NCBI GenBank assembly: GCA_019038745.1 | Contig: JAHOYV010000017.1 | Span: forward strand, 1-64,000 | From: Gemmatimonadales bacterium | GTDB taxonomy: Bacteria > Krumholzibacteriota > Krumholzibacteriia > LZORAL124-64-63 | Direction: 5' to 3' | DNA: 64,000 nucleotides | Shown: positions 1 through 64,000 of the stretch, in pieces | Layout: every line of letters begins with the position of its first letter | How positions within the stretch are numbered: the first letter of the stretch is position 1 | Made by a program: the position numbers and the translations under genes | The notes under the pieces: generated by a model | Told to the model about the DNA's origin: nothing | Database searches by the model: none | The model's input: the letters and a program-made list of their open reading frames with translations, nothing else

Positions 1-877
1 GGATTCCCTCGCTCCAAACAATCCAATTTCCGAAACCAGGTCCGCTGACGTTTGGCATACTGTCGAGTAACCCGAACGATGGCGGAGGGCACCTCACCGA
101 GATTCAACTCCCCTTTTAACATGGCAACGATCTCCCGATAACCAATACTTCGCAGACCGGGACAATCAGCTGAATGCTTCCCCAGGGCTGCCTCTGTTTC
201 CTCGATCCAACCGCTCGAGACCATAATCTCCGTGCGCTGGGCGATGCGCTTGTCCAGCTCGGGTGTCGGGCGTTCCAGCACAAAGGTGGGAAACCTCAGT
301 CCTAAAGCAGGGACAGGCCGTTGCTCAGCCGTCAACTCAGTCATCGACCGTCCGGATAATTGATGGATTTCCAGAGCCCGCTGGAGGCGATACCGATCAT
401 TTGGGTGAAGGCGCCCTGCTGAAATTGGATCGACTGCAGTCAAGCGGGTCAGGATCTCAGCATCGGATAACCGGTCAAGGTCGGCCCGTACGGCGGCCAA
501 GCGGCCACCATTGTTGCCGGGAATCTCCAGAAATCCTTCCTGCAAAGCGGTCAGATACATTCCGGCCCCGCCAACAAGAATTGGAACTCCCCCACGTCCG
601 CAAATCCCGGCAAACGCAATTTCGAAGTCATCCCGGAAACGCATCGCGTCATATTTTTCCGCAGGGGAAACAAAATCAATAAGGTGATGGGGGCAGATTC
701 CAAGCTCAGCCTGAGTGGGTTGTGCCGTGCCGATGCGAAGGCCCCGATATATTTGGCGACTGTCCAGGCTGATTACTTCAATGTGATGCTCGGCAGCCAA
801 ACGTGTAATTAGCTCGGTCTTGCCCACGGCGGTAGGGCCAACAATGACCGGACATCGGCGGCCCGAAAATTCACCAT
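1..877 (-). CDS. miaA: tRNA dimethylallyltransferase MiaA (3' end cut by window edge)
   Basis: Transfers a dimethylallyl group from DMAPP to the N6 of A37 in tRNAs that read UNN codons, making i6A, the substrate of MiaB. MiaB is encoded at 10805-12184 in the same run. Translation of the - strand from ATG 877 shows the P-loop GPTAVGKT (residues 14-21), the conserved SLDSRQIYRG segment, SIGYREI, and near the left edge TRQYAKRQRTWFRK, the family's C-terminal tRNA-contact signature. About 292 codons are present of a usual 300-320, so only the extreme C-terminus is missing. ATG 877 is chosen because an in-frame stop lies shortly upstream and the P-loop follows at the normal distance; a GTG at 874 is the alternative. 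It lies 41 bp downstream of mutL, matching the mutL-miaA adjacency seen in many bacteria. The family call is very secure. Confidence 0.95.
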
Positions 878-918
878 CTTGGTTTGAAGGGCGGCCTGCC
901 GGCATCCGGTCGTTCACA

Positions 919-2814
919 TCAGCTCCGCCCGAAGCGTTTCTCCAGCTCGGCCAAAGAGAACTGGATCAGGGTGGGTCGCCCGTGTGGACAACTCAGGGGC
1001 GTGTCCGTGGCGAAGAGCCGGTCCACGAGATTCTGCATCTCAGGCAATGTCAGGGATTCTCCCGCCCGAACTGCGGCGTGACAGGCGTAGCTTGCCAAAA
1101 GGTCGACCTGGTTTTCCTGGCTGGGTTTATCGTCCCAGGCAAGGTCGTCCAGGATATCCAGCAGCAAGCGACCCTCACTCCAGTTCTTGAGACTCGACGG
1201 GATGCCTTGCACCAGGATGCTCTGCCCCCCGAAGGGTTCGATGGAAAAGCCCATTGCTTCCAGTTGATCGGCGTGGGTCTGCCAGGCCTGCACCTGCCCG
1301 GGAGTTAGTTCCAGGTGGGCGGGAAAAAGAAGTTGCTGAGTGGTCACCCGGCTTCCGGAACTGGTTCCATCTCCGCTTTGGCCGCCACCTCCCAACGCCT
1401 GCTTGGCCTCGTTGTAGAGGATGCGTTCGTGGCTGTTGTGTTGATCAATCAAAACGAGTCCGCCCCGAATCTGGGTGACGATATAGGTGCGGTGCAGTTG
1501 CCAGAATGGGGCCGAGTGAAGGGGCGCATCCTGGGCGGTTCCAAGACTGGAATCTCCAATGCCGGGTGATGCTGCATCACCCTCCTGCGAAGGAGCCAGC
1601 GCTTCTGATCCGAATAGCTCGCCCTGTCCCTTGGGTACTCCCTTGAATTCGAATCCAGCCGACCCGCCTCGGCGAAAGTAGTCGCGCAGGTAATCATCCT
1701 CGGCCTTGGCGATACGCTCGGTCGCTGCTGCGTTGGGGCCGCTCGGTTCGGTTGTCGAATCGTCCTCCGTGTCGGAAACCCAAGGTCGCAATTCGTCAGC
1801 TTTTCTCAGGCTCAAACCATCCTGGAGAGCGTTCTTGAGCAACCCGAATATCTCCCGCTCCAACAGCAATCGGACTTCGGTTTTGGCAGGATGTACGTTC
1901 ACATCCACTTCCCCTACCGGCACCTGCAGAAAGGCAATGACCACGGGATGGCGCCCAGCGGGAACCACTTCCCGGTAGGCCTGGAAAATAGCCTGGGACA
2001 AAGCACGGTTTTCCACGGGGCGCCGATTGATGAAAAGGAACTGCTGTTCCCGGTTGCCGCGTGTCCAGGTCGGCCGTGAGGCCAATCCGCCCAGGCTGAA
2101 GCCGCCCTTCTCCATTTCGAAGCGGGCCAAGTGGTCGAGGACCGAGGCTCCGAAAAGATCCCGGGCGCGATCGGTTAGCGAGGAGGCCGGGCGCAAATCC
2201 ATGGCAACTTCGCCGTCGGCCTTGACCAGCCAGCGCAAATCCTGATGAGCCAAAGCCAATTGGGTCAAAAGTTTCATTACCGCCCGTTTTTCGGCCTGGG
2301 CTGTTTTCATGAATTTACGGCGGGCCGGAGTGTTGTAGAACAAGTCGCTGATGGTGACGGTGGTTCCGCGGTTACGTGGGGCCGGTTCCCTGCGGGTGAT
2401 TTCACTTCCGGCCAGTTCGATCATCCCCCCCGTGTCCTGGTCATTGGTGCGGCTGATGCAACGCACTTTGCTGACCGAGGCAATGCTAGCCAGAGCCTCG
2501 CCTCGAAAACCGAAGCTGTCGATCTGCATGAGGTCGGCCGCCGAGGCGATCTTGCTGGTGGCGTGACGCTCGAAGGCCAGGGGTAGATCGCGGAAGGGTA
2601 TCCCATGTCCGTTGTCGTCCACGCTCAGGGAAGTCAGGCCTCCATCCTGAAGAGTGATGGTCAAGGTGCTGGCTCCGGCGTCCAGGGCGTTCTCCACCAG
2701 TTCCTTGATGATGGACGCAGGCCGCTCGATGACCTCTCCGGCCGCAATCCGGTCGATGGTTGCGCTGTCTAGCACGCGAATGTGGGATGGACTATTTTCC
2801 TGGCTGCTGGACAT
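919..2814 (-). CDS. mutL: DNA mismatch repair protein MutL
   Basis: MutL couples MutS mismatch recognition to strand incision. The 631 residues are normal for the endonuclease type. The N-terminal GHKL ATPase is complete: ELVENALDAGA near 38-48, DNGHGI at 67-72, FGFRGEALAS at 101-110 and a later DLFYNTPARRKFM. The C-terminal dimerisation/nuclease domain has ACHAAVRAG near 577 and CPHGRPT near 609. The nuclease metal motif, usually DQHA-x2-E-x4-E, reads DQHNSHERILYNE (from 457): the alanine is asparagine and the last glutamate sits one position late. Nuclease activity is therefore likely but not assured. The start has a good Shine-Dalgarno (AAGGA, 5 nt from the ATG). It is followed by miaA and preceded by the GAF gene, with mutS one gene further upstream. 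No mutH is visible in the window. Confidence 0.97.
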   Translation of the reverse strand: MSSSQENSPSHIRVLDSATIDRIAAGEVIERPASIIKELVENALDAGASTLTITLQDGGLTSLSVDDNGHGIPFRDLPLAFERHATSKIASAADLMQIDSFGFRGEALASIASVSKVRCISRTNDQDTGGMIELAGSEITRREPAPRNRGTTVTISDLFYNTPARRKFMKTAQAEKRAVMKLLTQLALAHQDLRWLVKADGEVAMDLRPASSLTDRARDLFGASVLDHLARFEMEKGGFSLGGLASRPTWTRGNREQQFLFINRRPVENRALSQAIFQAYREVVPAGRHPVVIAFLQVPVGEVDVNVHPAKTEVRLLLEREIFGLLKNALQDGLSLRKADELRPWVSDTEDDSTTEPSGPNAAATERIAKAEDDYLRDYFRRGGSAGFEFKGVPKGQGELFGSEALAPSQEGDAASPGIGDSSLGTAQDAPLHSAPFWQLHRTYIVTQIRGGLVLIDQHNSHERILYNEAKQALGGGGQSGDGTSSGSRVTTQQLLFPAHLELTPGQVQAWQTHADQLEAMGFSIEPFGGQSILVQGIPSSLKNWSEGRLLLDILDDLAWDDKPSQENQVDLLASYACHAAVRAGESLTLPEMQNLVDRLFATDTPLSCPHGRPTLIQFSLAELEKRFGRS

Positions 2815-3007
2815 GCCGATCCTTCTTGAATGTTTTTATCAAGGCAAAGCAAATAGATGCAATTTCCCCGCGCCTTCGCAAGGCTCCACATTCTACCATG
2901 GAAAAGGAAGATTAAGCAGGTCCACTGTTCCCGTCAACAGCCAGGCGTTCCTCAGAGGGGGGCAAATGGAATTATTCGGGGATAACCGGTGGGAAAAGCA
3001 TCAGGAC

Positions 3008-5284
3008 TCAGCCCAGCCTTGAAAGTACACCCTCCAGGAGTTCCGCGGCAGTGTTTCCGCCTCCAGGATAGGCTCGGGTGATCGCTGAAATCTGAAGATT
3101 GCTATTACCGGTCAACCTCCGCAGGATTTCTATTACGCGGTTTTTGAGCCTTGGCAGGGATTGAATATCTTCAGGAACGAGAACCAAAATGGTCCCATCC
3201 TCCAGACAAGCGGCGATATCGCTACTGCGCAGGAGTCCGCACAGGTCCTGCACCAGACTGGGTATTTCATTAGCCTCAACTGCAGAAGGATCACAACGAA
3301 ACCCCGCTAATCCCAGCATGTTGTGGTAGCGGTCGCAACGGTCCATTTCTCTGCGTAGGATGTCCTCTATGGAACGGTTGAGAGTCGGTGAAGAAATTGG
3401 GGTGGGAATTTGAACAGAAACATCCCCCAACTCTTCCCGGGCCGGCCGTAAATCCTCTGCTTGGGCGGTCTCTGTCCTTGCTACCGGTTGAAATAGCGGT
3501 GCAAGGCGACTGGCAAAGATGGAGTCAAATTCGGTAAAGACCTTCCCGTCAAGGGGATGCAGGCGTTTCTTGTCAAGTAGCACCAACCCCGGATAGGGGT
3601 GTTCCCGCTGGAGGGGTACGGCCAGGACACTTCTGGGAAAGTCCATCGTAGGATCATGCACAAAAGTCATCACCGAGGCCTTGTGCGCCCGAACCTGAGC
3701 CTGCTCCAGTAGATTTTCGGCAACCCTCAACAATTTCTCGTCCGGGGTGGGAGCAGGACTGGCCGTGGAATCGGACAAAGGAGCGTAAAGGAGAAAAGCC
3801 TGTTGGGCGCCGGTAAGATCCCGGGCGGTCGACAGAATTCGCTCCTCGACTTCAAGGGATTCGGAGGCTGAAAAAGGCGCGATCTCAGCCAGGAATCCGG
3901 ACAAGGCGGTTAACCTGCTGACCTGGTCCCGGAGTTTGGCCCGTTCCAATACCCCACCCAGGTGTTTGTTCAACAGATAGAGAATCTCTCCGCTGATTCG
4001 ATGAAATTTATGGGCGATGGACGCCGAAGCAAATTTTGTGGTCAACACCGCCGTAACCGGATTGCGGCCCACCGGGAGGTGGAATATCGTTGAGCCACCG
4101 GCCACCTCGGGATCCAAGTCCTCAGCGGGGGTTTGGACCAGCGGGTTGCCCGTAACCAGGATTTCGGCAATGCCGGAGGTCGTAGCTGCTGGATAGCTGA
4201 CAGTCTGGAGGTCTGCGACCAAAAGATCTCCATCCTCTGTCAGCAGGGAAAGTTTGGTCTCTTCGGACCCGCAAACGCGCTTCAAGTCCTCCAGCCAGGA
4301 CTTCAGTATCTCGCCCAGTTTGTTGGAGTGTTCCTGGGCCACGGCGAAGTTTTCGTCCAGTTCCCGGAAAATGTCACCGTTAACAACATCCTGCAGGCGC
4401 AGAAAACGGCTAAGGATCATCCCCAAACGCTGGGTCAGGCCCTGGATCGTCTCCAGGGCGTTGGGATTGAGCTCCGGTTCGCCCCAGTCTGAAGAAACGC
4501 TCAGAACTCCCAACAACACTCCGTCCCAAACCAGTGGGCTACAGACGGCGTTCTGAATCGAGGGTCGATCCCGTTGGGCGCCGGAATGAAGGTCGCCATG
4601 GATGCATTGGGCCTGGCGTGACAAAGCGACCTGTCCGGCCACTCCCTCCCCCAACTTGACTCGGGCCCGATGCATCGTGTGTTGGCTCAAACCGTAAGCG
4701 AAACCCAGATAGAGTTCCTCGGTAGCCTGATCCAGGAGCATAATGGATCCGCTTCCGGCCCCGGTGGCCCGGGTAGCAAGTCCCAGCAACCAGCGTAACA
4801 GGGATTCTCCGTCCAGGGCTTCTTCGATCCGGTTCAAGGTACTGTGAATTGTGGCGGTTTCCTCTTCCATGAATCCAGAATTCTCCCCGCCGAGCAAGGC
4901 GGGACCCCTCATGGGACGACTCTGAAAATGGCTTTGGTTCATCAAGGTGAGGAAGCGGTCGGCCAGAATCGGTTCAAGGCCGAAATCCCCAGCCTGGTCT
5001 ACCAGCGGGGCAATGGTCTGGTTGCGAGGGGGATGGATCATGTACCGTGCATCGCCCGGTTTCAGCTCCTCCAGGGAATTGATTACCCGCAAGCCCATGA
5101 TCTGGGCCAGCCCAGTACCGACGGAGGTTCCCAAGGGATCGCAAATGGCAACGATTCTGGTATTGCGATTTGTAGAAAGTTGAGCTAAAAGGGGGAGTTC
5201 TTCCTGCCCGGGGCAAACGAATACTACAGCCCATTCGGAAGAATCCGTTTGATGGTTCAATTGCATGTCCCGCTGATCAGACAT
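3008..5284 (-). CDS. Rossmann-like / GAF / degenerate GGDEF signalling protein
   Basis: A 758-residue soluble protein of unknown specific function. Residues about 15-115 look like a nucleotide-binding Rossmann fold (beta strand VVFVCPG, then RIVAICDPLG). Residues about 150-310 form a GAF domain (SIMLLD, LGEGVAGQVA, SPLVWDGVLLGVLSVSS). A second sensor-like region follows, and residues 635-758 have the layout of a GGDEF domain. Where an active cyclase has RLGGDEFAVLLPE, this protein has ACLEDGTILVLVPE (about 693-706), so it should not make c-di-GMP and may act as a scaffold or sensor. ATG 5284 is preferred over the 21-bp longer frame because GGGAGG sits 4-5 nt before it. It lies between mutS and mutL, but nothing in the sequence ties it to mismatch repair. 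There is no membrane segment or signal peptide. Confidence 0.75.
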   Translation of the reverse strand: MSDQRDMQLNHQTDSSEWAVVFVCPGQEELPLLAQLSTNRNTRIVAICDPLGTSVGTGLAQIMGLRVINSLEELKPGDARYMIHPPRNQTIAPLVDQAGDFGLEPILADRFLTLMNQSHFQSRPMRGPALLGGENSGFMEEETATIHSTLNRIEEALDGESLLRWLLGLATRATGAGSGSIMLLDQATEELYLGFAYGLSQHTMHRARVKLGEGVAGQVALSRQAQCIHGDLHSGAQRDRPSIQNAVCSPLVWDGVLLGVLSVSSDWGEPELNPNALETIQGLTQRLGMILSRFLRLQDVVNGDIFRELDENFAVAQEHSNKLGEILKSWLEDLKRVCGSEETKLSLLTEDGDLLVADLQTVSYPAATTSGIAEILVTGNPLVQTPAEDLDPEVAGGSTIFHLPVGRNPVTAVLTTKFASASIAHKFHRISGEILYLLNKHLGGVLERAKLRDQVSRLTALSGFLAEIAPFSASESLEVEERILSTARDLTGAQQAFLLYAPLSDSTASPAPTPDEKLLRVAENLLEQAQVRAHKASVMTFVHDPTMDFPRSVLAVPLQREHPYPGLVLLDKKRLHPLDGKVFTEFDSIFASRLAPLFQPVARTETAQAEDLRPAREELGDVSVQIPTPISSPTLNRSIEDILRREMDRCDRYHNMLGLAGFRCDPSAVEANEIPSLVQDLCGLLRSSDIAACLEDGTILVLVPEDIQSLPRLKNRVIEILRRLTGNSNLQISAITRAYPGGGNTAAELLEGVLSRLG

Positions 5285-5409
5285 GGTCCTCCCACGCAAA
5301 TACACAAATCCTGATTGATTCGTGGATCAAACACTGCATTTACCATCGGCAATTGCGCAACCTCCTGAAACACAATTCCATTCGGGATATTACACAGAGA
5401 TATTCAGAA

Positions 5410-8139
5410 TCACTCAGAGCCGCGGGAAGTAAGCTGCTCTTTGATTTTGGCCAACCACATGAAAGCATCCATAGGGCTGATTTTTTCCAGATCCATACCC
5501 TTCAGGGCATCCAATGCGTCCCGTTCTACCTCGTTAAAGAGACTAAGCTGGGCAGTCGGCCGACCGGACAGAGTGCTAGAGAGAGGAGAATCCGCTGCCA
5601 GGGAGGCTCCACCGGGAGTTCGAGGGTTTCGAGAGGTACGGGCCGACAGATCTCGCTCATCCGCCGTGCTTAATGAGGCCAGAATCTCTTCTGAACGGCG
5701 CAGGACCGGTTCGGGCAAGCCGGCCAGCCTGGCCACGTGGATACCGTAGCTTTTGTCGCTGCGGCCGGGCCCTACCGCGTGGAGGAAAATTATCCGCCCT
5801 TCCCATTCTTTGACCTCCAGCCTCAGATTTACCAGTCCGGGCAAATCATTCTCCAGCTCGGTCAGTTCGTGGTAGTGGGTGGCGAAAATGGACCGGGGCC
5901 GTGGACCGGCCGGGTGACACAGATACTCGGTAATGCCCCAGGCCAAGGAGAGTCCGTCATAGGTCGATGTGCCCCTCCCTATCTCGTCCAGAATAACCAG
6001 GCTGCGTGACGTCATTTGGTGGAGGATGTGCGCCGTCTCGCTCATCTCCATGTAGAAAGTGGATTCGCCGCGGGCCAGATTGTCACTGGCCCCCACCCTG
6101 GTGAAGATTCGATCGGCCACCCCGATCTTAGCGGAATCGGCCGGGACGAAGCTCCCTGTCTGGGCCAGCAAGGCGATCAAGGCAACCTGGCGCAGATAGG
6201 TTGATTTGCCACCCATATTGGGACCGGTCAGGAGCAGCAATTGCTGCTCCGGCAAACCAACTTCCGTGTTGTTGGGAATGAAATCACAATCAAGGAGGTT
6301 CTCCACCACTGGGTGTCGCCCCCCCTTGATGGACAGATCCAACGAATCGTTACAAACCGGTCGGCAATACTCGTTACGTTCAGCCACCTCGGCAAAACCC
6401 AGCAAAAGGTCAATGAGGGCCACCAGGCGGGCAGATTCATGAATTTCCCCCTGGCGAGGGCCAACAGAGTCCAGCAGCCCATTGAAGATCTCTTCCTCCA
6501 AACGCCCTGCTCGCTCCTCGGCATCCAGGATGGTGGCTTCCGCCTCCTTCAGTTCTTCGGTATGAAATCGGCTGGAATTGACCAGGGTCTGCTTCTGGGA
6601 AAAATGATCCGGGACCCGATCCAGGTGCTTGCGGGTTATTTCAAAGTAGTATCCGAAGACCCTGTTGAATCCAACTTTCAGAGTCGGGATGCCGGTGGCT
6701 TCGCGCTCCTTGGCCTGTAGTCCCGCCAAGAACCCCTTGGTGTCGGCGGTGATGCTCCGGCAGCGATCAAGCTCGTCGGACACGTCGGAAGAAATATAGC
6801 CCCCCTTGCGGGTTGTAGAACCCGCCTCTGGGCTAATGGCGGTGAGCAACTCGGCGGCAAGTTCGCTGAAATCCGCCATCTTTTCTGCCCAGTGGTGGAT
6901 CAGGTGGCCATCGTGTTCACCCACCGAGGATGCCTTGGCAAGTCGCATCACGGCCTCGAGGGATTCGCCCAATAGTCGCAGGGAGGAAGGCCCGATACGG
7001 CTGGTGGCCGCACGGGTTGCCAAGCGTTCCAGGTCCCCGATTCCGCCCAGAATTTCCCGCAAATTTCGTCTCCAGGTCCGGTCCTGGAGGGCTGAGTCCA
7101 CTCCGGCGTGCCAGTGGGCCAACTCCTGCGTATCGGTTAGAGCTTCGGCCAACCGGCGAGCCAGAAGGCGGTGTCCCATGGCGGTAACCGTGCCGTCGAC
7201 GTGATGGATGAGGGTCCCTTCCCCCTTTTCACCACGGAAGGTGCGGAAGATTTCCAGGTTGCGCAATGTCTCCTCGTCCAATACGAGGCGGTCTCCCCGG
7301 TCGGCGAAACGCAGGCTGGAGATTTGTCTGGGCCGGCCAAGACTAAGGGATTCGAGATAGCGCAGTAAGGCTCCCGCCGTGGCGGTGGCCGCCTGCCTGT
7401 CGCCCTCTTCCAGACCGAAGGCAGCCAGGTTGGCCACTTGAAAGTGGTCCAACAGCGTTTGTCTGGCGAAGGAAGGATGAAACCAGGCCGAATTGACGGG
7501 AGTAATGACCACCTGGGGAACCGCCAAACGCATCCGGGACAGTTCAGGTCCAGGAGTATCTTCCCGCACGATCACTTCGCGGACCGGGTGCCTAAGACAG
7601 AGACCGGCCAGGGTGGATTGCTCCAGGCCGCAGCGGAACTCCCCGGTTGAAGCGTCCAACAGGGCCCAACCCCCGTGATCGGTTTTCTGGGGTAACCAGG
7701 CCAGACAGTAGTGACCGGCACTTTCGTCAATCAATTCTTCGGCAGTGATGGTTCCCGGGCTGATGATCTCCACCACTTCCCGCTTTACCAGACCCTTGGC
7801 CAAAGCGGGATCCTCGACTTGTTCACAGATGGCAACGGTAATGCCCGCGACAAGGAGGCGGTTCAGGTAGGTCTCGAGGGCGTGAAAGGGAACCCCCGCA
7901 AGGGGCACGGGATGGTCGCTCTTGGCGTCCCGACTGGTCAGATTAACCCCGGCGACCCGGGCCATGGTTTGGGCGTCTTCGAAGAAGGTTTCGTAGAAAT
8001 CTCCCATCCTGAACAGAAGTAGACAGCCCGGGTGCTGGGCCTTGATTTCCATGTACTGGGTGAGCATGGGAGTCAGCTTGGCGTTGGAACCGCTTTTGCC
8101 TGCGGATGAATCTTTTTTTGGGGAGTTGCCGGAAGTCAT
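5410..8139 (-). CDS. mutS: DNA mismatch repair protein MutS
   Basis: Mismatch-recognition ATPase that works with MutL (919-2814). The mismatch-reading Phe-x-Glu is present in GDFYETF (F48, E50). The ATPase has TGPNMGGKSTYLRQVA (Walker A), RGESTFYMEM, DEIGRGTSTYDG (Walker B/D-loop) and ATHYHELTEL. From ATG 8139 the protein is 909 residues, slightly above the usual 850-890, because of a Ser/Lys-rich N-terminal lead and a low-complexity linker before the C-terminal dimerisation segment. An open frame extends upstream to 8358, but it overlaps the preceding SPOR gene and has no family similarity, so the start 10 bp after that gene's stop was chosen. The Shine-Dalgarno is weak. The C-terminus has the usual LSLFNEVE and MDAFMWLAKIKEQ-like tail. 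Confidence 0.97.
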   Translation of the reverse strand: MTSGNSPKKDSSAGKSGSNAKLTPMLTQYMEIKAQHPGCLLLFRMGDFYETFFEDAQTMARVAGVNLTSRDAKSDHPVPLAGVPFHALETYLNRLLVAGITVAICEQVEDPALAKGLVKREVVEIISPGTITAEELIDESAGHYCLAWLPQKTDHGGWALLDASTGEFRCGLEQSTLAGLCLRHPVREVIVREDTPGPELSRMRLAVPQVVITPVNSAWFHPSFARQTLLDHFQVANLAAFGLEEGDRQAATATAGALLRYLESLSLGRPRQISSLRFADRGDRLVLDEETLRNLEIFRTFRGEKGEGTLIHHVDGTVTAMGHRLLARRLAEALTDTQELAHWHAGVDSALQDRTWRRNLREILGGIGDLERLATRAATSRIGPSSLRLLGESLEAVMRLAKASSVGEHDGHLIHHWAEKMADFSELAAELLTAISPEAGSTTRKGGYISSDVSDELDRCRSITADTKGFLAGLQAKEREATGIPTLKVGFNRVFGYYFEITRKHLDRVPDHFSQKQTLVNSSRFHTEELKEAEATILDAEERAGRLEEEIFNGLLDSVGPRQGEIHESARLVALIDLLLGFAEVAERNEYCRPVCNDSLDLSIKGGRHPVVENLLDCDFIPNNTEVGLPEQQLLLLTGPNMGGKSTYLRQVALIALLAQTGSFVPADSAKIGVADRIFTRVGASDNLARGESTFYMEMSETAHILHQMTSRSLVILDEIGRGTSTYDGLSLAWGITEYLCHPAGPRPRSIFATHYHELTELENDLPGLVNLRLEVKEWEGRIIFLHAVGPGRSDKSYGIHVARLAGLPEPVLRRSEEILASLSTADERDLSARTSRNPRTPGGASLAADSPLSSTLSGRPTAQLSLFNEVERDALDALKGMDLEKISPMDAFMWLAKIKEQLTSRGSE

Positions 8140-8149
8140 ACTTGACCCG

Positions 8150-9217
8150 TCATTTCGCCAAATCGGCCACGATAACTTCAACGTCAAGTTTCCGCGCCAG
8201 ACGTTTGGCCTCGGTGTTGGCCAAGGCGGGATTAACGAAGGAGCCAAGGCGAATTTTGTAGAGGAACTGGCCCCTGGAGTCTCGGACCTGTTCAATGCGC
8301 AGGTCGGGAACCTTATCCAGGAACTGTTGCTGGAAAGCCAGGGCAAGCCCGCGGTCACTGAAAGCGCCCAACTGCAGGCAATAGCGACCGTCCGTATTCT
8401 CTACGCGGTTGATTACCGAATCGACCTGAGTCGAGTTGGTCGCCAAACGAGCCTCAAGATCCTCTCGTTCAGTGCGCAGCACCCTATTGATTTCCAGGAG
8501 AGCCAGGCTGCCGGGTTGTCGAGTGCGCAATTGTTCGACCAGGCGGTCGGCCTGCTCTTGGTCCCCAGTTCGGCGATAGGCTTCCCACAATCCAGCGGCC
8601 TGGAGCGATTCGGAACCGGCTGGATCACCGGTGGTGGCCGATTGGAAATAGCGCAGAGCCAAAGAGTAATCGTCCTGTTGCAATCCGATATCGCCCAGAG
8701 TGTTGCGCGCCAAAACAAAAGCTGGATCATCGGGCCGGATCGAAGCCAGCATTTCCCGCGCTTTCTGGAGAGCTCCAAGCCCACGGTAGGCATAACCGGC
8801 TTGGAGGTAGATGGCCCCAGGTAATTCGATCGCCTCTTCACTGAAGATCCGATTCAGGGGAACCAGAGCCGCCCGGTACTGGCCGCGGGCACATTCCAAT
8901 TCCGCTATCTCTAGAGCTACCCGAAGGCGGACCGTTTCTGGCAGGTTGGAGCTGCCCAGAGCATCCTGCAAAAGGGCCAAGGCCTGCTCCGGGTTACTGA
9001 GCAAGCGGCTACGCCAGAGAATTTCCTCCCCCGGCCGGGCACTCCACTCACCCGCATCCAGTAGGGAACGAGCTGTTGTATAGTTCCCGACCCTGAATTC
9101 GTCGGCCACACTCTGCATTACACCGGGAGCCGGCATGGCCGTCAGCCCCACAATTAGCACCAGCGAGACTCCGGTGGACAACAATGTTTCACGATTGCAT
9201 CCGAAACGGAAAAACAA
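8150..9217 (-). CDS. Exported TPR protein with C-terminal SPOR domain
   Basis: A predicted periplasmic or surface protein of 355 residues. An N-terminal hydrophobic stretch (LLSTGVSLVLIVGLTAMPAPG) looks like a signal peptide. The middle is made of TPR-type helical repeats, for example QAGYAYRGLGALQKAREML. The last ~80 residues form a SPOR domain (YCLQLGAFSDRGLALAF, then FLYKIRLGSF), a fold that binds denuded peptidoglycan at division septa. The start is inferred as TTG 9217: it follows the lapB stop by 1 nt and has GGGGAGG 9 nt upstream. A longer frame to 9313 would overlap lapB by about 95 bp and spoil the signal peptide. A role in envelope assembly or division is inferred from the domains and from the lapA-lapB neighbours. 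No exact orthologue is recognised. Confidence 0.8.
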   Translation of the reverse strand: MFFRFGCNRETLLSTGVSLVLIVGLTAMPAPGVMQSVADEFRVGNYTTARSLLDAGEWSARPGEEILWRSRLLSNPEQALALLQDALGSSNLPETVRLRVALEIAELECARGQYRAALVPLNRIFSEEAIELPGAIYLQAGYAYRGLGALQKAREMLASIRPDDPAFVLARNTLGDIGLQQDDYSLALRYFQSATTGDPAGSESLQAAGLWEAYRRTGDQEQADRLVEQLRTRQPGSLALLEINRVLRTEREDLEARLATNSTQVDSVINRVENTDGRYCLQLGAFSDRGLALAFQQQFLDKVPDLRIEQVRDSRGQFLYKIRLGSFVNPALANTEAKRLARKLDVEVIVADLAK

Positions 9218-9218
9218 G

Positions 9219-10388
9219 TCAGGACACCTCCCCGGGGGTAGCGTGTGGAACGTAGGAATCGAAATCCAGACACTGGGGACAGAACCAGCGTATGCGATCG
9301 GAAAGCACCTCACACGATGAGCAGATCCAGAGATGCTCCCTGGGCGGTATGCTCAACATGTCCCATACCTTGCGGGCGTCGGTATCCGGACCTTCCGAAA
9401 AAAGATGGCGAAGGATGGGAGCTGCCACGTTCGGAGTAAAATCCGATCGACCTGACTTGCTTTCCAGAAGGCGCAGGGTGCTGTCGCGCTGATCCAGCTT
9501 TTCATATAGCAGCGCCAAATCCACCCATAGGGAAGCCGGCGCATTCTCTGCCTGACAGGCGTTTTCGAGCAGGGGAATGGACCGAGCGTACTGACCAGAC
9601 TCCAAAAGGACATTCTGCAGCACTGGCAGAAAAACGGCCAATTCGCGCGGGCTGTCCAGGAGACCTTCCGCTCCCAGGGCAAGGGCCCCGGTAGCATCAC
9701 CACTGGTGGCTGCCATAAGGGCTCGCACCAGATTGATCCTTGGCCGGGCTTCGGGGAAGCGGGTCACATCCTTGAGCCGAGGCCCAACCGCAGCATGATC
9801 ACCGGCCAGGGCCGATTCCATTGCGCGATCCAACTGGAAGCTGATGTAGGCAGCCGTGAACCAGGGGCGGTCAGGAACAGGGACTTGTTTTAGAGAATGT
9901 TTCAGGGAGCGAGCAGCCTCGGGGAGGTTACCCATTCCATAGTGTTGGTGGAAACGGGACTTCCAGTACCGGCGATGACCCAGGGCCTGGCTCGAGATCG
10001 TATCAAGAGTCTGTTTGGCGTCATCAAACCGATCGAGGGCCAGGAGATCTTCCGCCAGGGCCAAGCCCACCAGTATTCTTTTGCTCCTGGGCAGATCTCC
10101 GCGGACAGTCAATCCCCGGTGCAGAATCGCAGCCCGCTCGGGATCCCCCTGGGCCCTCAGCAGGTTCCCCAACTGTAGAAAGGGATCAATCGAGTCAGGG
10201 TCCTCCTGGACAGCTTTACGTAGAAGCTTTTCGGCGGCAACCAGGTCACTATCGATCCAGAATTCGAGAGCTTCGAGGTAGCTGTCGTCCCCGGAAGAGG
10301 AACTCCGAACCCGGAAAATGGCCCACAGGCCCAATCCAGAAGCCACCAGTACGGCTAAACCCAGCACCCAGGGAATGAGGCTAATCAC
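9219..10388 (-). CDS. lapB: LapB/YciM-like TPR protein with C-terminal zinc ribbon
   Basis: 389 residues: one N-terminal transmembrane helix (about 5-25, WVLGLAVLVASGLGLWAIF), a long cytoplasmic array of TPR repeats, and a C-terminal rubredoxin-like metal site with two CxxC pairs (CSSC about 26 residues from the end, then CPQC). This is the layout of LapB/YciM, which in E. coli controls LPS synthesis by steering LpxC to FtsH. The neighbour lapA encodes the partner found beside lapB in E. coli. Translation starts at GTG 10388, overlapping the lapA stop by 8 nt, with AAGGA 8 nt upstream. The domain architecture is clear; regulation of LpxC in this organism is inference from the family. Confidence 0.88.
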   Translation of the reverse strand: MISLIPWVLGLAVLVASGLGLWAIFRVRSSSSGDDSYLEALEFWIDSDLVAAEKLLRKAVQEDPDSIDPFLQLGNLLRAQGDPERAAILHRGLTVRGDLPRSKRILVGLALAEDLLALDRFDDAKQTLDTISSQALGHRRYWKSRFHQHYGMGNLPEAARSLKHSLKQVPVPDRPWFTAAYISFQLDRAMESALAGDHAAVGPRLKDVTRFPEARPRINLVRALMAATSGDATGALALGAEGLLDSPRELAVFLPVLQNVLLESGQYARSIPLLENACQAENAPASLWVDLALLYEKLDQRDSTLRLLESKSGRSDFTPNVAAPILRHLFSEGPDTDARKVWDMLSIPPREHLWICSSCEVLSDRIRWFCPQCLDFDSYVPHATPGEVS

Positions 10389-10815
10389 TGGTTGATTCCT
10401 TTCCGACCTGGTCGGCCGCAGGAAAGTTTTCGTGCTGTTGCAGCGGCAGCGTTCGGAGGGCGGCGATTTCCTTGTCCCGCAAAAGGCCCGCTTTCTTCAG
10501 ACCCCGGATCTCCCGGTGAAAACGAAATTCCCGGAAGGCGGCGATCACGAAACTGGCGGCGAATCCGACCAGAAAGCTGGCCAGAACAACCCAGATGATG
10601 GAGATGCCGAGGAAGGAAGTCCCGAAGAGATTGATATCAACGGCCTGCTGGCTGTTGGTAACGGCAAAAAAGAGCAGGGCGAACACAAAGAGGAGAAAGA
10701 GAAGGCCCTTGAAAATCCACACGTCGATCCCGCTTCCCGCCTCCCGTTTTTTGGGGTACAAGCCCGTGACGGTGAGGCATTCGTTTGAATTCAGTAGGCT
10801 CGGGTCAGATCGCAT
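10381..10815 (-). CDS. lapA: LapA-like (DUF1049) small inner-membrane protein
   Basis: A short membrane protein with two hydrophobic helices (FKGLLFLLFVFALLFFAV and SIIWVVLASFLVGFAASFVI) separated by NSQQAVDINLFG, then a charged cytoplasmic tail (FREFRFHREIRGLKK). That is the DUF1049/LapA pattern: helix, NxQxVxxxF-like beta segment, helix. The annotated frame starts at 10815, overlapping the miaB stop by 11 bp, and gives 144 residues. A GTG at 10722 would give 113 residues, closer to the usual family size of about 100, so the first ~31 residues are doubtful. Pairing with lapB directly downstream supports the assignment. LapA is known only as a LapB partner in LPS assembly; no catalytic role is known. 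Confidence 0.8.
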   Translation of the reverse strand: MRSDPSLLNSNECLTVTGLYPKKREAGSGIDVWIFKGLLFLLFVFALLFFAVTNSQQAVDINLFGTSFLGISIIWVVLASFLVGFAASFVIAAFREFRFHREIRGLKKAGLLRDKEIAALRTLPLQQHENFPAADQVGKESTSD

Positions 10816-12184
10816 CTCCGAGGAAAGTAGTATTCTGGTGGCCGGTGATCCTTACTGAAACCGAGTCTCCGACCTCCAGTTCCATCCCGGAAATCACGAC
10901 CTTTCGGTTGTTGGCCGTCCTGAGTCGCCAGGCTCCTTTGGGTCGACGGGCCGGAGATTCAACAACGGCGGTCCAAATTTGTCCGATGAATCCGGATGCT
11001 TCCCTTTCCCAAATTTCTTTTTGAACAGCGATTAGCTCCGCCAAGCGGTCTTTTTTCTCCTGCTCTTGCACATCGTCCTCGAGTCGAGCGGCCGGTACTC
11101 CGGGTCGCTCGGAATATTTGAAGGAGAAAACCTGATCATATTTCACCGCGCGCAGGATCTCAAGGGTATCCTGAAATTCTGTCGGGGTTTCACCCGGAAA
11201 GCCAACGATGAAATCCGTGCTGAAAGACACTTCGGGAATGACTCGACGAGCGTATTCGATCATGCCCAGATAATCGTCTCGTGTGTAAAGTCTCTTCATT
11301 CGGCGCAAAATCCTGTTACTGCCTGACTGAATGGGTAGGTGAAGCCAGGGGCAGACCTTCTCCAATTGCCCGATAGTGTCCATCAGGTGGGGAAACATGT
11401 CGCGAGGATGGCCGGTAAGAAAACGGATTCTTTCCAGACCAGGTTCGGCAGCAACCTGTTCCAGCAAGGCTGCGAAGTCCAACTCCTTCTGCCAATGGTA
11501 GGCCGATACGTTCTGCCCCAACAAGGTTACTTCCCTACCCCCGGCGGCCACGATTTTTCGAATCTCCCTGAGAATCGCCTCAGGATCTTTTTCACGTTGA
11601 GGTCCCCGAGTGGCCGGGACGATACAATAAGTACACCGATAGTCGCACCCCTTGTGGATGGTGACCAGGTGGCTGTTGTTGGTTGGATAGAGAGCCGGGG
11701 GCGCCACGTAATGGGTGTCCGCGCGATGTCCGGTCACGGCTCGAGGAAGGCTACCCACCTCGTCCAATATGTCATGCAATAGACCAGGGAGGGAATCGTA
11801 ATTGTCCACCCCCACGACCAGGTCCACAGGATTGACTCCCTTGCGTAAATTCTTTCCCAGACGTTCGGCCATGCACCCGCAGATCCCAATTACCGGGTAG
11901 GGAAGTCCCGCCTCTCGGCGTCGATGTCGTATCTCGCCGATACGGCTGAAAATTTTGTGTTCCGCGTGATCCCGAACACTGCAAGTGTTCAACAGGATGA
12001 CGTCGGCGGCCAGTTCGTCTTCCTGGGCGGAGAAGTGGCTCGGGTCCAGGAGTCCGAAAATGGCCTGGGTGTCGTATACGTTCATCTGGCACCCGTAAGT
12101 CTCGATAAGGATCCCAAAGGTGGGCCTGGTGGGAACTGCCTCGTTCCGAATTGAAATGTCTTTTTGAAAATTTCCCACGTTCAA
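10805..12184 (-). CDS. miaB: tRNA-2-methylthio-N6-dimethylallyladenosine synthase MiaB
   Basis: A radical-SAM methylthiotransferase that converts i6A37 to ms2i6A37 in tRNA, acting after MiaA (encoded at 1-877). The 459 residues carry the N-terminal UPF0004 cluster cysteines (TYGCQMN, LLNTCSVRDHAE, GICGCMAER), the radical-SAM CxxxCxxC motif as CDYRCTYCIVPATRG, and a C-terminal TRAM domain ending in the GDAI region. The ATG at 12184 overlaps the stop of the upstream paralogue mtaB as ATGA, so the two methylthiotransferases are probably translationally coupled. The NTCSVRDHAE segment and the CIVPATRG form favour MiaB over RimO. Secure call. Confidence 0.96.
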   Translation of the reverse strand: MNVGNFQKDISIRNEAVPTRPTFGILIETYGCQMNVYDTQAIFGLLDPSHFSAQEDELAADVILLNTCSVRDHAEHKIFSRIGEIRHRRREAGLPYPVIGICGCMAERLGKNLRKGVNPVDLVVGVDNYDSLPGLLHDILDEVGSLPRAVTGHRADTHYVAPPALYPTNNSHLVTIHKGCDYRCTYCIVPATRGPQREKDPEAILREIRKIVAAGGREVTLLGQNVSAYHWQKELDFAALLEQVAAEPGLERIRFLTGHPRDMFPHLMDTIGQLEKVCPWLHLPIQSGSNRILRRMKRLYTRDDYLGMIEYARRVIPEVSFSTDFIVGFPGETPTEFQDTLEILRAVKYDQVFSFKYSERPGVPAARLEDDVQEQEKKDRLAELIAVQKEIWEREASGFIGQIWTAVVESPARRPKGAWRLRTANNRKVVISGMELEVGDSVSVRITGHQNTTFLGDAI

Positions 12185-13554
12185 ACTCCAGGAAGGGAAG
12201 CGAATATTCTACCCTCGTTCACGGATTCGATCTTGACTGGAAGCATAGTACCGGCAGACAGCTGATCCGGCACCAGGATCGAGATGTAGTTGTCGGTGGT
12301 GGCCTCCCGCCAACCGTCCAGCTTGCTGGCCGATTCAACCACTGCTTCACGGGTTGACCCGATCAATCCTCGGGAGAACTCCAGTTGCTTTTCAGCGGCC
12401 AGTTGACGGAGAATCCCGCTGCGTTGAGTGATAATTTCCGGTTGAACCTGCCCGGGCATTTCCGAGGCGAGTGTTCCGGGCCGCTGCGAGTAGCGGAAAA
12501 CGTGCAGATAGCTGAAGGGTAATTCCTGCACCATCCGGCGGGTTTCCTCAAATTCCTGGTCCGATTCACCCGGGAAACCCACAATCACGTCGGCTCCAAT
12601 TCCGAAGGCCGGGTCAAGGGAAGCGGCTTCCAACAGCGCCTGGCGCGCACGCTGGGCCTGGTAAGGGCGCTTCATCCTTTTTAAAACCCCGTCGCTGCCG
12701 CTTTGCAGGGAAATATGCAAATGAGGGCGAAGGTTTCCACCCGATGCAAAGAGTTTCAATAAATCGGGGGTGATTTCGTTGGGGTGGATGCTGCTCAGTC
12801 GTATTCTCAGTTCAGGGAACTCTTTCCGGATCAGGCGGAGCAATTCCGGCAGTTCGGTTCGCGGCTGGAGATCCCGTCCGTAGGCCCCAAGGTGGATCCC
12901 GGCCAGGATGGTCTCGGGGAAACCGGCGGCTACCAGCCGTCTCAATTGTTCCAGAACATCAGCCACGGTCCTACTGCGTCCGGGTCCACGGGCCTTCCAG
13001 ATCAGACAGTAGGTGCAGCGCAGGTCACACCCGTCCTGGATTTTGACGAATGCCCTACTGCGGCCGGAAAAGCTGGCCACCAGTGGGGAGTCAAAAACCG
13101 GATGCTCCGGGAACTTCTCGACCGCTATGATGGGCTCGGAGTTTGCGATCAGAGGGGGTAACCATGAGGAGACATCCTCTTTGGCAGTGTTGCCAATCAC
13201 CCCATCGATTTCGGAGATGGCACTCAGAATCTCGGGCTGGGTTTGGGCGTAACAACCGGCCACCACAACCCAACTTTGGGGGTTCCGTTTTTTGGCCTGC
13301 CTGGCCAAGCGGCGGCACTCCTGATCGGCTTTGCCGGTCACGGTGCAGCTGTTCAAAATGTAGAGGTCGGCGATTTCCCGCCAGGGCACCACCTTGATCC
13401 GGTACCGGTCGGCCATGGCGGTCTTTATGCCCTCGGTGTCATACTGATTCAATCGGCAGCCAAGGGTCCAAAACGCTACCCGCAAGGGCAAACCCTTCGA
13501 CTCGGCAACCGGCTTGTGGCGCAGTTCTGTGAGTTGTGGTTTTGATGCTGTCAT
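12181..13554 (-). CDS. mtaB: MtaB-like tRNA (N6-threonylcarbamoyladenosine(37)-C2)-methylthiotransferase
   Basis: The second radical-SAM methylthiotransferase of the pair, 457 residues. It has TLGCRLNQYDTE, LNSCTVTGKADQECRR and AGCYAQTQPE for the auxiliary iron-sulphur cluster, and CDLRCTYCLIWKARGPGRSR for the radical-SAM cluster. TLGCR-N-x-D/E with NSCTVT is characteristic of the MtaB (YqeV) branch, which adds the 2-methylthio group to t6A37 in ANN-decoding tRNAs. A C-terminal TRAM-like segment follows. It lies directly downstream of rpsA and overlaps miaB by 4 nt. The Shine-Dalgarno before ATG 13554 is weak. The main alternative is another MTTase subfamily. Confidence 0.9.
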   Translation of the reverse strand: MTASKPQLTELRHKPVAESKGLPLRVAFWTLGCRLNQYDTEGIKTAMADRYRIKVVPWREIADLYILNSCTVTGKADQECRRLARQAKKRNPQSWVVVAGCYAQTQPEILSAISEIDGVIGNTAKEDVSSWLPPLIANSEPIIAVEKFPEHPVFDSPLVASFSGRSRAFVKIQDGCDLRCTYCLIWKARGPGRSRTVADVLEQLRRLVAAGFPETILAGIHLGAYGRDLQPRTELPELLRLIRKEFPELRIRLSSIHPNEITPDLLKLFASGGNLRPHLHISLQSGSDGVLKRMKRPYQAQRARQALLEAASLDPAFGIGADVIVGFPGESDQEFEETRRMVQELPFSYLHVFRYSQRPGTLASEMPGQVQPEIITQRSGILRQLAAEKQLEFSRGLIGSTREAVVESASKLDGWREATTDNYISILVPDQLSAGTMLPVKIESVNEGRIFASLPGV

Positions 13555-13587
13555 GAATTAACCAATTTGACCCGGATGGGAATAGAC

Positions 13588-13614
13588 AGAGGCGGAGGAA
13601 AATCCCCCGCCTCT
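13588..13614 (-). terminator. Hairpin between rpsA and mtaB
   Basis: An 8-bp perfect inverted repeat (AGAGGCGG / CCGCCTCT), extendable by two or three imperfect pairs, lies 35 bp after the rpsA stop and 34 bp before mtaB. No U-run follows on the - strand, so it may be a partial terminator, an attenuator or an mRNA-stabilising end that separates high rpsA expression from mtaB/miaB. The repeat is seen directly; its role is inferred. Confidence 0.4.
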
Positions 13615-13648
13615 CTCACAGACGGAACTTCCGGCTGACCCGGTAGTC

Positions 13649-15676
13649 CTACTCTTCGGACTCCACCTCAGGTGCAGCGACTTCTTCAGCCACTTTGGAG
13701 TAGTCATCTTCAGCGGAATCCTTCTCCTTGGAGGCAGACTCAGCACCTTCCTGGGCTTCGGCTTCCGCCGCCGCAGCTTCCTCTGCAGCTACAACATCCT
13801 CCAACCGAGGATGATTGGTGATGAATTCCTCGGCGACATTCTCGTCGTAGTCCTTCAGACGCTCGGCGATGGACAGGACGATCCTACGGTTCTCCACGTC
13901 CATCTTTATGACCTTCAGCTCTACTTCTTCTTCTTCCTTGAAGTAGTACTGCGGTTTGTCCAGTTTGGGGATTCCCAGGTGGCCGAGGGGCACGAAGCCC
14001 TCCAGCTCTTCGCCCATCCCGACGATGACCCCGTGATCCAGCATGCGGCTGATGGCACCTTCAAGCAGGTGACCGACCGGGTAGGCCTCGGCCAAACCGG
14101 GCCAGGGGTTCTCGTGCATCTGCTTGATGCCAAGACTGATTCGGCGCTTGTTGGTTTCGATGTCCAGGATTTGCACCTGAACCGAATCACCTCGTTTGAG
14201 GACTTCCTTCGGATGACGAACGCGTTTGGTCCAACTCATGTCCGAGATGTGCACCAGTCCGTCGATTCCTTCTTCGACCTCGACGAAAGCCCCGAAGTCG
14301 GTCAGGTTGCGGACCTTGCCCTCAATGACGGAACCAACCGGGTAACGTTCGATGAGCGTCAACCAGGGATCGCTCTCGCATTGCTTCAAACCGAGGCTGA
14401 TCTTCTCGTTGTCCTTGTCGATCTTCAGCACCATGACGTCAACTTCGTCACCGATTGAAACAACCTTGGAGGGATGCTTGATGTGACGGGTCCAGCTCAT
14501 CTCGCTGATGTGGATGAGTCCTTCGACACCCTTTTCCAACTCGACGAAGGCACCGTAATTCGTAATGCTGACGACACGTCCTCGAACAATGCTTTCCTCG
14601 GGGTACTTGCCCTCAACGTCATCCCAGGGGTACGACTGAAGCTGCTTCAGACCAAGGCTGATTCGCTCCCGCACTTCCTCGAAATCCAGGACCTTGACTT
14701 CGATCTCCTGGCCGATGGACACGACTTCGCTGGGATGGCTGACCCGGCCCCAGCTGAGGTCGGTGATGTGCAGCAAACCGTCGATGCCGCCCAGGTCCAC
14801 GAAGGCGCCAAAGTCGGTGATATTCTTCACAACGCCAGTTCGGACCTGTCCCTTCTCCAGTTCGGAGATCAGGGCGCGCTTCTTCTCTTCGCGCTCCAAT
14901 TCAAGGACGATTCGCCGTGAGACCACGACGTTCCGACGGCGCTTGTTCTTCTTGATGATCCGGCAATGGATTTCCTCGCCGATCATATCTTCAAGATTGG
15001 GCACTTGCCGTAGGGCAACCTGGCTGCCGGGCAGGAAGGTGTCAACACCCCAGAGCTTAACAACCAAACCGCCCTTGATACGGCGGTCGACCAATCCACT
15101 TACAACGTCTCCGGCCTCATGGGCAACTTTTATCTTGTCCCACACCTTAAGGAAATCGGCGCGCTCCTTGGAAAGCACAACCAGGCCATCCTGGTTTTCC
15201 AGCTTTTCCAGAAAGACATCAAAGGAGTCGCCCGGGGCGACCATCGTTCCGCCGAACTCGGCGGAGTCGATCACTCCCTCGCTCTTGAACCCAATGTTCA
15301 ACAGGACTTCATTATCGCGCACCTCGATCACGGTACCTTGCAGGATCTGACCCTCCTGAATATCGGTCAGGGTCTCCTCGTACTGATTGATCAGGGCCAG
15401 CATCTCATCGTAGCCCAGATCCTCGGCATCGCCGTCATCATCCATGTAATCGATATTGACGATGCTTTCTGGATCGTACTCGACGCTCAGGCGAGGCTCC
15501 GGAGGAGTAGGCAGGACCTCGGCGGCCGCGCTACGGGAACCGGTGTCCTCCTGATCGGAGTCGTCTGCCTGGTCTTTGTTGAGATTGCCAAGAGCGGGTT
15601 GGGATTTTTGGTTCAGCGGTGGCTGGTTAGAGTCATCGCGAACTTCTTCGGAATCGGAATTGGGGTTGGTGGTCAT
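13649..15676 (-). CDS. rpsA: 30S ribosomal protein S1 (six S1 domains)
   Basis: Binds mRNA and helps load it on the 30S subunit. From ATG 15676 the protein has 675 residues, longer than the ~550 of E. coli S1. The extra length is an acidic N-terminal arm of about 110 residues and an Ala/Glu/Ser-rich acidic C-terminal tail. Six S1 OB-fold repeats can be counted: ILQGTVIEVRDNEVLL; VVSGLVDRRIKGGLVVK; VRTGVVKNITDFGAFVDL; IVRGRVVSITNYGAFVEL; VIEGKVRNLTDFGAFVEV; and a diverged sixth starting LLEGAISRMLDHG. The start is fixed by GGAGG 10 nt before ATG 15676; an upstream in-frame ATG at 15709 lies inside the leader hairpin and has no Shine-Dalgarno. cmk-plsC lies directly upstream, echoing the cmk-(plsC)-(ispH)-rpsA grouping known elsewhere. 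Confidence 0.96.
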   Translation of the reverse strand: MTTNPNSDSEEVRDDSNQPPLNQKSQPALGNLNKDQADDSDQEDTGSRSAAAEVLPTPPEPRLSVEYDPESIVNIDYMDDDGDAEDLGYDEMLALINQYEETLTDIQEGQILQGTVIEVRDNEVLLNIGFKSEGVIDSAEFGGTMVAPGDSFDVFLEKLENQDGLVVLSKERADFLKVWDKIKVAHEAGDVVSGLVDRRIKGGLVVKLWGVDTFLPGSQVALRQVPNLEDMIGEEIHCRIIKKNKRRRNVVVSRRIVLELEREEKKRALISELEKGQVRTGVVKNITDFGAFVDLGGIDGLLHITDLSWGRVSHPSEVVSIGQEIEVKVLDFEEVRERISLGLKQLQSYPWDDVEGKYPEESIVRGRVVSITNYGAFVELEKGVEGLIHISEMSWTRHIKHPSKVVSIGDEVDVMVLKIDKDNEKISLGLKQCESDPWLTLIERYPVGSVIEGKVRNLTDFGAFVEVEEGIDGLVHISDMSWTKRVRHPKEVLKRGDSVQVQILDIETNKRRISLGIKQMHENPWPGLAEAYPVGHLLEGAISRMLDHGVIVGMGEELEGFVPLGHLGIPKLDKPQYYFKEEEEVELKVIKMDVENRRIVLSIAERLKDYDENVAEEFITNHPRLEDVVAAEEAAAAEAEAQEGAESASKEKDSAEDDYSKVAEEVAAPEVESEE

Positions 15677-15706
15677 GAACGATTGCCTCCTAGTGACAGA
15701 TGAATA

Positions 15707-15732
15707 CACTCGGACCTATTGGTCCGATAGTG
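15707..15732 (-). promoter_or_regulatory. Hairpin in the rpsA 5' leader
   Basis: On the - strand CACT-AT-CGGACC-AATA-GGTCCG-AGTG forms a 6-bp GC-rich stem with a 4-nt loop, a 2-nt bulge and 4 further pairs. It starts about 6 nt after the -10 of the predicted promoter and ends about 30 nt before the rpsA ATG, so it would form at the very 5' end of the message. S1 is known in E. coli to repress its own mRNA through leader structure; that this element does so is inference. It could equally be an operator or a 5' stabilising stem. Confidence 0.5.
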
Positions 15733-15737
15733 TGGAA

Positions 15738-15766
15738 AACATAAGTGGCGATTGGGAGTTTAGCAA
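15738..15766 (-). promoter_or_regulatory. Predicted sigma-70 promoter of rpsA
   Basis: On the - strand TTGCTA (-35) and TATGTT (-10) are separated by exactly 17 nt. Each hexamer matches consensus at 4 of 6 positions. The position, in the 142-bp gap between cmk-plsC and rpsA with the leader hairpin just downstream, makes an independent rpsA promoter plausible. Confidence 0.45.
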
Positions 15767-15818
15767 GTGGACTCGGAGGCATTTCAGCAAGGCTGATGAC
15801 CCGCTAGGCCCAGTTGTA

Positions 15819-17291
15819 TCAGCGGCCGAAAACCCGCTTTTGCCTCTTGGCAAAAGATTTCAGCTGCCGTTGGCCGGTTTCGCGCTCGAAAGGCGTCTGG
15901 GGATGTCGAGCGAAGGAACGGGCCTGCATTTCGTAAAATGCTGCTTCACAAAGGTTTGCTATCCGGCGGCTGACATTTTTCGGATCATTTTCGGCCAGAA
16001 GGGTTTCCAGGGCGTGCCAACGGATCACGGGCCCGTAGCTGACTTCCAGGGGAGAGAGCAAACTACCACCGGGCTGAAGACCGTAACTGCCTCGAATGAA
16101 GATGGGCTGTACCGGGGCCAGGGTTGCCTGCACAACAATTCCGATCCCATTACGGACAGGACCTGGATGGCCGATGGCCCGCCTTGTGCCCTCTGGAAAA
16201 AACAGAAGAGTGTTCCCTTCAGACAGTGATTTGGAGGCTTGCTCGAAAGCGGCCTTGTCGTAACCCTTGCGACGGATGGGAATACTATCGTAGTACCGGA
16301 AAATGTGGCCGGCCGGCCAGTGTTTGAATAGCTCCTCCTTGGCGATTGAGTTGACCCTGTAACGGTGGAAGGTGGAACCGACCAACGGAGGATCCCAGTA
16401 GCTGATATGATTCGCGACAGCAATACAGCCCCGCGCCAAGGATCTGCCCTTGCAACCGATTTCCCGGAGGCCGTAGAACCGGGCCAGTGCCTTAAAGATG
16501 GCGTAGGCGAATCGGTACTTGGCCGGCAATTCCATCCGACCCCGGTCAAAATCCGTGTCCAGTTCAAGGTCCAGGGTGGGATTCACGAGGCAAGCCCGGG
16601 CACAGGCAAGATTCTGCTGTTCCAGGGTCATATTGCTGCTGTCGATAACGATGGCATCAGGTGAAATAGTCAGGGGGCTGACCGTGCGGCTGCTGTCGAG
16701 ACGGTCCCTTTCGGCAAGGTCCCCGACAAGGGTTTCCACATTGCTCTCCACACCCCTCTGTTGGTTCTGTTTATGCCTTCGCCGTGCCCTGGCTTCCAGA
16801 GAGGCGTCCAGGTAAATCTTGGCGGTAGCCAAGGGAAAAACCACGCTGCCGATATCACGTCCCTCCATGACCACTCCGCCGGACCTGCCCATTGCCTGCT
16901 GGCGCCGAACCATGTCCTGGCGGATGGCTGGATGGGAGCTGACGGACGATACAGACGCGTCCACCTCGGGGCCTCGGAGGGCAGGTGATATATCCTTCCC
17001 GTTCCAGAGTACGACCGCCTCGCCCCTGCCGGACTTGAATTCCAGATTTGAACGGGTCAAAAGTTCCAAAAGAACCGCCTCGTCACCGGTATCCACACCG
17101 GCCTGCAGGGCAGCCCAGGTCAAGGCCCGGTACATGGCGCCGGTGTCGATGTAAACCAGTCCGTAGCAGTCTGCAAGATAACGAGCCGTGGTAGATTTTC
17201 CGGATCCGGCCGGGCCATCCACGGCAATCACGGCATCGGAGGGCAAAACGCCTGGATCAAGGTCCTTATCCAACATGGTCAGAGTGCTCAT
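15819..17291 (-). CDS. cmk: Fusion of cytidylate kinase and 1-acylglycerol-3-phosphate acyltransferase (Cmk-PlsC)
   Basis: One 490-residue reading frame carries two complete enzymes. Residues about 20-235 are CMP kinase (P-loop GPAGSGKST at 26-34, IDTGAMYRALTW, VMEGRDIGSVVFP, DASLEARARRR), which phosphorylates CMP/dCMP. Residues about 255-455 are a PlsC-type lysophosphatidate acyltransferase with the catalytic HxxxxD box NHISYWD (H295, D300) and FFPEGTRR (about 364-371), which makes phosphatidic acid at the membrane. No stop or frameshift signal is seen between them. The N-terminal ~19 residues before the kinase are extra; ATG 17276 is an alternative start. It lies 22 bp after hisC and upstream of rpsA. 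In many bacteria cmk and plsC are separate adjacent genes before rpsA, so fusion of neighbours is the simplest origin. Confidence 0.93.
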   Translation of the reverse strand: MSTLTMLDKDLDPGVLPSDAVIAVDGPAGSGKSTTARYLADCYGLVYIDTGAMYRALTWAALQAGVDTGDEAVLLELLTRSNLEFKSGRGEAVVLWNGKDISPALRGPEVDASVSSVSSHPAIRQDMVRRQQAMGRSGGVVMEGRDIGSVVFPLATAKIYLDASLEARARRRHKQNQQRGVESNVETLVGDLAERDRLDSSRTVSPLTISPDAIVIDSSNMTLEQQNLACARACLVNPTLDLELDTDFDRGRMELPAKYRFAYAIFKALARFYGLREIGCKGRSLARGCIAVANHISYWDPPLVGSTFHRYRVNSIAKEELFKHWPAGHIFRYYDSIPIRRKGYDKAAFEQASKSLSEGNTLLFFPEGTRRAIGHPGPVRNGIGIVVQATLAPVQPIFIRGSYGLQPGGSLLSPLEVSYGPVIRWHALETLLAENDPKNVSRRIANLCEAAFYEMQARSFARHPQTPFERETGQRQLKSFAKRQKRVFGR

Positions 17292-17313
17292 TTGGAGGTA
17301 ACCGCCTCATCCA

Positions 17314-18414
17314 TCAGTTCAGGATTTTCTTCAACGCTTCAATACAGGCTTCGTTTTCTGCACGTAATCCGATACTGATTCGGACCGCACCTTCCCCCAG
17401 TCCGAAGGCATGCATCGGTCTGACAATGATACCTTTGTGAAGCAGATCCTGGGTCAATTTCCCCGCGTCAGTGTCACAGCGCACTAATATGAAGTTGGTC
17501 TGACTGGGAACGACTTCAAAGCCAAGGGCACCAAGTTCTACGGCCATCCAATCGAGTTGCTCCTTGTTGCGGGCAACGCGACCGGGCACCTCATGCCAGT
17601 TGTCGATACAGGCTATGGCTGCAGTCTGGCTCAAAAGATTCACGTTGAAAGGCTCACGGGTTTTGTGCAATTGGGAAATAAAATCCGGATGCCCGATTCC
17701 GTACCCGACCCTCAGCCCGGCCAGGGAATGGATCTTACTGAAAGTGCGGAGGATCATAAGGTTTGGATAATCCGCCAGCATGGGAAGGGTTTGCGGATAG
17801 TCCTCCGCAGTGACGTATTCATAATAGGCCTCGTCGATGGCCACGATCACGCGGGACGGAACAGAATCCAGGAATGATTCGAATTCCTGACGGGTGTTGT
17901 AGGTCCCGGTGGGATTGTTGGGATTACAAACGATAATCAACTTGGTCTGGTCATCTACGGCGGCAGCCATTGCAGGCAAATCGTGTTTGTCGTCCGCATC
18001 GAGGGAAACGGGTCGTCCACATTCGAAATGGACCCCGCAGGTTAGGGGGTAGACAATGAAACTGTGTTCACTGAACACCACGTTCTCGCCAGGTGAGACC
18101 AACGCCCGAATCAGGATATCGAGAACTTCGTTACTGCCGTTGCCGAAAATTAATTGCTGCGGGTCCACTGACAGCAAGGATGCCAATTTGTCGGTCAAAC
18201 GGAAGCAGGTCGCGTCGGGATAACGGTTCACCTCCAAGACAGCTTCCTGAACGGCGCTCACGACAGCGGGCAGCGGACCTTCAGGGTTCTCATTGCTGGC
18301 CAGCTTGATCACCTGGTCAAGGCCCAATTCCCGCTGGACTTCCTCGACGGGTTTACCGGGTGAATAGGGTCGGGTTCCCAGGATACCGGGACGGAAAAGG
18401 CTTTCAAAATCCAT
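17314..18414 (-). CDS. hisC: Histidinol-phosphate aminotransferase
   Basis: A PLP-dependent class-I/II aminotransferase of 366 residues, converting imidazole-acetol phosphate to L-histidinol phosphate. It shows IKLASNENPEGP near the N-terminus, NPNNPTGT, AIDEAYYEY, and the PLP-lysine region RTFSKIHSLAGLRVGYGIG, all typical of HisC. ATG 18414 is preferred to the GTG four codons upstream because GGAGGG lies 4-5 nt before it. It sits alone, away from other his genes, between rluB and cmk-plsC. Lone HisC homologues of this type sometimes also act on aromatic amino acids, so substrate range is uncertain. Confidence 0.9.
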   Translation of the reverse strand: MDFESLFRPGILGTRPYSPGKPVEEVQRELGLDQVIKLASNENPEGPLPAVVSAVQEAVLEVNRYPDATCFRLTDKLASLLSVDPQQLIFGNGSNEVLDILIRALVSPGENVVFSEHSFIVYPLTCGVHFECGRPVSLDADDKHDLPAMAAAVDDQTKLIIVCNPNNPTGTYNTRQEFESFLDSVPSRVIVAIDEAYYEYVTAEDYPQTLPMLADYPNLMILRTFSKIHSLAGLRVGYGIGHPDFISQLHKTREPFNVNLLSQTAAIACIDNWHEVPGRVARNKEQLDWMAVELGALGFEVVPSQTNFILVRCDTDAGKLTQDLLHKGIIVRPMHAFGLGEGAVRISIGLRAENEACIEALKKILN

Positions 18415-18431
18415 CGTGCCCTCCACTCTGG

Positions 18432-19181
18432 TTAATCGGGTTGTTCGACTGCCTTCCGCAGGGCGGATTCCTCCTGTTGGTTCAAACGCCGGAAATCCCC
18501 TTGCCTTAGTTTGCCGAGACCAACCGGCCCCACTTCAGTACGGTGGAGATGGAGAACCTTCAGTCCCACTACCCGGAACATGCGGCGTATCTGGCGCCGC
18601 CGGCCCTCATGAATCTGCATGACCCAATGACGATTCGTTTCATTCGGCTGCATTTCCAGCCGAGAGGGTAGACAGGTCCTGCCGTCCAATTGAATCTTGC
18701 CCCCTATCAATTGCTCGTGCAGGGCTGGAGTCAGCGGGCCGTTCAATTCCAGTTCGTAGGATTTCCAGACCCCTGAGTGGGGACGACAAAGCAACTGGTT
18801 CAACTGTCCGTCATCGGTCCACAGGAGCAACCCCGTACTCTCGGAGTCAAGTCGTCCGACCGGAACAAACCGGTCCGGGATCCCCGCCTGCAACCTATAG
18901 GCAAGCAAGCTCGGTTGACCCCCTTGGGACTTCAGGGTAGAGACGACCTCAAGCGGCTTATGAAAAGCATAAATTCTGAAATCACGCGGCATCCGGGCCG
19001 GGGCCCCATCGACCTGGACGTCGTCCGAGTCGGGATCCACCTGACGGCCCAGGTCAAGGACGGTTTGGCCATTGATGCTTACTCGCCCCTGGCGAACCAA
19101 TTCCTCGGACGCACGACGGGATCCGAAACCAGCCCGAGCCAAAAAACGGTTCAGGCGAAGTTTATTATCAGGATTCTTCAT
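18432..19181 (-). CDS. rluB: RsuA/RluB-family 23S rRNA pseudouridine synthase
   Basis: Isomerises a uridine in rRNA. An N-terminal S4 RNA-binding domain (LRLNRFLARAGFGSRRASEELVRQGRVSING) is followed by the catalytic domain, where the nucleophilic aspartate lies in VGRLDSESTGLLLWTDDG. The KSYELELNG and GRRRQIRRMFRVVG motifs place it in the RluB/RluE/RsuA group; the scpA-scpB-rluB order is widespread and favours RluB. The open frame runs to 19298, but the extra N-terminus overlaps scpB and is not conserved; ATG 19181 (or 19187), overlapping the end of scpB by about 14-20 bp, fits the S4 domain. The exact target uridine cannot be read from sequence. Confidence 0.9.
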   Translation of the reverse strand: MKNPDNKLRLNRFLARAGFGSRRASEELVRQGRVSINGQTVLDLGRQVDPDSDDVQVDGAPARMPRDFRIYAFHKPLEVVSTLKSQGGQPSLLAYRLQAGIPDRFVPVGRLDSESTGLLLWTDDGQLNQLLCRPHSGVWKSYELELNGPLTPALHEQLIGGKIQLDGRTCLPSRLEMQPNETNRHWVMQIHEGRRRQIRRMFRVVGLKVLHLHRTEVGPVGLGKLRQGDFRRLNQQEESALRKAVEQPD

Positions 19182-19842
19182 TTTCATCCGGCGGATCGGT
19201 TTCAGTGGGAATTTCAGCCTCCGGAACGGAAGAGTCAGTGGTTTCCGGAGCCGAGAAATATTCCTCGATTTCATCCTCGGAAACATCCCTACCGACAAGG
19301 CTGGCGAACTCTTTCAAGTCTTCCTTGTCCCCCATTACCGCTTCCAGGTCGGGGAGATCGGGAAGTTGTCCCAGACCCTTGAGGCCCAGATAATTCAGGA
19401 ATTCCCGGGTCGTTCCATAAAGAAGGGGGTTTCCCACAGCCTGGGAGCGGCCGACCACTGAAATAAGGCTTCGCTCGGTCAAGGTACTGATCGCCCCGCT
19501 GCTGTTAACGCCCCGGATTTCATCCACCTCCAGGCGCGTGATCGGCTGCCGGTAGGCTACGATAGCCAAAACCTCGAGTCCGGCCTTGGATAAGCGGGTA
19601 AAACGTCTCCCCTTGAGCATTTTCTCGACGATGGGAGAGAACTCGGGCCGAGTGGAGATTTGCCAACCGCCTCCGAATTCCACGATCATGAAGGCATGCC
19701 CGGCATTCTGGTATTCAGTTTCCAGGTCGCCCATTTCAGACCTAATTTGGGCTGTATCTTCACCAGGAAAGAGTTTCTTGAGCCTGGCCAGCGTCAGAGG
19801 ACTGTCGGTGGCGAATAAGAGTGCTTCCAGTTCCCGCTTCAA
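19168..19842 (-). CDS. scpB: Segregation and condensation protein ScpB
   Basis: Kleisin-interacting subunit of the SMC-ScpAB condensin. The 224 residues contain two winged-helix domains: ALLFATDSPLTLARLKKLF near the start, and KAGLEVLAIVAYRQPITRLEVDEIRGV followed by ALRTLTERSLISVVGR-like sequence and FLNYLGLKGLGQLPDLP. The last ~45 residues are acidic and probably disordered. ATG 19842 overlaps the scpA stop as ATGA, consistent with coupled synthesis of the two subunits. No smc gene is in the window. Confidence 0.95.
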   Translation of the reverse strand: MKRELEALLFATDSPLTLARLKKLFPGEDTAQIRSEMGDLETEYQNAGHAFMIVEFGGGWQISTRPEFSPIVEKMLKGRRFTRLSKAGLEVLAIVAYRQPITRLEVDEIRGVNSSGAISTLTERSLISVVGRSQAVGNPLLYGTTREFLNYLGLKGLGQLPDLPDLEAVMGDKEDLKEFASLVGRDVSEDEIEEYFSAPETTDSSVPEAEIPTETDPPDENEES

Positions 19843-20714
19843 TTCTCGGTCTCCAATTCCTGCATTGAACTCTCCTGAGTGTCGACGACCCCCGGTCGGT
19901 GGATCCAGATCTCGCTGTTGGCCTGGGTCTGCACGAACTCCAGACGTCCCCGCTTTACAAGTTCCAGCACTGCGATGAAGGTCACAATAACTTCCATCTT
20001 CACTGAATCCGACATGAACAGTTCCGTGAAGTTGATAGTCCCTCCGTTACCAATTCTCTCTTCTATGAGAGACATTTTTTCTTCCACCGTGTACGGCTCC
20101 CGCTCCACCTCGTGGACGGGACTGGCCTGTAAACGGTCGAAGATTCCAGCCAGAGCCGACAGGAGATCGAACATCTCAATCCGAAGTTTCGGCTCAAGGT
20201 CCAGCTCATCCTGGAAAGGATAGGACGTCTTTCTCAAATGGAATTTCCGACGCCCCTGTTCCTGCAGATGCAAGGCCGCGGCGGCTTCCTTGAAGCGCTT
20301 ATACTCAAGCAGACGACGAACCAATTCAGCACGGGGATCCTCCTCCTCCTGATCCTCCTCTGAATGGGACGGCATCAGCAATTTCATCTTGATGACCATC
20401 AGAGTTGCTGCCATGGCGATGAATTCACCCGCCGTTTCGAGGTTGATGATCTGCATCACCTCGATATGGTAAATGAACTGTTGAGTGATTCTGGAGATCG
20501 GAATATCGTAAATATCCACCTGGTCCTTTGTGATCAGGTGCAGAAGCAGATCCATTGGGCCCTGGAAACCGGTCAATTCTACCTGATAGGCCTCGCTGGT
20601 GCGGAAATATTCCAGTTCCTCGGGCAGCGATTCGAGGTTCCAGGAATCCGGGCCCCTGTCGTCCCCGGGTTCGTCCATTATGACCGCAAGATCAGGTTGC
20701 TTGCTCTCCATCAT
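19839..20714 (-). CDS. scpA: Segregation and condensation protein ScpA
   Basis: Kleisin subunit bridging the SMC heads. It shows the typical N-terminal YQVELTGFQGPMDLLLHLI, then DQVDIYDIPISRITQQFIYHIE and FIAMAATLMVIKMKLLMP, and the C-terminal winged helix (VIVTFIAVLELVKRGRLEFVQ). About 291 residues from ATG 20714 compares with ~250 in B. subtilis; the extra part is an acidic lead of ~40 residues. Starts compete here: ATG 20714 and 20711 are back to back, and a TTG at 20735 has the best Shine-Dalgarno (AGGAG, 8 nt). The much longer frame to 20939 overlaps trpS and is rejected. It is 44 bp downstream of trpS and overlaps scpB. Confidence 0.94.
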   Translation of the reverse strand: MMESKQPDLAVIMDEPGDDRGPDSWNLESLPEELEYFRTSEAYQVELTGFQGPMDLLLHLITKDQVDIYDIPISRITQQFIYHIEVMQIINLETAGEFIAMAATLMVIKMKLLMPSHSEEDQEEEDPRAELVRRLLEYKRFKEAAAALHLQEQGRRKFHLRKTSYPFQDELDLEPKLRIEMFDLLSALAGIFDRLQASPVHEVEREPYTVEEKMSLIEERIGNGGTINFTELFMSDSVKMEVIVTFIAVLELVKRGRLEFVQTQANSEIWIHRPGVVDTQESSMQELETEN

Positions 20715-20758
20715 TTCCTGTTCAGATCGAGCCAATGTGCTCTCCTGTTTCCGTATTT

Positions 20759-21793
20759 CTAGCCCAGTCCCATAGCTTGGTGAACTTTTTCCATGGTCCG
20801 TCGCGCAGTTTCCCGTGCGCGTTGGCAACCGGTGTGAATGATTTCGTCCAGGGATTTTGGGTCGGCCGCGTAAGAGGCCCGGCGCTCCCGTAAGGGGGCA
20901 AAATGTTCGCTGACACCCTCTGCCAGGATCTTCTTGCAATCAACGCAGCCCCGAGCGGCGTTCTTGCATTCATGGGCGGTCCGGGCTACTTCATCCGGCA
21001 AAAACTTCTCATACCAGGTGTAGACAGCACAGATCTCGGGATTGCCCGGGTCGGATTTTCTGAGCCGGGCCGGATCCGTGAAGGCGGGCATTATTTTCTT
21101 CCGAATTTCCTCCGGAGACGCCGAAATTTCGATCGTATTACCCAGGGACTTGCTCATCCGTTTTCCGTCCGTGCCGGGGAAACGGGCAAATTTTGTGACC
21201 AGGGCCTCGGGTTCCGGAAAAGTCTCTCCAAAGTGATTGTTGAAACGTCGAGCCATTTCGCGCGTCAGCTCCAGGTGCGGCAACTGGTCCTCGCCAACCG
21301 GAACCGCGTTGGCCAGGTAGACCAGAATGTCCGCCGCCTGCAGCACGGGATAGCCCAGGTGGCCGTAACTGATTTCAGAACCGAGATTGAGATCCCGGAT
21401 CTGCTCCTTGAAGGTCGGGTTTCGTTCGAGGCGGCCCATGGAAATCATCATGGCCATGATCAGGTAAAGCTCGGCGTGTTCCTTGACTTGGGACTGGATG
21501 AAGAGCACTGATTTTTCCGGGTCCAGACCGGCTCCCAGCCAATCGAGGTACATTTCCCTGCTATTGAGATTGATTTCGGCGGCTTTGTCCAGGGCAGTGG
21601 TGAGAACGTGCCAATCTGCGACCATGAAGTAACATTTGTAATCGTCCTGCAGACCGATCCAATTCTCCAGGGCACCGGTATAGTTGCCCCAGTGCAGTCG
21701 ACCGGTGGGCCTCATGCCGCTGAGGATGATTTTCTGGCCGGGTATCTGGCCGGAATTTTGTCCCGTTTGTCCGGAGTTGGTGTTGGAATTCAA
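20759..21793 (-). CDS. trpS: Tryptophan--tRNA ligase
   Basis: Class I aminoacyl-tRNA synthetase charging tRNA-Trp. The HIGH-type motif appears as PTGRLHWGNYTGAL (with HWGN rather than the common HLGN) and the KMSKS motif as DGKRMSKSLGN. The 344 residues match the family. The start is TTG 21793 with AAGGAT 7 nt upstream; the only nearby ATG falls inside the conserved SGMRPTGRLHWGN block, so it cannot be the start. The first ~20 residues are Asn/Gln/Ser-rich and not conserved. It is followed by scpA and preceded by xerD across a 145-bp gap in which no T-box or other leader is evident. Confidence 0.96.
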   Translation of the reverse strand: MNSNTNSGQTGQNSGQIPGQKIILSGMRPTGRLHWGNYTGALENWIGLQDDYKCYFMVADWHVLTTALDKAAEINLNSREMYLDWLGAGLDPEKSVLFIQSQVKEHAELYLIMAMMISMGRLERNPTFKEQIRDLNLGSEISYGHLGYPVLQAADILVYLANAVPVGEDQLPHLELTREMARRFNNHFGETFPEPEALVTKFARFPGTDGKRMSKSLGNTIEISASPEEIRKKIMPAFTDPARLRKSDPGNPEICAVYTWYEKFLPDEVARTAHECKNAARGCVDCKKILAEGVSEHFAPLRERRASYAADPKSLDEIIHTGCQRARETARRTMEKVHQAMGLG

Positions 21794-21938
21794 AATCGGG
21801 ATCCTTCACAAGTTGTCGGCCAGAGTTACAACCTCTGCCTGGATAAGCCGGAGCCCGGTATGGTCATCCGGGGGCCGCGTTAGATTCTGGAGGCCGAAAA
21901 TACCACCGCACCGGTTTCATGTCAAAGGAAGCGGCGGT

Positions 21939-22862
21939 TCAAAGTCGAGCTCTGGGGTGGGCTTCAAGCCAGGCCGAAGCCAGCCAGGAACGATCCACGT
22001 GAGTGTATATCTCGGTCGTATTGATATTTGCGTGGCCGAGTAGTTCCTGTACAACTCTCAAATCAGCCCCACCCTCCAGAAGGTGGGTGGCGAAGCTATG
22101 CCGCAAGGTGTGGGGGGAAAGACGGGTCGTCAGACCGGTTTCCGCGGCGGCCTGTTTGATTAAATTCCAAATCGAAACCCGCGAAAGCCTTCCTCCGCGC
22201 TGGTTCAAAAACACCGCTGGGGTGGGTTGTTTCCCCACCAATAACGGTCTGCCTTTACCCAGGTATTTTTCCATTGCAGCCAGGGCAGGCTCCCCCACCG
22301 GTACCCGCCTCTGCTTGCTGCCTTTGCCACGCAAAAGGAGAGTTGCTTCCCCCGAGTCCAGGTCGAGGACATTCAGTCCGCACAACTCGCTTACACGGCA
22401 GCCGCAGCCGTAAAGAACTTCCAGTATGGCCCTATCCCTGAGGGGCCGTGGCTCTCCGCCCTGGATGGATTCAATGAGTTTCACGACCTGGGACTGGGAC
22501 AGAATTACGGGAAGCTTTTGGCCCAATTTGGGAGCGGCAATTGTTTGAGTGGGATCCTCCTTCAGTTCCCCTTCTGCAACGAGGAAACGGAAAAAGGAAC
22601 GTAGACTGGAAAGCAGGCGGGCTCGACTGCTGGCGACAAGGTCATCGGCTGATGCCATCATAAATCGCCGCAAATGAAGATCCTCGATTGTTTTCGGCTC
22701 CAACAATTTTTCCTGGACAGCCCATCGGTAGAGTCTGGAAAGATCCGTGTTTACAGCCTTCAGGCTGGACCGCGCCAAGCCCTTGTCGGCTCCGCAGTGG
22801 GCCAAAAAATCGGCAAGAGCCAATTCCCAGGCCGTGGTCTCAGGTTCTTCCCGCTTACTCAA
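21939..22862 (-). CDS. xerD: Site-specific tyrosine recombinase, XerD-like
   Basis: Resolves chromosome dimers at dif together with a partner recombinase. The 307 residues have an N-terminal SAM-like core-binding domain and a catalytic domain with all active residues: R in YGCGCRVSELCGL, K in RGKGSKQRR, HTLRHSFATHLLEGGADLR, and the nucleophile Y in NTTEIYTHVD. ATG 22862 overlaps the uvrC stop as ATGA. A second Xer protein is encoded at 31918-32883 next to hslVU, which is the usual xerC place, so this one is called XerD. The scpA-scpB neighbourhood also fits XerD, which lies near scpAB in B. subtilis. XerC versus XerD cannot be settled by motif alone. Confidence 0.85.
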   Translation of the reverse strand: MSKREEPETTAWELALADFLAHCGADKGLARSSLKAVNTDLSRLYRWAVQEKLLEPKTIEDLHLRRFMMASADDLVASSRARLLSSLRSFFRFLVAEGELKEDPTQTIAAPKLGQKLPVILSQSQVVKLIESIQGGEPRPLRDRAILEVLYGCGCRVSELCGLNVLDLDSGEATLLLRGKGSKQRRVPVGEPALAAMEKYLGKGRPLLVGKQPTPAVFLNQRGGRLSRVSIWNLIKQAAAETGLTTRLSPHTLRHSFATHLLEGGADLRVVQELLGHANINTTEIYTHVDRSWLASAWLEAHPRARL

Positions 22863-24733
22863 CCGGTTCCTCCCTGCCGGGGTGAGGGTTTGTCCCTGCC
22901 AGAGAAAAATTCCTGAATCGCGACGACATCGTGCCGGTTGATCCCCCGGACATCGGCCAACTCTTCGGTCGTGGATTCCCGAATCCGGACGACCGAACCG
23001 AAATGATGCAAGAGGGCCAACTTCTTCATCCGGCCTATGCCGGGAATCAGGTCCAGTTCGCTGTCGGTGGTTTTCTTGTCCCGCAACAATCGGTGGTAGG
23101 TGATCGCAAATCGGTGGGCCTCATCCCTCACTCTTTGTAAAAGACGCTGTGCCTCGCATCCGCGGGGTAGATCGATTGTTCGGTTTTCCTTGTAGATGGT
23201 CTCTTCCCGTTTGGCCAGGCCAATCAGTTGGACACCATGGAATCCCAACTTCCCCAGAACACGACGGGCCACCGAGAGTTGACCCGCCCCACCGTCGACC
23301 ACAACCAGATCCGCGGGCAACAATTTCCTTTCCAGCAGCCGACTGTAATAGCGATCCAGGACTTCCTCCATGCTGGCGAAATCATCAATGCCGGGAACCG
23401 TTTTGATCCGGAAGCGACGGTATCGACTTTTCAGGGGGTCCCTCCCCCGAAAATAGACAAGCGAGGCCACTGTTTCCTTCCCTTGGAAATTGGAGATGTC
23501 GAAGCACTCGATGGTCTCGGGAACAGTGTGTAGTTCCAAGGCCTCCTGTAGTTGGATGTCCGCCGGGGTGACCTTTTTGCCCAGACGTACGGCTCGATCC
23601 AGGCAGGCCTCCCGCAAACGGAAAACGGCATTGGTGTGGGCCAGTTCCACCGCTTCTTTGCGGGCCCCGCGCAGAGGGTGTTTCAATTTCACTTTGGCCC
23701 CGCGGAGGTCTCCCAGCCATGCCGCCCAGGGTTCTATTTCGGACAGGGGATGAGACAGCAGAATTTCCCCTGGAATATCTCCGGCTCTGGGGTAGTACTC
23801 TCTTAAAAGTTGTCCCATGAAGGCTTCCAGCCCGCTGTCCAGCTTGTCCGCAAGCAGGAAGTGGTCGCTGGTCCGGATTTTGCCAGCCCGGACACGAAGA
23901 ATCACACAAGCGGCATCCTGACCTTCGCGCGCAACGCCGCACAGGTCACAATCTCCGCTCACCCCGGAGACCGGTCGGCCCCGAGTGGTTGTTCGTTCCA
24001 ACTGTTGGATCAGGTCCCGAACCTTGGCCGCGTTTTCATACTGATGGTCCCGGGAGTAAGCGTCCATTTCCTCCCGCAGCTCCTTGAGGATCTCCACCTC
24101 AGCACCTTCCAGGAAACGAACCATGCGTTGGGCTGAATTCCCATAGCTTTCCAGGGAATCGTAACCCACACAGGGTGCGCTACAGCGCCCAATCTGATAA
24201 TCCAGACAAGGCCGGGAGACGTTCTGGTCAGGTAGATCCAAGTGGCAGGTCCGGACACCGAAAACCCCGGCCGCGAATTTCAAGGTCTCCCGCATGGCGG
24301 TTACATCAGTAAAGGGTCCGAAATATCGGGCCTTGTCCCGAACGATGTCCCGGACAACCGTCACCCGTGGGAAGGCCTCATCCAGAGAGATTTTAATGTA
24401 GGGGTATTGTTTGTCGTCCTTCAGGCGGATATTGTACTTGGGTCGGTATTCCTTGATCAGTTGGTTCTCCAGGACCAGTGCATCCGTAGGAGTGTCGGTA
24501 ACAATGTAATCTATGTCGTGAACCCGCTTTACCAAGGCATCTGTTTTTAAATCCCGATCCCTAGCGGGTTGAAAGTAGGAACGAACCCTCTGGTTCAAGC
24601 GACTGGCCTTCCCCACATAGAGAACCTTGCCCTGTTTGTCCTTGTGCAGGTACACTCCGGGTGCGTCGGGGACCGTGGATAGCTTGTGCTGAAGCTTTTC
24701 CCTTGTGGAATGGTCTTTTGGATCCCTTGACAT
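22859..24733 (-). CDS. uvrC: UvrABC system protein C
   Basis: Dual-incision nuclease of nucleotide excision repair. The 624 residues show in order: the GIY-YIG nuclease (PDAPGVYLHKDKQGKVLYVGKAS, about 20-45), a Cys-rich segment (CLDYQIGRCSAPCVG), the UVR motif that binds UvrB (DHQYENAAKVRDLIQQL), the RNase H-like 5'-incision domain (CFDISNFQGKETVASLV; DLVVVDGGAGQL; KREETIY) and a C-terminal tandem helix-hairpin-helix (LIPGIGRMKKLALLHHFGS). It is the first gene of its run, diverging from rpsT with only 55 bp between start codons, and overlaps xerD by 4 nt. The rpsT -35 hexamer falls on the uvrC start codon, so the two genes share regulatory DNA. Confidence 0.97.
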   Translation of the reverse strand: MSRDPKDHSTREKLQHKLSTVPDAPGVYLHKDKQGKVLYVGKASRLNQRVRSYFQPARDRDLKTDALVKRVHDIDYIVTDTPTDALVLENQLIKEYRPKYNIRLKDDKQYPYIKISLDEAFPRVTVVRDIVRDKARYFGPFTDVTAMRETLKFAAGVFGVRTCHLDLPDQNVSRPCLDYQIGRCSAPCVGYDSLESYGNSAQRMVRFLEGAEVEILKELREEMDAYSRDHQYENAAKVRDLIQQLERTTTRGRPVSGVSGDCDLCGVAREGQDAACVILRVRAGKIRTSDHFLLADKLDSGLEAFMGQLLREYYPRAGDIPGEILLSHPLSEIEPWAAWLGDLRGAKVKLKHPLRGARKEAVELAHTNAVFRLREACLDRAVRLGKKVTPADIQLQEALELHTVPETIECFDISNFQGKETVASLVYFRGRDPLKSRYRRFRIKTVPGIDDFASMEEVLDRYYSRLLERKLLPADLVVVDGGAGQLSVARRVLGKLGFHGVQLIGLAKREETIYKENRTIDLPRGCEAQRLLQRVRDEAHRFAITYHRLLRDKKTTDSELDLIPGIGRMKKLALLHHFGSVVRIRESTTEELADVRGINRHDVVAIQEFFSGRDKPSPRQGGTG

Positions 24734-24755
24734 CTATCCCCGGCCCTGTTAAATT
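24727..24755 (+). promoter_or_regulatory. Sigma-70 promoter of rpsT
   Basis: A perfect -35 (TTGACA, 24727-24732) and a -10 of TAAATT (24750-24755) are spaced by 17 nt, with a TGT just before the -10 that makes an extended element. The predicted start of transcription is about 26 nt before the rpsT start codon. One of the two strongest promoter matches in the window. Confidence 0.75.
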
Positions 24756-24788
24756 GCCCGCCTTGTAAGCTTAAACGGAGGTTTTCCA

Positions 24789-25046
24789 TTGCCGAATAAC
24801 AAGAGTTGCAAGAAGCGGTTAGTCACTAGTGCCAAGCGTAACGAGCGCAACCGGCAGAATCGTGCCATGATGCGTTCGCAAATCAAGACGTACCGCAGCG
24901 AAATCGAAGCGGCAAGTCCCGAGGGAAAAGTTTCCTCGCTGACGGCCATGTACAGTCTGATCGACACTCAGGCGCGCAAGGGCCTCATGCCCAAGAGCAG
25001 GGCTGCCCGTCTTAAGAGCCGGATGGCTGCGGCGGCCACCAAGTAA
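24789..25046 (+). CDS. rpsT: 30S ribosomal protein S20
   Basis: An 85-residue basic primary-binding protein of the 30S subunit. It starts NNKSCKKRLVTSAKRNERNR after the initiator and ends KSRAARLKSRMAAAAT, the normal S20 helical-bundle sequence. Initiation is at TTG 24789, with GGAGG 7 nt upstream; no ATG exists before the conserved region. E. coli rpsT also starts with UUG, and there the weak codon is part of autogenous control, so the same use here is a reasonable inference. It is the only + strand gene in the first 53 kb, as an independent unit with its own promoter and terminator. Confidence 0.96.
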   Translation: MPNNKSCKKRLVTSAKRNERNRQNRAMMRSQIKTYRSEIEAASPEGKVSSLTAMYSLIDTQARKGLMPKSRAARLKSRMAAAATK

Positions 25047-25085
25047 CCGCCTGTCCGGGTCGCGTTCTGAATGAAATAAATTGTT

Positions 25086-25116
25086 GAGGGTCCGAAATCG
25101 GGCCCTCTTTGTGTTT
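25086..25116 (+). terminator. Rho-independent terminator of rpsT
   Basis: A 9-bp stem (GAGGGTCCG / CGGGCCCTC, one G-U pair) with loop AAAT is followed by TTTGTGTTT, 39 bp after the rpsT stop. On the opposite strand the same hairpin lies about 37 bp beyond the dapB stop and is followed by a moderately T-rich stretch, so it may serve both convergent units. Confidence 0.85.
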
Positions 25117-25143
25117 GCCTGTAGATTGCCTCATTTTTCCACT

Positions 25144-25902
25144 TCATCCGGCAGGATCCACCTGTTGGCCGCCCATGTTTTCCAGGACGTCTCCCAAATC
25201 ATACAAACCAGGCTCCCGGCCCGCTACAAACCTCACCGCCGGGAGTACTCCACGCAGGAACGCTTTCCGAGAATGCGCCCTGTGGGTAATGACCAGCGTC
25301 TCTTCCTGGTCGCTGAATTTCCAGGTATGTTCACCGATAATTCCACCCTGACGCAGGGAATGTGTAGGTACCGGATTTCCTCCCCGTATTTCTTGGTAGG
25401 CGGCCCCCAATCTGGCGGCGGTCCCACTGGGTCGATCCAGCTTCGTTACATGATGGGTTTCTACCTGCTCCGGGTCGAAGCCGGACGGAAGGGTTTTTGC
25501 CAGCAGTTGCAGCAACATTTGCAGGGCGGGAATCCCAATACTGAAATTCGGAGCGCGGACAACCGCCTGCTTCCTGGCGAATCCGGCCAATAGTTCTTCC
25601 TGGGCCTCGTTGAAACCGGTTGTGCCGACTACCAAAGCAGCATGGAGTTTCTTTGCCTGGTCAAGGAGGCCATTAAGGGCCGGGGCGAGGCTGAAGTCGA
25701 TGATCACACACCCATCAGGAAGTGAGTCGGCCATCTGCGACTGTTCGGTAAGGGGCAGGGTAGGGTGAAACGCACCCGGGGTCTGCTCTTGCCCGTCTTC
25801 GGTTATCAAACCGCACAGATTGCAATCCTGGGCTGAGGCGACCAGTTCAGCCAGCAAAAGACCCATCCGTCCTTCGGCCCCATGGACCGCGACCTGGATC
25901 AA
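25144..25902 (-). CDS. dapB: 4-hydroxy-tetrahydrodipicolinate reductase
   Basis: Reduces HTPA to tetrahydrodipicolinate with NAD(P)H in lysine and meso-diaminopimelate synthesis. 252 residues: Rossmann start VAVHGAEGRMGLLLAELV, then VVGTTGF, APNFSIGIPALQMLLQLLA, and the catalytic/substrate block ETHHVTKLDRPSGTA with the conserved His-His and Lys. It is the last gene of the dap run and overlaps dapA by 4 nt (ATGA). The next gene, rpsT, is convergent. Confidence 0.97.
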   Translation of the reverse strand: MIQVAVHGAEGRMGLLLAELVASAQDCNLCGLITEDGQEQTPGAFHPTLPLTEQSQMADSLPDGCVIIDFSLAPALNGLLDQAKKLHAALVVGTTGFNEAQEELLAGFARKQAVVRAPNFSIGIPALQMLLQLLAKTLPSGFDPEQVETHHVTKLDRPSGTAARLGAAYQEIRGGNPVPTHSLRQGGIIGEHTWKFSDQEETLVITHRAHSRKAFLRGVLPAVRFVAGREPGLYDLGDVLENMGGQQVDPAG

Positions 25903-26837
25903 TGGTCTGCTCCCGCGTCTTTGGCCATCAGGTGGGAAAGAGTACTCTCGTAGAATTGGAGCAGGAAAGTCAGACTCTGCTCGTTTACAGGTACCAGCGG
26001 CAAGCGGGGATCTCTTTTACACAGCCCGGCTAGGCTCAACAATTCCTTGACCGGAACCGGATTGGTTTCTACAAAGCAGGCATTTGTGATTGGGTCAAAG
26101 GCGCGAGACATGGGCCAGGCCTGGTTCAAGTCCCCAGCCTGCCAGGCTTCCCATAACCGCACCATTGCACCGGGCAACAGATTGCCGACCACGCTGATGG
26201 CCCCGCAACCTCCGAGGCCGAATATCTGAAAATTCAAGCCATCATCCCCGGAGAAGACCTTGAGGTCGCACAGGGCGATCGCCTGCTCGATTTGGGGCAG
26301 GTTTCCGCTAGCTTCCTTGAGAGCAACGATATTTGGTTCAGCACTTAGTTGTGCCGCCGTTTCAGGCAGTATGTTGACTGCAGTGCGTCCGGGGACGTTG
26401 TACAAAACCAGTGGTATGTCCACAGCCCGGGCCACTTCCCGATAATGTGCCAGCAGACCGGCCTGCTGTGGTTTGTTGTAGAAGGGGGTGATGAGCATGG
26501 CGGCGTCGGCCCCCCACTCCTTGACATCCCTTGTCAGGGACTTGGTCAATTCCGTGGAGTTGGAACCGGAACCAGCCACGACTGCGCACTTACCCTTGCA
26601 CATCGCCACTGTCGTTCGAACCAGCCACTCCTTTTCGGCTCGGGAAAGAACAGCCGCCTCACCGGTACAACCGATGGGAACGACTCCCGCAACCCCGGCG
26701 GAGATTTGCCGGGCCACAAGATTTTCCCAGGCCTGCTTGTCGATCTGATCTCCTGTGAAGGGAGTAACCAAAGCAGTATAGACACCGGATGGTATTTCCC
26801 AGGTCTTGCTGGTGTTGTTTTTGCTGTTTTCAGACAT
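25899..26837 (-). CDS. dapA: 4-hydroxy-tetrahydrodipicolinate synthase
   Basis: Condenses pyruvate with aspartate semialdehyde, the first committed step toward lysine and DAP. The 312 residues form a TIM barrel with GCTGEAAVLSRAEKE, the catalytic tyrosine in LVLYNVPGRTAVN and the Schiff-base lysine in IVALKEASGN. GDDGLNFQIFGLGGCGAISV follows, as in the family. The first ~12 residues (Asn/Ser/Lys-rich) are an extra lead. It overlaps dapF by 1 nt (TAATG) and dapB by 4 nt, so dapF-dapA-dapB are probably made from one message. No lysine riboswitch is seen in front of the cluster. Confidence 0.97.
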   Translation of the reverse strand: MSENSKNNTSKTWEIPSGVYTALVTPFTGDQIDKQAWENLVARQISAGVAGVVPIGCTGEAAVLSRAEKEWLVRTTVAMCKGKCAVVAGSGSNSTELTKSLTRDVKEWGADAAMLITPFYNKPQQAGLLAHYREVARAVDIPLVLYNVPGRTAVNILPETAAQLSAEPNIVALKEASGNLPQIEQAIALCDLKVFSGDDGLNFQIFGLGGCGAISVVGNLLPGAMVRLWEAWQAGDLNQAWPMSRAFDPITNACFVETNPVPVKELLSLAGLCKRDPRLPLVPVNEQSLTFLLQFYESTLSHLMAKDAGADH

Positions 26838-27655
26838 TATCTGGCTACCTCTCCCTGAAAGCTGAATCTCGCCGGGCCACGCAGGAGCAGTTTATCATTC
26901 TCGGCATCTACCGTGACCCTCAACAGATCACCACTGCGTGCGCGCAGGGCAACCGGGCTTTCGGCTCGTCCCAATCGGCACAGTATCACCGCCGAGGCGG
27001 AAGCGCCAGTTCCGCAGGCCAGTGTTTCGGCCTCTACCCCCCGCTCGTAGGTCCGGATCTGGAAGATGGGTGATCCTTCAGCGGTTCTATCAACCGAAGG
27101 TCCCACCCAGTTTACATTGGTTCCGGCCGGAGCGAATTCCGCCTGGTAACGGAATTGCCGACCGTATCGCTCAACATTGATTGAATCTACATCCGCTACT
27201 GGAATCACAAGGTGAGGTACGCCGGTGTTGCAGGAATGATGTTCGGTCCAGGGAGAATCGGCAACGGTTCGTTCGAGCATAAGATCCCGCCATGTAGGCA
27301 GGGAGATTTCAACATCGTCAGGTCCAAAGAGCTTTCCAGTCAGAATCCCTGATTCAGTGACGAAGCGGCATTCGTTATCAATCCATCCCATTTTTCCCGC
27401 AAAGGCAACGCTGCACCGGGCGCCGTTCCCACACATCTCGGCCTCCCGTCCATCCGCGTTGTAGTAGCTCATTCGGAAGTCCACGCCGGGGTCGTTTCCC
27501 GGGAGCAAAATAATCAGACCGTCCGCGCCGATTCCCAGTCTCCGGTGACACAGGGCGGCGATCCGTTCCGAAGATAGGAGCTTAGCAGGTAGATCACGCC
27601 CATCCAGCATAATGAAATCGTTGCCGGCGCCGTGCATTTTTCGAAAACGCATCAT
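26837..27655 (-). CDS. dapF: Diaminopimelate epimerase
   Basis: Interconverts LL- and meso-diaminopimelate using two cysteines as acid and base. Both are present: the first in EMCGNGARC and the second in LACGTGASAS. It starts MRFRKMHGAGNDFIMLDG, the standard N-terminus, and is 272 residues. ATG 27655 overlaps the stop of the upstream lipoprotein gene (ATGA). DapF supplies meso-DAP for peptidoglycan, acting with DapA and DapB directly downstream. Confidence 0.97.
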   Translation of the reverse strand: MMRFRKMHGAGNDFIMLDGRDLPAKLLSSERIAALCHRRLGIGADGLIILLPGNDPGVDFRMSYYNADGREAEMCGNGARCSVAFAGKMGWIDNECRFVTESGILTGKLFGPDDVEISLPTWRDLMLERTVADSPWTEHHSCNTGVPHLVIPVADVDSINVERYGRQFRYQAEFAPAGTNVNWVGPSVDRTAEGSPIFQIRTYERGVEAETLACGTGASASAVILCRLGRAESPVALRARSGDLLRVTVDAENDKLLLRGPARFSFQGEVAR

Positions 27656-28905
27656 TCCGATTCCAATCCTTCATCCAGGACCTGTTCCATTCCTGACTCC
27701 GTTTCGGGACCCTCGGCTTCGGGAAACAACCCCGTGCTGTCTGCTTCGGCCACCCCAAGGGTGTCGGGTAAGGCGGGAGGAGGCGCTATCCATGAGACCA
27801 GGGAATCCCCAAGCGCCGGCACAATGAATCCAGCCTCCAGTCCCGGCTCCAAATTGATTTCTTCGACAAGACCCCAGGGTTCCAGGAACCAGGCGGTGGT
27901 ATCCATGTCGGCTGCGGCAGGCAGGCCGTACACCGAATCCGGAACGGCGCTGAAAGTGGAATCCCCATCCATATCGACGAAGACGACGACCCTGTTCAGG
28001 TGAGGGACGACATTGGGTATCCGGCCCCCTTCTGCCGGGTCCAACCAGCCGAATGTCTGCCGACCCTGAACCGCCGGCGCGGGGACCCACCCGGTATCGG
28101 CATCGGAAACCGACATGGCCCAGGCCCCGATACCCCCCACCCATTCCGGCAGGTCGAAAGACTCGGTAGTCAGGGTGCCTGGCTCGTTCCAGGGATAAAG
28201 TGTCGTTGTCCCGGCTGCGGCGGTGCTGAACTCGCTGTTGATGCTGAGAGTATCGGCAAGCAGGCGCTGGGCCTCCTTCTCACCGAGCCTCAGGTTGTTG
28301 TCAGTGTCCGCGAAGGCCCGCATCAGCCATGGGCCGCCGGGAACAGGCAGCCATTCGAAGCGGAAGGTGCCGGTAGAATCAGAGGTGGCCCGGCGCAAAA
28401 GAGTCTGCTGAAAGTATTCCAGGGTATCGGGCGGGACGGCGAACAATTCAACAACGGCACCGTCAAGGGCCATGTCTGCCATTAACAGCTGACCCGTGAC
28501 CCTACCAGAAAAAATGGAGTCCCCCGTGGCCAGGGGGTAGCGGCGGGATTTTTCGTCCTTGATGCGGTGGGAATCCGTCATTCCCGGCAGCAACTCCACC
28601 ACGATCAAAGTGTCGGCAGGCAGCGGCTCCGTGAGGAAAACTTCGGCTTCGGTGGCCCCGTGCCATTTGGTTTTTTTGAATTCCTGCTCGGGAAAAAGGC
28701 TCAACCAGGAGATAGCGTTGGCACGGTCCATCTTTTCGGAGAAGCGAAATCGCAACACCTGGCATCCGGCGAGGCCGACGGCCGCACTATCCGGCTTGAA
28801 CGACACGACATGCGGTGGAGTTTTGTCGATTGGACCACCCAGGGGAGGCTCTACGATTGCACAGGCGGAGGCCAAGGCCAGGCTCGTAATCAAAGCCAAG
28901 CCCAT
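27652..28905 (-). CDS. Predicted lipoprotein with Ig-like N-terminal domain
   Basis: About 417 residues of unknown function. A short hydrophobic leader ends in ALASAC, a plausible lipobox, followed by PPLGGPIDKTPPHVVSFKPDSAAVG. The C-x-x-x-x-P-x-GGP-x-D-x-x-PP-x-V pattern is typical of the Ig-like (Big_5/SbsA-type) lipoproteins common in Bacteroidota and related phyla. An Ig-like fold (LRFRFSEKMDRANA) comes next, then carboxypeptidase-like beta segments (FRFEWLPVPGGPWLMRAFAD-type, with a DTDNN turn). ATG 28905 has GGAAG 7 nt upstream; a TTG at 28911 is possible. No positive charge precedes the hydrophobic core from either start, so the true start may lie slightly upstream. Overlapping dapF by 4 nt, it is probably co-transcribed, but no link to lysine synthesis is implied. 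Confidence 0.7.
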   Translation of the reverse strand: MGLALITSLALASACAIVEPPLGGPIDKTPPHVVSFKPDSAAVGLAGCQVLRFRFSEKMDRANAISWLSLFPEQEFKKTKWHGATEAEVFLTEPLPADTLIVVELLPGMTDSHRIKDEKSRRYPLATGDSIFSGRVTGQLLMADMALDGAVVELFAVPPDTLEYFQQTLLRRATSDSTGTFRFEWLPVPGGPWLMRAFADTDNNLRLGEKEAQRLLADTLSINSEFSTAAAGTTTLYPWNEPGTLTTESFDLPEWVGGIGAWAMSVSDADTGWVPAPAVQGRQTFGWLDPAEGGRIPNVVPHLNRVVVFVDMDGDSTFSAVPDSVYGLPAAADMDTTAWFLEPWGLVEEINLEPGLEAGFIVPALGDSLVSWIAPPPALPDTLGVAEADSTGLFPEAEGPETESGMEQVLDEGLESE

Positions 28906-28947
28906 GACCAATCTTCCGCCATGCAGCCTTTCGGGGATGTCAGCCTC

Positions 28948-29862
28948 CTACTTGATCAGGGTGGCCATGATGGCCCGCTGAGCGTGCATCCTGTTTTCCG
29001 CTTCATCGAACACTACCGAATGTGGCCCGTCCATCACTTCGTCGGTAATTTCCTCGCCCCGATGCGCGGGCAGGCAGTGCAGGACGATATGTTCCTTGTC
29101 GGCCCCGGCCAGCAATTCTGTGCTGATCTGGAAGGGAGCAAAGTCCTTGCGCCTCTTAACGGCCTCTTCTTCCTGGCCCATACTGTAGAAAGCATCACTG
29201 TATATAACGTGGGCCCCTTCGACTGCTTCTTTCGGATCGTAGGTGATCATGAAGGAGGCACCAGCGGCCTCGGCCTTGTTCATGATCTTCTCATCCGGCT
29301 CATAACCCTCCGGGCAGGCCAGGATGAAATTGAAGGGGAAGCGGATGGCGGCGTTCAACCAACTGTTGGCCAGGTTGTTTCCGTCTCCGACCATGACCAC
29401 GGTCTTGCCGTCGATTGAGCCCAGGTGTTCTTCCACGGTCATGATGTCGGCCATGACCTGGCATGGGTGCGAAAGATCGGTCAGGCCGTTGATCACCGGA
29501 ACATCGGCGTGGCGGGCCAGCTGAACAACCTCTTCATGATCAAACCAGCGGATCATTATCCCGTCGCAGAACCGACTCATCACCTTGGCCACGTCGTATA
29601 CCGACTCACGGGTTCCCATCCCGATTTCCTTGTCGGTGATGAAGAGGGTTTCTCCACCCAGTTGGCGAAAGCCCACTTCGAAACTGACTCTGGTACGCAG
29701 ACTGGGTTTGGCGAAAACACAAGCCAGTATCCGGTTCGAGTGGGTATGCGGAAGTCGGTGCTCTCGGGCCAATGGCTTCTGTTCACGAGCCAGGGTCAGG
29801 ATAGCGCGCAGGTCCTCCGTCGTGTATTGGTCGATGGACAGGAAATCCTTCATTTCAGCCAC
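28948..29862 (-). CDS. argF: Ornithine carbamoyltransferase
   Basis: Makes citrulline from ornithine and carbamoyl phosphate in arginine synthesis. The 304 residues have the carbamoyl-phosphate motif FAKPSLRTRVSFE (SLRTR in place of the more common STRTR), DLSHPCQVMAD, GDGNNLANSW and the ornithine-site HCLPAHRGEEI. The last motif argues for OTCase rather than ATCase or the acetylornithine enzyme. Initiation is at GTG 29862 with AGGAGG 8 nt upstream; an internal ATG four codons later is the alternative. It is 120 bp after hslU and 42 bp before the lipoprotein gene. No ARG box is evident. Confidence 0.94.
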   Translation of the reverse strand: MAEMKDFLSIDQYTTEDLRAILTLAREQKPLAREHRLPHTHSNRILACVFAKPSLRTRVSFEVGFRQLGGETLFITDKEIGMGTRESVYDVAKVMSRFCDGIMIRWFDHEEVVQLARHADVPVINGLTDLSHPCQVMADIMTVEEHLGSIDGKTVVMVGDGNNLANSWLNAAIRFPFNFILACPEGYEPDEKIMNKAEAAGASFMITYDPKEAVEGAHVIYSDAFYSMGQEEEAVKRRKDFAPFQISTELLAGADKEHIVLHCLPAHRGEEITDEVMDGPHSVVFDEAENRMHAQRAIMATLIK

Positions 29863-29982
29863 TAGGGTGTCCTCCTGGTTTATCGGTTACGATTCAATTT
29901 ACGCTCCAACAAAATAGCCCATCCCGGCTGCCAGTCCACCCCCAACCTTTCCCGCTGCTCTGGCCCCTGGCTATAGGCACCA

Positions 29983-31344
29983 TTACAAAATGTAGCGGGT
30001 AAGGTCCTCATCCTGGATGATATCCGCCAAACGCTCTCTGACGAAATCCTTGTCCACGGTTACGGCACTGGTTCCGGAATCAGGCACCTGGAAAAGCAAG
30101 TCCTCTAGCAGATGCGCCATGATGGTCTGGAGCCGGCGGGCCCCGATGTTTTCCATCCGCCGGTTTACCTCGGCAGCCAGGCGGGCCAGTTCGGCAATGG
30201 CCTCGGTGGTAAATTCCAGATGGCAGCCATCCACTCCCAGCATTGACTCGTACTGGCGAAGTAGACTGCCCTCGGTTTCGCCTAGAATCCGCACCAGGTC
30301 GGACTCGGTCAGACTATCCAGCTCCACCCGGATCGGGAAGCGTCCCTGCAGCTCGGGGATCAGGTCGCTGGGCTTGCTCATGTGGAAGGCACCGGCAGCG
30401 ATGAAGAGGATATGATCGGTTTTTACCACGCCGTGCTTGGTGCTGATGGCTGAACCTTCAACGATGGGCAACAGGTCACGCTGGACACCCTCACGACTGA
30501 CATCGGGCCCGGAGCCGTGACTGCTCTTGCCGGCGATCTTGTCTATCTCGTCCAGGAAGATGATCCCTCCGTTCTCTACCAGTTCCATGGCCTCGGTGAT
30601 GACCTGGTCCATGTCCAGACGGAGGGCGGATTCCTGTTCCTGTAAAACGCGACGGGCTTTGCTCACCGGCACCTTCTTGTCGACCTGTTGCTTGGGAAAA
30701 ATATTCTTCAGGCTTTCGCCGAAGGAAGCGTCGAATTCCTCGCCGGCCGAAGTAAAGATATTGGCGATGGGCATCTTGGACTGCTCGCTGGTGATGGTGA
30801 CTTCCTTGTCGTCCAGCGTACCTTCCCTCAGTTGATTGCGAATCTTGTCCCTGCTGCGTTGCCAGCGGGCCCTGCGTTCTGGATCCTGCTCCAACCCGGG
30901 TAGGGAGGGGAAAAGGATGTCCACCAATTTCTCCTCCACGGCAAGGTCGATATCGGTCGTGAACTGGGCTTCGGCCTTTTTGCGGATCAGGGCGATGGCG
31001 TTTTCCACCAGGTCGCGGATCATGGAATCCACGTCCCGACCGACGTATCCCTTTTCAGTGAACTTGGTAGCCTCGACCTTCAGAAAGGGCAGATCCGCCA
31101 GCTGGGAAAGACGACGGGCTATCTCGGTCTTGCCCACGCCGGTCGGTCCTATGAGGATGATGTTGTTGGGCACTACCTCCTGGCGCAGGTCCTCGGGAAG
31201 CTGCATCCGTCGCCAACGGTTGCGCAGGGCGATGGCCACGGATCGTTTCGCGTCATCCTGTCCTATAATGTACCGATCCAGCATGGCTACAATCTCGGCG
31301 CAGGTCCACATGTTCCGTTCCTGGATTTGCTTAACCCTCATCAT
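29983..31344 (-). CDS. hslU: ATP-dependent protease ATPase subunit HslU
   Basis: AAA+ unfoldase that feeds substrates to HslV. About 453 residues: Walker A GPTGVGKTE, TEKGYVGRDVDSMIRDL, the intermediate domain, Walker B GGIIFLDEIDKIAG and the C-terminal EDLTRYIL that docks into HslV. Two adjacent ATGs (31344, 31341) follow AAGGA; either start overlaps the hslV stop by about 11-14 bp. The longer frame to 31554 is read across hslV and is not conserved. It belongs to the topA-trmFO-xerC-hslV-hslU block. Confidence 0.97.
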   Translation of the reverse strand: MMRVKQIQERNMWTCAEIVAMLDRYIIGQDDAKRSVAIALRNRWRRMQLPEDLRQEVVPNNIILIGPTGVGKTEIARRLSQLADLPFLKVEATKFTEKGYVGRDVDSMIRDLVENAIALIRKKAEAQFTTDIDLAVEEKLVDILFPSLPGLEQDPERRARWQRSRDKIRNQLREGTLDDKEVTITSEQSKMPIANIFTSAGEEFDASFGESLKNIFPKQQVDKKVPVSKARRVLQEQESALRLDMDQVITEAMELVENGGIIFLDEIDKIAGKSSHGSGPDVSREGVQRDLLPIVEGSAISTKHGVVKTDHILFIAAGAFHMSKPSDLIPELQGRFPIRVELDSLTESDLVRILGETEGSLLRQYESMLGVDGCHLEFTTEAIAELARLAAEVNRRMENIGARRLQTIMAHLLEDLLFQVPDSGTSAVTVDKDFVRERLADIIQDEDLTRYIL

Positions 31345-31906
31345 CGTTTCCTTCCGGGCTGCCGGTACCCTCGCCGTCCAGTTCCAGGACGGTGATGTTG
31401 TCGTTGGTGTAGATGCAGATTTCCCCGGCCAGTTCCAGGCCTCGGCGACAGATGTCCGCCGCGGACATCTCCGTGTGGCCAAGCAGGGCACGACCGGCGG
31501 CCAGTGCATAAGGTCCCCCGGAGCCGATGGCCGAGACCTTGTCGTCACTTTCAATGATATCGCCGTTTCCAGAGACGATGAAAATATTCTTGGCGTCCAT
31601 GACGATCATCATGGCCTCGAGTTTGCGGAGGATCCGGTCACTTCGCCACTCTCGCGCCAATTCCACGGTGGCCCGTTTCAAATGTCCCTGATATCGATCC
31701 AAATGCCCCTCGAATTTCTCGAACAAGGCAAAGGCATCGGCTGCTCCTCCTGCGAATCCCGTCAAAACCTTGCCCCCGAAAATTTTCCTGACCTTGACCG
31801 CACCATGCTTGACGGCAGTGTTCCCCAAAGTCACCTGGCCGTCGCTACCGATGGCGCCTTTTCCGTCGCGTTGGACCGCCAGGACGGTGGTTGATCTGAG
31901 TCTCAT
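31331..31906 (-). CDS. hslV: ATP-dependent protease subunit HslV
   Basis: Proteasome-like threonine peptidase. From ATG 31906 (GAGGA 5 nt upstream) the protein is 191 residues and begins MRLRSTTVLAVQRDGKGAIG. The second TT aligns with the N-terminal Thr of mature E. coli HslV, so a 5-residue propeptide (MRLRS) would have to be removed. GSDGQVTLGNT, GFAGGAADAF and IGSGGPYALAAGRALL are all typical. An acidic C-terminal extension (EGTGSPEGNDDEG) is unusual. A GTG at 31918 is the other possible start. It lies between xerC and hslU. Confidence 0.96.
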   Translation of the reverse strand: MRLRSTTVLAVQRDGKGAIGSDGQVTLGNTAVKHGAVKVRKIFGGKVLTGFAGGAADAFALFEKFEGHLDRYQGHLKRATVELAREWRSDRILRKLEAMMIVMDAKNIFIVSGNGDIIESDDKVSAIGSGGPYALAAGRALLGHTEMSAADICRRGLELAGEICIYTNDNITVLELDGEGTGSPEGNDDEG

Positions 31907-31917
31907 AATCTTCCTCA

Positions 31918-32883
31918 CTATTTTTTCGCCCGCTTGGCCCGTGGATGGGCTTGATCGAAGGCAGCTCTCAGGCGGCTCCGATCCAGATGCGTGTAGATCT
32001 GGGTCGTTGAAAGGTTCCGGTGACCCAGCAGTTCCTGAACGATACGGATTCCTGCTCCGCCCTCGAGCAAATGGGTGGCGAAGGAGTGGCGCAGGGTGTG
32101 GGGTGAAACCCCGGTCAGTCCCGCAAGTTTTCCGGCGTAATGGGACACCCTGTACTGGACGGTGCGGCGCGAAATGCGACGATACTGGCGGCCCAGGAAA
32201 ACCGGGTGCTCCTGCATCTCTCGGGGCAGGATCCCGTCCCGCAAGGCCAGCCAGACTTCAGGTTCCAGGCGACCGGCAAGATATTCTTCGAGAGCGTGCC
32301 GCGCTTGCCCGGCCAAGGGCATGAATCGTTCTCTTGAACCCTTGCCGCGAACCAACAGCTTCTCGGCGGGAAAATCGAGATCGCCCAGATTCATCCCTAC
32401 TACTTCGGCCAGCCGTAAGCCTAGCCCATAGATCATTTCCAGCAGAGTGAGGTCCCGACGTCCTTTTTCCTCGCAAGGGTCCGGCAACTCCAAAATATCC
32501 TGCACCAATTCCACGGTCAGGTCCCGGGGTAGACGTTTTTCCCGGCCCCCTCTGCCGGTCCGCAGGTTGGGCGGCGGACTCTGTACGGTTCGGTTGAGCA
32601 GCAGAAAACGATAGAAGGCCCGAATGGCAGCCAAGTGTCGGTCCACGGTACTCAAGCGGTATTCATGATCCCGCAACCTCGCCAGATGATTTCGTAAAAG
32701 GTCTTTTTGAGCATCCAGCCTTGCCCATTGAGTAGCGTCGGTTGGGTCATCCAGTACGCCGTAATCGATGGCACTGGCCAGGAATCTACGCACATCCCGA
32801 CAGTATGCTTCCACTGTGAGTGGACTCATACCCCGTTCGATGCCGAGGTATTCTGAAAAGGGCTGCAGGACATCTTGTGTCAT
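31918..32883 (-). CDS. xerC: Site-specific tyrosine recombinase, XerC/CodV-like
   Basis: The second Xer recombinase, 321 residues from ATG 32883 (GGAG 5 nt upstream). It carries R in YGLGLRLAEVVGM, K in RGKGSRERF, HTLRHSFATHLLEGGAGIR and the nucleophilic Y in STTQIYTHLD. Placement between trmFO and hslV is exactly that of B. subtilis codV (xerC), which supports XerC. The C-terminus ends in a basic AHPRAKRAKK. The N-terminal ~15 residues of the longer open frame (to 32928) are discarded for lack of a ribosome site. Confidence 0.88.
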   Translation of the reverse strand: MTQDVLQPFSEYLGIERGMSPLTVEAYCRDVRRFLASAIDYGVLDDPTDATQWARLDAQKDLLRNHLARLRDHEYRLSTVDRHLAAIRAFYRFLLLNRTVQSPPPNLRTGRGGREKRLPRDLTVELVQDILELPDPCEEKGRRDLTLLEMIYGLGLRLAEVVGMNLGDLDFPAEKLLVRGKGSRERFMPLAGQARHALEEYLAGRLEPEVWLALRDGILPREMQEHPVFLGRQYRRISRRTVQYRVSHYAGKLAGLTGVSPHTLRHSFATHLLEGGAGIRIVQELLGHRNLSTTQIYTHLDRSRLRAAFDQAHPRAKRAKK

Positions 32884-32967
32884 TGCATCTCCGGACCAAA
32901 AGACCCTGAAATCGTTGACTGCTACCAAGGAGCTCTAACGCAAGACTACAAACAGCCCATTGCCAAG

Positions 32968-34314
32968 TCAACGGCTCCCGCACAGGTTTGGAATATTCCC
33001 AACCCAATGCTCCAATGCTGCCATGGCGCGGGCCGATTTGGCGAGCTTCCGTTCACTCTTGCGACGGACCTTATGGGCAAGATCGGGCAACAATCCGAAA
33101 TTGGCGTTCATGGGCGAGAACCGGAGGGCGGTTTCATCGAAGAGGAAGCCCCCAAGCAGGGCTCCCATCATGGTTTCGGTGGGAAGGGGAGGCAAATTCT
33201 CACCCTTCAGCTCCGAGGCGATAAGCCAGGCCGTCAGCCACCCGGAGGCGATGGATTCGACATACCCCTCCACTCCGGAAATTTGACCAGCAATTCGGAT
33301 ATCGGGCCTCTCCCGCAAGGAGAAGTCACGAGACAAACAGCGGGGGGAATCCAAATAGAAATTCCGGTGCAGTTGTCCGAACCGAACGAATTCAGCCTTC
33401 TCCAATCCGGGAATCATCCGGAAGGTCCGTTTCTGCTCCCCGAACTTCAAACGGGTCTGGAAGCCCACCAAGCCGAACAAGGTACCTTCCCTGTTCTCCT
33501 GCCTCAATTGAACCACTGCATGCGGTCTAACACCAGTTTTGGGATCGATCAATCCAACGGGACGTAGAGGGCCGAAGGACAAGGACTGCGGCCCGGAGGC
33601 GGCAATCTCCTCGATGGGCTGGCAACCTGCGAAGAGGTCCCCCCGATCAAACTCCTGGACTTCCGCTTTTTCAGCCTCGACGAGCGATTGCTGAAAGGCG
33701 TCGTACTGCTCGTGGTCCAGGCCGGCGTTCAGATAATCCGCATCGCCTCGATCGTAACGCGCCGCTCGATACAAGAGCTCAAGATCAAGGGATTCCAGGG
33801 TAACGGTAGGAGCAATCGCATCGAAGAAATGAAGGGAGGGCCGGCCGGTGATGCGACCCACTTCCCGGGCCAGGTTAGGCTCCGTAAGCGGGCCGGTAGC
33901 TAAAACCCAGTGATGACCAAGTTGTTGCGGTAACTCCGTAATCAGTTCGCGGACGACTTCGACCCCGGACTCGGCAGCCAAGGCCTCTTCCACCCGAGCG
34001 GAAAACTCCTCCTTGTCCACTGCCAGCGCAGATCCGGCTGGGACGGACGCCTGTTTGGCCAGATCCAGGAGCCGGCAACCCAGGAGACCCAGTTCCTGTT
34101 TCAACAGGCCTGAAGGTGTACCCGGTGCTGTGCTTTTGAGGGAGTTGCTGCAAACAATCTCGGCAAGATTTCCGCTACGGTGGGCGGGCGTGGTAATTTC
34201 CGGTCGCATCTCATACAACCGAACCCGAATTCCGCAACGAGCCAGTTGCAAAGCGGCTTCGCAACCAGCCAATCCTCCGCCTACTACGGATACTTCAGCA
34301 GTTGGGCTGGTCAT
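32968..34314 (-). CDS. trmFO: Methylenetetrahydrofolate--tRNA-(uracil-5-)-methyltransferase TrmFO
   Basis: A folate- and FAD-dependent enzyme that makes m5U54 in the tRNA T-loop. 448 residues: FAD-binding VVGGGLAGCEAALQLA, RLYEMRP, the catalytic cysteine region EIVCSNSLKS and the second conserved cysteine in DLFAGCQPIEEIA. The ATG at 34314 overlaps the topA stop by 1 nt (TAATG). A folate-dependent TrmFO in place of SAM-dependent TrmA is known mainly from Gram-positives and some diderm phyla, and the topA-trmFO-xerC order is the same as in Bacillus. An 84-bp gap separates it from xerC. Confidence 0.96.
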   Translation of the reverse strand: MTSPTAEVSVVGGGLAGCEAALQLARCGIRVRLYEMRPEITTPAHRSGNLAEIVCSNSLKSTAPGTPSGLLKQELGLLGCRLLDLAKQASVPAGSALAVDKEEFSARVEEALAAESGVEVVRELITELPQQLGHHWVLATGPLTEPNLAREVGRITGRPSLHFFDAIAPTVTLESLDLELLYRAARYDRGDADYLNAGLDHEQYDAFQQSLVEAEKAEVQEFDRGDLFAGCQPIEEIAASGPQSLSFGPLRPVGLIDPKTGVRPHAVVQLRQENREGTLFGLVGFQTRLKFGEQKRTFRMIPGLEKAEFVRFGQLHRNFYLDSPRCLSRDFSLRERPDIRIAGQISGVEGYVESIASGWLTAWLIASELKGENLPPLPTETMMGALLGGFLFDETALRFSPMNANFGLLPDLAHKVRRKSERKLAKSARAMAALEHWVGNIPNLCGSR

Positions 34315-37040
34315 TAAGCCTGGGGATCTTCCGGGGCAGTCCCGGAAACTTTCCTGGCCGATTTCTTCGTTGTCTTCTTGGCGGTAGTTTTTTTCGCCGT
34401 CACCTTTTTCTTGGTCACTTTCTTTTTCTGAACCTTCTTTTTGGTCGTTTTCTTTTTGACGGTCTTTTTTCTGGTGGTTTTCTTCTTCGTAGCCGCTACT
34501 TCCAGTATGGCTAAGGCGTCCTGGACGGTCACGTCTTCCGGATCCCTGTCCCGGCCGATGTTACCGTTGAGTTTTCCATCGGAAACATAGGGGCCATATC
34601 GACCCTTCAGGATCTGCAAAGGTTCGCCTGATTTCGGATGGGGCCCCAGTTCCTTGAGAACCGTTTTCTTGTTCTTGTTGCGGATTCTCTCCAGGGCTTC
34701 TTCCAGGCTGATCGAAAACAGAGTGTCCACGTTCTGGACACTCGCGAAGACTCTATCCCGCTCCACGTAGGGCCCAAAGCGACCAATGCCCGCCCTGACA
34801 ATTTTTCCGGTCTCCGGGTCCGAACCTATTTCCCTGGGCAAGGAGAGCAACCGCAAAGCGTATTCCATGTCGATACTGCCGAGGTCGGTTTTCTTGCCCA
34901 GACTGATCCGCTTGGGCTTTTTATCCTCTTCCTGTTCGCCCAACTGAAGGTAGGGTCCGAAGGGTCCCGTCAAAGCGTAGATGTTCTGGCCCGTTTCCGG
35001 GTGTTGGCCAATGGGTTCCCGCGAGCGGTCGCGTTGCAGTATCAGCTCCAGGGCCTTGTCCTGATCCAGTTCGTCGATCAGCAAATCTACCGGCAAAGTG
35101 GCTCGACGTTCGCTGTTGCCTTCTATTTCAACATACACGTAATTCCGCCCGATTCGCAGAATCACCGCTTCACCGGTGGCCGGATCTTCTCCCATTTTGA
35201 TGCGGGGGAATCCGATCTCATCCATTTGGCGGGCGATCTCTCCCTCCAGGCCCGGCTCTCCGTCTCCGCCCCGGTAGAAGCGATCCAGGAATCCGGTCCA
35301 GTCCTCCTGCCCGGCTGCGATCCGGTCCAGATCCTCTTCCATCAAGGCAGTGAATTTCAGGTCTACGTAGCGGGGAAAGTATTCCCGCAGCAGGTGGGTT
35401 ACGGCAATGCCGGTGAAGGAAGGTACCAGGGCTCCGGATTTTTTGACCACGTATTCCCTGCTCTGGATCGTAGAGATCACCGTGGCATAGGTCGAGGGTC
35501 GCCCAATCCCATCTTCCTCCAGCTTTTTGATCAAGGACGCTTCGGTGAAGCGTGCCGGAGGCTGGGTTTCGTGTCGCAGCGGATCCACTTCCTGGATGTC
35601 AACCAGCCCATCGGGACCGGTACCGCCGATCTTCATCCCCTCATTCAGATCCGGCAGGACCGCGTCCTTACCCCCATCTCCGTAAACCGACAGAAAACCG
35701 GGGAAACGGACAATCGAACCGTTGGCCCGGAAAATCAGCGCGTGAGTGTCAACTTCTACGGCCAGATCCACAGCGGTCTTATCCAACTTGGCCGGGGTCA
35801 TCTGCGAAGCCAGGGTCTTGCTCCAGATCAGGCGGTACAAGGCAAGCTCTTCAGAATCCAGGTAACGGGCCACTTCATCCGGGTTGCGCGCCAGATCGGT
35901 GGGACGAATGGCCTCGTGGGCTTCCTGGGCTCCCTTGGCTTTGGTCTTGTATCGCCGGGGGCCGTCGGTGAAATCAGGCCCGTATTGCTTCCTGATCAAG
36001 ACTTCGGCCTCAGCGAGGGCTTTCTCGCTGAGAGTCAGGGAATCGGTACGCATATAGGTGATCAAACCCTCGCGCGTTCCGTCCCCGAGAGAGACTCCCT
36101 CGTACAGGCGCTGAGCAACCCGCATCACCCGCTGCGGGGACATCTTCAGGCGCCCTGAGGCTGCCTGTTGGAGAGTGGATGTGGTAAAGGGCGGCCCGGG
36201 TCTCTGGGTTGATTCCTTGCGGACAACATCCTGGACCAGCCACGGCAGCGTATTCTTGGCTCCGGATGCAAGCCGGGCGGCCAACTCCTCATGCAGATGG
36301 AAACGCTTATCTCCATTTTTAAGCAAACCGGAGTCGGGATCGAAGTCCTTGCCGCCGGCCAGTTTCATTCCGCCCACGGATGTGAGCCGGCTTGTAAAGT
36401 GCAGATCCCCACTGGTAAGGAGGGCTTCCACATCGAAGTATTCGGCTGTGTGGAATGCCTGCCTCTCCTCTTCCTTTTCAACCACCAGGCGAACGGCCAC
36501 GCTTTGCACCCGCCCAGCCGAGAGTTTGGTCCGAACCTTCTTCCACAAAACCGGAGAAAGAGAATAGCCGTAAAGTCTATCCAGGATGCGGCGCCCCTCC
36601 TGGGCCCTCACCATACGCATCTTGATGTCCCGAGGCTCGGCAAGGGCCTTTTCGATGGCAGTCTGGGTTATCTCGTGAAAAGTGATCCGCCGCACGGGTA
36701 CCTTGGGCTGCAGGACTTCCTGCAAGTGCCAGCTGATTGCCTCGCCCTCGCGGTCCTCATCCGTTGCCAGCAGGATTTCATCTGCGTTCTTGACCAGTTT
36801 CTTCAACTCTGCGACTTGTTTCTTGCTGTCCTTGGAAACAATGTAGATAGGCGCATAACCATCTTCGGGGTTCACCCCTAATCGGGCCCAGGGTTCCTTC
36901 TTGAATTTCTGAGGGATCTCGCTGGCTGATCCGGGCAGATCCCGGATGTGACCGTAACTGGCGACCACCTCATATTCATCATTCAGGAACTTGCCGATGG
37001 TCCGTGCCTTGGCAGGAGATTCAACTATGATAAGCTTCAA
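34314..37040 (-). CDS. topA: DNA topoisomerase I with Lys-rich C-terminal tail
   Basis: Relaxes negative supercoils by single-strand passage. 908 residues: Toprim domain (KLIIVESPAKARTIGKFL at the start, LLATDEDREGEAISWHL), the active tyrosine in GLITYMRTDSL, and HEAIRPTD. The C-terminal third has at least three repeats of the form PxTGxxI...GxFGPYxxxG (GQHPETGQNIYALTGPFGPY; GSDPETGKIVRAGIGRFGPY; GPHPKSGEPLQILKGRYGPY) instead of zinc ribbons, as no paired cysteines are present. It ends with ~55 residues of Lys/Thr repeats (KKKTTRKKTVKKK-type), likely a flexible DNA-binding tail. It lies 74 bp downstream of smg and overlaps trmFO. Confidence 0.97.
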   Translation of the reverse strand: MKLIIVESPAKARTIGKFLNDEYEVVASYGHIRDLPGSASEIPQKFKKEPWARLGVNPEDGYAPIYIVSKDSKKQVAELKKLVKNADEILLATDEDREGEAISWHLQEVLQPKVPVRRITFHEITQTAIEKALAEPRDIKMRMVRAQEGRRILDRLYGYSLSPVLWKKVRTKLSAGRVQSVAVRLVVEKEEERQAFHTAEYFDVEALLTSGDLHFTSRLTSVGGMKLAGGKDFDPDSGLLKNGDKRFHLHEELAARLASGAKNTLPWLVQDVVRKESTQRPGPPFTTSTLQQAASGRLKMSPQRVMRVAQRLYEGVSLGDGTREGLITYMRTDSLTLSEKALAEAEVLIRKQYGPDFTDGPRRYKTKAKGAQEAHEAIRPTDLARNPDEVARYLDSEELALYRLIWSKTLASQMTPAKLDKTAVDLAVEVDTHALIFRANGSIVRFPGFLSVYGDGGKDAVLPDLNEGMKIGGTGPDGLVDIQEVDPLRHETQPPARFTEASLIKKLEEDGIGRPSTYATVISTIQSREYVVKKSGALVPSFTGIAVTHLLREYFPRYVDLKFTALMEEDLDRIAAGQEDWTGFLDRFYRGGDGEPGLEGEIARQMDEIGFPRIKMGEDPATGEAVILRIGRNYVYVEIEGNSERRATLPVDLLIDELDQDKALELILQRDRSREPIGQHPETGQNIYALTGPFGPYLQLGEQEEDKKPKRISLGKKTDLGSIDMEYALRLLSLPREIGSDPETGKIVRAGIGRFGPYVERDRVFASVQNVDTLFSISLEEALERIRNKNKKTVLKELGPHPKSGEPLQILKGRYGPYVSDGKLNGNIGRDRDPEDVTVQDALAILEVAATKKKTTRKKTVKKKTTKKKVQKKKVTKKKVTAKKTTAKKTTKKSARKVSGTAPEDPQA

Positions 37041-37114
37041 CCGGATATCCTATTCCGCCACCAGAGTGACCATTTACCAGACAAAAGCCCACTCCCAGGC
37101 GGGCGAGTAATGAA

Positions 37115-37600
37115 TCAATGCTTGCTTTCGTAGCCTTCGGACGCTCCGCCGGTCAAGCCAGGCTTTCGCGGGCGAAACAGGACCTGTTCAATGACCGATT
37201 CCAAATCGTCTTTTTCCAGGGGCCGAATGGCTATGAAAGCGGCGTATTGCATCAAGGCTTCCATCTGCATCCGATTGATCTGTTCGTTGTTGAGCAGTTC
37301 TATCAGAAAACCCAGAGCATCGGCAGTCAGATAGCTGTTTTCCCCTTCACCGAAGACCCGGAACGCCCCTGCAGAAGGAGAATCCGGCAAAAATTCCCTG
37401 GACCAGACGCCCAGATCCCCCGGATGCCAATGGGATTCGATCCAGTCTAGAAGGCCGTTCACATCGGCTTCATCCAGACCCGCGGCCACAACCTTGTCTT
37501 GAATGGCCTGGGCATTCCGCTCTCCACCTCCAGGAGACATGGTTATCTCTTCCAGTAGGATGACCAGCAGGTCTTTCAGCCTATCGCGTTCACTATTCAT
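37115..37600 (-). CDS. smg: Smg/DUF494 family protein
   Basis: A 161-residue acidic protein of unknown biochemical role. The C-terminal half (YLTADALGFLIELLNNEQ, then MEALMQYAAFIAIRPLEKDDL and VIEQVLF) resembles E. coli Smg (DUF494), whose gene also lies beside topA. It is therefore a positional as well as a sequence match. ATG 37600 is used; a TTG three codons upstream is also possible and neither has an ideal Shine-Dalgarno. No membrane segment or motif suggesting an enzyme is seen. Confidence 0.75.
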   Translation of the reverse strand: MNSERDRLKDLLVILLEEITMSPGGGERNAQAIQDKVVAAGLDEADVNGLLDWIESHWHPGDLGVWSREFLPDSPSAGAFRVFGEGENSYLTADALGFLIELLNNEQINRMQMEALMQYAAFIAIRPLEKDDLESVIEQVLFRPRKPGLTGGASEGYESKH

Positions 37601-37719
37601 CAGGTGCAATTACCTCAATAATAATTTCATGGGCCAAAACCTTAGGGCAGAATGGACCGCTTAAAGCGGACTCATTCAACAAAAAATCCGGGATACTGTC
37701 AACCGTAAAGTCGTATATA

Positions 37720-37731
37720 CCCCTCGAGGGG
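37720..37731. other. Short palindrome downstream of secA
   Basis: CCCCTCGAGGGG is a perfect 12-bp palindrome 56 bp beyond the secA stop, in the 186-bp gap between smg and secA. No clear U-run follows on either strand, and its stem is only 4-5 bp once a loop is allowed. The rest of the gap shows no gene. It could be part of the end of the secA message, but this is weak. Confidence 0.25.
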
Positions 37732-37786
37732 GAAAACTAGCATCCGGGACCATGGTCTGCAAGAGGTTGCCCGTCGGAAAAATGAC

Positions 37787-40700
37787 TTAACTTCCGCAAC
37801 ACCGCTTGTACTTTTTCCCGCTTCCGCATGGACAGGGGTCGTTGCGTCCGACTTTGGGTTCTTCCCGCTGCACCGGTCGGCGTCCTGACACTTCCGTGGA
37901 AGCAGGGCTTCTCCCGGATTCGCCGTCCCCCATTGCTGGTGCCGTGCCCTCCTGGCTGTACGCGGAAACCTCCTGATGTTTGGTCTCCATCTTGGTTGCC
38001 GGCGGAGCGGCAACATCAGGCGGGGGAGCCAGCTCGGCGCGGAAGAAGAGATTGACGGATGAACGCTCAATCGAGTCCATCAAGGCCTCGAACATTTTGA
38101 ATGACTCGGCCTTGTATTCGATAAGAGGATCCCGCTGACCGTAGGAGCGAAGTCCGATACCGCTTCGCAACATGATCAACTCGTTCAGATGATCCCGCCA
38201 CACTTGATCGATGATTTGGATCAGGACGAATTTCTGAAGTTGGCCGGCCAAGTCCTTACCCAATCGGTCCAACTTGTCCTTGAAACGGGCTCGGGTGAAT
38301 TCCAGAAGCCTCTCTTCCAGAGCCTCGTAGCCCATTTCCAGATGCTCATCCTCTTCCATGGGCAGGGGGGCCAGCACCAGGCCCTGAAACATCATGGCCA
38401 ATTTCTTCATGTCCCAAAAATCGGAGGCATCGTCCCTGTTGGCACATTCAGCCACGATTCCGCCTACAGCATTGTACACAAAATCCTCGAACTGTTCGGA
38501 CAGATCCTCGCCCATCAGTGAGGTCCGGCGTAAGCCGTAGATAACTTCTCTCTGCTTGTTGACCACATCGTCGTATTCCAGCAGGTGCTTGCGGATTTCG
38601 AAGTTTTGCGTCTCGACCCTGACCTGAGCCTTTTCGATGGCCTTGGTGACCATGGAATGAGTGATTACCTCCCCCTCCTCGACACCCAGGCGGTCCATCA
38701 CTTTGATGATACGGTCGGGGCTGAACAGGCGCATCAATGTATCTTCCAGGGAAAGGAAGAAAACGGCACTACCTGGGTCTCCCTGTCTCCCGGAGCGGCC
38801 TCTCAACTGGCGATCAATACGCCGGCTCTCGTGCCTTTCGGTGCCGATAATCTGCAATCCGGTTTCTTGGCCCTCGAAGTCCTCGGGTGTAAGGTTGGGA
38901 TCCTCTTTCCACCGGTCGGGAAGCTTCAAAATTGCCGGATCCAGTTTGATGTCCGTACCACGCCCGGCCATGTTCGTAGCGATGGTAACTGCCCCGACCC
39001 GACCCGCTTCGGTCACCACTTCTGCCTCTGCCTTGTGTTGTTTGGCGTTCAAAACATTGTGATTGATTCCCCGCAGCTTGAGCAACCGGCTGAGCAATTC
39101 ACTCACTTCCACTGTAGTGGTTCCAACCAGCACCGGTAGCCCCAGATCGTGCAGACGTCGCACCTCATCCACGATGGCCTTGTATTTTTCCTTTTTGGAC
39201 TTGTAGATCACATCGTCCATGTCATCGCGGACAATGGGACGGTTGGGAGGGATCACAACAACGTCCAGCTTGTAGATTCCGTTGAACTCGGCCTCTTCAG
39301 TCTCGGCGGTTCCGGTCATCCCGGACAATTTGGCATACATGCGAAAGAAATTCTGCACCGTGACGGTAGCCAGGGTCTGGGTCTCCTTCTGAACCTGAAC
39401 GCCCTCCTTGGCCTCCAGGGCCTGGTGCAGGCCTTCGCTGAAACGGCGTCCCGGCTGCAACCGCCCGGTGAAGGAGTCCACTATTACGATTTTGCCTTCC
39501 TGCAGGACGTACTCCACATCCTTTTCGTACAGGGAATAGGAACGCAACAGTTGATCGACGTTGCTGATCATCTCATTCTTCAAGGCGTACGCCTGTTCCA
39601 CTTCACCCAGTCGCTTCGACTTTTCGTTTACGCTTAGATTCTCGTCATCCTGGATCTCACCTGCAGACACTGCCAAGTCGGGCAGAACGAAAAATTCCGA
39701 ATCGTCTCCGGCCAAAACTTCGCGACCTTTTTCAGTGAGATCCACGTGGTGGTTCTTTTCCTCGACCACGTACAAGAGATCAGCATCCGCCTCCCACATG
39801 GCCTTGTCCCGCATAAAGGCCTCTTCGGTACGCTTAACCGTCTCCAGAACACCGGGCACCTGGGCCAACTTGCGAAAGCGGGGATTCTTCGGCGCCCCCC
39901 TGCTGATCCTCAACAATTTCAGGGCGGTGTCGTCGTCGATGTCCACATCTTCACCGGTCAGAGCGGGCCGCATAACCCTCTCGACGTCGCCGATCCAGTC
40001 CGTAACGATTCGCAGCTGCTTTTTCACAACCCGATTGACCCGGGGATTCAACTCCTCGAATTGATGGGTGGATTTTTCAACGGGACCGCTGATGATCAGC
40101 GGAGTGCGCGCCTCGTCCACCAAGACGGAGTCCACCTCATCCACGATTGCAAAATGGAAATCCCGATGCACCAAATGCTCGGCATGGACAACCATATTGT
40201 CGCGCAGGTAGTCGAATCCGAATTCATTGTTTGTGCCGTAAGTTACATCGCAGCCATAGGCTTCTCGCCGCTCTTCAGGTGTCATCTGACCCAAGATGAA
40301 GCCCACTTTGCATCCCAGGAATTCCAGCACGCCGCCCATCCATTCAGCATCGCGTTGGGCCAGGTAGTCGTTGACGGTGACCAGGTGGGCGCCCTTCTTG
40401 GGCAGACTGTTCAGATAAAGGGGCATGATGGCCACCAGGGTTTTTCCCTCGCCCGTGGCCATTTCAGCGATTTTGCCCTCGTGCAGGACGATAGCTCCCA
40501 GGATCTGGACGTCGTACGGTATCATGTCCCACACAACATCCTGGCCCCAAACAACCCATGAGGCCTTGCGTTCGGTCAATCGCCGGCATCCCTCCCAGAC
40601 CACTCCGTACGCTTCAGGCAACAAATCGTCCAGGGATTCCCCTTCAGCGTGACGGGCAGTGAATTCCTCCCGTTTAGCCTGAAGCTGTTCGTCACTCAGG

Positions 40701-40816
40701 TCACGAAATTCCTCACGGACCTGCTTAACCTGGTCAACCAGGGGCGTCAACCGGCTCACATCCTTTTTCTTCTTGTCGAAGAGCTTCTCGATAAATCCCA
40801 GCAGGCCTTTGGCCAT
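37787..40816 (-). CDS. secA: Preprotein translocase ATPase SecA
   Basis: Motor of the Sec export pathway. From ATG 40816 (AAGGAG 8 nt upstream) the protein has 1009 residues, longer than the ~900 of E. coli because of insertions around 280-400. It shows the Walker [69 protein letters not shown]-type sequence, and the C-terminal zinc/SecB-binding tail [18 protein letters not shown]. The tail suggests SecB or phospholipid interaction. The gene is 26 bp after slt, so two exported envelope enzymes (slt and the M6 protease) may be co-transcribed with the export motor. Confidence 0.97.
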
Positions 40817-40842
40817 GGGTGATACTCCTTTAATCCGTTCGT

Positions 40843-43182
40843 TCAGTCGCCTCGTTCGGCGGAGATTATCCAATTATAAATTTCGCGGTCAATCAAGACC
40901 TTTTCCACATAACGTCTAGTTTCCGGATAGCCGATCCATGCCAAGTAGATGTCACGGTCCGGATGGCCGTCCAGTTGTTTCCCCCAGCGGGAGGCGGCGC
41001 CAGGCCCGGCATTGTAGGCTGCCACGGCCAGATACGGATCACCAAGGTATCGCCGGCGATTTTCCTCCAGGATCCGGGCCCCCTTCAAGATCGAAACCTT
41101 CGCGCAGGTCCAATTGGCAGTCCCGGGCAGGGCTCCACGATTGTCGTAGTGGAAGGGCATGATCTGCATGAATCCAAGGGCGCCGGCCCTGGAGCGAACC
41201 GTTGGTTCAAACAAGGATTCGTTGCGGGCGACCGCCAGAATCAGAGCCGGTTCTGAATCCTGTGAAACTATAGCGTCCAGTATGGGGCCCTTCGCCGGCA
41301 AGGGGTACAGGAAACGAAGCTTGTCCTCTTCCGTCAAGCCCCTTGCCGGTAGAGCTGAGGCCACGGCCAGCATACCCCTCATATCTCCTGATGCGAGGCA
41401 GAAGCCTAGCAAAGCGTGCAGGTCCAATTGGCTGGATCGCAAGTCCATCACAAGTCTCGGAATGGCAGATGGTCGGACCGGGCATTTCCAGTTTGTGGCT
41501 CGGGCGATATCCCGATCCATGGCCATCTCCAAAAGGGTAAGCCCAGCGGGGTCTGATCCCAGGCGAAGGGCTATGCAAGCCAACGCCTTTGCTTCCAGCC
41601 CGGTTGTTTCTTTGGGGTTTACCGATGTAGTCGTTTCGGAACCCAGAATATCTCGGTATTTATCCGCGGCAGCCTGGCGTTCCGGGGACAATCCCTTGGC
41701 ACCGGCCAAGGCTACTCCCCACTGGATCCATGCTTCCCACTGACAAGTTTCAGCTGCCGTCAAAAATTCGGCTCGTGATTCAGGATTTGAAATCCCCAAG
41801 GAAGCCGCCTGGCCAGCCTCTATCCTGCATTGTGCCACGGCGGTCAGGGCCGTGGGAGAAACCGCTCCAGACTCCTGATCCTCCGGCCTGAGGATCGGTA
41901 ACCAATAGGATGTTTCAGAGATGAAGGCTGCTCCTTCTTCCTCATGAAAGCTGTTTCCGGCAGTATAGTGAATCCGCCGGGCCAAAAGGGTGTCCCCTCG
42001 AGCCAGGGACAAAACCATGGCCTGCTCGCTCCACTGTCGTAGGCGGCGGCGCAGGGACAAGGTACCCCCATTGTCGGCGGCGATCTTCAGAGCCTCTTCG
42101 AGGTCCCTGAATCCAGCTTCGTTTCCCCCAGCCAGAAAATGCAGCTCCGAGGCCCGGCGCCAACAATCCATTCGCCACCCCGGACTCAGATCTGTTCGGC
42201 GAGCCAGGTTCTCGTAGGCCTCCGCTTGTCCCCTGCTGGCCATGCGGGCCCCTTTTACCCAGGACCCCTGCCTCTCGTATTCGCGAGGGGGGACTGGGAA
42301 GCGGGACAAATGGGCCTCTAGATCCTGGTCCTTGAAGAGGCCTGCTCCAAGACCGGACTGTGCGGGCTCCTCGAAAGCGGAGGTGTATAAAACGTCGGGG
42401 GAAAACCAACCCTGCCTCAGAGTGGATAAAAAATCCTCCCCTTGGCTGCAAACCAGTTCGGCGGGTAGGATTGATTGTTCCAAATCCCGGCAGTGCGCTA
42501 CCCACAAGGCCCAGGCATTGCCCGCGTCATAAGGGCCGAGTGCAAGCATGGAACTCCAAAATTGGGAAGGAAAGCTGGAATTGGAAACTCCGGAAAAACG
42601 CTCAAAAATTCTCGCTCGCATTTCCCAGACAAATACGCTTCTGGCCGATACCCTTGTCTCCATTGCCGGAGAAATCAATCGGTTCGCAAGTTCTGCGGCC
42701 AGGGAAAGTTTTCCTTCTCCTAAGGCCAAAAAGGCTCTCTGCGCCAAAATGTCGGCTCCCAGGAAGGAGTTGTCCCATAAGGGAGAAAAAACATCCGCTC
42801 CCCCGGTCGCTTCCAATTCAGAAACAAGATAATCGCATTCCTTCAACCACTTTATGGTCGATAATGGATCATCCAAATACCCCATTAGGCGCAATGAAAG
42901 GTAGGGTGATTTACGATCCGGGCCTCCGGAACGGAGCACCTGGTGCGCCGCTCTGGTCCAGTTCCTGTCTACCTTAATCGGCTCCAGCAATCCCATGGGA
43001 TAACCGGAGGCCAAAGTGATCCTATCCGGATCGGAGTAGGTCCCGACCTGGAAGCGCTCAAGAAATGGATCGAAAAGGGGCCCGGCCAACGCCAGGTTCG
43101 AAGATACAAGAATTCCCATTAAGCCAAGGCTGATCCTCGACCAGGCAGTAGGGAAAACACGGAATATTTTATGAATCCTCAA
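40843..43182 (-). CDS. slt: Soluble lytic transglycosylase (Slt-type)
   Basis: Cleaves the MurNAc-GlcNAc bond of peptidoglycan in the periplasm. 779 residues: a signal peptide ([15 protein letters not shown]), a long alpha-helical region like the Slt70 superhelix, and a C-terminal SLT domain with the catalytic glutamate in [22 protein letters not shown] and [15 protein letters not shown]. Translation starts at TTG 43182, overlapping the M6 protease stop (TTGA) with AAGGTGG about 10 nt upstream. The C-terminal domain is unambiguous; the helical part is only loosely Slt70-like. It may free peptidoglycan for growth or for insertion of envelope machines. Confidence 0.88.
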
Positions 43183-46106
43183 TGCAGGAGAACCACCTTG
43201 CGAGTCAAAACCACACCCGTCCCCTCAAGACGTAGGAAATATACACCGGCAGCAACCCGTCGTCCTGCGGAATCGATGCCCCTCCAATGAAGGAAATGAT
43301 TTCCCGAAGGCAAGGACCAGGATCTAATCAGTCTGCCGGCCAAATTATATATAGTCAGCCGACAATTGTTTTCAGTCGGATTTTCAGCCAGGAAACGAAT
43401 CGAACCGTCGCCAGCTGGATTAGGCCAAGGATCACCCAGAAGGGTCAGGATATCCGGGCCGCCGTCAGGATAGATCACCACAGGACGGGAAGCCATAAGA
43501 CCCAACGGAGTCTTTCCAACCACGCGGATCCGGACGCGATCCCGCTGCCGGCTTCTTAACCCAGTGAGCAGTTCATCCGCGGCCAGGAAATAGTCTTCGG
43601 AAGCTGGACCAGGCTCGAAAACACGGGCTGCCAGTGAATACCAGTCCTCATTGTCCGGGTCGTATCCTTCAACCGTGAAGGGCATGACTGCTCCTTCGGA
43701 AAGCGGCCAACTCCAGGTCAAGCCCTCGCCGGGCAGGTTCGAATCTCCTTGCCAAATTATCGGAAAGGCCGAAGTCGGGGGCGTTTCAAACAGAGGGTCG
43801 ATGGCCGCCACAAACCATCCGTGGTGATAGACCGAAGCACTACTGGCAAAAGCCAGGCGCAGACGCCAGGGCCCGTTTCCCAGTTGGGGCACGGAGAAAA
43901 CATCGGTTTGCCAAAGGGGAATCCTGTCCCGGAGAAAAGGAGTTGTGCCCACTAGAACTCCCTGCCCTGGTATGGGAGTGTTGACTTGATTGTGCAGGAC
44001 AGCTTCCCAACCATCGACCGGTTCGGCAGGCTGCTGAGTTCCGTCAGGGGCAACCCAAAGCATCTGTCCCCCGTCCATGGCCACGGACCCGGCCAGGATT
44101 TCTCCCTCTATGGCGTGAGTCAAGCGAACACCGGTCACCGAAGGGTCCAAAGGACCGGATGTAATCGTGGCATAAGCGCCATTATTGTAGCGTACGGCAG
44201 GCCACTCGGAACTATCCTCGTAAATAACATCCACGCAGGCCAGGACCGAAGAGTTCTCAGCCGTCAACCAGGGTTCAGCGTCCCAGCGGAACCACCCGGT
44301 TTTCTGGTTTGAGGTGGGACGAGCAACAGTCCAATCTCCAGGCCAAACGGAGCCAAAATCCAGGGTGCTGGACGATGGGGACCATACCCAATCCCTCTCA
44401 AAGCTTTCACTGGTCCAGGTTGGACACGTGAAGCGAATCCTGAAACGGGTCGTTGCGCCGGCCGGAAGTACAGGGTCCAGGTTCCATAGAATCTCCCGGG
44501 CGGTAATCCAGAAACCCGGGTCGGATTCAACCAGGGAAAATTCCTGCTCGGCGCCTCCGGCCTGGAAAGAACCCCAAGCGGGGTCGCTTTCCACTGAAAG
44601 CACTGCCTGAAGCTCCGAGTAGGGTTCCCCCAACTCTTCCACTTTCAACTCCAGAGCAGCCGGTTGGCTGGGACTCCAGGCCAAAGAGAAGTCGATGGCA
44701 AAGGATTGAGTCGCCTCTGATACCAGGGTTACGCTGGCATTTCCCGAAGTGATCTCGGAGAGGATGATCCCCGAAGGGCCCCCGTACCCGTCACTGTTGG
44801 GATCGGTAAGGGGTCCCAAGACGGATTGCGTTCCGGAACCAGGAAAAAGATCATTCAGACATCCATCATCCAAGCCGGCGGCCAAGCTACCGTCACCATC
44901 GGCCTCGAGCATCCTCACCCGCAGGTGCCAGTCCCCTGATTCCTCCTGTATGAGGTAGCCTTCCGGTCGTGATTCGTCGACATGATAAACCAGGAGATTC
45001 CCGCCGGGAACTGCAGCGTCGAAAGGATGGTTTGCCACTGGATCACGTGTTTCAACCAGGAAAAACTCCTCGCCGATTTCACCGTTGGTCCAGATAATTC
45101 CAACTTCCCCTGATTCAAGTCCCGTTCGGATCGTCTGAGTTTCAACACCATGCAAATCCAGGTAACGAGGTTGTACCCAGCCCATCTGCAGGCAGGAATA
45201 TGCGTCCGGCAGGGCGGGCTGCCTACCTCCTCCAACCCCCCAGGCCCCGGAGGCCATCAGGCTGAAGCGCCCTAATCCTCCACGGGAATGCACTTCGCCT
45301 CCTCCGGTGGACTGCAACCTGCGATCGTAACGATCCTCCATCCCCAGCAGGTGGCCGGTTTCGTGAGCCCAGATGCCCAGTCCACTGATATGGCTGGCCA
45401 CGGCATAGAAAGAGGCCTCCACACCATCGGATACGACGGGTTCGGTCAAGAAATACTGGTGGGCTGGAATCAACCCGTTTTCGATATCGTTTTCCAGACC
45501 GATCCCCGCATGGAGAAACAGGACTCCGTCCACTTGCCCATCATCATCGCCACTGGCCGGGATTCCGTCCGGACCATCCATATCCAACCTTCGGAACTCA
45601 AGCCCCAGGTCGCTTAATGCCTCAAGGGTTTCGGTGGCCATGATTCGTGTGCGCAGAGAATAGGTCGTTCCCAGGTCGGAATAATGAGCTCGCTCTCGGG
45701 AAAGCCGGATGATGGGTGCCAATGTGGTGCGCATTTCCAGTTTTCCGCCGGAAGCAACTGAGAAGTAATTAACCAGGGTTGATTCGCTTCCACCGGACAG
45801 TGCGGGAGCCAGGTGGGTTCGGGGGTCCCAGTCTGTTGGAAAATGTGTGTCGGCAAACTCAACCGGAACCACTAAAAGCCCGAATAGAGCCGGCTCTGCC
45901 CCTTTCTCTATATCCAATGATCGGCTCCGGCTGGTCTCCCGCCGCAAGGCGCGTAACTCCATAAGATCCGACTCAGGGGCAAAACCCATGTGCATTGCCA
46001 TCGCATTGGGCGCAACAGGGTAAGCACAAGTCAGCAACAATCCCACCGTGGTGAATCGGAGGTATTGTTTCAGTCTTGCTGCTGCCTGTCGGCTTCGTTT
46101 TGCCAT
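43179..46106 (-). CDS. Secreted M6-family metalloprotease with FlgD-like C-terminal domain
   Basis: A 975-residue exported zinc protease. A basic N-terminus with a hydrophobic helix (FTTVGLLLTCAYPVAPNAMA) gives a signal peptide. The active site is HETGHLLGMED (H248, E249, H252, D258), the HExxHxxGxxD motif of M6 (immune-inhibitor-A-like) proteases. Beta-sandwich domains follow, and the last ~85 residues (GDPWPNPAGDGSIRFLAEN, RLTIYNLAGRLIRSW, GRRVAAGVYFLRL) form a FlgD-like Ig fold of the kind that ends many secreted proteins in FCB and candidate phyla, where it may act in sorting. The Shine-Dalgarno is weak. It lies between purH and slt and overlaps slt by 4 nt. Confidence 0.88.
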   Translation of the reverse strand: MAKRSRQAAARLKQYLRFTTVGLLLTCAYPVAPNAMAMHMGFAPESDLMELRALRRETSRSRSLDIEKGAEPALFGLLVVPVEFADTHFPTDWDPRTHLAPALSGGSESTLVNYFSVASGGKLEMRTTLAPIIRLSRERAHYSDLGTTYSLRTRIMATETLEALSDLGLEFRRLDMDGPDGIPASGDDDGQVDGVLFLHAGIGLENDIENGLIPAHQYFLTEPVVSDGVEASFYAVASHISGLGIWAHETGHLLGMEDRYDRRLQSTGGGEVHSRGGLGRFSLMASGAWGVGGGRQPALPDAYSCLQMGWVQPRYLDLHGVETQTIRTGLESGEVGIIWTNGEIGEEFFLVETRDPVANHPFDAAVPGGNLLVYHVDESRPEGYLIQEESGDWHLRVRMLEADGDGSLAAGLDDGCLNDLFPGSGTQSVLGPLTDPNSDGYGGPSGIILSEITSGNASVTLVSEATQSFAIDFSLAWSPSQPAALELKVEELGEPYSELQAVLSVESDPAWGSFQAGGAEQEFSLVESDPGFWITAREILWNLDPVLPAGATTRFRIRFTCPTWTSESFERDWVWSPSSSTLDFGSVWPGDWTVARPTSNQKTGWFRWDAEPWLTAENSSVLACVDVIYEDSSEWPAVRYNNGAYATITSGPLDPSVTGVRLTHAIEGEILAGSVAMDGGQMLWVAPDGTQQPAEPVDGWEAVLHNQVNTPIPGQGVLVGTTPFLRDRIPLWQTDVFSVPQLGNGPWRLRLAFASSASVYHHGWFVAAIDPLFETPPTSAFPIIWQGDSNLPGEGLTWSWPLSEGAVMPFTVEGYDPDNEDWYSLAARVFEPGPASEDYFLAADELLTGLRSRQRDRVRIRVVGKTPLGLMASRPVVIYPDGGPDILTLLGDPWPNPAGDGSIRFLAENPTENNCRLTIYNLAGRLIRSWSLPSGNHFLHWRGIDSAGRRVAAGVYFLRLEGTGVVLTRKVVLLH

Positions 46107-46152
46107 TTTCTTCGTGGACCTGACCAGTAGGTTTCCTTGAGATTCTTGCAGA

Positions 46153-46174
46153 GACCCGGATGGAATTCCGGGTC
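46153..46174 (-). terminator. Hairpin after purH
   Basis: A perfect 7-bp inverted repeat (GACCCGG / CCGGGTC) with an 8-nt loop lies 30 bp beyond the purH stop and 47 bp before the M6 protease. It is followed by TCTGC rather than a U-run, so termination would be partial at best. It may separate purine biosynthesis from the envelope genes downstream. Confidence 0.35.
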
Positions 46175-46203
46175 ACCTCATTCGTAGAATATACTGAGGC
46201 TGC

Positions 46204-47730
46204 TCAATGATTGAAATGCCGCCGTCCGGTCAAGATCAGGGTGATCCCCATTTCCGCTGCGGATTTTGCCACTTCCTCATCCCGAATCGATCCTCCCGGA
46301 GCAATGATTGCCTTTACTCCGGCCGCAGCCAGTTTTGTCACTCCATCGGGGAAGGGAAAGAATCCGTCGGATCCGGCTACGCAACCTTCTATATCCAGAT
46401 TGGCGGCCTTGGCCTTGGCAATGGCCAATTCGACCGAATCCACCCGGCTCATTTGTCCGAAACCCAGTCCGATGGTGGATTCCTCATTGCCCAGAACAAT
46501 GGCGTTGCTTTTCCCGTGCTTGCAAACTTTCCAAACCAGGGAAAGGGCCAAAACTGTTTTCGGGTCGGGTTCCCGGCCCGCTACCACGTTCCAGTCATTA
46601 AGTTCCGGGAAGCCCTCGTCTTCGTCCTGTTTCAAAATCATGCTGCCCCAGCTTCGGGATCGATTCCGGGTGGCCGCCAGGAAGTGTTCCATGTCCACGG
46701 TCAGGATTCGCACGTTCTTCTTCCTTTTAAGATGCGCCATCGCTTCTTCTGAAAAGGAAGGGGCGACAATGATTTCCAAAAAGAGTTTCCCCAGAATACC
46801 GGCAGTCTCCTGATCCACCTCCCGGTTGAAGGCAAAGACACCGCCGAAGGCTGACACGGGGTCGCACTTCAGGGCTCGTTCCAGTCCCAGAGACCCTTCG
46901 CCAAGGCCGAACCCGCAGGGATTGGTATGCTTGGACACTCCACAGCAGGGCCCATCGAAGTCCCCAATCAATTTAACAGCGGCAATCAGGTCCACTATAT
47001 TATTGTAGGAGAGTTCTTTGCCGCCGTGTTGTTCCAGGCCGACCGAGGCCAGGGCGGGCTCTCCATCGTTCACCGGTGGCAGATGAAGGGAGGCTACCTG
47101 GTGGGGGTTCTCTCCGTATCGCAAGGCAATTTCGGCGGGTTCCCGCTGGGCCGGTCCAGCCATCCACGAAGCAATGGCGTTATCATAGCGTTCCACAAGT
47201 TCGAAGGCGGCGGTGGCCATTTGACGGCGGAATCCCAGGCTCGTGGCGCCCCCGTTCCTCTCAAAGTCCGCAAGGAAATCCTCGTACTGGGTGCAACGGC
47301 TGAGGACCGTAACCCGGGAAAAATTTTTGGCCGCAGCCCGCAACAAGGTTGGCCCTCCGATGTCGATCTGCTCCACCGTTTCAGCTTCTCCGGCGCCCCG
47401 CGCCACCGCCTCCTCAAAACGGTAAAGGTTGACGATCACAATTTCGATAGGGGCGATTCCCTGTTCCGCTGTGGCGGCAAAACTTTCAGTGGTCGGTCCC
47501 AGGATCCCCCCGTGTATGACCGGGTGCAATGTCTTGACCCGCCCTCCAAAAACCTCCGGATATCCGGTCAACTCCGCCACCCCGGTTACGGGAAGGCCCG
47601 CATCCTCCAGATGGCGTGCGGTGCCTCCCGAGGCAACCAGCTGGAAACCCGCTTCAACCAGAGTACGGGCCACATCCACCAAACCGGTCTTGTCGGTGAC
47701 GCTTATAAGCGCCCGGCGGGGATAACTCAC
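46204..47730 (-). CDS. purH: Bifunctional AICAR transformylase / IMP cyclohydrolase PurH
   Basis: Catalyses the last two steps of IMP synthesis. The 508 residues begin with the MGS-fold cyclohydrolase (ALISVTDKTGLVDVARTL, ASGGTARHL, TLHPVIHGGILG) and continue with the transformylase (ALRYGENPHQVASL, KELSYNNIVDLIAAVKLI, SKHTNPCG) and the closing LILTGRRHFNH. The start is GTG 47730, overlapping the purC stop (GTGA), so the two purine genes are coupled. No other pur genes are in the window. Confidence 0.97.
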   Translation of the reverse strand: MSYPRRALISVTDKTGLVDVARTLVEAGFQLVASGGTARHLEDAGLPVTGVAELTGYPEVFGGRVKTLHPVIHGGILGPTTESFAATAEQGIAPIEIVIVNLYRFEEAVARGAGEAETVEQIDIGGPTLLRAAAKNFSRVTVLSRCTQYEDFLADFERNGGATSLGFRRQMATAAFELVERYDNAIASWMAGPAQREPAEIALRYGENPHQVASLHLPPVNDGEPALASVGLEQHGGKELSYNNIVDLIAAVKLIGDFDGPCCGVSKHTNPCGFGLGEGSLGLERALKCDPVSAFGGVFAFNREVDQETAGILGKLFLEIIVAPSFSEEAMAHLKRKKNVRILTVDMEHFLAATRNRSRSWGSMILKQDEDEGFPELNDWNVVAGREPDPKTVLALSLVWKVCKHGKSNAIVLGNEESTIGLGFGQMSRVDSVELAIAKAKAANLDIEGCVAGSDGFFPFPDGVTKLAAAGVKAIIAPGGSIRDEEVAKSAAEMGITLILTGRRHFNH

Positions 47731-48632
47731 AGGTACTGCCTCCAGTTTTCAGATTCGTCCGGGAAAAGGATGTTCAAGACCTCGGTGTATCGCAGGGCGG
47801 TACGCTCAAGGATCTCGGCAGGCAATTCGGGCGGCGGCGGCTCATGATCCCAGTCCAGGGTTTCCAGATGGTTGCGAAGGATTTGCTTGTCCCAACTGGG
47901 CGGCTCTTGACCCGGATGATGCCGGTCAGCGGGCCAAAATCGACTACTGTCCGGAGTCAATATTTCGTCGATCAGGGTTACCTGGCCATCGATGATTCCG
48001 AACTCGAATTTCGTGTCCGCCAGGATTACCCCATGAGCCAGGGCGTGGGCAGCTCCCTCCCGGTACAATCTCAGGGAGATATCCCGCAGGGTGGCTGCGT
48101 GCTCCGGTCCGATCAGCTCGACGACGGTTTCATAAGGAATGTTTTCATCGTGACCCTCATCCTCCTTGGTCGAGGGAGTAAAGATGGGCTCTGGAAGTTG
48201 GTCGGCCAGCCTCAAACCGGCGGGCAATTCATGCCCACAAACCGTACGATCCTTTTGATACGATTTCCAACCACTGCCCGCCAGATAGCCGCGGACTATG
48301 CATTCGACGGGAAAGCGTTCTGCTTTTTTGACAAGAACCGAGCGTCCGCCCAAAAGACGAGCATGCCCCGAGAAGGGTTCCGGGAATTCCTGAGGATCAG
48401 CTGTGATCATGTGGTTGGGGATCAAATCGGCGAAGCGATTCATCCAGGCCAGGCTCATAACATTTAAAACCGTGCCCCGATCGGGCACCAAATCGTTCAT
48501 AATTACGTCGAAGGCTGAAATCCGATCCGTGGTCACTATGAGGAAACGATCCCCCAAGTCGAACATATCTCGAACTTTCCCCTCATAACCCGGCTGAAGA
48601 CCCAAATCCCTGGTAGAACGCAGAGCAGTCAT
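47727..48632 (-). CDS. purC: Phosphoribosylaminoimidazole-succinocarboxamide synthase PurC
   Basis: Joins aspartate to CAIR in purine synthesis. From ATG 48632 (GGGAGG 5 nt upstream) the protein has 301 residues, the longer PurC form. It contains YEGKVRDMFDLGDRFLIVTTDRISAFD, VECIVRGYLAGSGWKSYQ, IFTPSTKEDEGHDENI, LADTKFEFG and DEILTPDSSRFW. A 215-bp leader precedes it, holding a near-consensus promoter (48797-48825), a small cysteine-rich frame (48697-48798), and a short hairpin (TGATG-loop-CATCA, 48644-48658) immediately before the Shine-Dalgarno. A longer in-frame extension to 48731 is rejected because of that ribosome site. Confidence 0.97.
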   Translation of the reverse strand: MTALRSTRDLGLQPGYEGKVRDMFDLGDRFLIVTTDRISAFDVIMNDLVPDRGTVLNVMSLAWMNRFADLIPNHMITADPQEFPEPFSGHARLLGGRSVLVKKAERFPVECIVRGYLAGSGWKSYQKDRTVCGHELPAGLRLADQLPEPIFTPSTKEDEGHDENIPYETVVELIGPEHAATLRDISLRLYREGAAHALAHGVILADTKFEFGIIDGQVTLIDEILTPDSSRFWPADRHHPGQEPPSWDKQILRNHLETLDWDHEPPPPELPAEILERTALRYTEVLNILFPDESENWRQYL

Positions 48633-48696
48633 GAAATCCTCCCTGATGATTAACATCAAAATTTGACCCCACCTTACGGCAGGCACCCGGCGGGAA

Positions 48697-48798
48697 TTAC
48701 TTCTCCTCCGCTGAGCAGCAGTCGTAGCCATTGCAGGTCACCGCGTAACACTGTGAGCGCAGCCAGCAGAACAAGGTGGGAAAACTATTCGGCGGCAT
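48697..48798 (-). CDS. Candidate 33-residue Cys-rich peptide upstream of purC
   Basis: A complete small frame from ATG 48798 to TAA 48697, ending 64 bp before purC. Five of 33 residues are cysteine, with Trp and two Tyr: FCWLRSQCYAVTC in the middle and NGYDCC near the end, then SAEEK. The composition looks non-random for intergenic DNA, and several codons are typical of the neighbourhood. Against it: no good Shine-Dalgarno precedes the ATG (only GGGAC), and the ATG overlaps the -10 of the best promoter, so transcripts from that promoter would begin inside the frame. I do not recognise a family. It could be a small metal- or redox-binding protein, a leader peptide, or chance. Confidence 0.35.
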   Translation of the reverse strand: MPPNSFPTLFCWLRSQCYAVTCNGYDCCSAEEK

Positions 48799-48825
48799 TT
48801 TAGGTCCCGTTTCAGGTTGTGTCAA
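48797..48825 (-). promoter_or_regulatory. Strong sigma-70 promoter upstream of purC-purH
   Basis: On the - strand a perfect -35 TTGACA (48820-48825) and TAAAAT (-10, 48797-48802, 5 of 6) are separated by exactly 17 nt. The leader to purC would be about 160 nt, long enough for regulation. It is the best promoter match in the window together with that of rpsT. Confidence 0.7.
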
Positions 48826-48847
48826 GGAAGCCTCCCTTGGTTGTTAT

Positions 48848-51382
48848 CTACCGGAGACGATTCCAGGAAGTAAGTCCGAATTGCCCCGAGTTGTCCCATT
48901 CCAGGCGGATGCTGCCCCCCAGGTCGGTTCTCTGGATTGTTAAAGTGTCTCCCTGAACAACGTAAGGCCCATGACTGGGATGGTCGTAACGATTACCCAC
49001 TCCACAGCTCACCAATATCATTTCCGGATTCAGCCAAGCCAGCAACTCTGGAGACCCCGAGGTATCGCTGCCGTGGTGACCTGCTTTCCAAACCTGGATA
49101 TTCCGGGGAATGTTCCCGTTTTTTGCCCAAAGTGCTTCCCCTTCCTGCTCCAAATCTCCATTGAACACCATCGCATAACGATCCTTGTGACGCAACCCGA
49201 TCACAAGGGAGTGGTTATTCTCTGAGAATTTCTTGGGTAACGGCCCAGCGGGAAACAGGACCTCCAGAGTCCAATCCGACCATGCATGGAGAATCTTGCC
49301 GGCCAGGGGGTGATGGATGGATTCGGGCTCGGCAACCGATTCCAGTGAGTGGGCTGCCTCTCCGCCACAGTAGTAGTTTTCTACCTCGATCCCCTTTGCC
49401 AAGGCTGCGACGCCTCCGGTATGGTCCAGGTGGTCATGGGTAAGAACCACGGCGTTTAGACGGTTTATGCCACCCCGGGAAAGGAAGGGAAGAACCGACC
49501 GGGAAAGGGGTCCGTCGGAAGCGGGGTCCCTACCAAAACGCCCGGCGGTATCCACCATACAAGTCCAACCATCCGGAAAGACAATCAAACTGCAATCACC
49601 CTGTCCGACGTCAAGCTGCCAAACAGTGACACCCTTGACACGATCCAAATCCGCGCCCCAGGGGGCCACAACAAGGAAGCCCACGCCAAAGATGACCAGT
49701 ATTCCAACGCGTCTGAACATCAAGGAAACGGGGAGCCCCCCTGAGCGAACGACAACCAGCCGCAGGAACATGACCGTCATCAGGGCAAGGATGACTACCC
49801 TTCCAGGGCCGGGAACGGCCAGCCCCAATCCCAGTCCACCGGATGTGTGAGCGCTCCATTGTACAGCGCCCGCCAGGGATCTCATCAGCAACCAGGCCCA
49901 GGCGGCCAAAGCTTGGCCACCCCAGGGAAAAACAAAATTCAAGGCCAGGGCCAAGACTATTGCCCAGATGGCCAACCCGAACAGAGGGACCGCAACCAGG
50001 TTGGCCAAAGGAGAGAGCAGGCTGATCCTACCGAATGAGACGCCAACCTGCGGCAGGGTAAACCACTGGGCGGTTAGACTGACCAGAAGCCCGGCAGTAA
50101 TTTTTTCCAACCAGCCCCGGCCTAAAATTCCCGCTTCTTGTGCCGGACGCCCCACTGCCAGGATTCCTCCGGCTGCGAGATAACTGAGGCGGAGTCCTGG
50201 ATCCAGATTCTGCATCGGGTCCCAAATCGAGCCCATCCAAAACAACAAACCAACAAGATAAACAGGATCAGCCCGACGACCGGCCAGGACAGCGGCCAGC
50301 CCCAAAAACCCCAGTCCCGCAGCCCTGACTACGGAGCCGGGTATTCCGGTCAGTAGTACGTAAAGAGGAAGGATTACGGCTAGAGGCAGTACGCGCCAGG
50401 TTGGGGAGGTGGACAGTGCCAAGGCCGGAAGCAGGAAGATTCCCAACAAGATTCCAACGTGCAACCCACTCACCGAAAACAGATGAGCCAGGCCCAGATC
50501 GGCAAAAGGTCGGCTTGCTTCCCTACTGGTCGGGGTACGTCGACCCAAAAGTACAGCCGCCGCAAGGCCGGCCTCGGTCCCCGGTAACAATTCCCCTAGT
50601 TGTTCCAGGAGCCAAGTCCTAAGGGGAAGCAGAACCTTTTGCCCCATCAGTGCCACGGGATCCCCTGGATTCACCCTGCGATCATCGGTGATCAGACCAC
50701 TCCAGAGGATTCCCCGGCCCGCCAGGAAACAGCGATAATCGAATCCGCCCGGAACAGTAGCCACCGAAGGGACATTGGCTTTCAAGCGCCCCATCAAGAG
50801 GGCCCCCGGAGCGGGTGGCTCCCCCTCGCCTTTGAGCATTATCCCTTCACCGCTTTTCGGAGGGTAAATAGTCGAGTCACATTCGGAGCCTCGTAGATGA
50901 ACGAACCGGGCCGGAGCCCGCCAGGAATCATTTCTTCCCGGGCCGGGCCATCCGGTTATCCGGACAACCGCGACCCCTTCCCAAAGAGCCCGTTGGGCCG
51001 GGCCCCAGGGTGAGTCCACGACAGCGGAAAACCGAGCCCCTCTTTGTCGACTCTCCTGCATCCCCGCAGCCAGGGATAGTCCCAGAACCAGGAGCCACAC
51101 CAACGTTCCGTTTGTCCTTGGAGCCAGATTCAAACCCAGGGGAAGGATTCCTGCGAGGCGGGTAAACAAGGAAACCGGCAAATTTCCCAAGGGCAGCGCC
51201 ATAACGGGAAGCTGGGCGGACACCCACCCGCCAAGAGTAAACCCAGCCAGGTGGAACAAGGCCCAAGTCAAAGGCCAGCGCCGGACTGCTGCCGTCGACC
51301 AGGTTGAAAAAGTTGAAATCAGGGAGAATCTGACCCGGGCAGCAACTGGATATGGTCCCCGTCGCTGTTCCAGCTGTGGCAT
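48848..51382 (-). CDS. comEC: ComEC/Rec2-family DNA uptake channel with metallo-beta-lactamase domain
   Basis: Inner-membrane channel thought to carry single-stranded DNA into the cytoplasm in natural transformation. 844 residues: N-terminal helices with a periplasmic OB-like region, the Competence domain of many helices (LAHLFSVSGLHVGILLGIFLL includes the family's HLxAxSGxH-like motif), and a C-terminal metallo-beta-lactamase domain with VGQGDCSLIVFP, VVLTHDHLDHTGG (HxHxDH) and KAGHHGSDTSGS. The frame starts at ATG 51382, overlapping the end of the diguanylate cyclase gene by 64 bp. No good alternative start with a ribosome site follows that stop, so the overlap is probably real. Other competence genes are not in the window. 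Confidence 0.92.
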   Translation of the reverse strand: MPQLEQRRGPYPVAARVRFSLISTFSTWSTAAVRRWPLTWALFHLAGFTLGGWVSAQLPVMALPLGNLPVSLFTRLAGILPLGLNLAPRTNGTLVWLLVLGLSLAAGMQESRQRGARFSAVVDSPWGPAQRALWEGVAVVRITGWPGPGRNDSWRAPARFVHLRGSECDSTIYPPKSGEGIMLKGEGEPPAPGALLMGRLKANVPSVATVPGGFDYRCFLAGRGILWSGLITDDRRVNPGDPVALMGQKVLLPLRTWLLEQLGELLPGTEAGLAAAVLLGRRTPTSREASRPFADLGLAHLFSVSGLHVGILLGIFLLPALALSTSPTWRVLPLAVILPLYVLLTGIPGSVVRAAGLGFLGLAAVLAGRRADPVYLVGLLFWMGSIWDPMQNLDPGLRLSYLAAGGILAVGRPAQEAGILGRGWLEKITAGLLVSLTAQWFTLPQVGVSFGRISLLSPLANLVAVPLFGLAIWAIVLALALNFVFPWGGQALAAWAWLLMRSLAGAVQWSAHTSGGLGLGLAVPGPGRVVILALMTVMFLRLVVVRSGGLPVSLMFRRVGILVIFGVGFLVVAPWGADLDRVKGVTVWQLDVGQGDCSLIVFPDGWTCMVDTAGRFGRDPASDGPLSRSVLPFLSRGGINRLNAVVLTHDHLDHTGGVAALAKGIEVENYYCGGEAAHSLESVAEPESIHHPLAGKILHAWSDWTLEVLFPAGPLPKKFSENNHSLVIGLRHKDRYAMVFNGDLEQEGEALWAKNGNIPRNIQVWKAGHHGSDTSGSPELLAWLNPEMILVSCGVGNRYDHPSHGPYVVQGDTLTIQRTDLGGSIRLEWDNSGQFGLTSWNRLR

Positions 51383-52770
51383 TGGTTCCGACCCTTGTCC
51401 TTGGACAGGAAAAGCATGGCGTCGGCCTTGCGATAAAGTTCGAAGGCATCGGCGCCGGCATCCGGAAAAGAAGCGGTGCCGTAGGAGCAGGTAACATCGA
51501 TCAACAAGGTCTGGTCAATGTACTGGATTTCCTCGGTGGAATTTTCGCCCAGCAGCCTTCGGACCACCTCGCAGGCCGCTCCCACCGATGTATGCGGTAG
51601 AATCAGGGCAAACTCCTCCCCTCCTATCCGGCATATGCTGTCGATCCGCCTCAATTGGGATTGCAGGCGACGTGCCAAGCGTTTTAGGACAATATCTCCG
51701 ACCAGGTGACCGTACTGGTCATTCACCGCCTTGAAATGATCCAGATCGGCAATTACGAGGGTAAGCGGGCCCTCAGAGCGACGGGCCCGTTCCAGTTCCA
51801 GCGTGAATTGGTCATCGAAATAGGCCCGGTTGAAAACACCCGTCAGGCGATCCTTGTGTATCCTCTGATTTACTTCGGTTTGTCTTTGCCAACGCCGGGA
51901 GACAAAGTTGGTCAAGCGGCGGGCCAGTTTAAACATCGCCTCCCTGCCCCATGATTCCCGCGCAACCAGGAAAAAAATTCCGGCCTCACGCGGATCAACT
52001 TCAGGCTCGTTTTCGGGTACCGGTTCCCAGAGCGGAATGGCCACCGCACAGGAATATTTTTCTTCGCTCCAGGCCCCCAGGCCCTCTCGAACCAAGTGTT
52101 CATGTTTCCGGATATGGTTGGGCAATTCCCCGGGGTCGGGAATCCAGAAGGATTGGCCTGGTTTTCGATTATTCAACCAATGCAGGGCAGGATCATCCGG
52201 TTGGAGCCGGAACAGATAATTCTGATCCTCGGGAGCATCTTCGGTCTCATTCATCATTACAAACAGGCTGAATTGAGGGGTTAGCTGGGCCAGGAGTTGT
52301 AAGATTCCCGTCAGTACGACTCCTGTCTCACCCGAACTCGGGTTTCCCATTTCCAGTTCCTGTGCCTGCTCCATTACACCCAGGATTCCAGCAAAGTCCT
52401 CCGGGCGATAAGAGGCGTCTACTGCAGGCAGGACAGATGCCAGTCCCGGCTCCACATTCGGTTCATGTTTAAGGGAAAGATCAGAAGCAATAGTGTGTTC
52501 GAAACCCAATCCCGCCAAATCCAACAGACGGGTAGTCCCCTTCAAAAGATACAACGAACCAGTTTGCCCAACCGAGCCTTCGACGGCCACCCGCAGTAGG
52601 TCCCCTCGCCGCAGGAGTTCGGCCAGCACGACTTGAGCCACCTGGGTCATTCGCCGGGGATCATCAGAACAGATCGCCCGCTTTACGGAATGCCTAAGGT
52701 GAGGGCCGACTTTTTCCAGGGGGAGTTCCCCCAATAAAAGATTTTTAAGTACTGGAATCCCAGGATTCAT
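51319..52770 (-). CDS. Diguanylate cyclase with GAF-like sensor region
   Basis: Predicted to make c-di-GMP. Of 483 residues, the last ~170 are a GGDEF domain with DRLTGVFNRAYFDDQF, VIADLDHFKAVNDQYGH and an intact active site GGEEF (383-387). An RxxD inhibitory site (R374-D377) lies exactly five residues before it, so product inhibition is expected. Residues about 160-310 look like a GAF-type sensor; residues 1-150 are of unknown fold. There is no membrane segment. It is the first gene of its run, 261 bp from the divergent mltD, with a plausible promoter at 52818-52846, and overlaps comEC by 64 bp. The signal is unknown. Confidence 0.9.
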   Translation of the reverse strand: MNPGIPVLKNLLLGELPLEKVGPHLRHSVKRAICSDDPRRMTQVAQVVLAELLRRGDLLRVAVEGSVGQTGSLYLLKGTTRLLDLAGLGFEHTIASDLSLKHEPNVEPGLASVLPAVDASYRPEDFAGILGVMEQAQELEMGNPSSGETGVVLTGILQLLAQLTPQFSLFVMMNETEDAPEDQNYLFRLQPDDPALHWLNNRKPGQSFWIPDPGELPNHIRKHEHLVREGLGAWSEEKYSCAVAIPLWEPVPENEPEVDPREAGIFFLVARESWGREAMFKLARRLTNFVSRRWQRQTEVNQRIHKDRLTGVFNRAYFDDQFTLELERARRSEGPLTLVIADLDHFKAVNDQYGHLVGDIVLKRLARRLQSQLRRIDSICRIGGEEFALILPHTSVGAACEVVRRLLGENSTEEIQYIDQTLLIDVTCSYGTASFPDAGADAFELYRKADAMLFLSKDKGRNQCHSWNSDGDHIQLLPGSDSP

Positions 52771-52817
52771 GGTTTTGCCATACCATCTTTGCAGGAAGTT
52801 ATTTGGTTCAGTAAGTA

Positions 52818-52846
52818 ATTATGACATATCATGGGGTTTTTAGCAA
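52818..52846 (-). promoter_or_regulatory. Predicted sigma-70 promoter of the diguanylate cyclase gene
   Basis: On the - strand TTGCTA (-35) and CATAAT (-10, 5 of 6) are spaced by 17 nt, about 48 bp before the ATG at 52770. The remaining AT-rich part of this 261-bp divergent gap must also hold the promoter of mltD on the + strand; the best match there (TTGAAT, 18 nt, TATTTT) is weak. No gene is seen in the gap. Confidence 0.5.
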
Positions 52847-53031
52847 CTATTCCCGTTGAAACTTTTCTTGAATCTACGGCGTGGATATTGCTATTTTGCC
52901 CTAGTGTACTCCAGAAACGGCTACCGGAATTCCTCCCAACCAGGGTTCCACACATAGTTTCAAGCAGGGGTTAGGTTTATTTTACCCATTGCGCTTCCCC
53001 GTTTCCTCGATTGAATCAAGGATGGTAAATC

Positions 53032-54825
53032 TTGGCCGCCTTCCAGTGCAATTCGAAAACGCGTCGATTTCTTCCAGAACTTCCTGGGCACCAATTCCTT
53101 TTGGTGGTTTTATTAACTTTAATGCTTTCCTTGTTTATTTTTTCAGGTTGTTCCCATTTTTCCAAGCTTCACAAAGACCCGGAATTTGAATCAGTCAGCA
53201 CACAGGGTAATGGGAGCGAGATGGAAGCAAGTTGTCTTGAAGGGGGACAAACTGCTCCGTCGGCTCTGCTTGCATACGCCTCGATCCAGGAATTAATATC
53301 TTCACCTGTCGATACTCTTCCTTTGGGACCCGACGGTTTGCCGACCCTTGAGACTTTGGAGAATCTTTGCTCCACTGCTTTGGGCTTGACCGCTGACGGA
53401 GAGCTGGGTCTCGCCCAAGATCAATTGTTTACACTGCAGGACTTGCTGGAAAATCCTCTACCAGCTGGAACAGATTCGCTTTACTCATCCCATCATTCCA
53501 GCTTGGGAAGACGGGTTTGGCTACTGGCCGGAGTCATTGCCGAACAGGAAGCCTTTGCCCATAAACCAACCGAAACCGATTCTCTCTTGGCCACCGGTTA
53601 CGGCCGACTTTCCCAGATGGCCTTTCCCGATTCTCTGGTTCCAGCCACGGGGATTAATTTGACCCCCATCACCGCGGACTTGTTGAAAATAGACAACAAG
53701 GCGGTAGCCAAATGGATAGCGTACTTCACGGGCAGAGGACGTCGAAATTTCCAGTTCTGGCTGGACCGAAAATCGGCTGTAGAATCCTTGATTACCACCA
53801 TCCTCGTCGAAGAAGGACTGCCACAGGAACTGGTTTATCTGGCAATGATTGAAAGTGGACTGAGTCCCTACGCCGTGTCGAGCGTAAATGCGGTGGGCCC
53901 CTGGCAATTCATGGCCGGAACCGCCAAATCATTCGGCTTGAAGCGAAATTGGTGGGTGGATGAGCGACGGGATTTTGAAATGTCAACCCGGGCGGCCGCC
54001 CGCTATCTTTCCCAGCTGTACAAACAATTCGGGGACTGGGCATTGGCCCTGGCCGCCTACAATTCAGGGGAAAACCGCGTGGATCGCCGGATCCGGCAGC
54101 ATGGTCATGATAATTTCTGGAATCTTCGCCTACCCAGTCAAACGGTGGATTATGTCCCAAAATTCATTGCTGCAGCCCGCATAGGAGAGAACCGGGAGGA
54201 ATTCGGGTTTGCTCAGAATTCGGCAATACCCCTGGGTTACGAGGTCCTTCTTGTGGACGACGCCACCGACCTGGACCTGATTGCACGCTGTGCCGGAGTA
54301 ACCCCCGAGGTAGTTCGAAAACTGAACCCTGCTCTTCTGCGCGGCGCCTCCCCTGCGGGCTTGAAAGATTATCCGGTCAGGGTGCCCGAAGGTACCGGGG
54401 CGGCGGCCCGCCAAGCTTTGGCCAAAATACCGGCGGATCGACGATTGACCTGGCGCCGACACAAAGTGGCCCGAGGCGAGACTCTTGGCCAAATTGCCCG
54501 CAACTACGGTACTTCAGTGGCCGATGTGGCTCGTTTGAATAAGCTGGGCAACGTTCACCTGATCCGTCCCGGGGACCCCCTCCTGATTCCCATGCCTGCC
54601 GAGCTGGCAAGTAAAGCGGCGAAACGTTCCGCTGAGAAAGGGCATTATGTACCGCCGGACGGCTGGGAGCGAGTTAGTTACAAGGTCAGATCAGGGGATA
54701 CCCTGGGAGGAATCGCCAGGAAGCTGCGGGTATCGGTTAAGCATTTACGTCGAGTGAATGGGATCCAAAAGACGAATCTCATTTTCCCTGGGCAGCGAAT
54801 ATTTGCCTATCGACCAGGCGGCTGA
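53032..54825 (+). CDS. mltD: MltD-like membrane-bound lytic transglycosylase with two LysM domains
   Basis: A peptidoglycan-cleaving lipoprotein of 597 residues. The leader LLVVLLTLMLSLFIFSGC ends in a lipobox (FSGC, lipid Cys40). The SLT domain has the catalytic glutamate E274 in LAMIESGLSPYAVSSVNAVG, then GPWQFMAGTAKSFGL and ALAAYNSGENRVDRRI. Two C-terminal LysM repeats bind glycan: HKVARGETLGQIARNYGTS (about 483-530) and YKVRSGDTLGGIARKLRVS (about 547-595). Translation starts at TTG 53032 with AAGGATGG just upstream. It is one of only two + strand genes and ends convergently with the PorV-like gene with no spacer, the shared TGATCA supplying both stops. Confidence 0.93.
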   Translation: MAAFQCNSKTRRFLPELPGHQFLLVVLLTLMLSLFIFSGCSHFSKLHKDPEFESVSTQGNGSEMEASCLEGGQTAPSALLAYASIQELISSPVDTLPLGPDGLPTLETLENLCSTALGLTADGELGLAQDQLFTLQDLLENPLPAGTDSLYSSHHSSLGRRVWLLAGVIAEQEAFAHKPTETDSLLATGYGRLSQMAFPDSLVPATGINLTPITADLLKIDNKAVAKWIAYFTGRGRRNFQFWLDRKSAVESLITTILVEEGLPQELVYLAMIESGLSPYAVSSVNAVGPWQFMAGTAKSFGLKRNWWVDERRDFEMSTRAAARYLSQLYKQFGDWALALAAYNSGENRVDRRIRQHGHDNFWNLRLPSQTVDYVPKFIAAARIGENREEFGFAQNSAIPLGYEVLLVDDATDLDLIARCAGVTPEVVRKLNPALLRGASPAGLKDYPVRVPEGTGAAARQALAKIPADRRLTWRRHKVARGETLGQIARNYGTSVADVARLNKLGNVHLIRPGDPLLIPMPAELASKAAKRSAEKGHYVPPDGWERVSYKVRSGDTLGGIARKLRVSVKHLRRVNGIQKTNLIFPGQRIFAYRPGG

Positions 54826-55881
54826 TCAGAAGCGAGCCGAGGCGCTGATCCGATGCGTGTACTCGTCAATATCCAAGGTGTCTCCCGCAAAGGCGTAATC
54901 AACTGTAAAGCGGGAAAAGACAAACCCACCCCCTGCCGTCATGTCGTTGCTGGTCCAACCGCCGTCGAAACCACCTCGCAGAAAGACCTTTTCCGAAAAT
55001 CCCAGTTCAAGGCCCCAGTGGGAGTTGGCGCTGAGGTTGCCAAGCCAGTATTGGTCCGCTCCTCGGCGATCCTCGAATCGTCCTTCCAGTGAGGTGGCAA
55101 AGGTGGCGCTCATGTTCCATTGGGGCAGGGGTTGCCGCCAGGCCAGGGCCGGCACCAGGGCGGGAGCTATCAGTTCGTTTGTGCCGGTATTCCAGGAGAG
55201 ATAAGTGGTCGTAATATCCTGGAACTTGATTCCGGCGTTCAGATTTCTCCAAAGCCGAGGTCTCAAAAGCGCAAGATCCGCACCCAGTCCGAGGCTTGAG
55301 TAGTTGCCCACACTCTGGTGGATGAGCTTGAGAGTACCGCCAACCCGCCAACTGCCCAGTTTCTCCCCGTAGGAAAGCATCAAGGCGTATTCCTGGTCGC
55401 TTCTGTAAATCACTTCGTCCAGATGATCCAGGCCCGAAATGGCATCGGCAATCCCGTCGCCATCCACATCGTCCAGCTCTATGTGATCGGTGAAAGGAAT
55501 GTCGTCAACCCCGAGTCTGATCAGGGTAATGCCCAACCCGGCAGAGTCGCCACCCAAAAGGGACCATCTCACTGGCGTGACAAAGGCAGCAAAATCCCGA
55601 TCGATCAGGTCCCCGAATCGCTCGGAGTGCATCAAGAGGATTTCCGCGTCAATTACATCAGCAATTCCAGCCGGGTTCCAAAAGGTTGCCGAGGGGTCAT
55701 CAGCTACAGCGGTGAAGGCACCCCCCATACCCAAGGCTCGGGCTCCGCCGCCGTTGGCCATGAAGGCTCCAGCGTATTTGGTCGCCCAGGCATTTCCAAC
55801 AGCCAAAACCAGGAGGAAGTTGGTCAGACAAACTAAAAGAAAGAGTCGACCAGTCACAGGCCGCACCTGTTTCTTATTCAT
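54826..55881 (-). CDS. PorV/PorQ-like outer-membrane beta-barrel protein
   Basis: An exported protein of 351 residues from ATG 55881 (GAGG 5 nt upstream). After a signal peptide (LFLLVCLTNFLLVLAVGNAWA) comes ANGGGARALGMGGAFTAVADDPSATFWNPAGIA, the hallmark N-terminus of the PorV/UPF0164 family. Amphipathic beta strands follow and the last residues (HRISASARF) end in phenylalanine, as barrel substrates of BamA do. A DVDGDGIADA stretch resembles a Ca-binding loop. PorV in Bacteroidota is part of type IX secretion, but relatives occur in organisms without it; no other T9SS gene is in the window. Function is therefore not assigned beyond an outer-membrane barrel. Confidence 0.82.
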   Translation of the reverse strand: MNKKQVRPVTGRLFLLVCLTNFLLVLAVGNAWATKYAGAFMANGGGARALGMGGAFTAVADDPSATFWNPAGIADVIDAEILLMHSERFGDLIDRDFAAFVTPVRWSLLGGDSAGLGITLIRLGVDDIPFTDHIELDDVDGDGIADAISGLDHLDEVIYRSDQEYALMLSYGEKLGSWRVGGTLKLIHQSVGNYSSLGLGADLALLRPRLWRNLNAGIKFQDITTTYLSWNTGTNELIAPALVPALAWRQPLPQWNMSATFATSLEGRFEDRRGADQYWLGNLSANSHWGLELGFSEKVFLRGGFDGGWTSNDMTAGGGFVFSRFTVDYAFAGDTLDIDEYTHRISASARF

Positions 55882-55969
55882 CATTGCCTCGCTTGCCCAG
55901 GGGTAGAGTTCAGTAGGAAATTTTTGAAACCAAGCCACAGTATAACCCATTCCTTCTTATGCGGAAAGT

Positions 55970-57502
55970 TCAGGCTAGGCCGAAGAGCTTGATTTTTCTG
56001 TACAAGGTCCGCTCACTGATTCCCAACTTGTTGGCCGCTTTTCGCCGGTTCCCTTCAGCAGATCGCAGAGCCGCTTCAATGAGGGTGCGCTCGGCTGTTT
56101 GCAGGTCACCCACCTGCTCACTTTGCAAAGGCGTAAAACCGGAATCACCGGCATAAGTCTCCACAAAACCGTTGGTTCTCTGCAGGGGCCCCTTCGGGGA
56201 AAGTGGCCAAGACGGATCGGTTTCCTGTTCGGAATTCCCCGCTTGCAAAAGTGATTTGATCTCCTTGATATCCTGCCGTAGTTCCAGCATGGTCGTGGCA
56301 AGCAAGGCAAGGTCAAGCGAAGGTGGATTCTGGCTCTGTTCCAGGGCAACAGGTAGGAAACCCGATTGTCCGGGCCCGGAAGTGAGGCGTAGCTCCGCCG
56401 GCAAGTCCGCCAAATCTATCAAGCCCCTCTGTTTCATCACAACCGCCGAGCTGACGGTGTTTCGCAACTCTCGAACGTTGCCGGGCCAGTCGTGATCCAG
56501 AAGAACCAGTTCAGCCGCTCGCGTAAGGCCCCTGACATGCAAACCATGGCGTTTGTTTTCCTGATCCAGAAAGGACTCGGTCAACACGGGAATATCTTCC
56601 ACACGATCCCGCAAAGCCGGGGTGTTCAGGACCACCACCCGAAGACGGTAGTAGAGGTCTTGGCGAAAACGGCCACCCGCCACTTCGGAAGCCAGGTCCT
56701 GGTTGGTGGCGGCTACCAGTCGGATATCGCATTTCTTGGCAATTCGTCCCCCGACAGGCGTGAACTCTCCCGTTTCCAGGGTCCGCAAAAAGCGGGTCTG
56801 CATTCCCAGAGGTAGTTCCCCCACCTCATCCAGAAACAGCGTCCCTCTGTTCGCCCTTTCGAATACACCGGGATGGTCCCCAACCGCCCCGGTGAAAGCG
56901 CCGCGGACGTGACCGAAAAGCTCACTCTCAAGGAGGCTTTCAGTGAGCGCTCCACAATTCAAGCTGATGAAGGGCCCCTTCTGCCGAGAAGAATTTTCGT
57001 GAATCGCCCTGGCTACAAGTTCCTTCCCGGTTCCGCTCTCACCCAGGACCAGGATGTTCACGTCCAACGGGGCAGCGTGCGCAATCATGGAAAGAAGTTG
57101 GTCAATGGACCGGCTCCGTCCCACCATACCACTGCTTTGGCGTACACGTCTCAACAGCACTCTTCGCAAAACCGCTTCATAAACCTCTTCGTGATCCGCG
57201 GTTGCAGGAACAACCTGAATAGCCACATCGTGTTCCAGTTCCAGCATTTCCGTTATCTCGCTCTCCTGTCCGATTAAAACCAGATCGGCGTCGGATTTCA
57301 TGGACAGAAATTTGCGGATTACGTGCTTGAAGCGGGGATAATCTCGAGAATCAAAAACGAACACTGCTGTTTGACCCAGGGACATCTTGGCCAAGGCCTC
57401 CGAGGGGGAATCGTAAAGGTACAATTCGCCTTCAGGCAGGTCCCATTGGGCTGCTGCAGAATACAAGCGTGGTCGACGGCTGAGAAATACAATAGAGGGC
57501 AC
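55970..57502 (-). CDS. Sigma-54-dependent activator with atypical receiver domain
   Basis: An NtrC-type regulator of 510 residues. The AAA+ domain is complete: GESGTGKE (154-161), the sigma-54-contact GAFTGA (201-206) and GTLFLDEVGELP. A Fis-type helix-turn-helix closes the protein (ALRSAEGNRRKAANKLGISERTLYRKIK). The first ~115 residues have receiver-like alternation, but the acidic pair near the start is replaced (IVFLSRRPRLY) and the phosphorylation site region reads AVFVFDSRDYPRF, so normal Asp phosphorylation is doubtful. Initiation is at GTG 57502 with GAGGA 5 nt upstream. Its place at the end of the motility cluster suggests FlrC/FleQ-like control of flagellar genes (inference). Confidence 0.88.
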   Translation of the reverse strand: MPSIVFLSRRPRLYSAAAQWDLPEGELYLYDSPSEALAKMSLGQTAVFVFDSRDYPRFKHVIRKFLSMKSDADLVLIGQESEITEMLELEHDVAIQVVPATADHEEVYEAVLRRVLLRRVRQSSGMVGRSRSIDQLLSMIAHAAPLDVNILVLGESGTGKELVARAIHENSSRQKGPFISLNCGALTESLLESELFGHVRGAFTGAVGDHPGVFERANRGTLFLDEVGELPLGMQTRFLRTLETGEFTPVGGRIAKKCDIRLVAATNQDLASEVAGGRFRQDLYYRLRVVVLNTPALRDRVEDIPVLTESFLDQENKRHGLHVRGLTRAAELVLLDHDWPGNVRELRNTVSSAVVMKQRGLIDLADLPAELRLTSGPGQSGFLPVALEQSQNPPSLDLALLATTMLELRQDIKEIKSLLQAGNSEQETDPSWPLSPKGPLQRTNGFVETYAGDSGFTPLQSEQVGDLQTAERTLIEAALRSAEGNRRKAANKLGISERTLYRKIKLFGLA

Positions 57503-57624
57503 GCTGATCCTCGCTATTTCTTGGAGTTACAGGAACGATCCCCAAAATATTCCTGACTAAGTTTAAATAATGGCTGAACGACGGGAGCGCCAAAGCACTT
57601 TCCAGCCAATCCTGCCATTTTGAC

Positions 57625-57653
57625 ATGATAACGAATTGAAGCTATTGAGACAA
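57625..57653 (-). promoter_or_regulatory. Predicted sigma-70 promoter of the sigma-54 activator gene
   Basis: On the - strand TTGTCT (-35, 4 of 6) and TATCAT (-10, 5 of 6) are separated by 17 nt in the 212-bp gap after the first HDOD gene. The leader would be about 115 nt. The remainder of the gap is AT-rich and shows no gene or clear terminator. Confidence 0.4.
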
Positions 57654-57714
57654 TATGATTTGAGATGGAATTTTAGCGGGGCTGACTGGCCGGTCTGATC
57701 AAAGAAGATACAAC

Positions 57715-58626
57715 CTATTGCTCCAAGGAAAGATAGGCCGATGCCGAATCTACACTATTGCGCAAACAATCCAAGCACCCTTCCAGGTCGGCTATGGAAA
57801 TACCTGCGGCGTGGTTCAGGGCTACGGGGTCAAACAATCGTGGATCGAAACCCAAATCCGAGTTTACGGGACTCATGGTGTTTGCCAGATAATCAGCCAA
57901 CTGTAACAGGGCCAGAGCATGTTCCCGGGAACCTCGGATGGTTTTCTCCGGGGTGGTTTCGTGGTGGGCGGAAAGAGTAAAAGCAAACAGTTCAGGAAGA
58001 AACCAGACTTTGGCGAAGGCCCCGGCGATGGCAGCGTGGTCGAAACCGAATTCCTCATGTTCCATTTCAATTAGGGATCGCCCGTTCTGACTACGAGAAG
58101 CAATTAATCCGTCGTAACGAACCGGATCATGGATCTCCAAGATGAACTTCCCGATGTCATGCAGGAGTCCGACCATGAAGACCTCTTCAGGATCGGAGTA
58201 ACCAGTTACAATGGCAAGCTCCTTGGCCATGGCGCCGGTCACTACAGAATGGCGCCAGAGTTCTCGATAATCCAAACTGCCACCCGAGCTCGCTACCGCG
58301 GACACCAAACTGGTGGCAACGGATACCGAGATGGCCATTTGTCGAACTGTTCGATACCCGAGCACCCCTACGCAACGGTTGATATCACTGAGGTTGCCCT
58401 TTTGGTTGTAATAGGGAGAATTGGCAAGGCGTAGAATTTTGGACATCAGGGGGGAATCCAACCGTACCACTTCGGCCAAGTCGGACGGTCCGGAATCCGG
58501 ATCATCCAATACTCGCATTATTTGAATGAGAGACTCCGGGATCGTGGGAATATCTTCCGCTTCCCGGATGAAGATCTCCAACTCCTGTGATACCGAATTT
58601 TCGCTGATTGTCCCGACCGATGTCAT
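57715..58626 (-). CDS. HDOD domain protein (first of a tandem pair)
   Basis: 303 residues. An HDOD domain spans about 20-220 (IPTIPESLIQIMRVLDDP, RLDSPLMSKILRLANSPYYN, GVLGYRTVRQMAISVSVAT), and the HD-like metal residues are kept (GLLHDIGKFILEIHD). HDOD proteins occur in signalling networks, often beside chemotaxis and motility genes, and their output is generally unknown. ATG 58626 has AAGGGAAG just upstream; the longer frame to 58698 is read through the end of its paralogue and is rejected. It is 10 bp downstream of the second HDOD gene, so the two are co-transcribed. Confidence 0.88.
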   Translation of the reverse strand: MTSVGTISENSVSQELEIFIREAEDIPTIPESLIQIMRVLDDPDSGPSDLAEVVRLDSPLMSKILRLANSPYYNQKGNLSDINRCVGVLGYRTVRQMAISVSVATSLVSAVASSGGSLDYRELWRHSVVTGAMAKELAIVTGYSDPEEVFMVGLLHDIGKFILEIHDPVRYDGLIASRSQNGRSLIEMEHEEFGFDHAAIAGAFAKVWFLPELFAFTLSAHHETTPEKTIRGSREHALALLQLADYLANTMSPVNSDLGFDPRLFDPVALNHAAGISIADLEGCLDCLRNSVDSASAYLSLEQ

Positions 58627-58636
58627 GCTCTTCCCT

Positions 58637-59536
58637 TCAAATAAATATGTCCATTTCGCTCTCCAGAGCTTCCTGAAGTGCGGCCATTGTATCGTCAAGT
58701 GCTTCGGGAGTTAGTCCCAGGATCCGGTTCGCGGGGCAGTCAACCAACTCCAGATCTGAATTATCCGTGAACCCAACACCCATCTTGTGGCAGATCCGGT
58801 TGGCAATATCCAAATACAGGAGTAATGGTTTGTCGGCGGTGAAACTACTCTCGGTGTGATGCTCAAGAATAACGTCTTCGAGCAGGGGTGACAGTTTCCA
58901 CTTGTTTACCAACAGGCTCCCAACGTCGGTGTGGTCGAAGTCCAAAAGATTTCGCTCGATTTCCGAGAAACTCTTGTTCTCGTTGTAGACCACCTGCACG
59001 ATTTCGTCGAACTTGTCGGGAACCCGAAGATTCAGAACCAATTTTCCGATGTCATGCATCAACCCGGCCAGAAATGCTTCTTCCTGCAAAGCAGGAACCC
59101 GGGACGACACCAAGAGCTTGCACGCAAATGCACAACCAATCGAGTGTTCCCACAACAACCTCTCCTTCAATCCAGTTTGTGTTTTCCCGCTCTGGTAAAG
59201 GTTCCGGGCAGCGCTGGTTACTACCAGACTCCGAATTGAGTTGAATCCCAACATGACGATGGCTTCGGTCAACGTCTTGATTTTCCGGCTGCAGGAATAC
59301 ATGGCGCTGTTCGCAATTTTCAGAATCCGTCCGGTCATGGCTTGATCGTCGGAGATTACCTGTTGAAGCTGGCTGGCAGAAGTATTCGGGTCGGATGAGA
59401 GCTCCAGAACTTTACCGGCGACATGCGGCATCGCCGGGAGATCTCGAGTAGTCATTATTATTCGATGAAGCTTGGCGGTGGTTTCGTCCTCTTGCACGAC
59501 ACCAACCGCTCCGGTCGCTTCCCGGGTCGTAGTCAT
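58637..59536 (-). CDS. HDOD domain protein (second of a tandem pair)
   Basis: 299 residues with the same layout as its downstream neighbour: LPAMPHVAGKVLELSSDPN, ISDDQAMTGRILKIANSAMYS, VMLGFNSIRSLVVTSAAR and the HD segment GLMHDIGKLVLNLRVPDKF. The similarity between the two is family-level only, so the pair is an old duplication or two recruited members. ATG 59536 has GGAG 5 nt upstream. The N-terminal ~20 residues are polar and precede the domain. It follows the sigma-28 gene cluster. Confidence 0.88.
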   Translation of the reverse strand: MTTTREATGAVGVVQEDETTAKLHRIIMTTRDLPAMPHVAGKVLELSSDPNTSASQLQQVISDDQAMTGRILKIANSAMYSCSRKIKTLTEAIVMLGFNSIRSLVVTSAARNLYQSGKTQTGLKERLLWEHSIGCAFACKLLVSSRVPALQEEAFLAGLMHDIGKLVLNLRVPDKFDEIVQVVYNENKSFSEIERNLLDFDHTDVGSLLVNKWKLSPLLEDVILEHHTESSFTADKPLLLYLDIANRICHKMGVGFTDNSDLELVDCPANRILGLTPEALDDTMAALQEALESEMDIFI

Positions 59537-59582
59537 TCCAACTCCAGGTAACTATTCACACCATTGCGAGAAGGGGACTGAA

Positions 59583-60014
59583 TCACCCCATCCCAACCCT
59601 GAATTCATGTTCGACGGGAACGGGGCGGGTCTTTAGTGCGGAATAGGCAGTTTCTTCATTGGACTGATGGGAACAGGATCCCTCTATCCGATCTCCGGCC
59701 GCTCGCAAACGCAGCAGGAGATCCCGCAAGGCCACTTTCCCGGGATCTGGGTCATTATCGGGTCCAATTGCAGGAGTTGAAACGCTATATCCAGTATTGG
59801 TTACCATGATTTCCGGGTGTTTTTGACTATTTGGTTTTCTGGTAACACCTAAATTCAGACTGGGAATTCGAAAGAGTCGGTTCCGCATCCTACGTCTCAG
59901 AAATATGAATATGGCTGTAATGAGGAGTGCCCCACCCACCCCCACTGAAGCCGTAGCAGCCCAAAACACGGGTCCCTGATTAATGAAGAAAGCCAGACTG
60001 TTTCCCGGATTCAC
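59583..60014 (-). CDS. Uncharacterised single-pass membrane protein
   Basis: 143 residues, family not recognised. The N-terminus MNPGNSLAFFINQGPVFWAA leads into one transmembrane helix (about 17-39, ending in LITAIFIFLRRRMRNR), so a short N-terminus outside and a ~100-residue cytoplasmic part are likely. The cytoplasmic part is low in hydrophobic residues except for a possible helix VALRDLLLRLRAAGDRIEGS. Initiation is at GTG 60014 with GGGGAGA 5 nt upstream. It lies between the 117-residue gene and the HDOD pair, 20 bp after the former, so a motility-related role is possible by position only. FliO-like proteins share this topology, but no FliO motif is seen. Confidence 0.65.
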   Translation of the reverse strand: MNPGNSLAFFINQGPVFWAATASVGVGGALLITAIFIFLRRRMRNRLFRIPSLNLGVTRKPNSQKHPEIMVTNTGYSVSTPAIGPDNDPDPGKVALRDLLLRLRAAGDRIEGSCSHQSNEETAYSALKTRPVPVEHEFRVGMG

Positions 60015-60034
60015 TTAATTCTCCCCTGCTAGGT

Positions 60035-60388
60035 TTATACTCTCAGATCGATCAGGGCCCCCAGCTTTTCCTGTTCCTCCTTGGACAGTTCCGGCTGCTC
60101 GGTGGTTTCTGATCCTGCATTTTCCTTCTGCAGGCGATCGATCCTTTTTTGATTCCTTTTCCTTTTACGTTGTTGTCGGCGATCCTTGCGGTCCTCGTCC
60201 GCCTTGATTTTCTGCTGTTCCGCCTCTTGGGTTTCCTTTACACGTTGAACCTTGAGTTCGTCGTTCTTTTCCAGCTGTTCGGCAAAGGGAGCACCTTGTT
60301 GAGCCGGCTGCTGAACCTTGGCCTGCGTCTTTGCCACGCTTCCCATTTGGGCAATTGTGGTCGGTAACGAGACTCCGTCTCCAGCCAT
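60035..60388 (-). CDS. Uncharacterised charged coiled-coil protein in the flagellar cluster
   Basis: 117 residues of very polar sequence. After MAGDGVSLPTTIAQMGSVAK come Gln/Glu/Lys-rich segments (LKVQRVKETQEAEQQKIKAD, then DRKDRRQQRKRKRNQKRIDR) likely to form a long helix, and a conserved-looking end (ELSKEEQEKLGALIDLRV). ATG 60388 has AAGGAG 5 nt upstream, so it is a real gene despite its biased composition. It lies 23 bp downstream of the sigma-28 gene. Small charged proteins of this kind are found after fliA in several flagellar clusters, without known function. An anti-sigma role (FlgM) was considered, but no FlgM-like helices are apparent. Confidence 0.7.
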   Translation of the reverse strand: MAGDGVSLPTTIAQMGSVAKTQAKVQQPAQQGAPFAEQLEKNDELKVQRVKETQEAEQQKIKADEDRKDRRQQRKRKRNQKRIDRLQKENAGSETTEQPELSKEEQEKLGALIDLRV

Positions 60389-60411
60389 CCCAACTCCTTA
60401 TCCTGCAATGA

Positions 60412-61389
60412 TCAAGCAGTATATCCAGGCCAAACTCCGCCACTTGTGCCCAACCAGGTCAGGTAGGCCGTCAGTTGGCAAAGAGTCAAGCAGGCCATGA
60501 CATTGACCGGTTCCAATTTCTTCACTTTTTCTCCCAAAGAAACCGGTTCCTCGCTGGGTTCCTGAGGGGCGCTCTGACGCAACTTGATTTCCTGCGTGAG
60601 CTGGCCGAGACTCTGTTTTCCTTCGTGTCTCTGAATTTTTCCCTTGAGTCGGAAAATGGCCTTGGTGTGAATCTGGCAAACCCGGCTCTCGGTAACGTCC
60701 AGGATTTCCCCGATCTCCTTGAGTGTCAGTTCTTCATAGTAGTACAAGACCAAAACAAGCTGCTCCTTGTCAGGCAGCTCAATCATTCTTTCCCCGATGA
60801 GTTCCTTCATTTCCTGCCGGGCCAGGACCTGTTCCACGTCTTCGGTTTTGGGGTCGGCCAGGTAATCGCCAAGGGTGGAAGACTGTTCGCTTTCGTCGCC
60901 GGAAGTATCGGCGTCCAGGGACATGATCGTAGCGATGGAAACCTCGCCGACCATGGTGTCCAACACCGCTATGTCAATGTTCAACTCACGAGCGATTTCC
61001 GCATCAGTGGCCGGGCGCCCCAGTTTGACTTCCAGGGTGCTGTAAGCCTCTTCCAGCTGTTTGGCCTTCCGCCTCAAGGACCGGGGAAACCAATCCTGGC
61101 TTCGCAGTTCATCAAGGATCGAACCTCGAATGCGGGGAATGGCGTAGGTTTCGAACTTAATTCCGCGTAGGTGGTCGAAGTTGTCTATGGCCTGGATCAA
61201 CCCCAATAAACCGGCTGATACCAGATCGTTGAATTCCACGTAATGGGGAAGTCCGATTGCCATTCGCCCGGCCACGTACTTGACAATGCGGGCATAGATA
61301 TTGACCAGTTCCCGCCGCCCTTCCTGGCGTTCATCCCCATGGCAGCGTTCCCAAACGTCATGATGTAGGATCTGGACCGTTTCAGTCAT
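60412..61389 (-). CDS. fliA: Sigma-28 family RNA polymerase sigma factor (FliA/WhiG) with extended C-terminus
   Basis: Directs transcription of late flagellar genes. Region 2 is clear (VNIYARIVKYVAGRMAIGLP, DLVSAGLLGLIQAIDNFD, KFETYAIPRIRGSILDELRS), then WFPRSLRRKAKQLEEAY of region 3 and region 4 (LPDKEQLVLVLYYYEELTLKEIGEIL, ESRVCQIHTKAIFRLK). The domain order and FETYA/IRGSILDELR motifs are those of FliA/WhiG. Uniquely, about 70 residues follow region 4: a Glu/Pro linker and then a strongly hydrophobic end (VNVMACLTLCQLTAYLTWLG). AAGGTTGG lies just before the ATG. It sits after flhA-flhF and a small membrane protein, with no flhG between. Confidence 0.92.
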   Translation of the reverse strand: MTETVQILHHDVWERCHGDERQEGRRELVNIYARIVKYVAGRMAIGLPHYVEFNDLVSAGLLGLIQAIDNFDHLRGIKFETYAIPRIRGSILDELRSQDWFPRSLRRKAKQLEEAYSTLEVKLGRPATDAEIARELNIDIAVLDTMVGEVSIATIMSLDADTSGDESEQSSTLGDYLADPKTEDVEQVLARQEMKELIGERMIELPDKEQLVLVLYYYEELTLKEIGEILDVTESRVCQIHTKAIFRLKGKIQRHEGKQSLGQLTQEIKLRQSAPQEPSEEPVSLGEKVKKLEPVNVMACLTLCQLTAYLTWLGTSGGVWPGYTA

Positions 61390-61485
61390 TTTCCAACCTT
61401 TCTAGAGAAATCGTCGTGACCACAAAATGCAGGTTCCATGCCAAGGAACTATTGTCCAATACCGCACCGATCCAGTTCCGGTTCG

Positions 61486-61698
61486 TCATTCCGTCTCACT
61501 CTCTCCGATTTCATCCTTGCTCTCGAAATGTGGTACGAGTCGAACGGCCAGTGTCATAATTGATCCCAGGATGAAGAAGCCCAAGTATGAGATGATCATC
61601 TTCTTGAGAGTTGGCAGAAGACCCCAATCCTGCCAGAGGGCTGCTATCAGGGTCACCAGCGCCGCGGCAAGAGCCAGGTTGTGAATCAGCTGATACAT
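61486..61698 (-). CDS. Small two-helix membrane protein between flhF and fliA
   Basis: 70 residues with two predicted transmembrane helices (about 5-23, IHNLALAAALVTLIAALW, and about 36-55, ISYLGFFILGSIMTLAVRL) joined by a short loop DWGLLPTLKK, and an acidic tail FESKDEIGESETE. GGGAG lies 5 nt before the ATG, so translation is credible. It is 15 bp downstream of flhF, the position usually held by flhG (also called ylxH or fleN). It has no sequence relation to that ATPase. The family is not recognised. Co-transcription with flhA-flhF and a role in flagellar placement are suggested by position only. Confidence 0.7.
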   Translation of the reverse strand: MYQLIHNLALAAALVTLIAALWQDWGLLPTLKKMIISYLGFFILGSIMTLAVRLVPHFESKDEIGESETE

Positions 61699-61713
61699 CG
61701 ACTCTCCCTCTTT

Positions 61714-62934
61714 CTAATCGGCTATTTCCATTCCGGCGATCCGGTCGGGTACAAATTCCGTCTCCAGCCGGGCCGAACCTGCGATCAGTATTCTGTCCAG
61801 AAGCTCTCCTGATGCTGCGATGTTCAGCAACTCTTCAATCCCCCGGTTCTCACTGCGCAGGGAATAGGGCAGCGGGATGCTCTCGGCCAGGTCCAGAATC
61901 TTTCCCTGCAAGCGGGTTCTGTCCATCCTGCTCAGGGCAATCCAATCGCAGTTCCAGGCCCGCGCGGCTCCGTTTAGCTCCTCAAGGTCCTGGAAATCAC
62001 GATCCAAGGGAACAACGAGGTGGCGATGGAAACTGTGGTTTTTGCTGAGCCAGGAATGAATCGTATCCCCAAGAGCCAGTGAAGGATGGTCCAGCGCCGG
62101 CAAGTCCAACAAAACGGCCTCGTATTTTCCCAAGTGTTTTTCACTCTTGGCCAATTGACTGTCCTTGCGGATGATTCCCGCGTCGAAGCCCAATTTGGCC
62201 GCAGCATTTTGGAGGCGACGGATTTCCCCTGCGTGTCCCGGGTGAAGACTCAGTACCAGGGTTTTGCGACCCTGTTTTTTCAATTCTGCTGCCGCTCCCA
62301 GGACCATTCTGGTTCGGCCGGATCCAGCGTCACCCAGGAAGGCGTGGCAGCCGAAGAATCCGTCCCACCCACAATTGCTTGCTTTAAGATTTTCATTCAA
62401 CCAGGCCAGAGCTGCTGGGCGTTCTTCCATCATTCTCCCGGTCTCCCCGGCAAACCGGGTGAGCAGGTTTCGAACAGCCGCTTTGCCGGCCCCTGCGGTC
62501 AGGAGAGTCTGGGCCAGGGGATTGCCTTCAAGTTCATCATGCTTTACGTCACGGTTTTTACTTTCAGATGCCTCAATAACCAGTTTCTCGATTCGTTCAA
62601 CTTCCAATTCTATCTCCCGCAGAATTTCCGGGGACGTAGCACTGGCGTCGGGTTCGGCGACCGCTGGTGTCGTAGGCGCATATCCCAGTGGAGCCACAGC
62701 GGACCCGGGACCCACGCGAACCGATTTGTCACCGGGAGGTTGGACGGTCACTTCAACCAGGTGTTCTTGTCCCAGCCCGGTTTCCTGCCGACGGGTAATT
62801 TTCCGGCTGCCCAGGATGATTACGTCTCTCCCGTAGCGATTTTCAACCTGCCGGTATGCTTCCTTGAGCGTAGGCCCGTAGAAAACATTTTCCTGACCGC
62901 TAACCGACTGCTTGCTGTCCTTGCTGGGAGACAC
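61714..62934 (-). CDS. flhF: FlhF-like flagellar SRP-family protein with degenerate GTPase motifs
   Basis: 406 residues. The N-terminal motif TLKEAYRQVENRYGRDVIILGSRKI and the position after flhA identify FlhF, which normally uses GTP-dependent dimerisation to mark the flagellar pole. The NG domain is altered: the P-loop is GDAGSGRTR (201-209), with R207 for the invariant lysine; the DTAGR motif is replaced by DLPALDHP (277-284); and the TKxDE specificity motif reads SRMDRT (335-340). The C-terminal frame GKILDLAESIPLPYSLR still matches SRP GTPases, so this is a diverged FlhF and not an unrelated protein. GTP hydrolysis is unlikely. The start is GTG 62934, overlapping flhA by 35 bp. Confidence 0.85.
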   Translation of the reverse strand: MSPSKDSKQSVSGQENVFYGPTLKEAYRQVENRYGRDVIILGSRKITRRQETGLGQEHLVEVTVQPPGDKSVRVGPGSAVAPLGYAPTTPAVAEPDASATSPEILREIELEVERIEKLVIEASESKNRDVKHDELEGNPLAQTLLTAGAGKAAVRNLLTRFAGETGRMMEERPAALAWLNENLKASNCGWDGFFGCHAFLGDAGSGRTRMVLGAAAELKKQGRKTLVLSLHPGHAGEIRRLQNAAAKLGFDAGIIRKDSQLAKSEKHLGKYEAVLLDLPALDHPSLALGDTIHSWLSKNHSFHRHLVVPLDRDFQDLEELNGAARAWNCDWIALSRMDRTRLQGKILDLAESIPLPYSLRSENRGIEELLNIAASGELLDRILIAGSARLETEFVPDRIAGMEIAD

Positions 62935-64000
62935 TGGTCACCACCGTTCCGACCGATTGGACACTGGCCGAGGATGCTACCTCGGTGTAACCCATGACGG
63001 CCAAGTTGGGATAAGTAGGCTCAATGAGCCTCTTGACGAAGATTCGAATCGGAGAAGGAACCAAGAGGACGGGTGGGGTTCCCTGCCCGTATGCACTCCT
63101 GAGCACGGTCTCCAACCGTCCCAGGAAGGTCTGTGTGAAATCCGGGGCAAGTACAACTCCCCCGGCCTGGTCGGATTCCCGAGTGGCCTGCATAAGAATC
63201 TGTTCCGCTTCGGGGTGCAGACTGACTACGTGGAGTTTTCCCTCCGCCTCGGTGTACAGGGCGGTGATCGTTCGACCCAACGCTTCGCGAACCTTGCCCA
63301 GGAGGAAGTCCGTCCCCATTCCACTGCTGGAAAAATTGGCCAGGGTCTCCAAAACCGTGACGATATCCTTAACTGGAACCCTTTCGTGCAACAGAGCCCG
63401 CAACACGTTGTGCAGAGTGTTTACCGGAACTTTGTCCGGAACCAAATCCTCAACCAGCGAAGGTGCGAATTCCCTGATTGATTCGCACATATCCTTTACA
63501 TCCTGACGACTGAGCAGTTCGTCGGCATGGGCCCGGATCAGCTCCGACAAATGGGTTGTAAGGACGGCGGCGGGCTCTACCACTGTGTAGCCCTCTTGCT
63601 CGGCCTGGGCTTTCTGGCTTTGGTCGATCCAAAGAGCCGGGAGGTTGAAAGCCGGTTCGGTGGTCTGCAGCCCCGTAAGTTGACCTGGATTTTGGTTCGT
63701 ACTCATTGCCAGCAGTTTGTTGGGCAGGAGCTCCGATCGAGCGATGCTCACTCCCTTGAGTTTGATCTGATATTCCTGGGCGCCCAGTTGCAGATTATCA
63801 CGGACCCTGATGGGATGAATAAAGATCCCCAATTCGCTACCTACCTGGCGCCGGATGTTGCTGATCCGATGCAGGAGATCTCCACCACGGGAATCGTCCA
63901 CCAGTGGAATCAACCCGTAGCCGATCTCCAATTCCAATTTGTCCAGCACGAACAGGTCCTCACTGCGGATCCCTTCCGGTTCTTCCTCAACCTCAGCTTC
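62900..64000 (-). CDS. flhA: Flagellar export apparatus protein FlhA (C-terminal part; 5' end beyond window)
   Basis: Core of the flagellar type III export gate. Only the last 367 residues, the cytoplasmic FlhA-C domain, are in the window; the frame is open to the right edge. It shows LELEIGYGLIPLVD, RISNIRRQVGSELGIFIHPIRVRDN (the FlhA/SctV signature region), ETVVEPAAVLTTHLSE-like TVVEPAAVLTTHLSELI, LVEDLVPDKVPVNTLHNVLRALL, VPVKDIVTVLETLA and the end PNLAVMGYTEVASSASVQSVG. A flagellar FlhA rather than a virulence SctV is indicated by flhF and fliA downstream. An acidic linker (EAEVEEEPEG) lies at the very edge. Confidence 0.95.
   Translation of the reverse strand, partial: EAEVEEEPEGIRSEDLFVLDKLELEIGYGLIPLVDDSRGGDLLHRISNIRRQVGSELGIFIHPIRVRDNLQLGAQEYQIKLKGVSIARSELLPNKLLAMSTNQNPGQLTGLQTTEPAFNLPALWIDQSQKAQAEQEGYTVVEPAAVLTTHLSELIRAHADELLSRQDVKDMCESIREFAPSLVEDLVPDKVPVNTLHNVLRALLHERVPVKDIVTVLETLANFSSSGMGTDFLLGKVREALGRTITALYTEAEGKLHVVSLHPEAEQILMQATRESDQAGGVVLAPDFTQTFLGRLETVLRSAYGQGTPPVLLVPSPIRIFVKRLIEPTYPNLAVMGYTEVASSASVQSVGTVVTSVSQQGQQAVG

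Follow-up and report, generated by a model that had tools for sequence, protein, structure and literature searches.

The window, i.e., the whole 64,000-nucleotide stretch of DNA analysed here, belongs to a 91% complete genome of Candidatus Krumholzibacteriota. On its minus strand, the flagellar genes follow the order flhA, flhF, a 70-codon open reading frame (ORF) and fliA (Table 1). Between the stop codon of flhF at 61714 and the start of fliA at 61389, both on the minus strand, this ATG-initiated ORF is the only plausible gene. Its start codon lies about 15 nt past the flhF stop, with the purine-rich AGAAAGAGGGAGAG just upstream, and so short a gap leaves no space there for flhG. FlhG (FleN/YlxH), a MinD-type ATPase to which the 70-residue protein bears no relation, would be encoded at this place in the operon; a 2025 review describes flhF and flhG as consistently encoded together (PMC12826062). 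An earlier, sequence-only reading of this DNA claimed that only a small membrane-protein gene separates flhF from fliA and that flhG is missing from its place, in agreement with both the coordinates and the length of the gap.

Table 1. Flagellar genes and the flhF junction in the window
Feature	Position	Strand	Remark
flhA, C-terminal part	62900..64000	-	gene runs on to contig position about 65015
flhF homologue, B-N-G SRP-GTPase fold, degenerate G1-G5	61714..62934	-	probable pseudo-GTPase
flhF / flgV-like junction, place expected for flhG	61699..61713	.	about 15 nt
FlgV-like two-transmembrane protein, 70 aa, without the conserved C-terminal FlgV peptide	61486..61698	-	
fliA (sigma-28), 325 aa, family-specific C-terminal extension	60412..61389	-	

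Degenerate FlhF and the absence of FlhG

By profile and predicted fold, the flhF product of the window is a true homologue of FlhF, the SRP-type GTPase, with which it shares the B-N-G layout, the SRP-GTPase fold and the place behind flhA. Indeed, the first PDB matches of its family alignment profile are the FlhF structures 8r9r and 2px0, its AlphaFold model displays a confident B-N-G layout (pLDDT 85.5), and a Foldseek search with this model recovers SRP GTPases and FlhF. The score against TIGR03499 is 56 bits, below the cut-off of 174 bits. Unlike canonical FlhF, the protein lacks the G2 (DTYRxxA-EQL), G3 (DTAGR), G4 (TKxDE) and G5 (TGQxVPxD) motifs: its G1 reads GDAGSGRT, with the Walker A lysine replaced by arginine, SRMD stands in place of TKxDE, and DTYR, DTAGR and TGQxVPxD are all missing. 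Thus, judging from its motifs, the window FlhF is a probable pseudo-GTPase. G2, G3 and G5 are lost in all Krumholzibacteriota FlhFs that we aligned. Most members of family f1 have lost the Walker A lysine, although the more divergent ones still carry it, as do f3 and parts of f4 and f5; the FlhFs of f3 additionally keep TKLD. Given that some Krumholzibacteriota FlhFs retain GKT or GKS, GTP binding might still be possible in these members. The survival of the Walker A lysine and of TKLD in some families indicates that the decay of FlhF is graded, whereas the absence of FlhG is the wider feature.

To search for FlhG, we built a profile from three DQAxxLR-carrying proteins of other phyla, each encoded downstream of a canonical flhF, the first of which has FlhG/FleN as its best PDB matches. 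The sample comprised 80 Krumholzibacteriota genomes, nearly all of them MAGs, the phylum set and the class set being the same. In 79 of the 80, the profile yielded only partial matches of at most 74 bits, i.e., at the level of ParA/Soj. The best match in the window genome scores 57.5 bits, and the MinD-like FlhG with a DQAxxLR helix that the sequence-only reading proposed to seek in the rest of the genome is not there: the ParA/MinD-type proteins of this genome are Mrp, Soj beside ParB, other ParAs, a CooC-like pair and a BY-kinase, none of which carries the helix. The exception is G077, with an FlhG-like match of 209 bits (L170 / L228, G077:C112) that shows a weak DnaJ-like match at its N-terminus. 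We set this ATPase aside and regard it as probably a contaminant, since its contig looks foreign (GC 57.7% vs 63.1%, weaker tetranucleotide agreement, motA/motB-like genes and a second FliM) and the listed contamination of the genome is 7%. Thus, as far as sampled, FlhG is absent throughout the phylum.

A highly diverged FlhG might have been overlooked elsewhere in these genomes, given that ParA-type ATPases occur in all of them and that MAGs are incomplete. We consider this highly improbable because the same profile detects FlhGs at 150-487 bits in another phylum (that of G080, see below), because DQAxxLR is missing from the ParA-type proteins of the window genome, and because the N-terminal motif of FliM, which can be bound by FlhG or CheY, is eroded too.

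The sequence-only reading further suggested that both halves of the FlhF-FlhG switch may have been lost together. This stands insofar as FlhG is missing and the FlhF GTPase motifs are degenerate across the phylum, but the link is not strict. In four loci of another phylum (L210, L216, L217 and L218), an FlhF with decayed G2 and G3 is encoded directly upstream of an intact FlhG, which rules out that FlhF decay requires the loss of FlhG. At the sequence level, the two events are separable.

A small two-helix protein that follows flagella

The small ORF is kept at the same site, with 18-69% identity, in relatives whose contigs span the locus, and is therefore not a chance ORF; it lies between flhF and fliA both in relatives from the same family and in other Krumholzibacteriota families. 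Profile searches of the 80 genomes detected FlhA in 51 and the small protein in 48, with both present in 47, FlhA only in 4, the small protein only in 1 and neither in 28. The small gene is thus found in 47 of the 51 flhA-bearing genomes but in 1 of the 29 without flhA, contradicting the possibility, raised by the sequence-only reading, that it is unconserved. In the 4 genomes with FlhA only (G008, G016, G018 and G031), the FlhA or FlhF hits are partial, as contig ends would produce, and G034 is the single genome with the small protein but no FlhA. Thus, across the phylum, the small gene follows flagella. In the loci of families f3 and f7, it stays behind flhF, with fliA outside the stretch retrieved, which suggests that it is more closely tied to the flhF side.

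Searches of Pfam, NCBIfam and PDB profiles with the small protein gave no match above cut-off. In the structure model (pLDDT 71), hydrophobic helices are predicted for residues 3-22 and 28-59 of the window protein, and the two-helix pattern is conserved across 31 aligned sequences. Position 33, near the start of the second modelled helix, is basic (R in 22 and K in 8 of the 31 sequences; K in the window protein). An acidic residue of helix 2 is missing: the window protein has K32, with E in only 4 of the 31, all members of f4 or f5. Position 53, toward the C-terminal end of helix 2, carries R or K in 21 of the 31 sequences. The polar tail varies in length, with a mean of 31 residues including about 5 K/R and 5 D/E.

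The proximity to flhF brings to mind FipA of Vibrio, likewise a small membrane protein, which recruits FlhF and whose gene neighbours the flhF operon (PMC11620751). By analogy, the hairpin might serve as a membrane anchor for the pseudo-GTPase FlhF, operating without nucleotide control; its closest genomic link is flhF, and an FlhF that lacks a GTP switch would need some other means of being held. However, FipA consists of one helix and a DUF2802 domain, and we found neither sequence similarity between FipA and the 70-residue protein nor a DUF2802 match in the latter, so that FipA was rejected as its identity. Furthermore, homologues of the hairpin (see below) are encoded beside sigma-28 and also alongside normal FlhF. 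An anchoring role, which would be compatible with an added FlgV role, therefore seems unlikely.

Homologues alongside FlhG and the resemblance to FlgV

For comparison, we turned to the 82 genomes of the phylum to which G080 (titled 'uncultured Deferribacteres bacterium') belongs; the FlhG profile identified FlhG in 20 of them. Of these 20 FlhG loci, 11 carry a small ORF that matches the Krumholzibacteriota profile and immediately follows flhG, ahead of fliA. An alignment of nine of these ORFs, compared with the Krumholzibacteriota family, gave a profile-profile E-value of 1.5e-13 (probability 98%, 65 columns). A joint profile searched against 200 sampled Bacillota genomes produced 9 matches, all 9 immediately upstream of fliA; the profile-profile comparison of the Krumholzibacteriota family with these nine proteins gave an E-value of 1.1e-9 (96%), and the nine real sequences rank above all 180 block-shuffled and 9 reversed controls. 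Two-helix proteins labelled Hydrogenedentota (L132 and L135), although similar in appearance to homologues, were left out of the homology claim because their direct profile comparison was not significant.

In most of the Bacillota homologues, the C-terminus is formed by a peptide of the type ADIIRRMGW or GAELVRKM. Zamba-Campero et al. 2024 (PMC11607428) describe type-1 FlgV (BB0268) as a protein with two helices, a basic residue in helix 2 and a polar tail that terminates in a conserved peptide; in spirochaetes, Bacillota and other phyla, its gene lies where the flhF-flhG module meets the sigma-28 module. The Krumholzibacteriota protein shares with FlgV, as so described, two transmembrane helices, a conserved basic residue early in helix 2, a polar residue toward the C-terminal end of this helix, a polar tail of variable length, a gene at the flhF(-flhG)/sigma-28 junction and an occurrence tied to flagella. 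Two features of this description are missing from the window protein, namely, the acidic residue of helix 2 and the conserved hydrophobic/basic peptide at the C-terminus; the peptide is found in none of the 31 aligned sequences vs 8 of the 9 Bacillota homologues. The operon differs as well, flhG being gone, so that the window gene lies directly behind flhF and before fliA. Given that the architecture and position agree and that the family matches the Bacillota proteins, but the C-terminal peptide and the helix-2 acidic residue are absent, we call the protein only FlgV-like: on sequence grounds, it represents a shortened variant rather than a full type-1 FlgV, linked to FlgV through the tail-bearing Bacillota proteins and the published description. 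Any part of FlgV function that depends on the tail is not transferable to the window protein.

The suggestion of the sequence-only reading that the 70-residue protein may have replaced FlhG is not supported by this comparison. Such a membrane hairpin would bind and regulate FlhF and limit flagellar number; indeed, its gene adjoins flhF, accompanies the absence of FlhG in flagellated Krumholzibacteriota (the 47 genomes above) and remains in the f3 and f7 loci without fliA nearby. However, the homologues share an operon with FlhG in another phylum, between flhG and fliA, the same position, with canonical FlhF in several loci, and stand beside fliA in Bacillota. Moreover, the hairpin is far smaller than FlhG and possesses neither an ATPase domain nor a DQAxxLR helix, and the Borrelia FlgV is a protein of a basal-body ring (PMC11607428). 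Functional replacement of FlhG is thus very unlikely. Rather, coexistence of the homologue with FlhG and, in several loci, with canonical FlhF implies that the small gene was already present before flhG was lost and is no substitute for it.

Proposed loss of flhG from a flagellar operon and its neighbourhood

We propose, with a probability of roughly 0.8 for the explanation as a whole, that the small gene is a FlgV-like leftover of the loss of flhG and that FlhF persists as a static scaffold. The ancestral operon would have been flhA-flhF-flhG-flgV-fliA, from which flhG was lost in the Krumholzibacteriota lineage, leaving flgV directly behind flhF. Separately, FlhF would have lost the residues required for GTP cycling; its most likely role is that of a static scaffold at the nascent MS/C-ring. 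If FlhF no longer cycles GTP, a GTPase activator such as FlhG might have become unnecessary. In Borrelia, FlgV forms a ring seen by cryo-ET where the MS-ring meets the C-ring, and deletion of flgV results in fewer, shorter filaments (PMC11607428). By analogy, the 70-residue hairpin is most likely a component of the flagellar basal body that tunes the export or assembly of filaments; we found no experimental work on any Krumholzibacteriota flagellum in the literature, so that this function rests on the analogy. A more elaborate arrangement, which we regard as doubtful, would have the shortened FlgV-like hairpin tether a nucleotide-independent FlhF scaffold to the basal body, so that, with FlhG gone, flagella would be placed without a GTPase/ATPase switch.

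The unusual feature is that a whole phylum keeps flagella and a broken-looking FlhF, yet has lost FlhG. A flagellated phylum in which FlhF is retained, its GTPase motifs are gone and FlhG is absent offers a natural test case for learning which functions of FlhF depend on GTP cycling. Our analysis also extends FlgV-like proteins to Krumholzibacteriota, a phylum not named in the passages of PMC11607428 that we consulted, and indicates that the two-helix part of these proteins can persist without the tail peptide.

The N-terminal region of FliM is the contact for FlhG in some species and is also the CheY site. Most of the phylum shows an eroded EIDALL-like motif in this region (L043:12113-13159, L241-L269), with relics in f3 (EIEALL) and in two f1 members (DIESLL and EIESML). 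This erosion follows a pattern similar to that of FlhF decay, a resemblance that is suggestive only. Three loci with records titled Latescibacterota, Gemmatimonas sp. and Fibrobacter sp. (L114, L115 and L116, respectively) are flagellar loci of the Krumholzibacteriota type, and their titles are probably mislabelled.

FliA comprises 325 aa in the family of the window vs about 270-290 aa in other families. The extension of roughly 60-70 residues (window 60412-60650, minus strand) has a conserved hydrophobic end, LEPVNVMACLTLCQL..WL..G..WPG; the sigma-28 of this family is possibly membrane-associated. Two unannotated genes follow fliA on the minus strand, one for a charged protein of 117 aa (window 60035-60388), where another phylum encodes proteins of about 105 aa, and the other for a protein of 143 aa with a single N-terminal hydrophobic segment (window 59583-60014).

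Follow-up and report, generated by a model that had tools for sequence, protein, structure and literature searches.

FlhF with a degenerate GTPase site and no partner FlhG in Krumholzibacteriota: a probable adaptor for FliG

The flhF locus and the identity of its product

The window, a stretch of 64,000 nucleotides from a genome of the phylum Krumholzibacteriota, carries flhF between flhA and the gene of a flagellar sigma factor, with a small membrane protein gene, here called m70, directly downstream of it (Table 1). Upstream (5') of flhF lie flhB, fliP, fliN, fliM, fliL, motB, motA, flgE and flgD, and the gene stands in a flagellar operon context. Residues of the window FlhF are numbered throughout with the GTG start codon as residue 1.

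Table 1. Genes and motifs of the flhF region, with positions in the window
Feature	Position	Strand	Remarks
flhA, 3' part	62900..64000	(-)	extends past the window to contig position ~65,000
flhF	61714..62934	(-)	406 aa, GTG start, 35-nt overlap with the 3' end of flhA
B-domain / FliG-interaction domain (FID), residues 16-66	62737..62889	(-)	FID profile 81.7 bits, alignment
Degenerate G1/P-loop GDAGSGRT, residues 201-208	62311..62334	(-)	R207 replaces Lys, codon CGA 62314-62316
HPGH, residues 231-234, replacing G2 DTYR	62233..62244	(-)	H234 at the canonical catalytic Arg position
DLPAL, residues 277-281, replacing G3 DTAGR	62092..62106	(-)	alignment
Family-specific HRH (303-305) and WNCDW (327-331), in residues 303-331	61942..62028	(-)	newly conserved, K-less clade
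SRMDR, residues 335-339, replacing G4 TKLDE	61918..61932	(-)	alignment
m70, 70-aa two-helix membrane protein	61486..61698	(-)	directly downstream of flhF
fliA/whiG-type flagellar sigma factor	60412..61389	(-)	

The initial annotation had described a protein with the N-terminal motif of FlhF on an SRP-type frame, and this description was borne out by the family model, a profile search, the predicted fold and the gene neighbours. The FlhF family model TIGR03499 matches residues 17-277 with E=5.7e-15, although the score of 56 bits misses the curated NCBIfam cut-off of 174, and the Pfam SRP54 match likewise falls under its cut-off. A search of solved structures with the window FlhF as a single sequence gave no match, while a profile built from 20 relatives ranked the solved FlhFs first (8r9r, E=1.5e-12; 2px0, E=3.8e-11), and homology was found across the B, N and G domains. 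An AlphaFold2 model of the window FlhF, computed with 15 relatives, reached pLDDT values above 90 across nearly the whole NG domain. By using this model in Foldseek, SRP NG domains were retrieved, including those of Ffh and FtsY as well as FlhF 8r9r, 2px3 and 2px0, the TM values of 0.72-0.74 to the FlhF structures being target-normalised; the NG fold of the SRP GTPases is thus predicted to be present. Ffh or FtsY was considered as an alternative identity and rejected, as the protein has no Ffh M domain and no FtsY-type NG domain with intact G motifs, and intact Ffh and FtsY are encoded separately elsewhere in the same genome. By its B-domain, its NG fold and its flhA-flhF-fliA context, the open reading frame is a true FlhF.

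The GTPase motifs of the window protein

The replacements of the P-loop lysine by R207, of DTAGR by DLPAL and of TKLDE by SRMDR, on which the initial annotation had based its claim of a broken GTPase site, stand with their residues and coordinates as described, and the G2 box with the catalytic Arg, which it had not listed, is gone too (DTYR to HPGH). The window FlhF therefore lacks functional G1-G4 GTPase motifs. From residue 207 the distances to residues 234, 277 and 336 are 27, 70 and 129, which match the canonical FlhF distances from the P-loop Lys to the DTYR Arg (27-30), the G3 Asp (70-73) and the G4 Lys (129-135), so that the motif register is correct. A correction is nonetheless needed on one point: the aspartates of G3 (D277) and G4 (D338) persist, and the site is accordingly degenerate and not erased, even if several sister FlhFs are without these aspartates as well. 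As D277, D338 and a glycine-rich loop are retained and the Lys is replaced by Arg, weak nucleotide binding by the window protein is possible.

A sequencing error at R207, which had been raised as an objection, was ruled out, since it would take two base changes to turn the CGA codon into one for Lys, and the FlhF of a same-genus relative, 63-65% identical to the window protein, also has R at this position. As for the functional weight of such changes, the FlhFs of V. alginolyticus and C. jejuni have no GTPase activity once the G2 Arg is lost (R334A and R324A, respectively), and the P. aeruginosa protein in which Gly takes its place (R251G) is trapped with GDP (PMC7226244, PMC6855561).

Motif decay across the phylum

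The survey covered 80 genomes of Krumholzibacteriota, mostly metagenome-assembled genomes (MAGs), and the named relatives of the window FlhF belong to Candidatus Krumholzibacteriia MAGs. FlhA is present in 51 of the 80 genomes, and a relative of the window FlhF was found in 48 of these 51 against 3 of the 29 without FlhA. Not one of the 80 holds a canonical FlhF above the TIGR03499 cut-off of 174 bits, and the idea that the genome of the window encodes another FlhF of the canonical kind was dropped for this reason.

When 47 sequences of the phylum were aligned with 21 FlhFs from other phyla, the phylum FlhFs formed a single group in the tree (support 100/99), and every one that could be read is missing both the G2 catalytic Arg and the G3 AGR; judged by these motifs, the hydrolysis apparatus is gone from the readable FlhFs of the phylum. 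Those that keep the P-loop Lys mostly carry a DTPC-like G3, and in the 14 sampled the Arg position is always His. In the family of the window, the Lys is missing from 25 of the 33 sequences with a readable loop, the substitute being R in 19 of the 25 and otherwise Q, T or S, and Lys to Arg was found in 3 further cases in other families of the phylum. The K-less clade also includes wrecked P-loops (GPRSADSF, GFDRHARQ, AEHAAERL, GYARPQRL); the G4 Asp is changed to E, A or R in seven sequences of the family, and the G3 Asp to E in some members of the clade. A tree from which the P-loop columns had been omitted calls for no fewer than four changes between Lys and other residues at this position. 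At the level of sequence, the P-loop Lys has been lost in the family of the window and at least three times elsewhere in the phylum. Relatives with an intact Lys had been named as evidence that would speak against a broken site; such relatives exist farther off in the phylum, but the tree makes the loss of the Lys derived, shared by a clade and repeated.

Partial decay is also seen outside the phylum. In a genome of another phylum (L114 / L181, G102:C8), FlhF has lost G2 and carries DLPG at G3 while the P-loop Lys and FlhG are kept, which is best read as a case of independent partial decay.

The absence of FlhG and the m70 neighbour

In canonical FlhF loci of other phyla, flhG mostly stands directly after flhF. 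No MinD-like gene was found at the phylum flhF loci examined, and no partner FlhG with the DQAxxLR activator helix was found for the window FlhF. A profile made from 14 FlhGs, with which left-out true FlhGs score 223-356 bits, gave over the 80 genomes a best score of 90 bits, in a genome without FlhA, one contaminant contig aside; the absence of FlhG rests on this profile and on these 80 genomes, mostly MAGs and not a closed complete set. The search for a hidden FlhG returned a single strong match, at 292 bits, which is a fusion of a DnaJ-like domain to the N terminus of FlhG (L129, G036:C112). It was rejected as a probable contaminant, given that the genome has 7% contamination and that the other genes of the contig are unlike the flagellar locus of the phylum.

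The place after flhF is taken instead by m70, which has a basic pair in the loop between its two helices and no match above cut-off in Pfam or NCBIfam. It comes next after flhF in each of the 45 locus records from flagellated members (~35 distinct genomes; L045-L092), and by profile it was found in 47 of the 51 genomes with FlhA against 1 of the 29 others. Weak homologues of m70 stand after flhG in other phyla (L171, L182 and, weakly, L173), pointing to flhA-flhF-flhG-m70-fliA as the ancestral order, from which flhG alone has dropped out. The possibility that m70 is a newcomer substituting for FlhG was discarded on the same grounds: the gene was already a neighbour before flhG went and has kept its place, and it apparently belongs to an unnamed, old family of flagellar genes. 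In another phylum (L172, G083:C33:71000-78500), an m70-like gene has the gene of a FliA/WhiG-type sigma factor as its neighbour, and the 7.5 kb examined include neither flhA nor flhF nor flhG.

Selection, the FliG-interaction domain and the shift of conservation

Close pairs of flhF gave dN/dS values of 0.06-0.48 by NG86, which denotes purifying selection, wider pairs being near synonymous saturation. Decay of flhF to a pseudogene was rejected, with dN/dS under 0.5 and the frame intact in dozens of genomes. The conservation rank of the B-domain segment, the part of S. putrefaciens FlhF that binds FliG (PMC11236974), is as high within the phylum as in canonical FlhF.

Two FlhA-less f2 genomes (L057:4746-5777 and L058:5353-6765) encode an FlhF-like G domain with an intact P-loop and DTPC, adjoining genes for sigma-54 activators and for a UPF0164-like outer-membrane protein. 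The FID profile found no trace of that domain in these two proteins, and its absence there ties the FID to the flagellum. On sequence evidence, a GTPase domain of flagellar origin has outlived the flagellum in these two genomes.

In the K-less clade, the conservation percentile of T208 falls from the 99th to the 36th, that of the G4 Asp from 98 to 62 and that of the G3 Gly from 94 to 15, while H197, Y271, HRH303-305 and WNCDW327-331 rise to the 94-100 percentile range. Expressed as the conservation percentile of the N-edge minus that of the C-edge, the difference is -21 in canonical FlhF, +2 in the members that keep the Lys and +23 in the K-less clade. With strands assigned from the predicted model, 1 of 195 circular shifts was as large, a value that is descriptive because the test was chosen after the alignment had been seen. 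On the predicted structure, conservation in the K-less clade has shifted away from the edge of the sheet where the nucleotide site lies and onto the edge opposite.

GTP in the function of FlhF

It is debated whether the placement of flagella by FlhF requires GTP to be bound, requires it to be hydrolysed, or requires neither, as point mutants disagree between species. In the model species, GTP-bound FlhF is an active dimer that is reset by FlhG, and its B-domain holds FliG (PMC11236974, PMC12826062). P. aeruginosa and Vibrio can place their flagella without hydrolysis of GTP by FlhF (PMC12713375, PMC6092412). The binding of NG-FlhF to HubP is nucleotide-independent (PMC11236974), and the interaction with FliG persists with K222A, D294A and R251G FlhF (PMC6855561). 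On the other hand, GTP binding is held to be necessary for localization in P. aeruginosa and V. alginolyticus, and it stabilises the FlhF-FliG complex in P. aeruginosa, both of which count against an adaptor that works without nucleotide (PMC12713375, PMC6092412). In a heterologous host, FliG is stabilised by FlhF (PMC11236974).

In the open-licence literature, no pseudo-GTPase was found in connection with FlhF or an SRP GTPase, and in the literature searched on flagella of Krumholzibacteriota no paper on their placement was found.

Discussion

The interpretation starts from the loss of the motifs, the loss of flhG from the conserved gene order, the retention of flhF under selection and the predicted fold. 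We consider it probable that the FlhF/FlhG switch has been dismantled stepwise in this phylum and that FlhF is now a largely nucleotide-independent adaptor for FliG. The phylum would first have lost the reset, that is FlhG and catalysis, and GTP binding would have been lost later in several lines. FlhF would then be a pseudo-GTPase adaptor that is always on, with its B-domain (FID) holding FliG and the NG fold retained as a platform for protein binding. The re-conserved edge (G195, H197, Y271, HRH303-305, WNCDW327-331) may bind a putative partner at the membrane or the pole, and placement would be set by the amount of the adaptor and by this partner, and not by a GTP-dimer/GDP-monomer cycle that FlhG resets. 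We infer, with caution, the lack of a GTP cycle, the binding of FliG, the new partner and the effect on placement. In its fullest form, the proposal is that the dismantling was phylum-wide, with GTP binding lost repeatedly and only after FlhG and catalysis, and that a nucleotide-free pseudo-GTPase now uses the new surface to dock FliG at a partner in the membrane or at the pole; this has about an even chance of being right.

Among the known landmark partners, HubP/FimV and DUF2802 (FipA) gave no match above cut-offs, and divergent ones are possible. A single-helix membrane protein with a cytoplasmic tail is encoded at 59583-60014 (-) of the window, before HDOD genes, with counterparts at L045:6340-6873 and L053:6833-7330; its topology is FipA-like, and no match to DUF2802 was found in proteins of this type.

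Initially it had been proposed that this FlhF cannot cycle GTP and may have become a static landmark. The phylum-wide loss of the catalytic Arg, G3 and FlhG, the repeated loss of the P-loop Lys, the kept FliG-binding domain and purifying selection agree well with this; the window protein itself, with D277, D338 and the glycine-rich loop, may still bind GTP.

An altered yet living switch, in which a non-canonical site (Arg for Lys, PxH for DTYR, DxP for DTAG) still cycles without FlhG, is unlikely but is the most serious competitor. It would account for Arg as the commonest substitute of the Lys, for the retention of D277 and D338 in most sequences and for those members of the phylum in which the P-loop is normal and the catalytic position has an invariant PxH; these may still bind nucleotide, a point against the adaptor. 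It would also agree with B. cereus FlhF, which works without FlhG (PMC7218170). What weighs against it is that the same clade includes destroyed loops and substitutions of the G3 and G4 Asp, so that nucleotide contacts there appear to be without constraint.

Less probable still, and in our judgement improbable, is that FlhF has left flagellar placement for a role as a FliG chaperone or assembly checkpoint, or in the regulation of sigma-54 flagellar genes, placement being achieved by something unrelated. The FID-less G domain beside sigma-54 activator and outer-membrane protein genes in two FlhA-less genomes would fit such a role, as would the same activator and outer-membrane genes downstream in the window and the stabilisation of FliG mentioned above, but the near-strict co-occurrence with FlhA speaks against it, and the conserved operon position and the FID denote a flagellar role, though not placement specifically. 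It is very improbable that FlhF is the inactive half of a mixed pair with Ffh or FtsY, which would supply the nucleotide: SRP GTPases act as pseudo-symmetric pairs, both of these proteins are intact in the genome and the NG fold is kept, but the pairing face is the nucleotide face, whose conservation is lost here.

The phylum has the value of a natural experiment: FlhG and catalysis, and after them the P-loop, disappeared from flagellated lineages that retained FlhF together with the domain that binds FliG. If the adaptor reading is true, an adaptor is all that FlhF has to be at the least, and the nucleotide cycle comes on top of this as a further layer that controls flagellar number. Such an FlhF would be a pseudo-GTPase of natural origin within the SRP family and, to our knowledge, the first one known.

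Comparison with known systems

With the FlhFs of B. subtilis (2px0/2px3/3syn) and S. putrefaciens (8r9r), which TIGR03499 represents, the phylum proteins share the B-N-G order, the FID, the NG fold and the place in the operon. They differ from this family in being without the G2 catalytic Arg, the G3 AGR and FlhG and in scoring far under the FlhF cut-off, and the family of the window, in addition, is mostly without the P-loop Lys. FlhG/FleN/YlxH, of the MinD type, would be expected directly 3' of flhF, where most of the canonical genomes that were checked have it; it is absent from the phylum locus and, by profile and with the one contaminant contig aside, from the genomes.

Bacillus cereus likewise has FlhF and no FlhG homologue, although its FlhF differs in keeping its own GTP-binding elements and forming a GTP-dependent homodimer (PMC7218170). 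An FlhF without FlhG is therefore not new in itself, and the novelty lies in the GTPase site, whose motifs have decayed together and by degrees. Another comparison is offered by the laboratory mutants K305A and R334A of V. alginolyticus and K222A and R251G of P. aeruginosa, in which the same residues are lost. Those mutants are changed in single residues with FlhG present, whereas the losses in this phylum are natural, combined and fixed throughout a clade.
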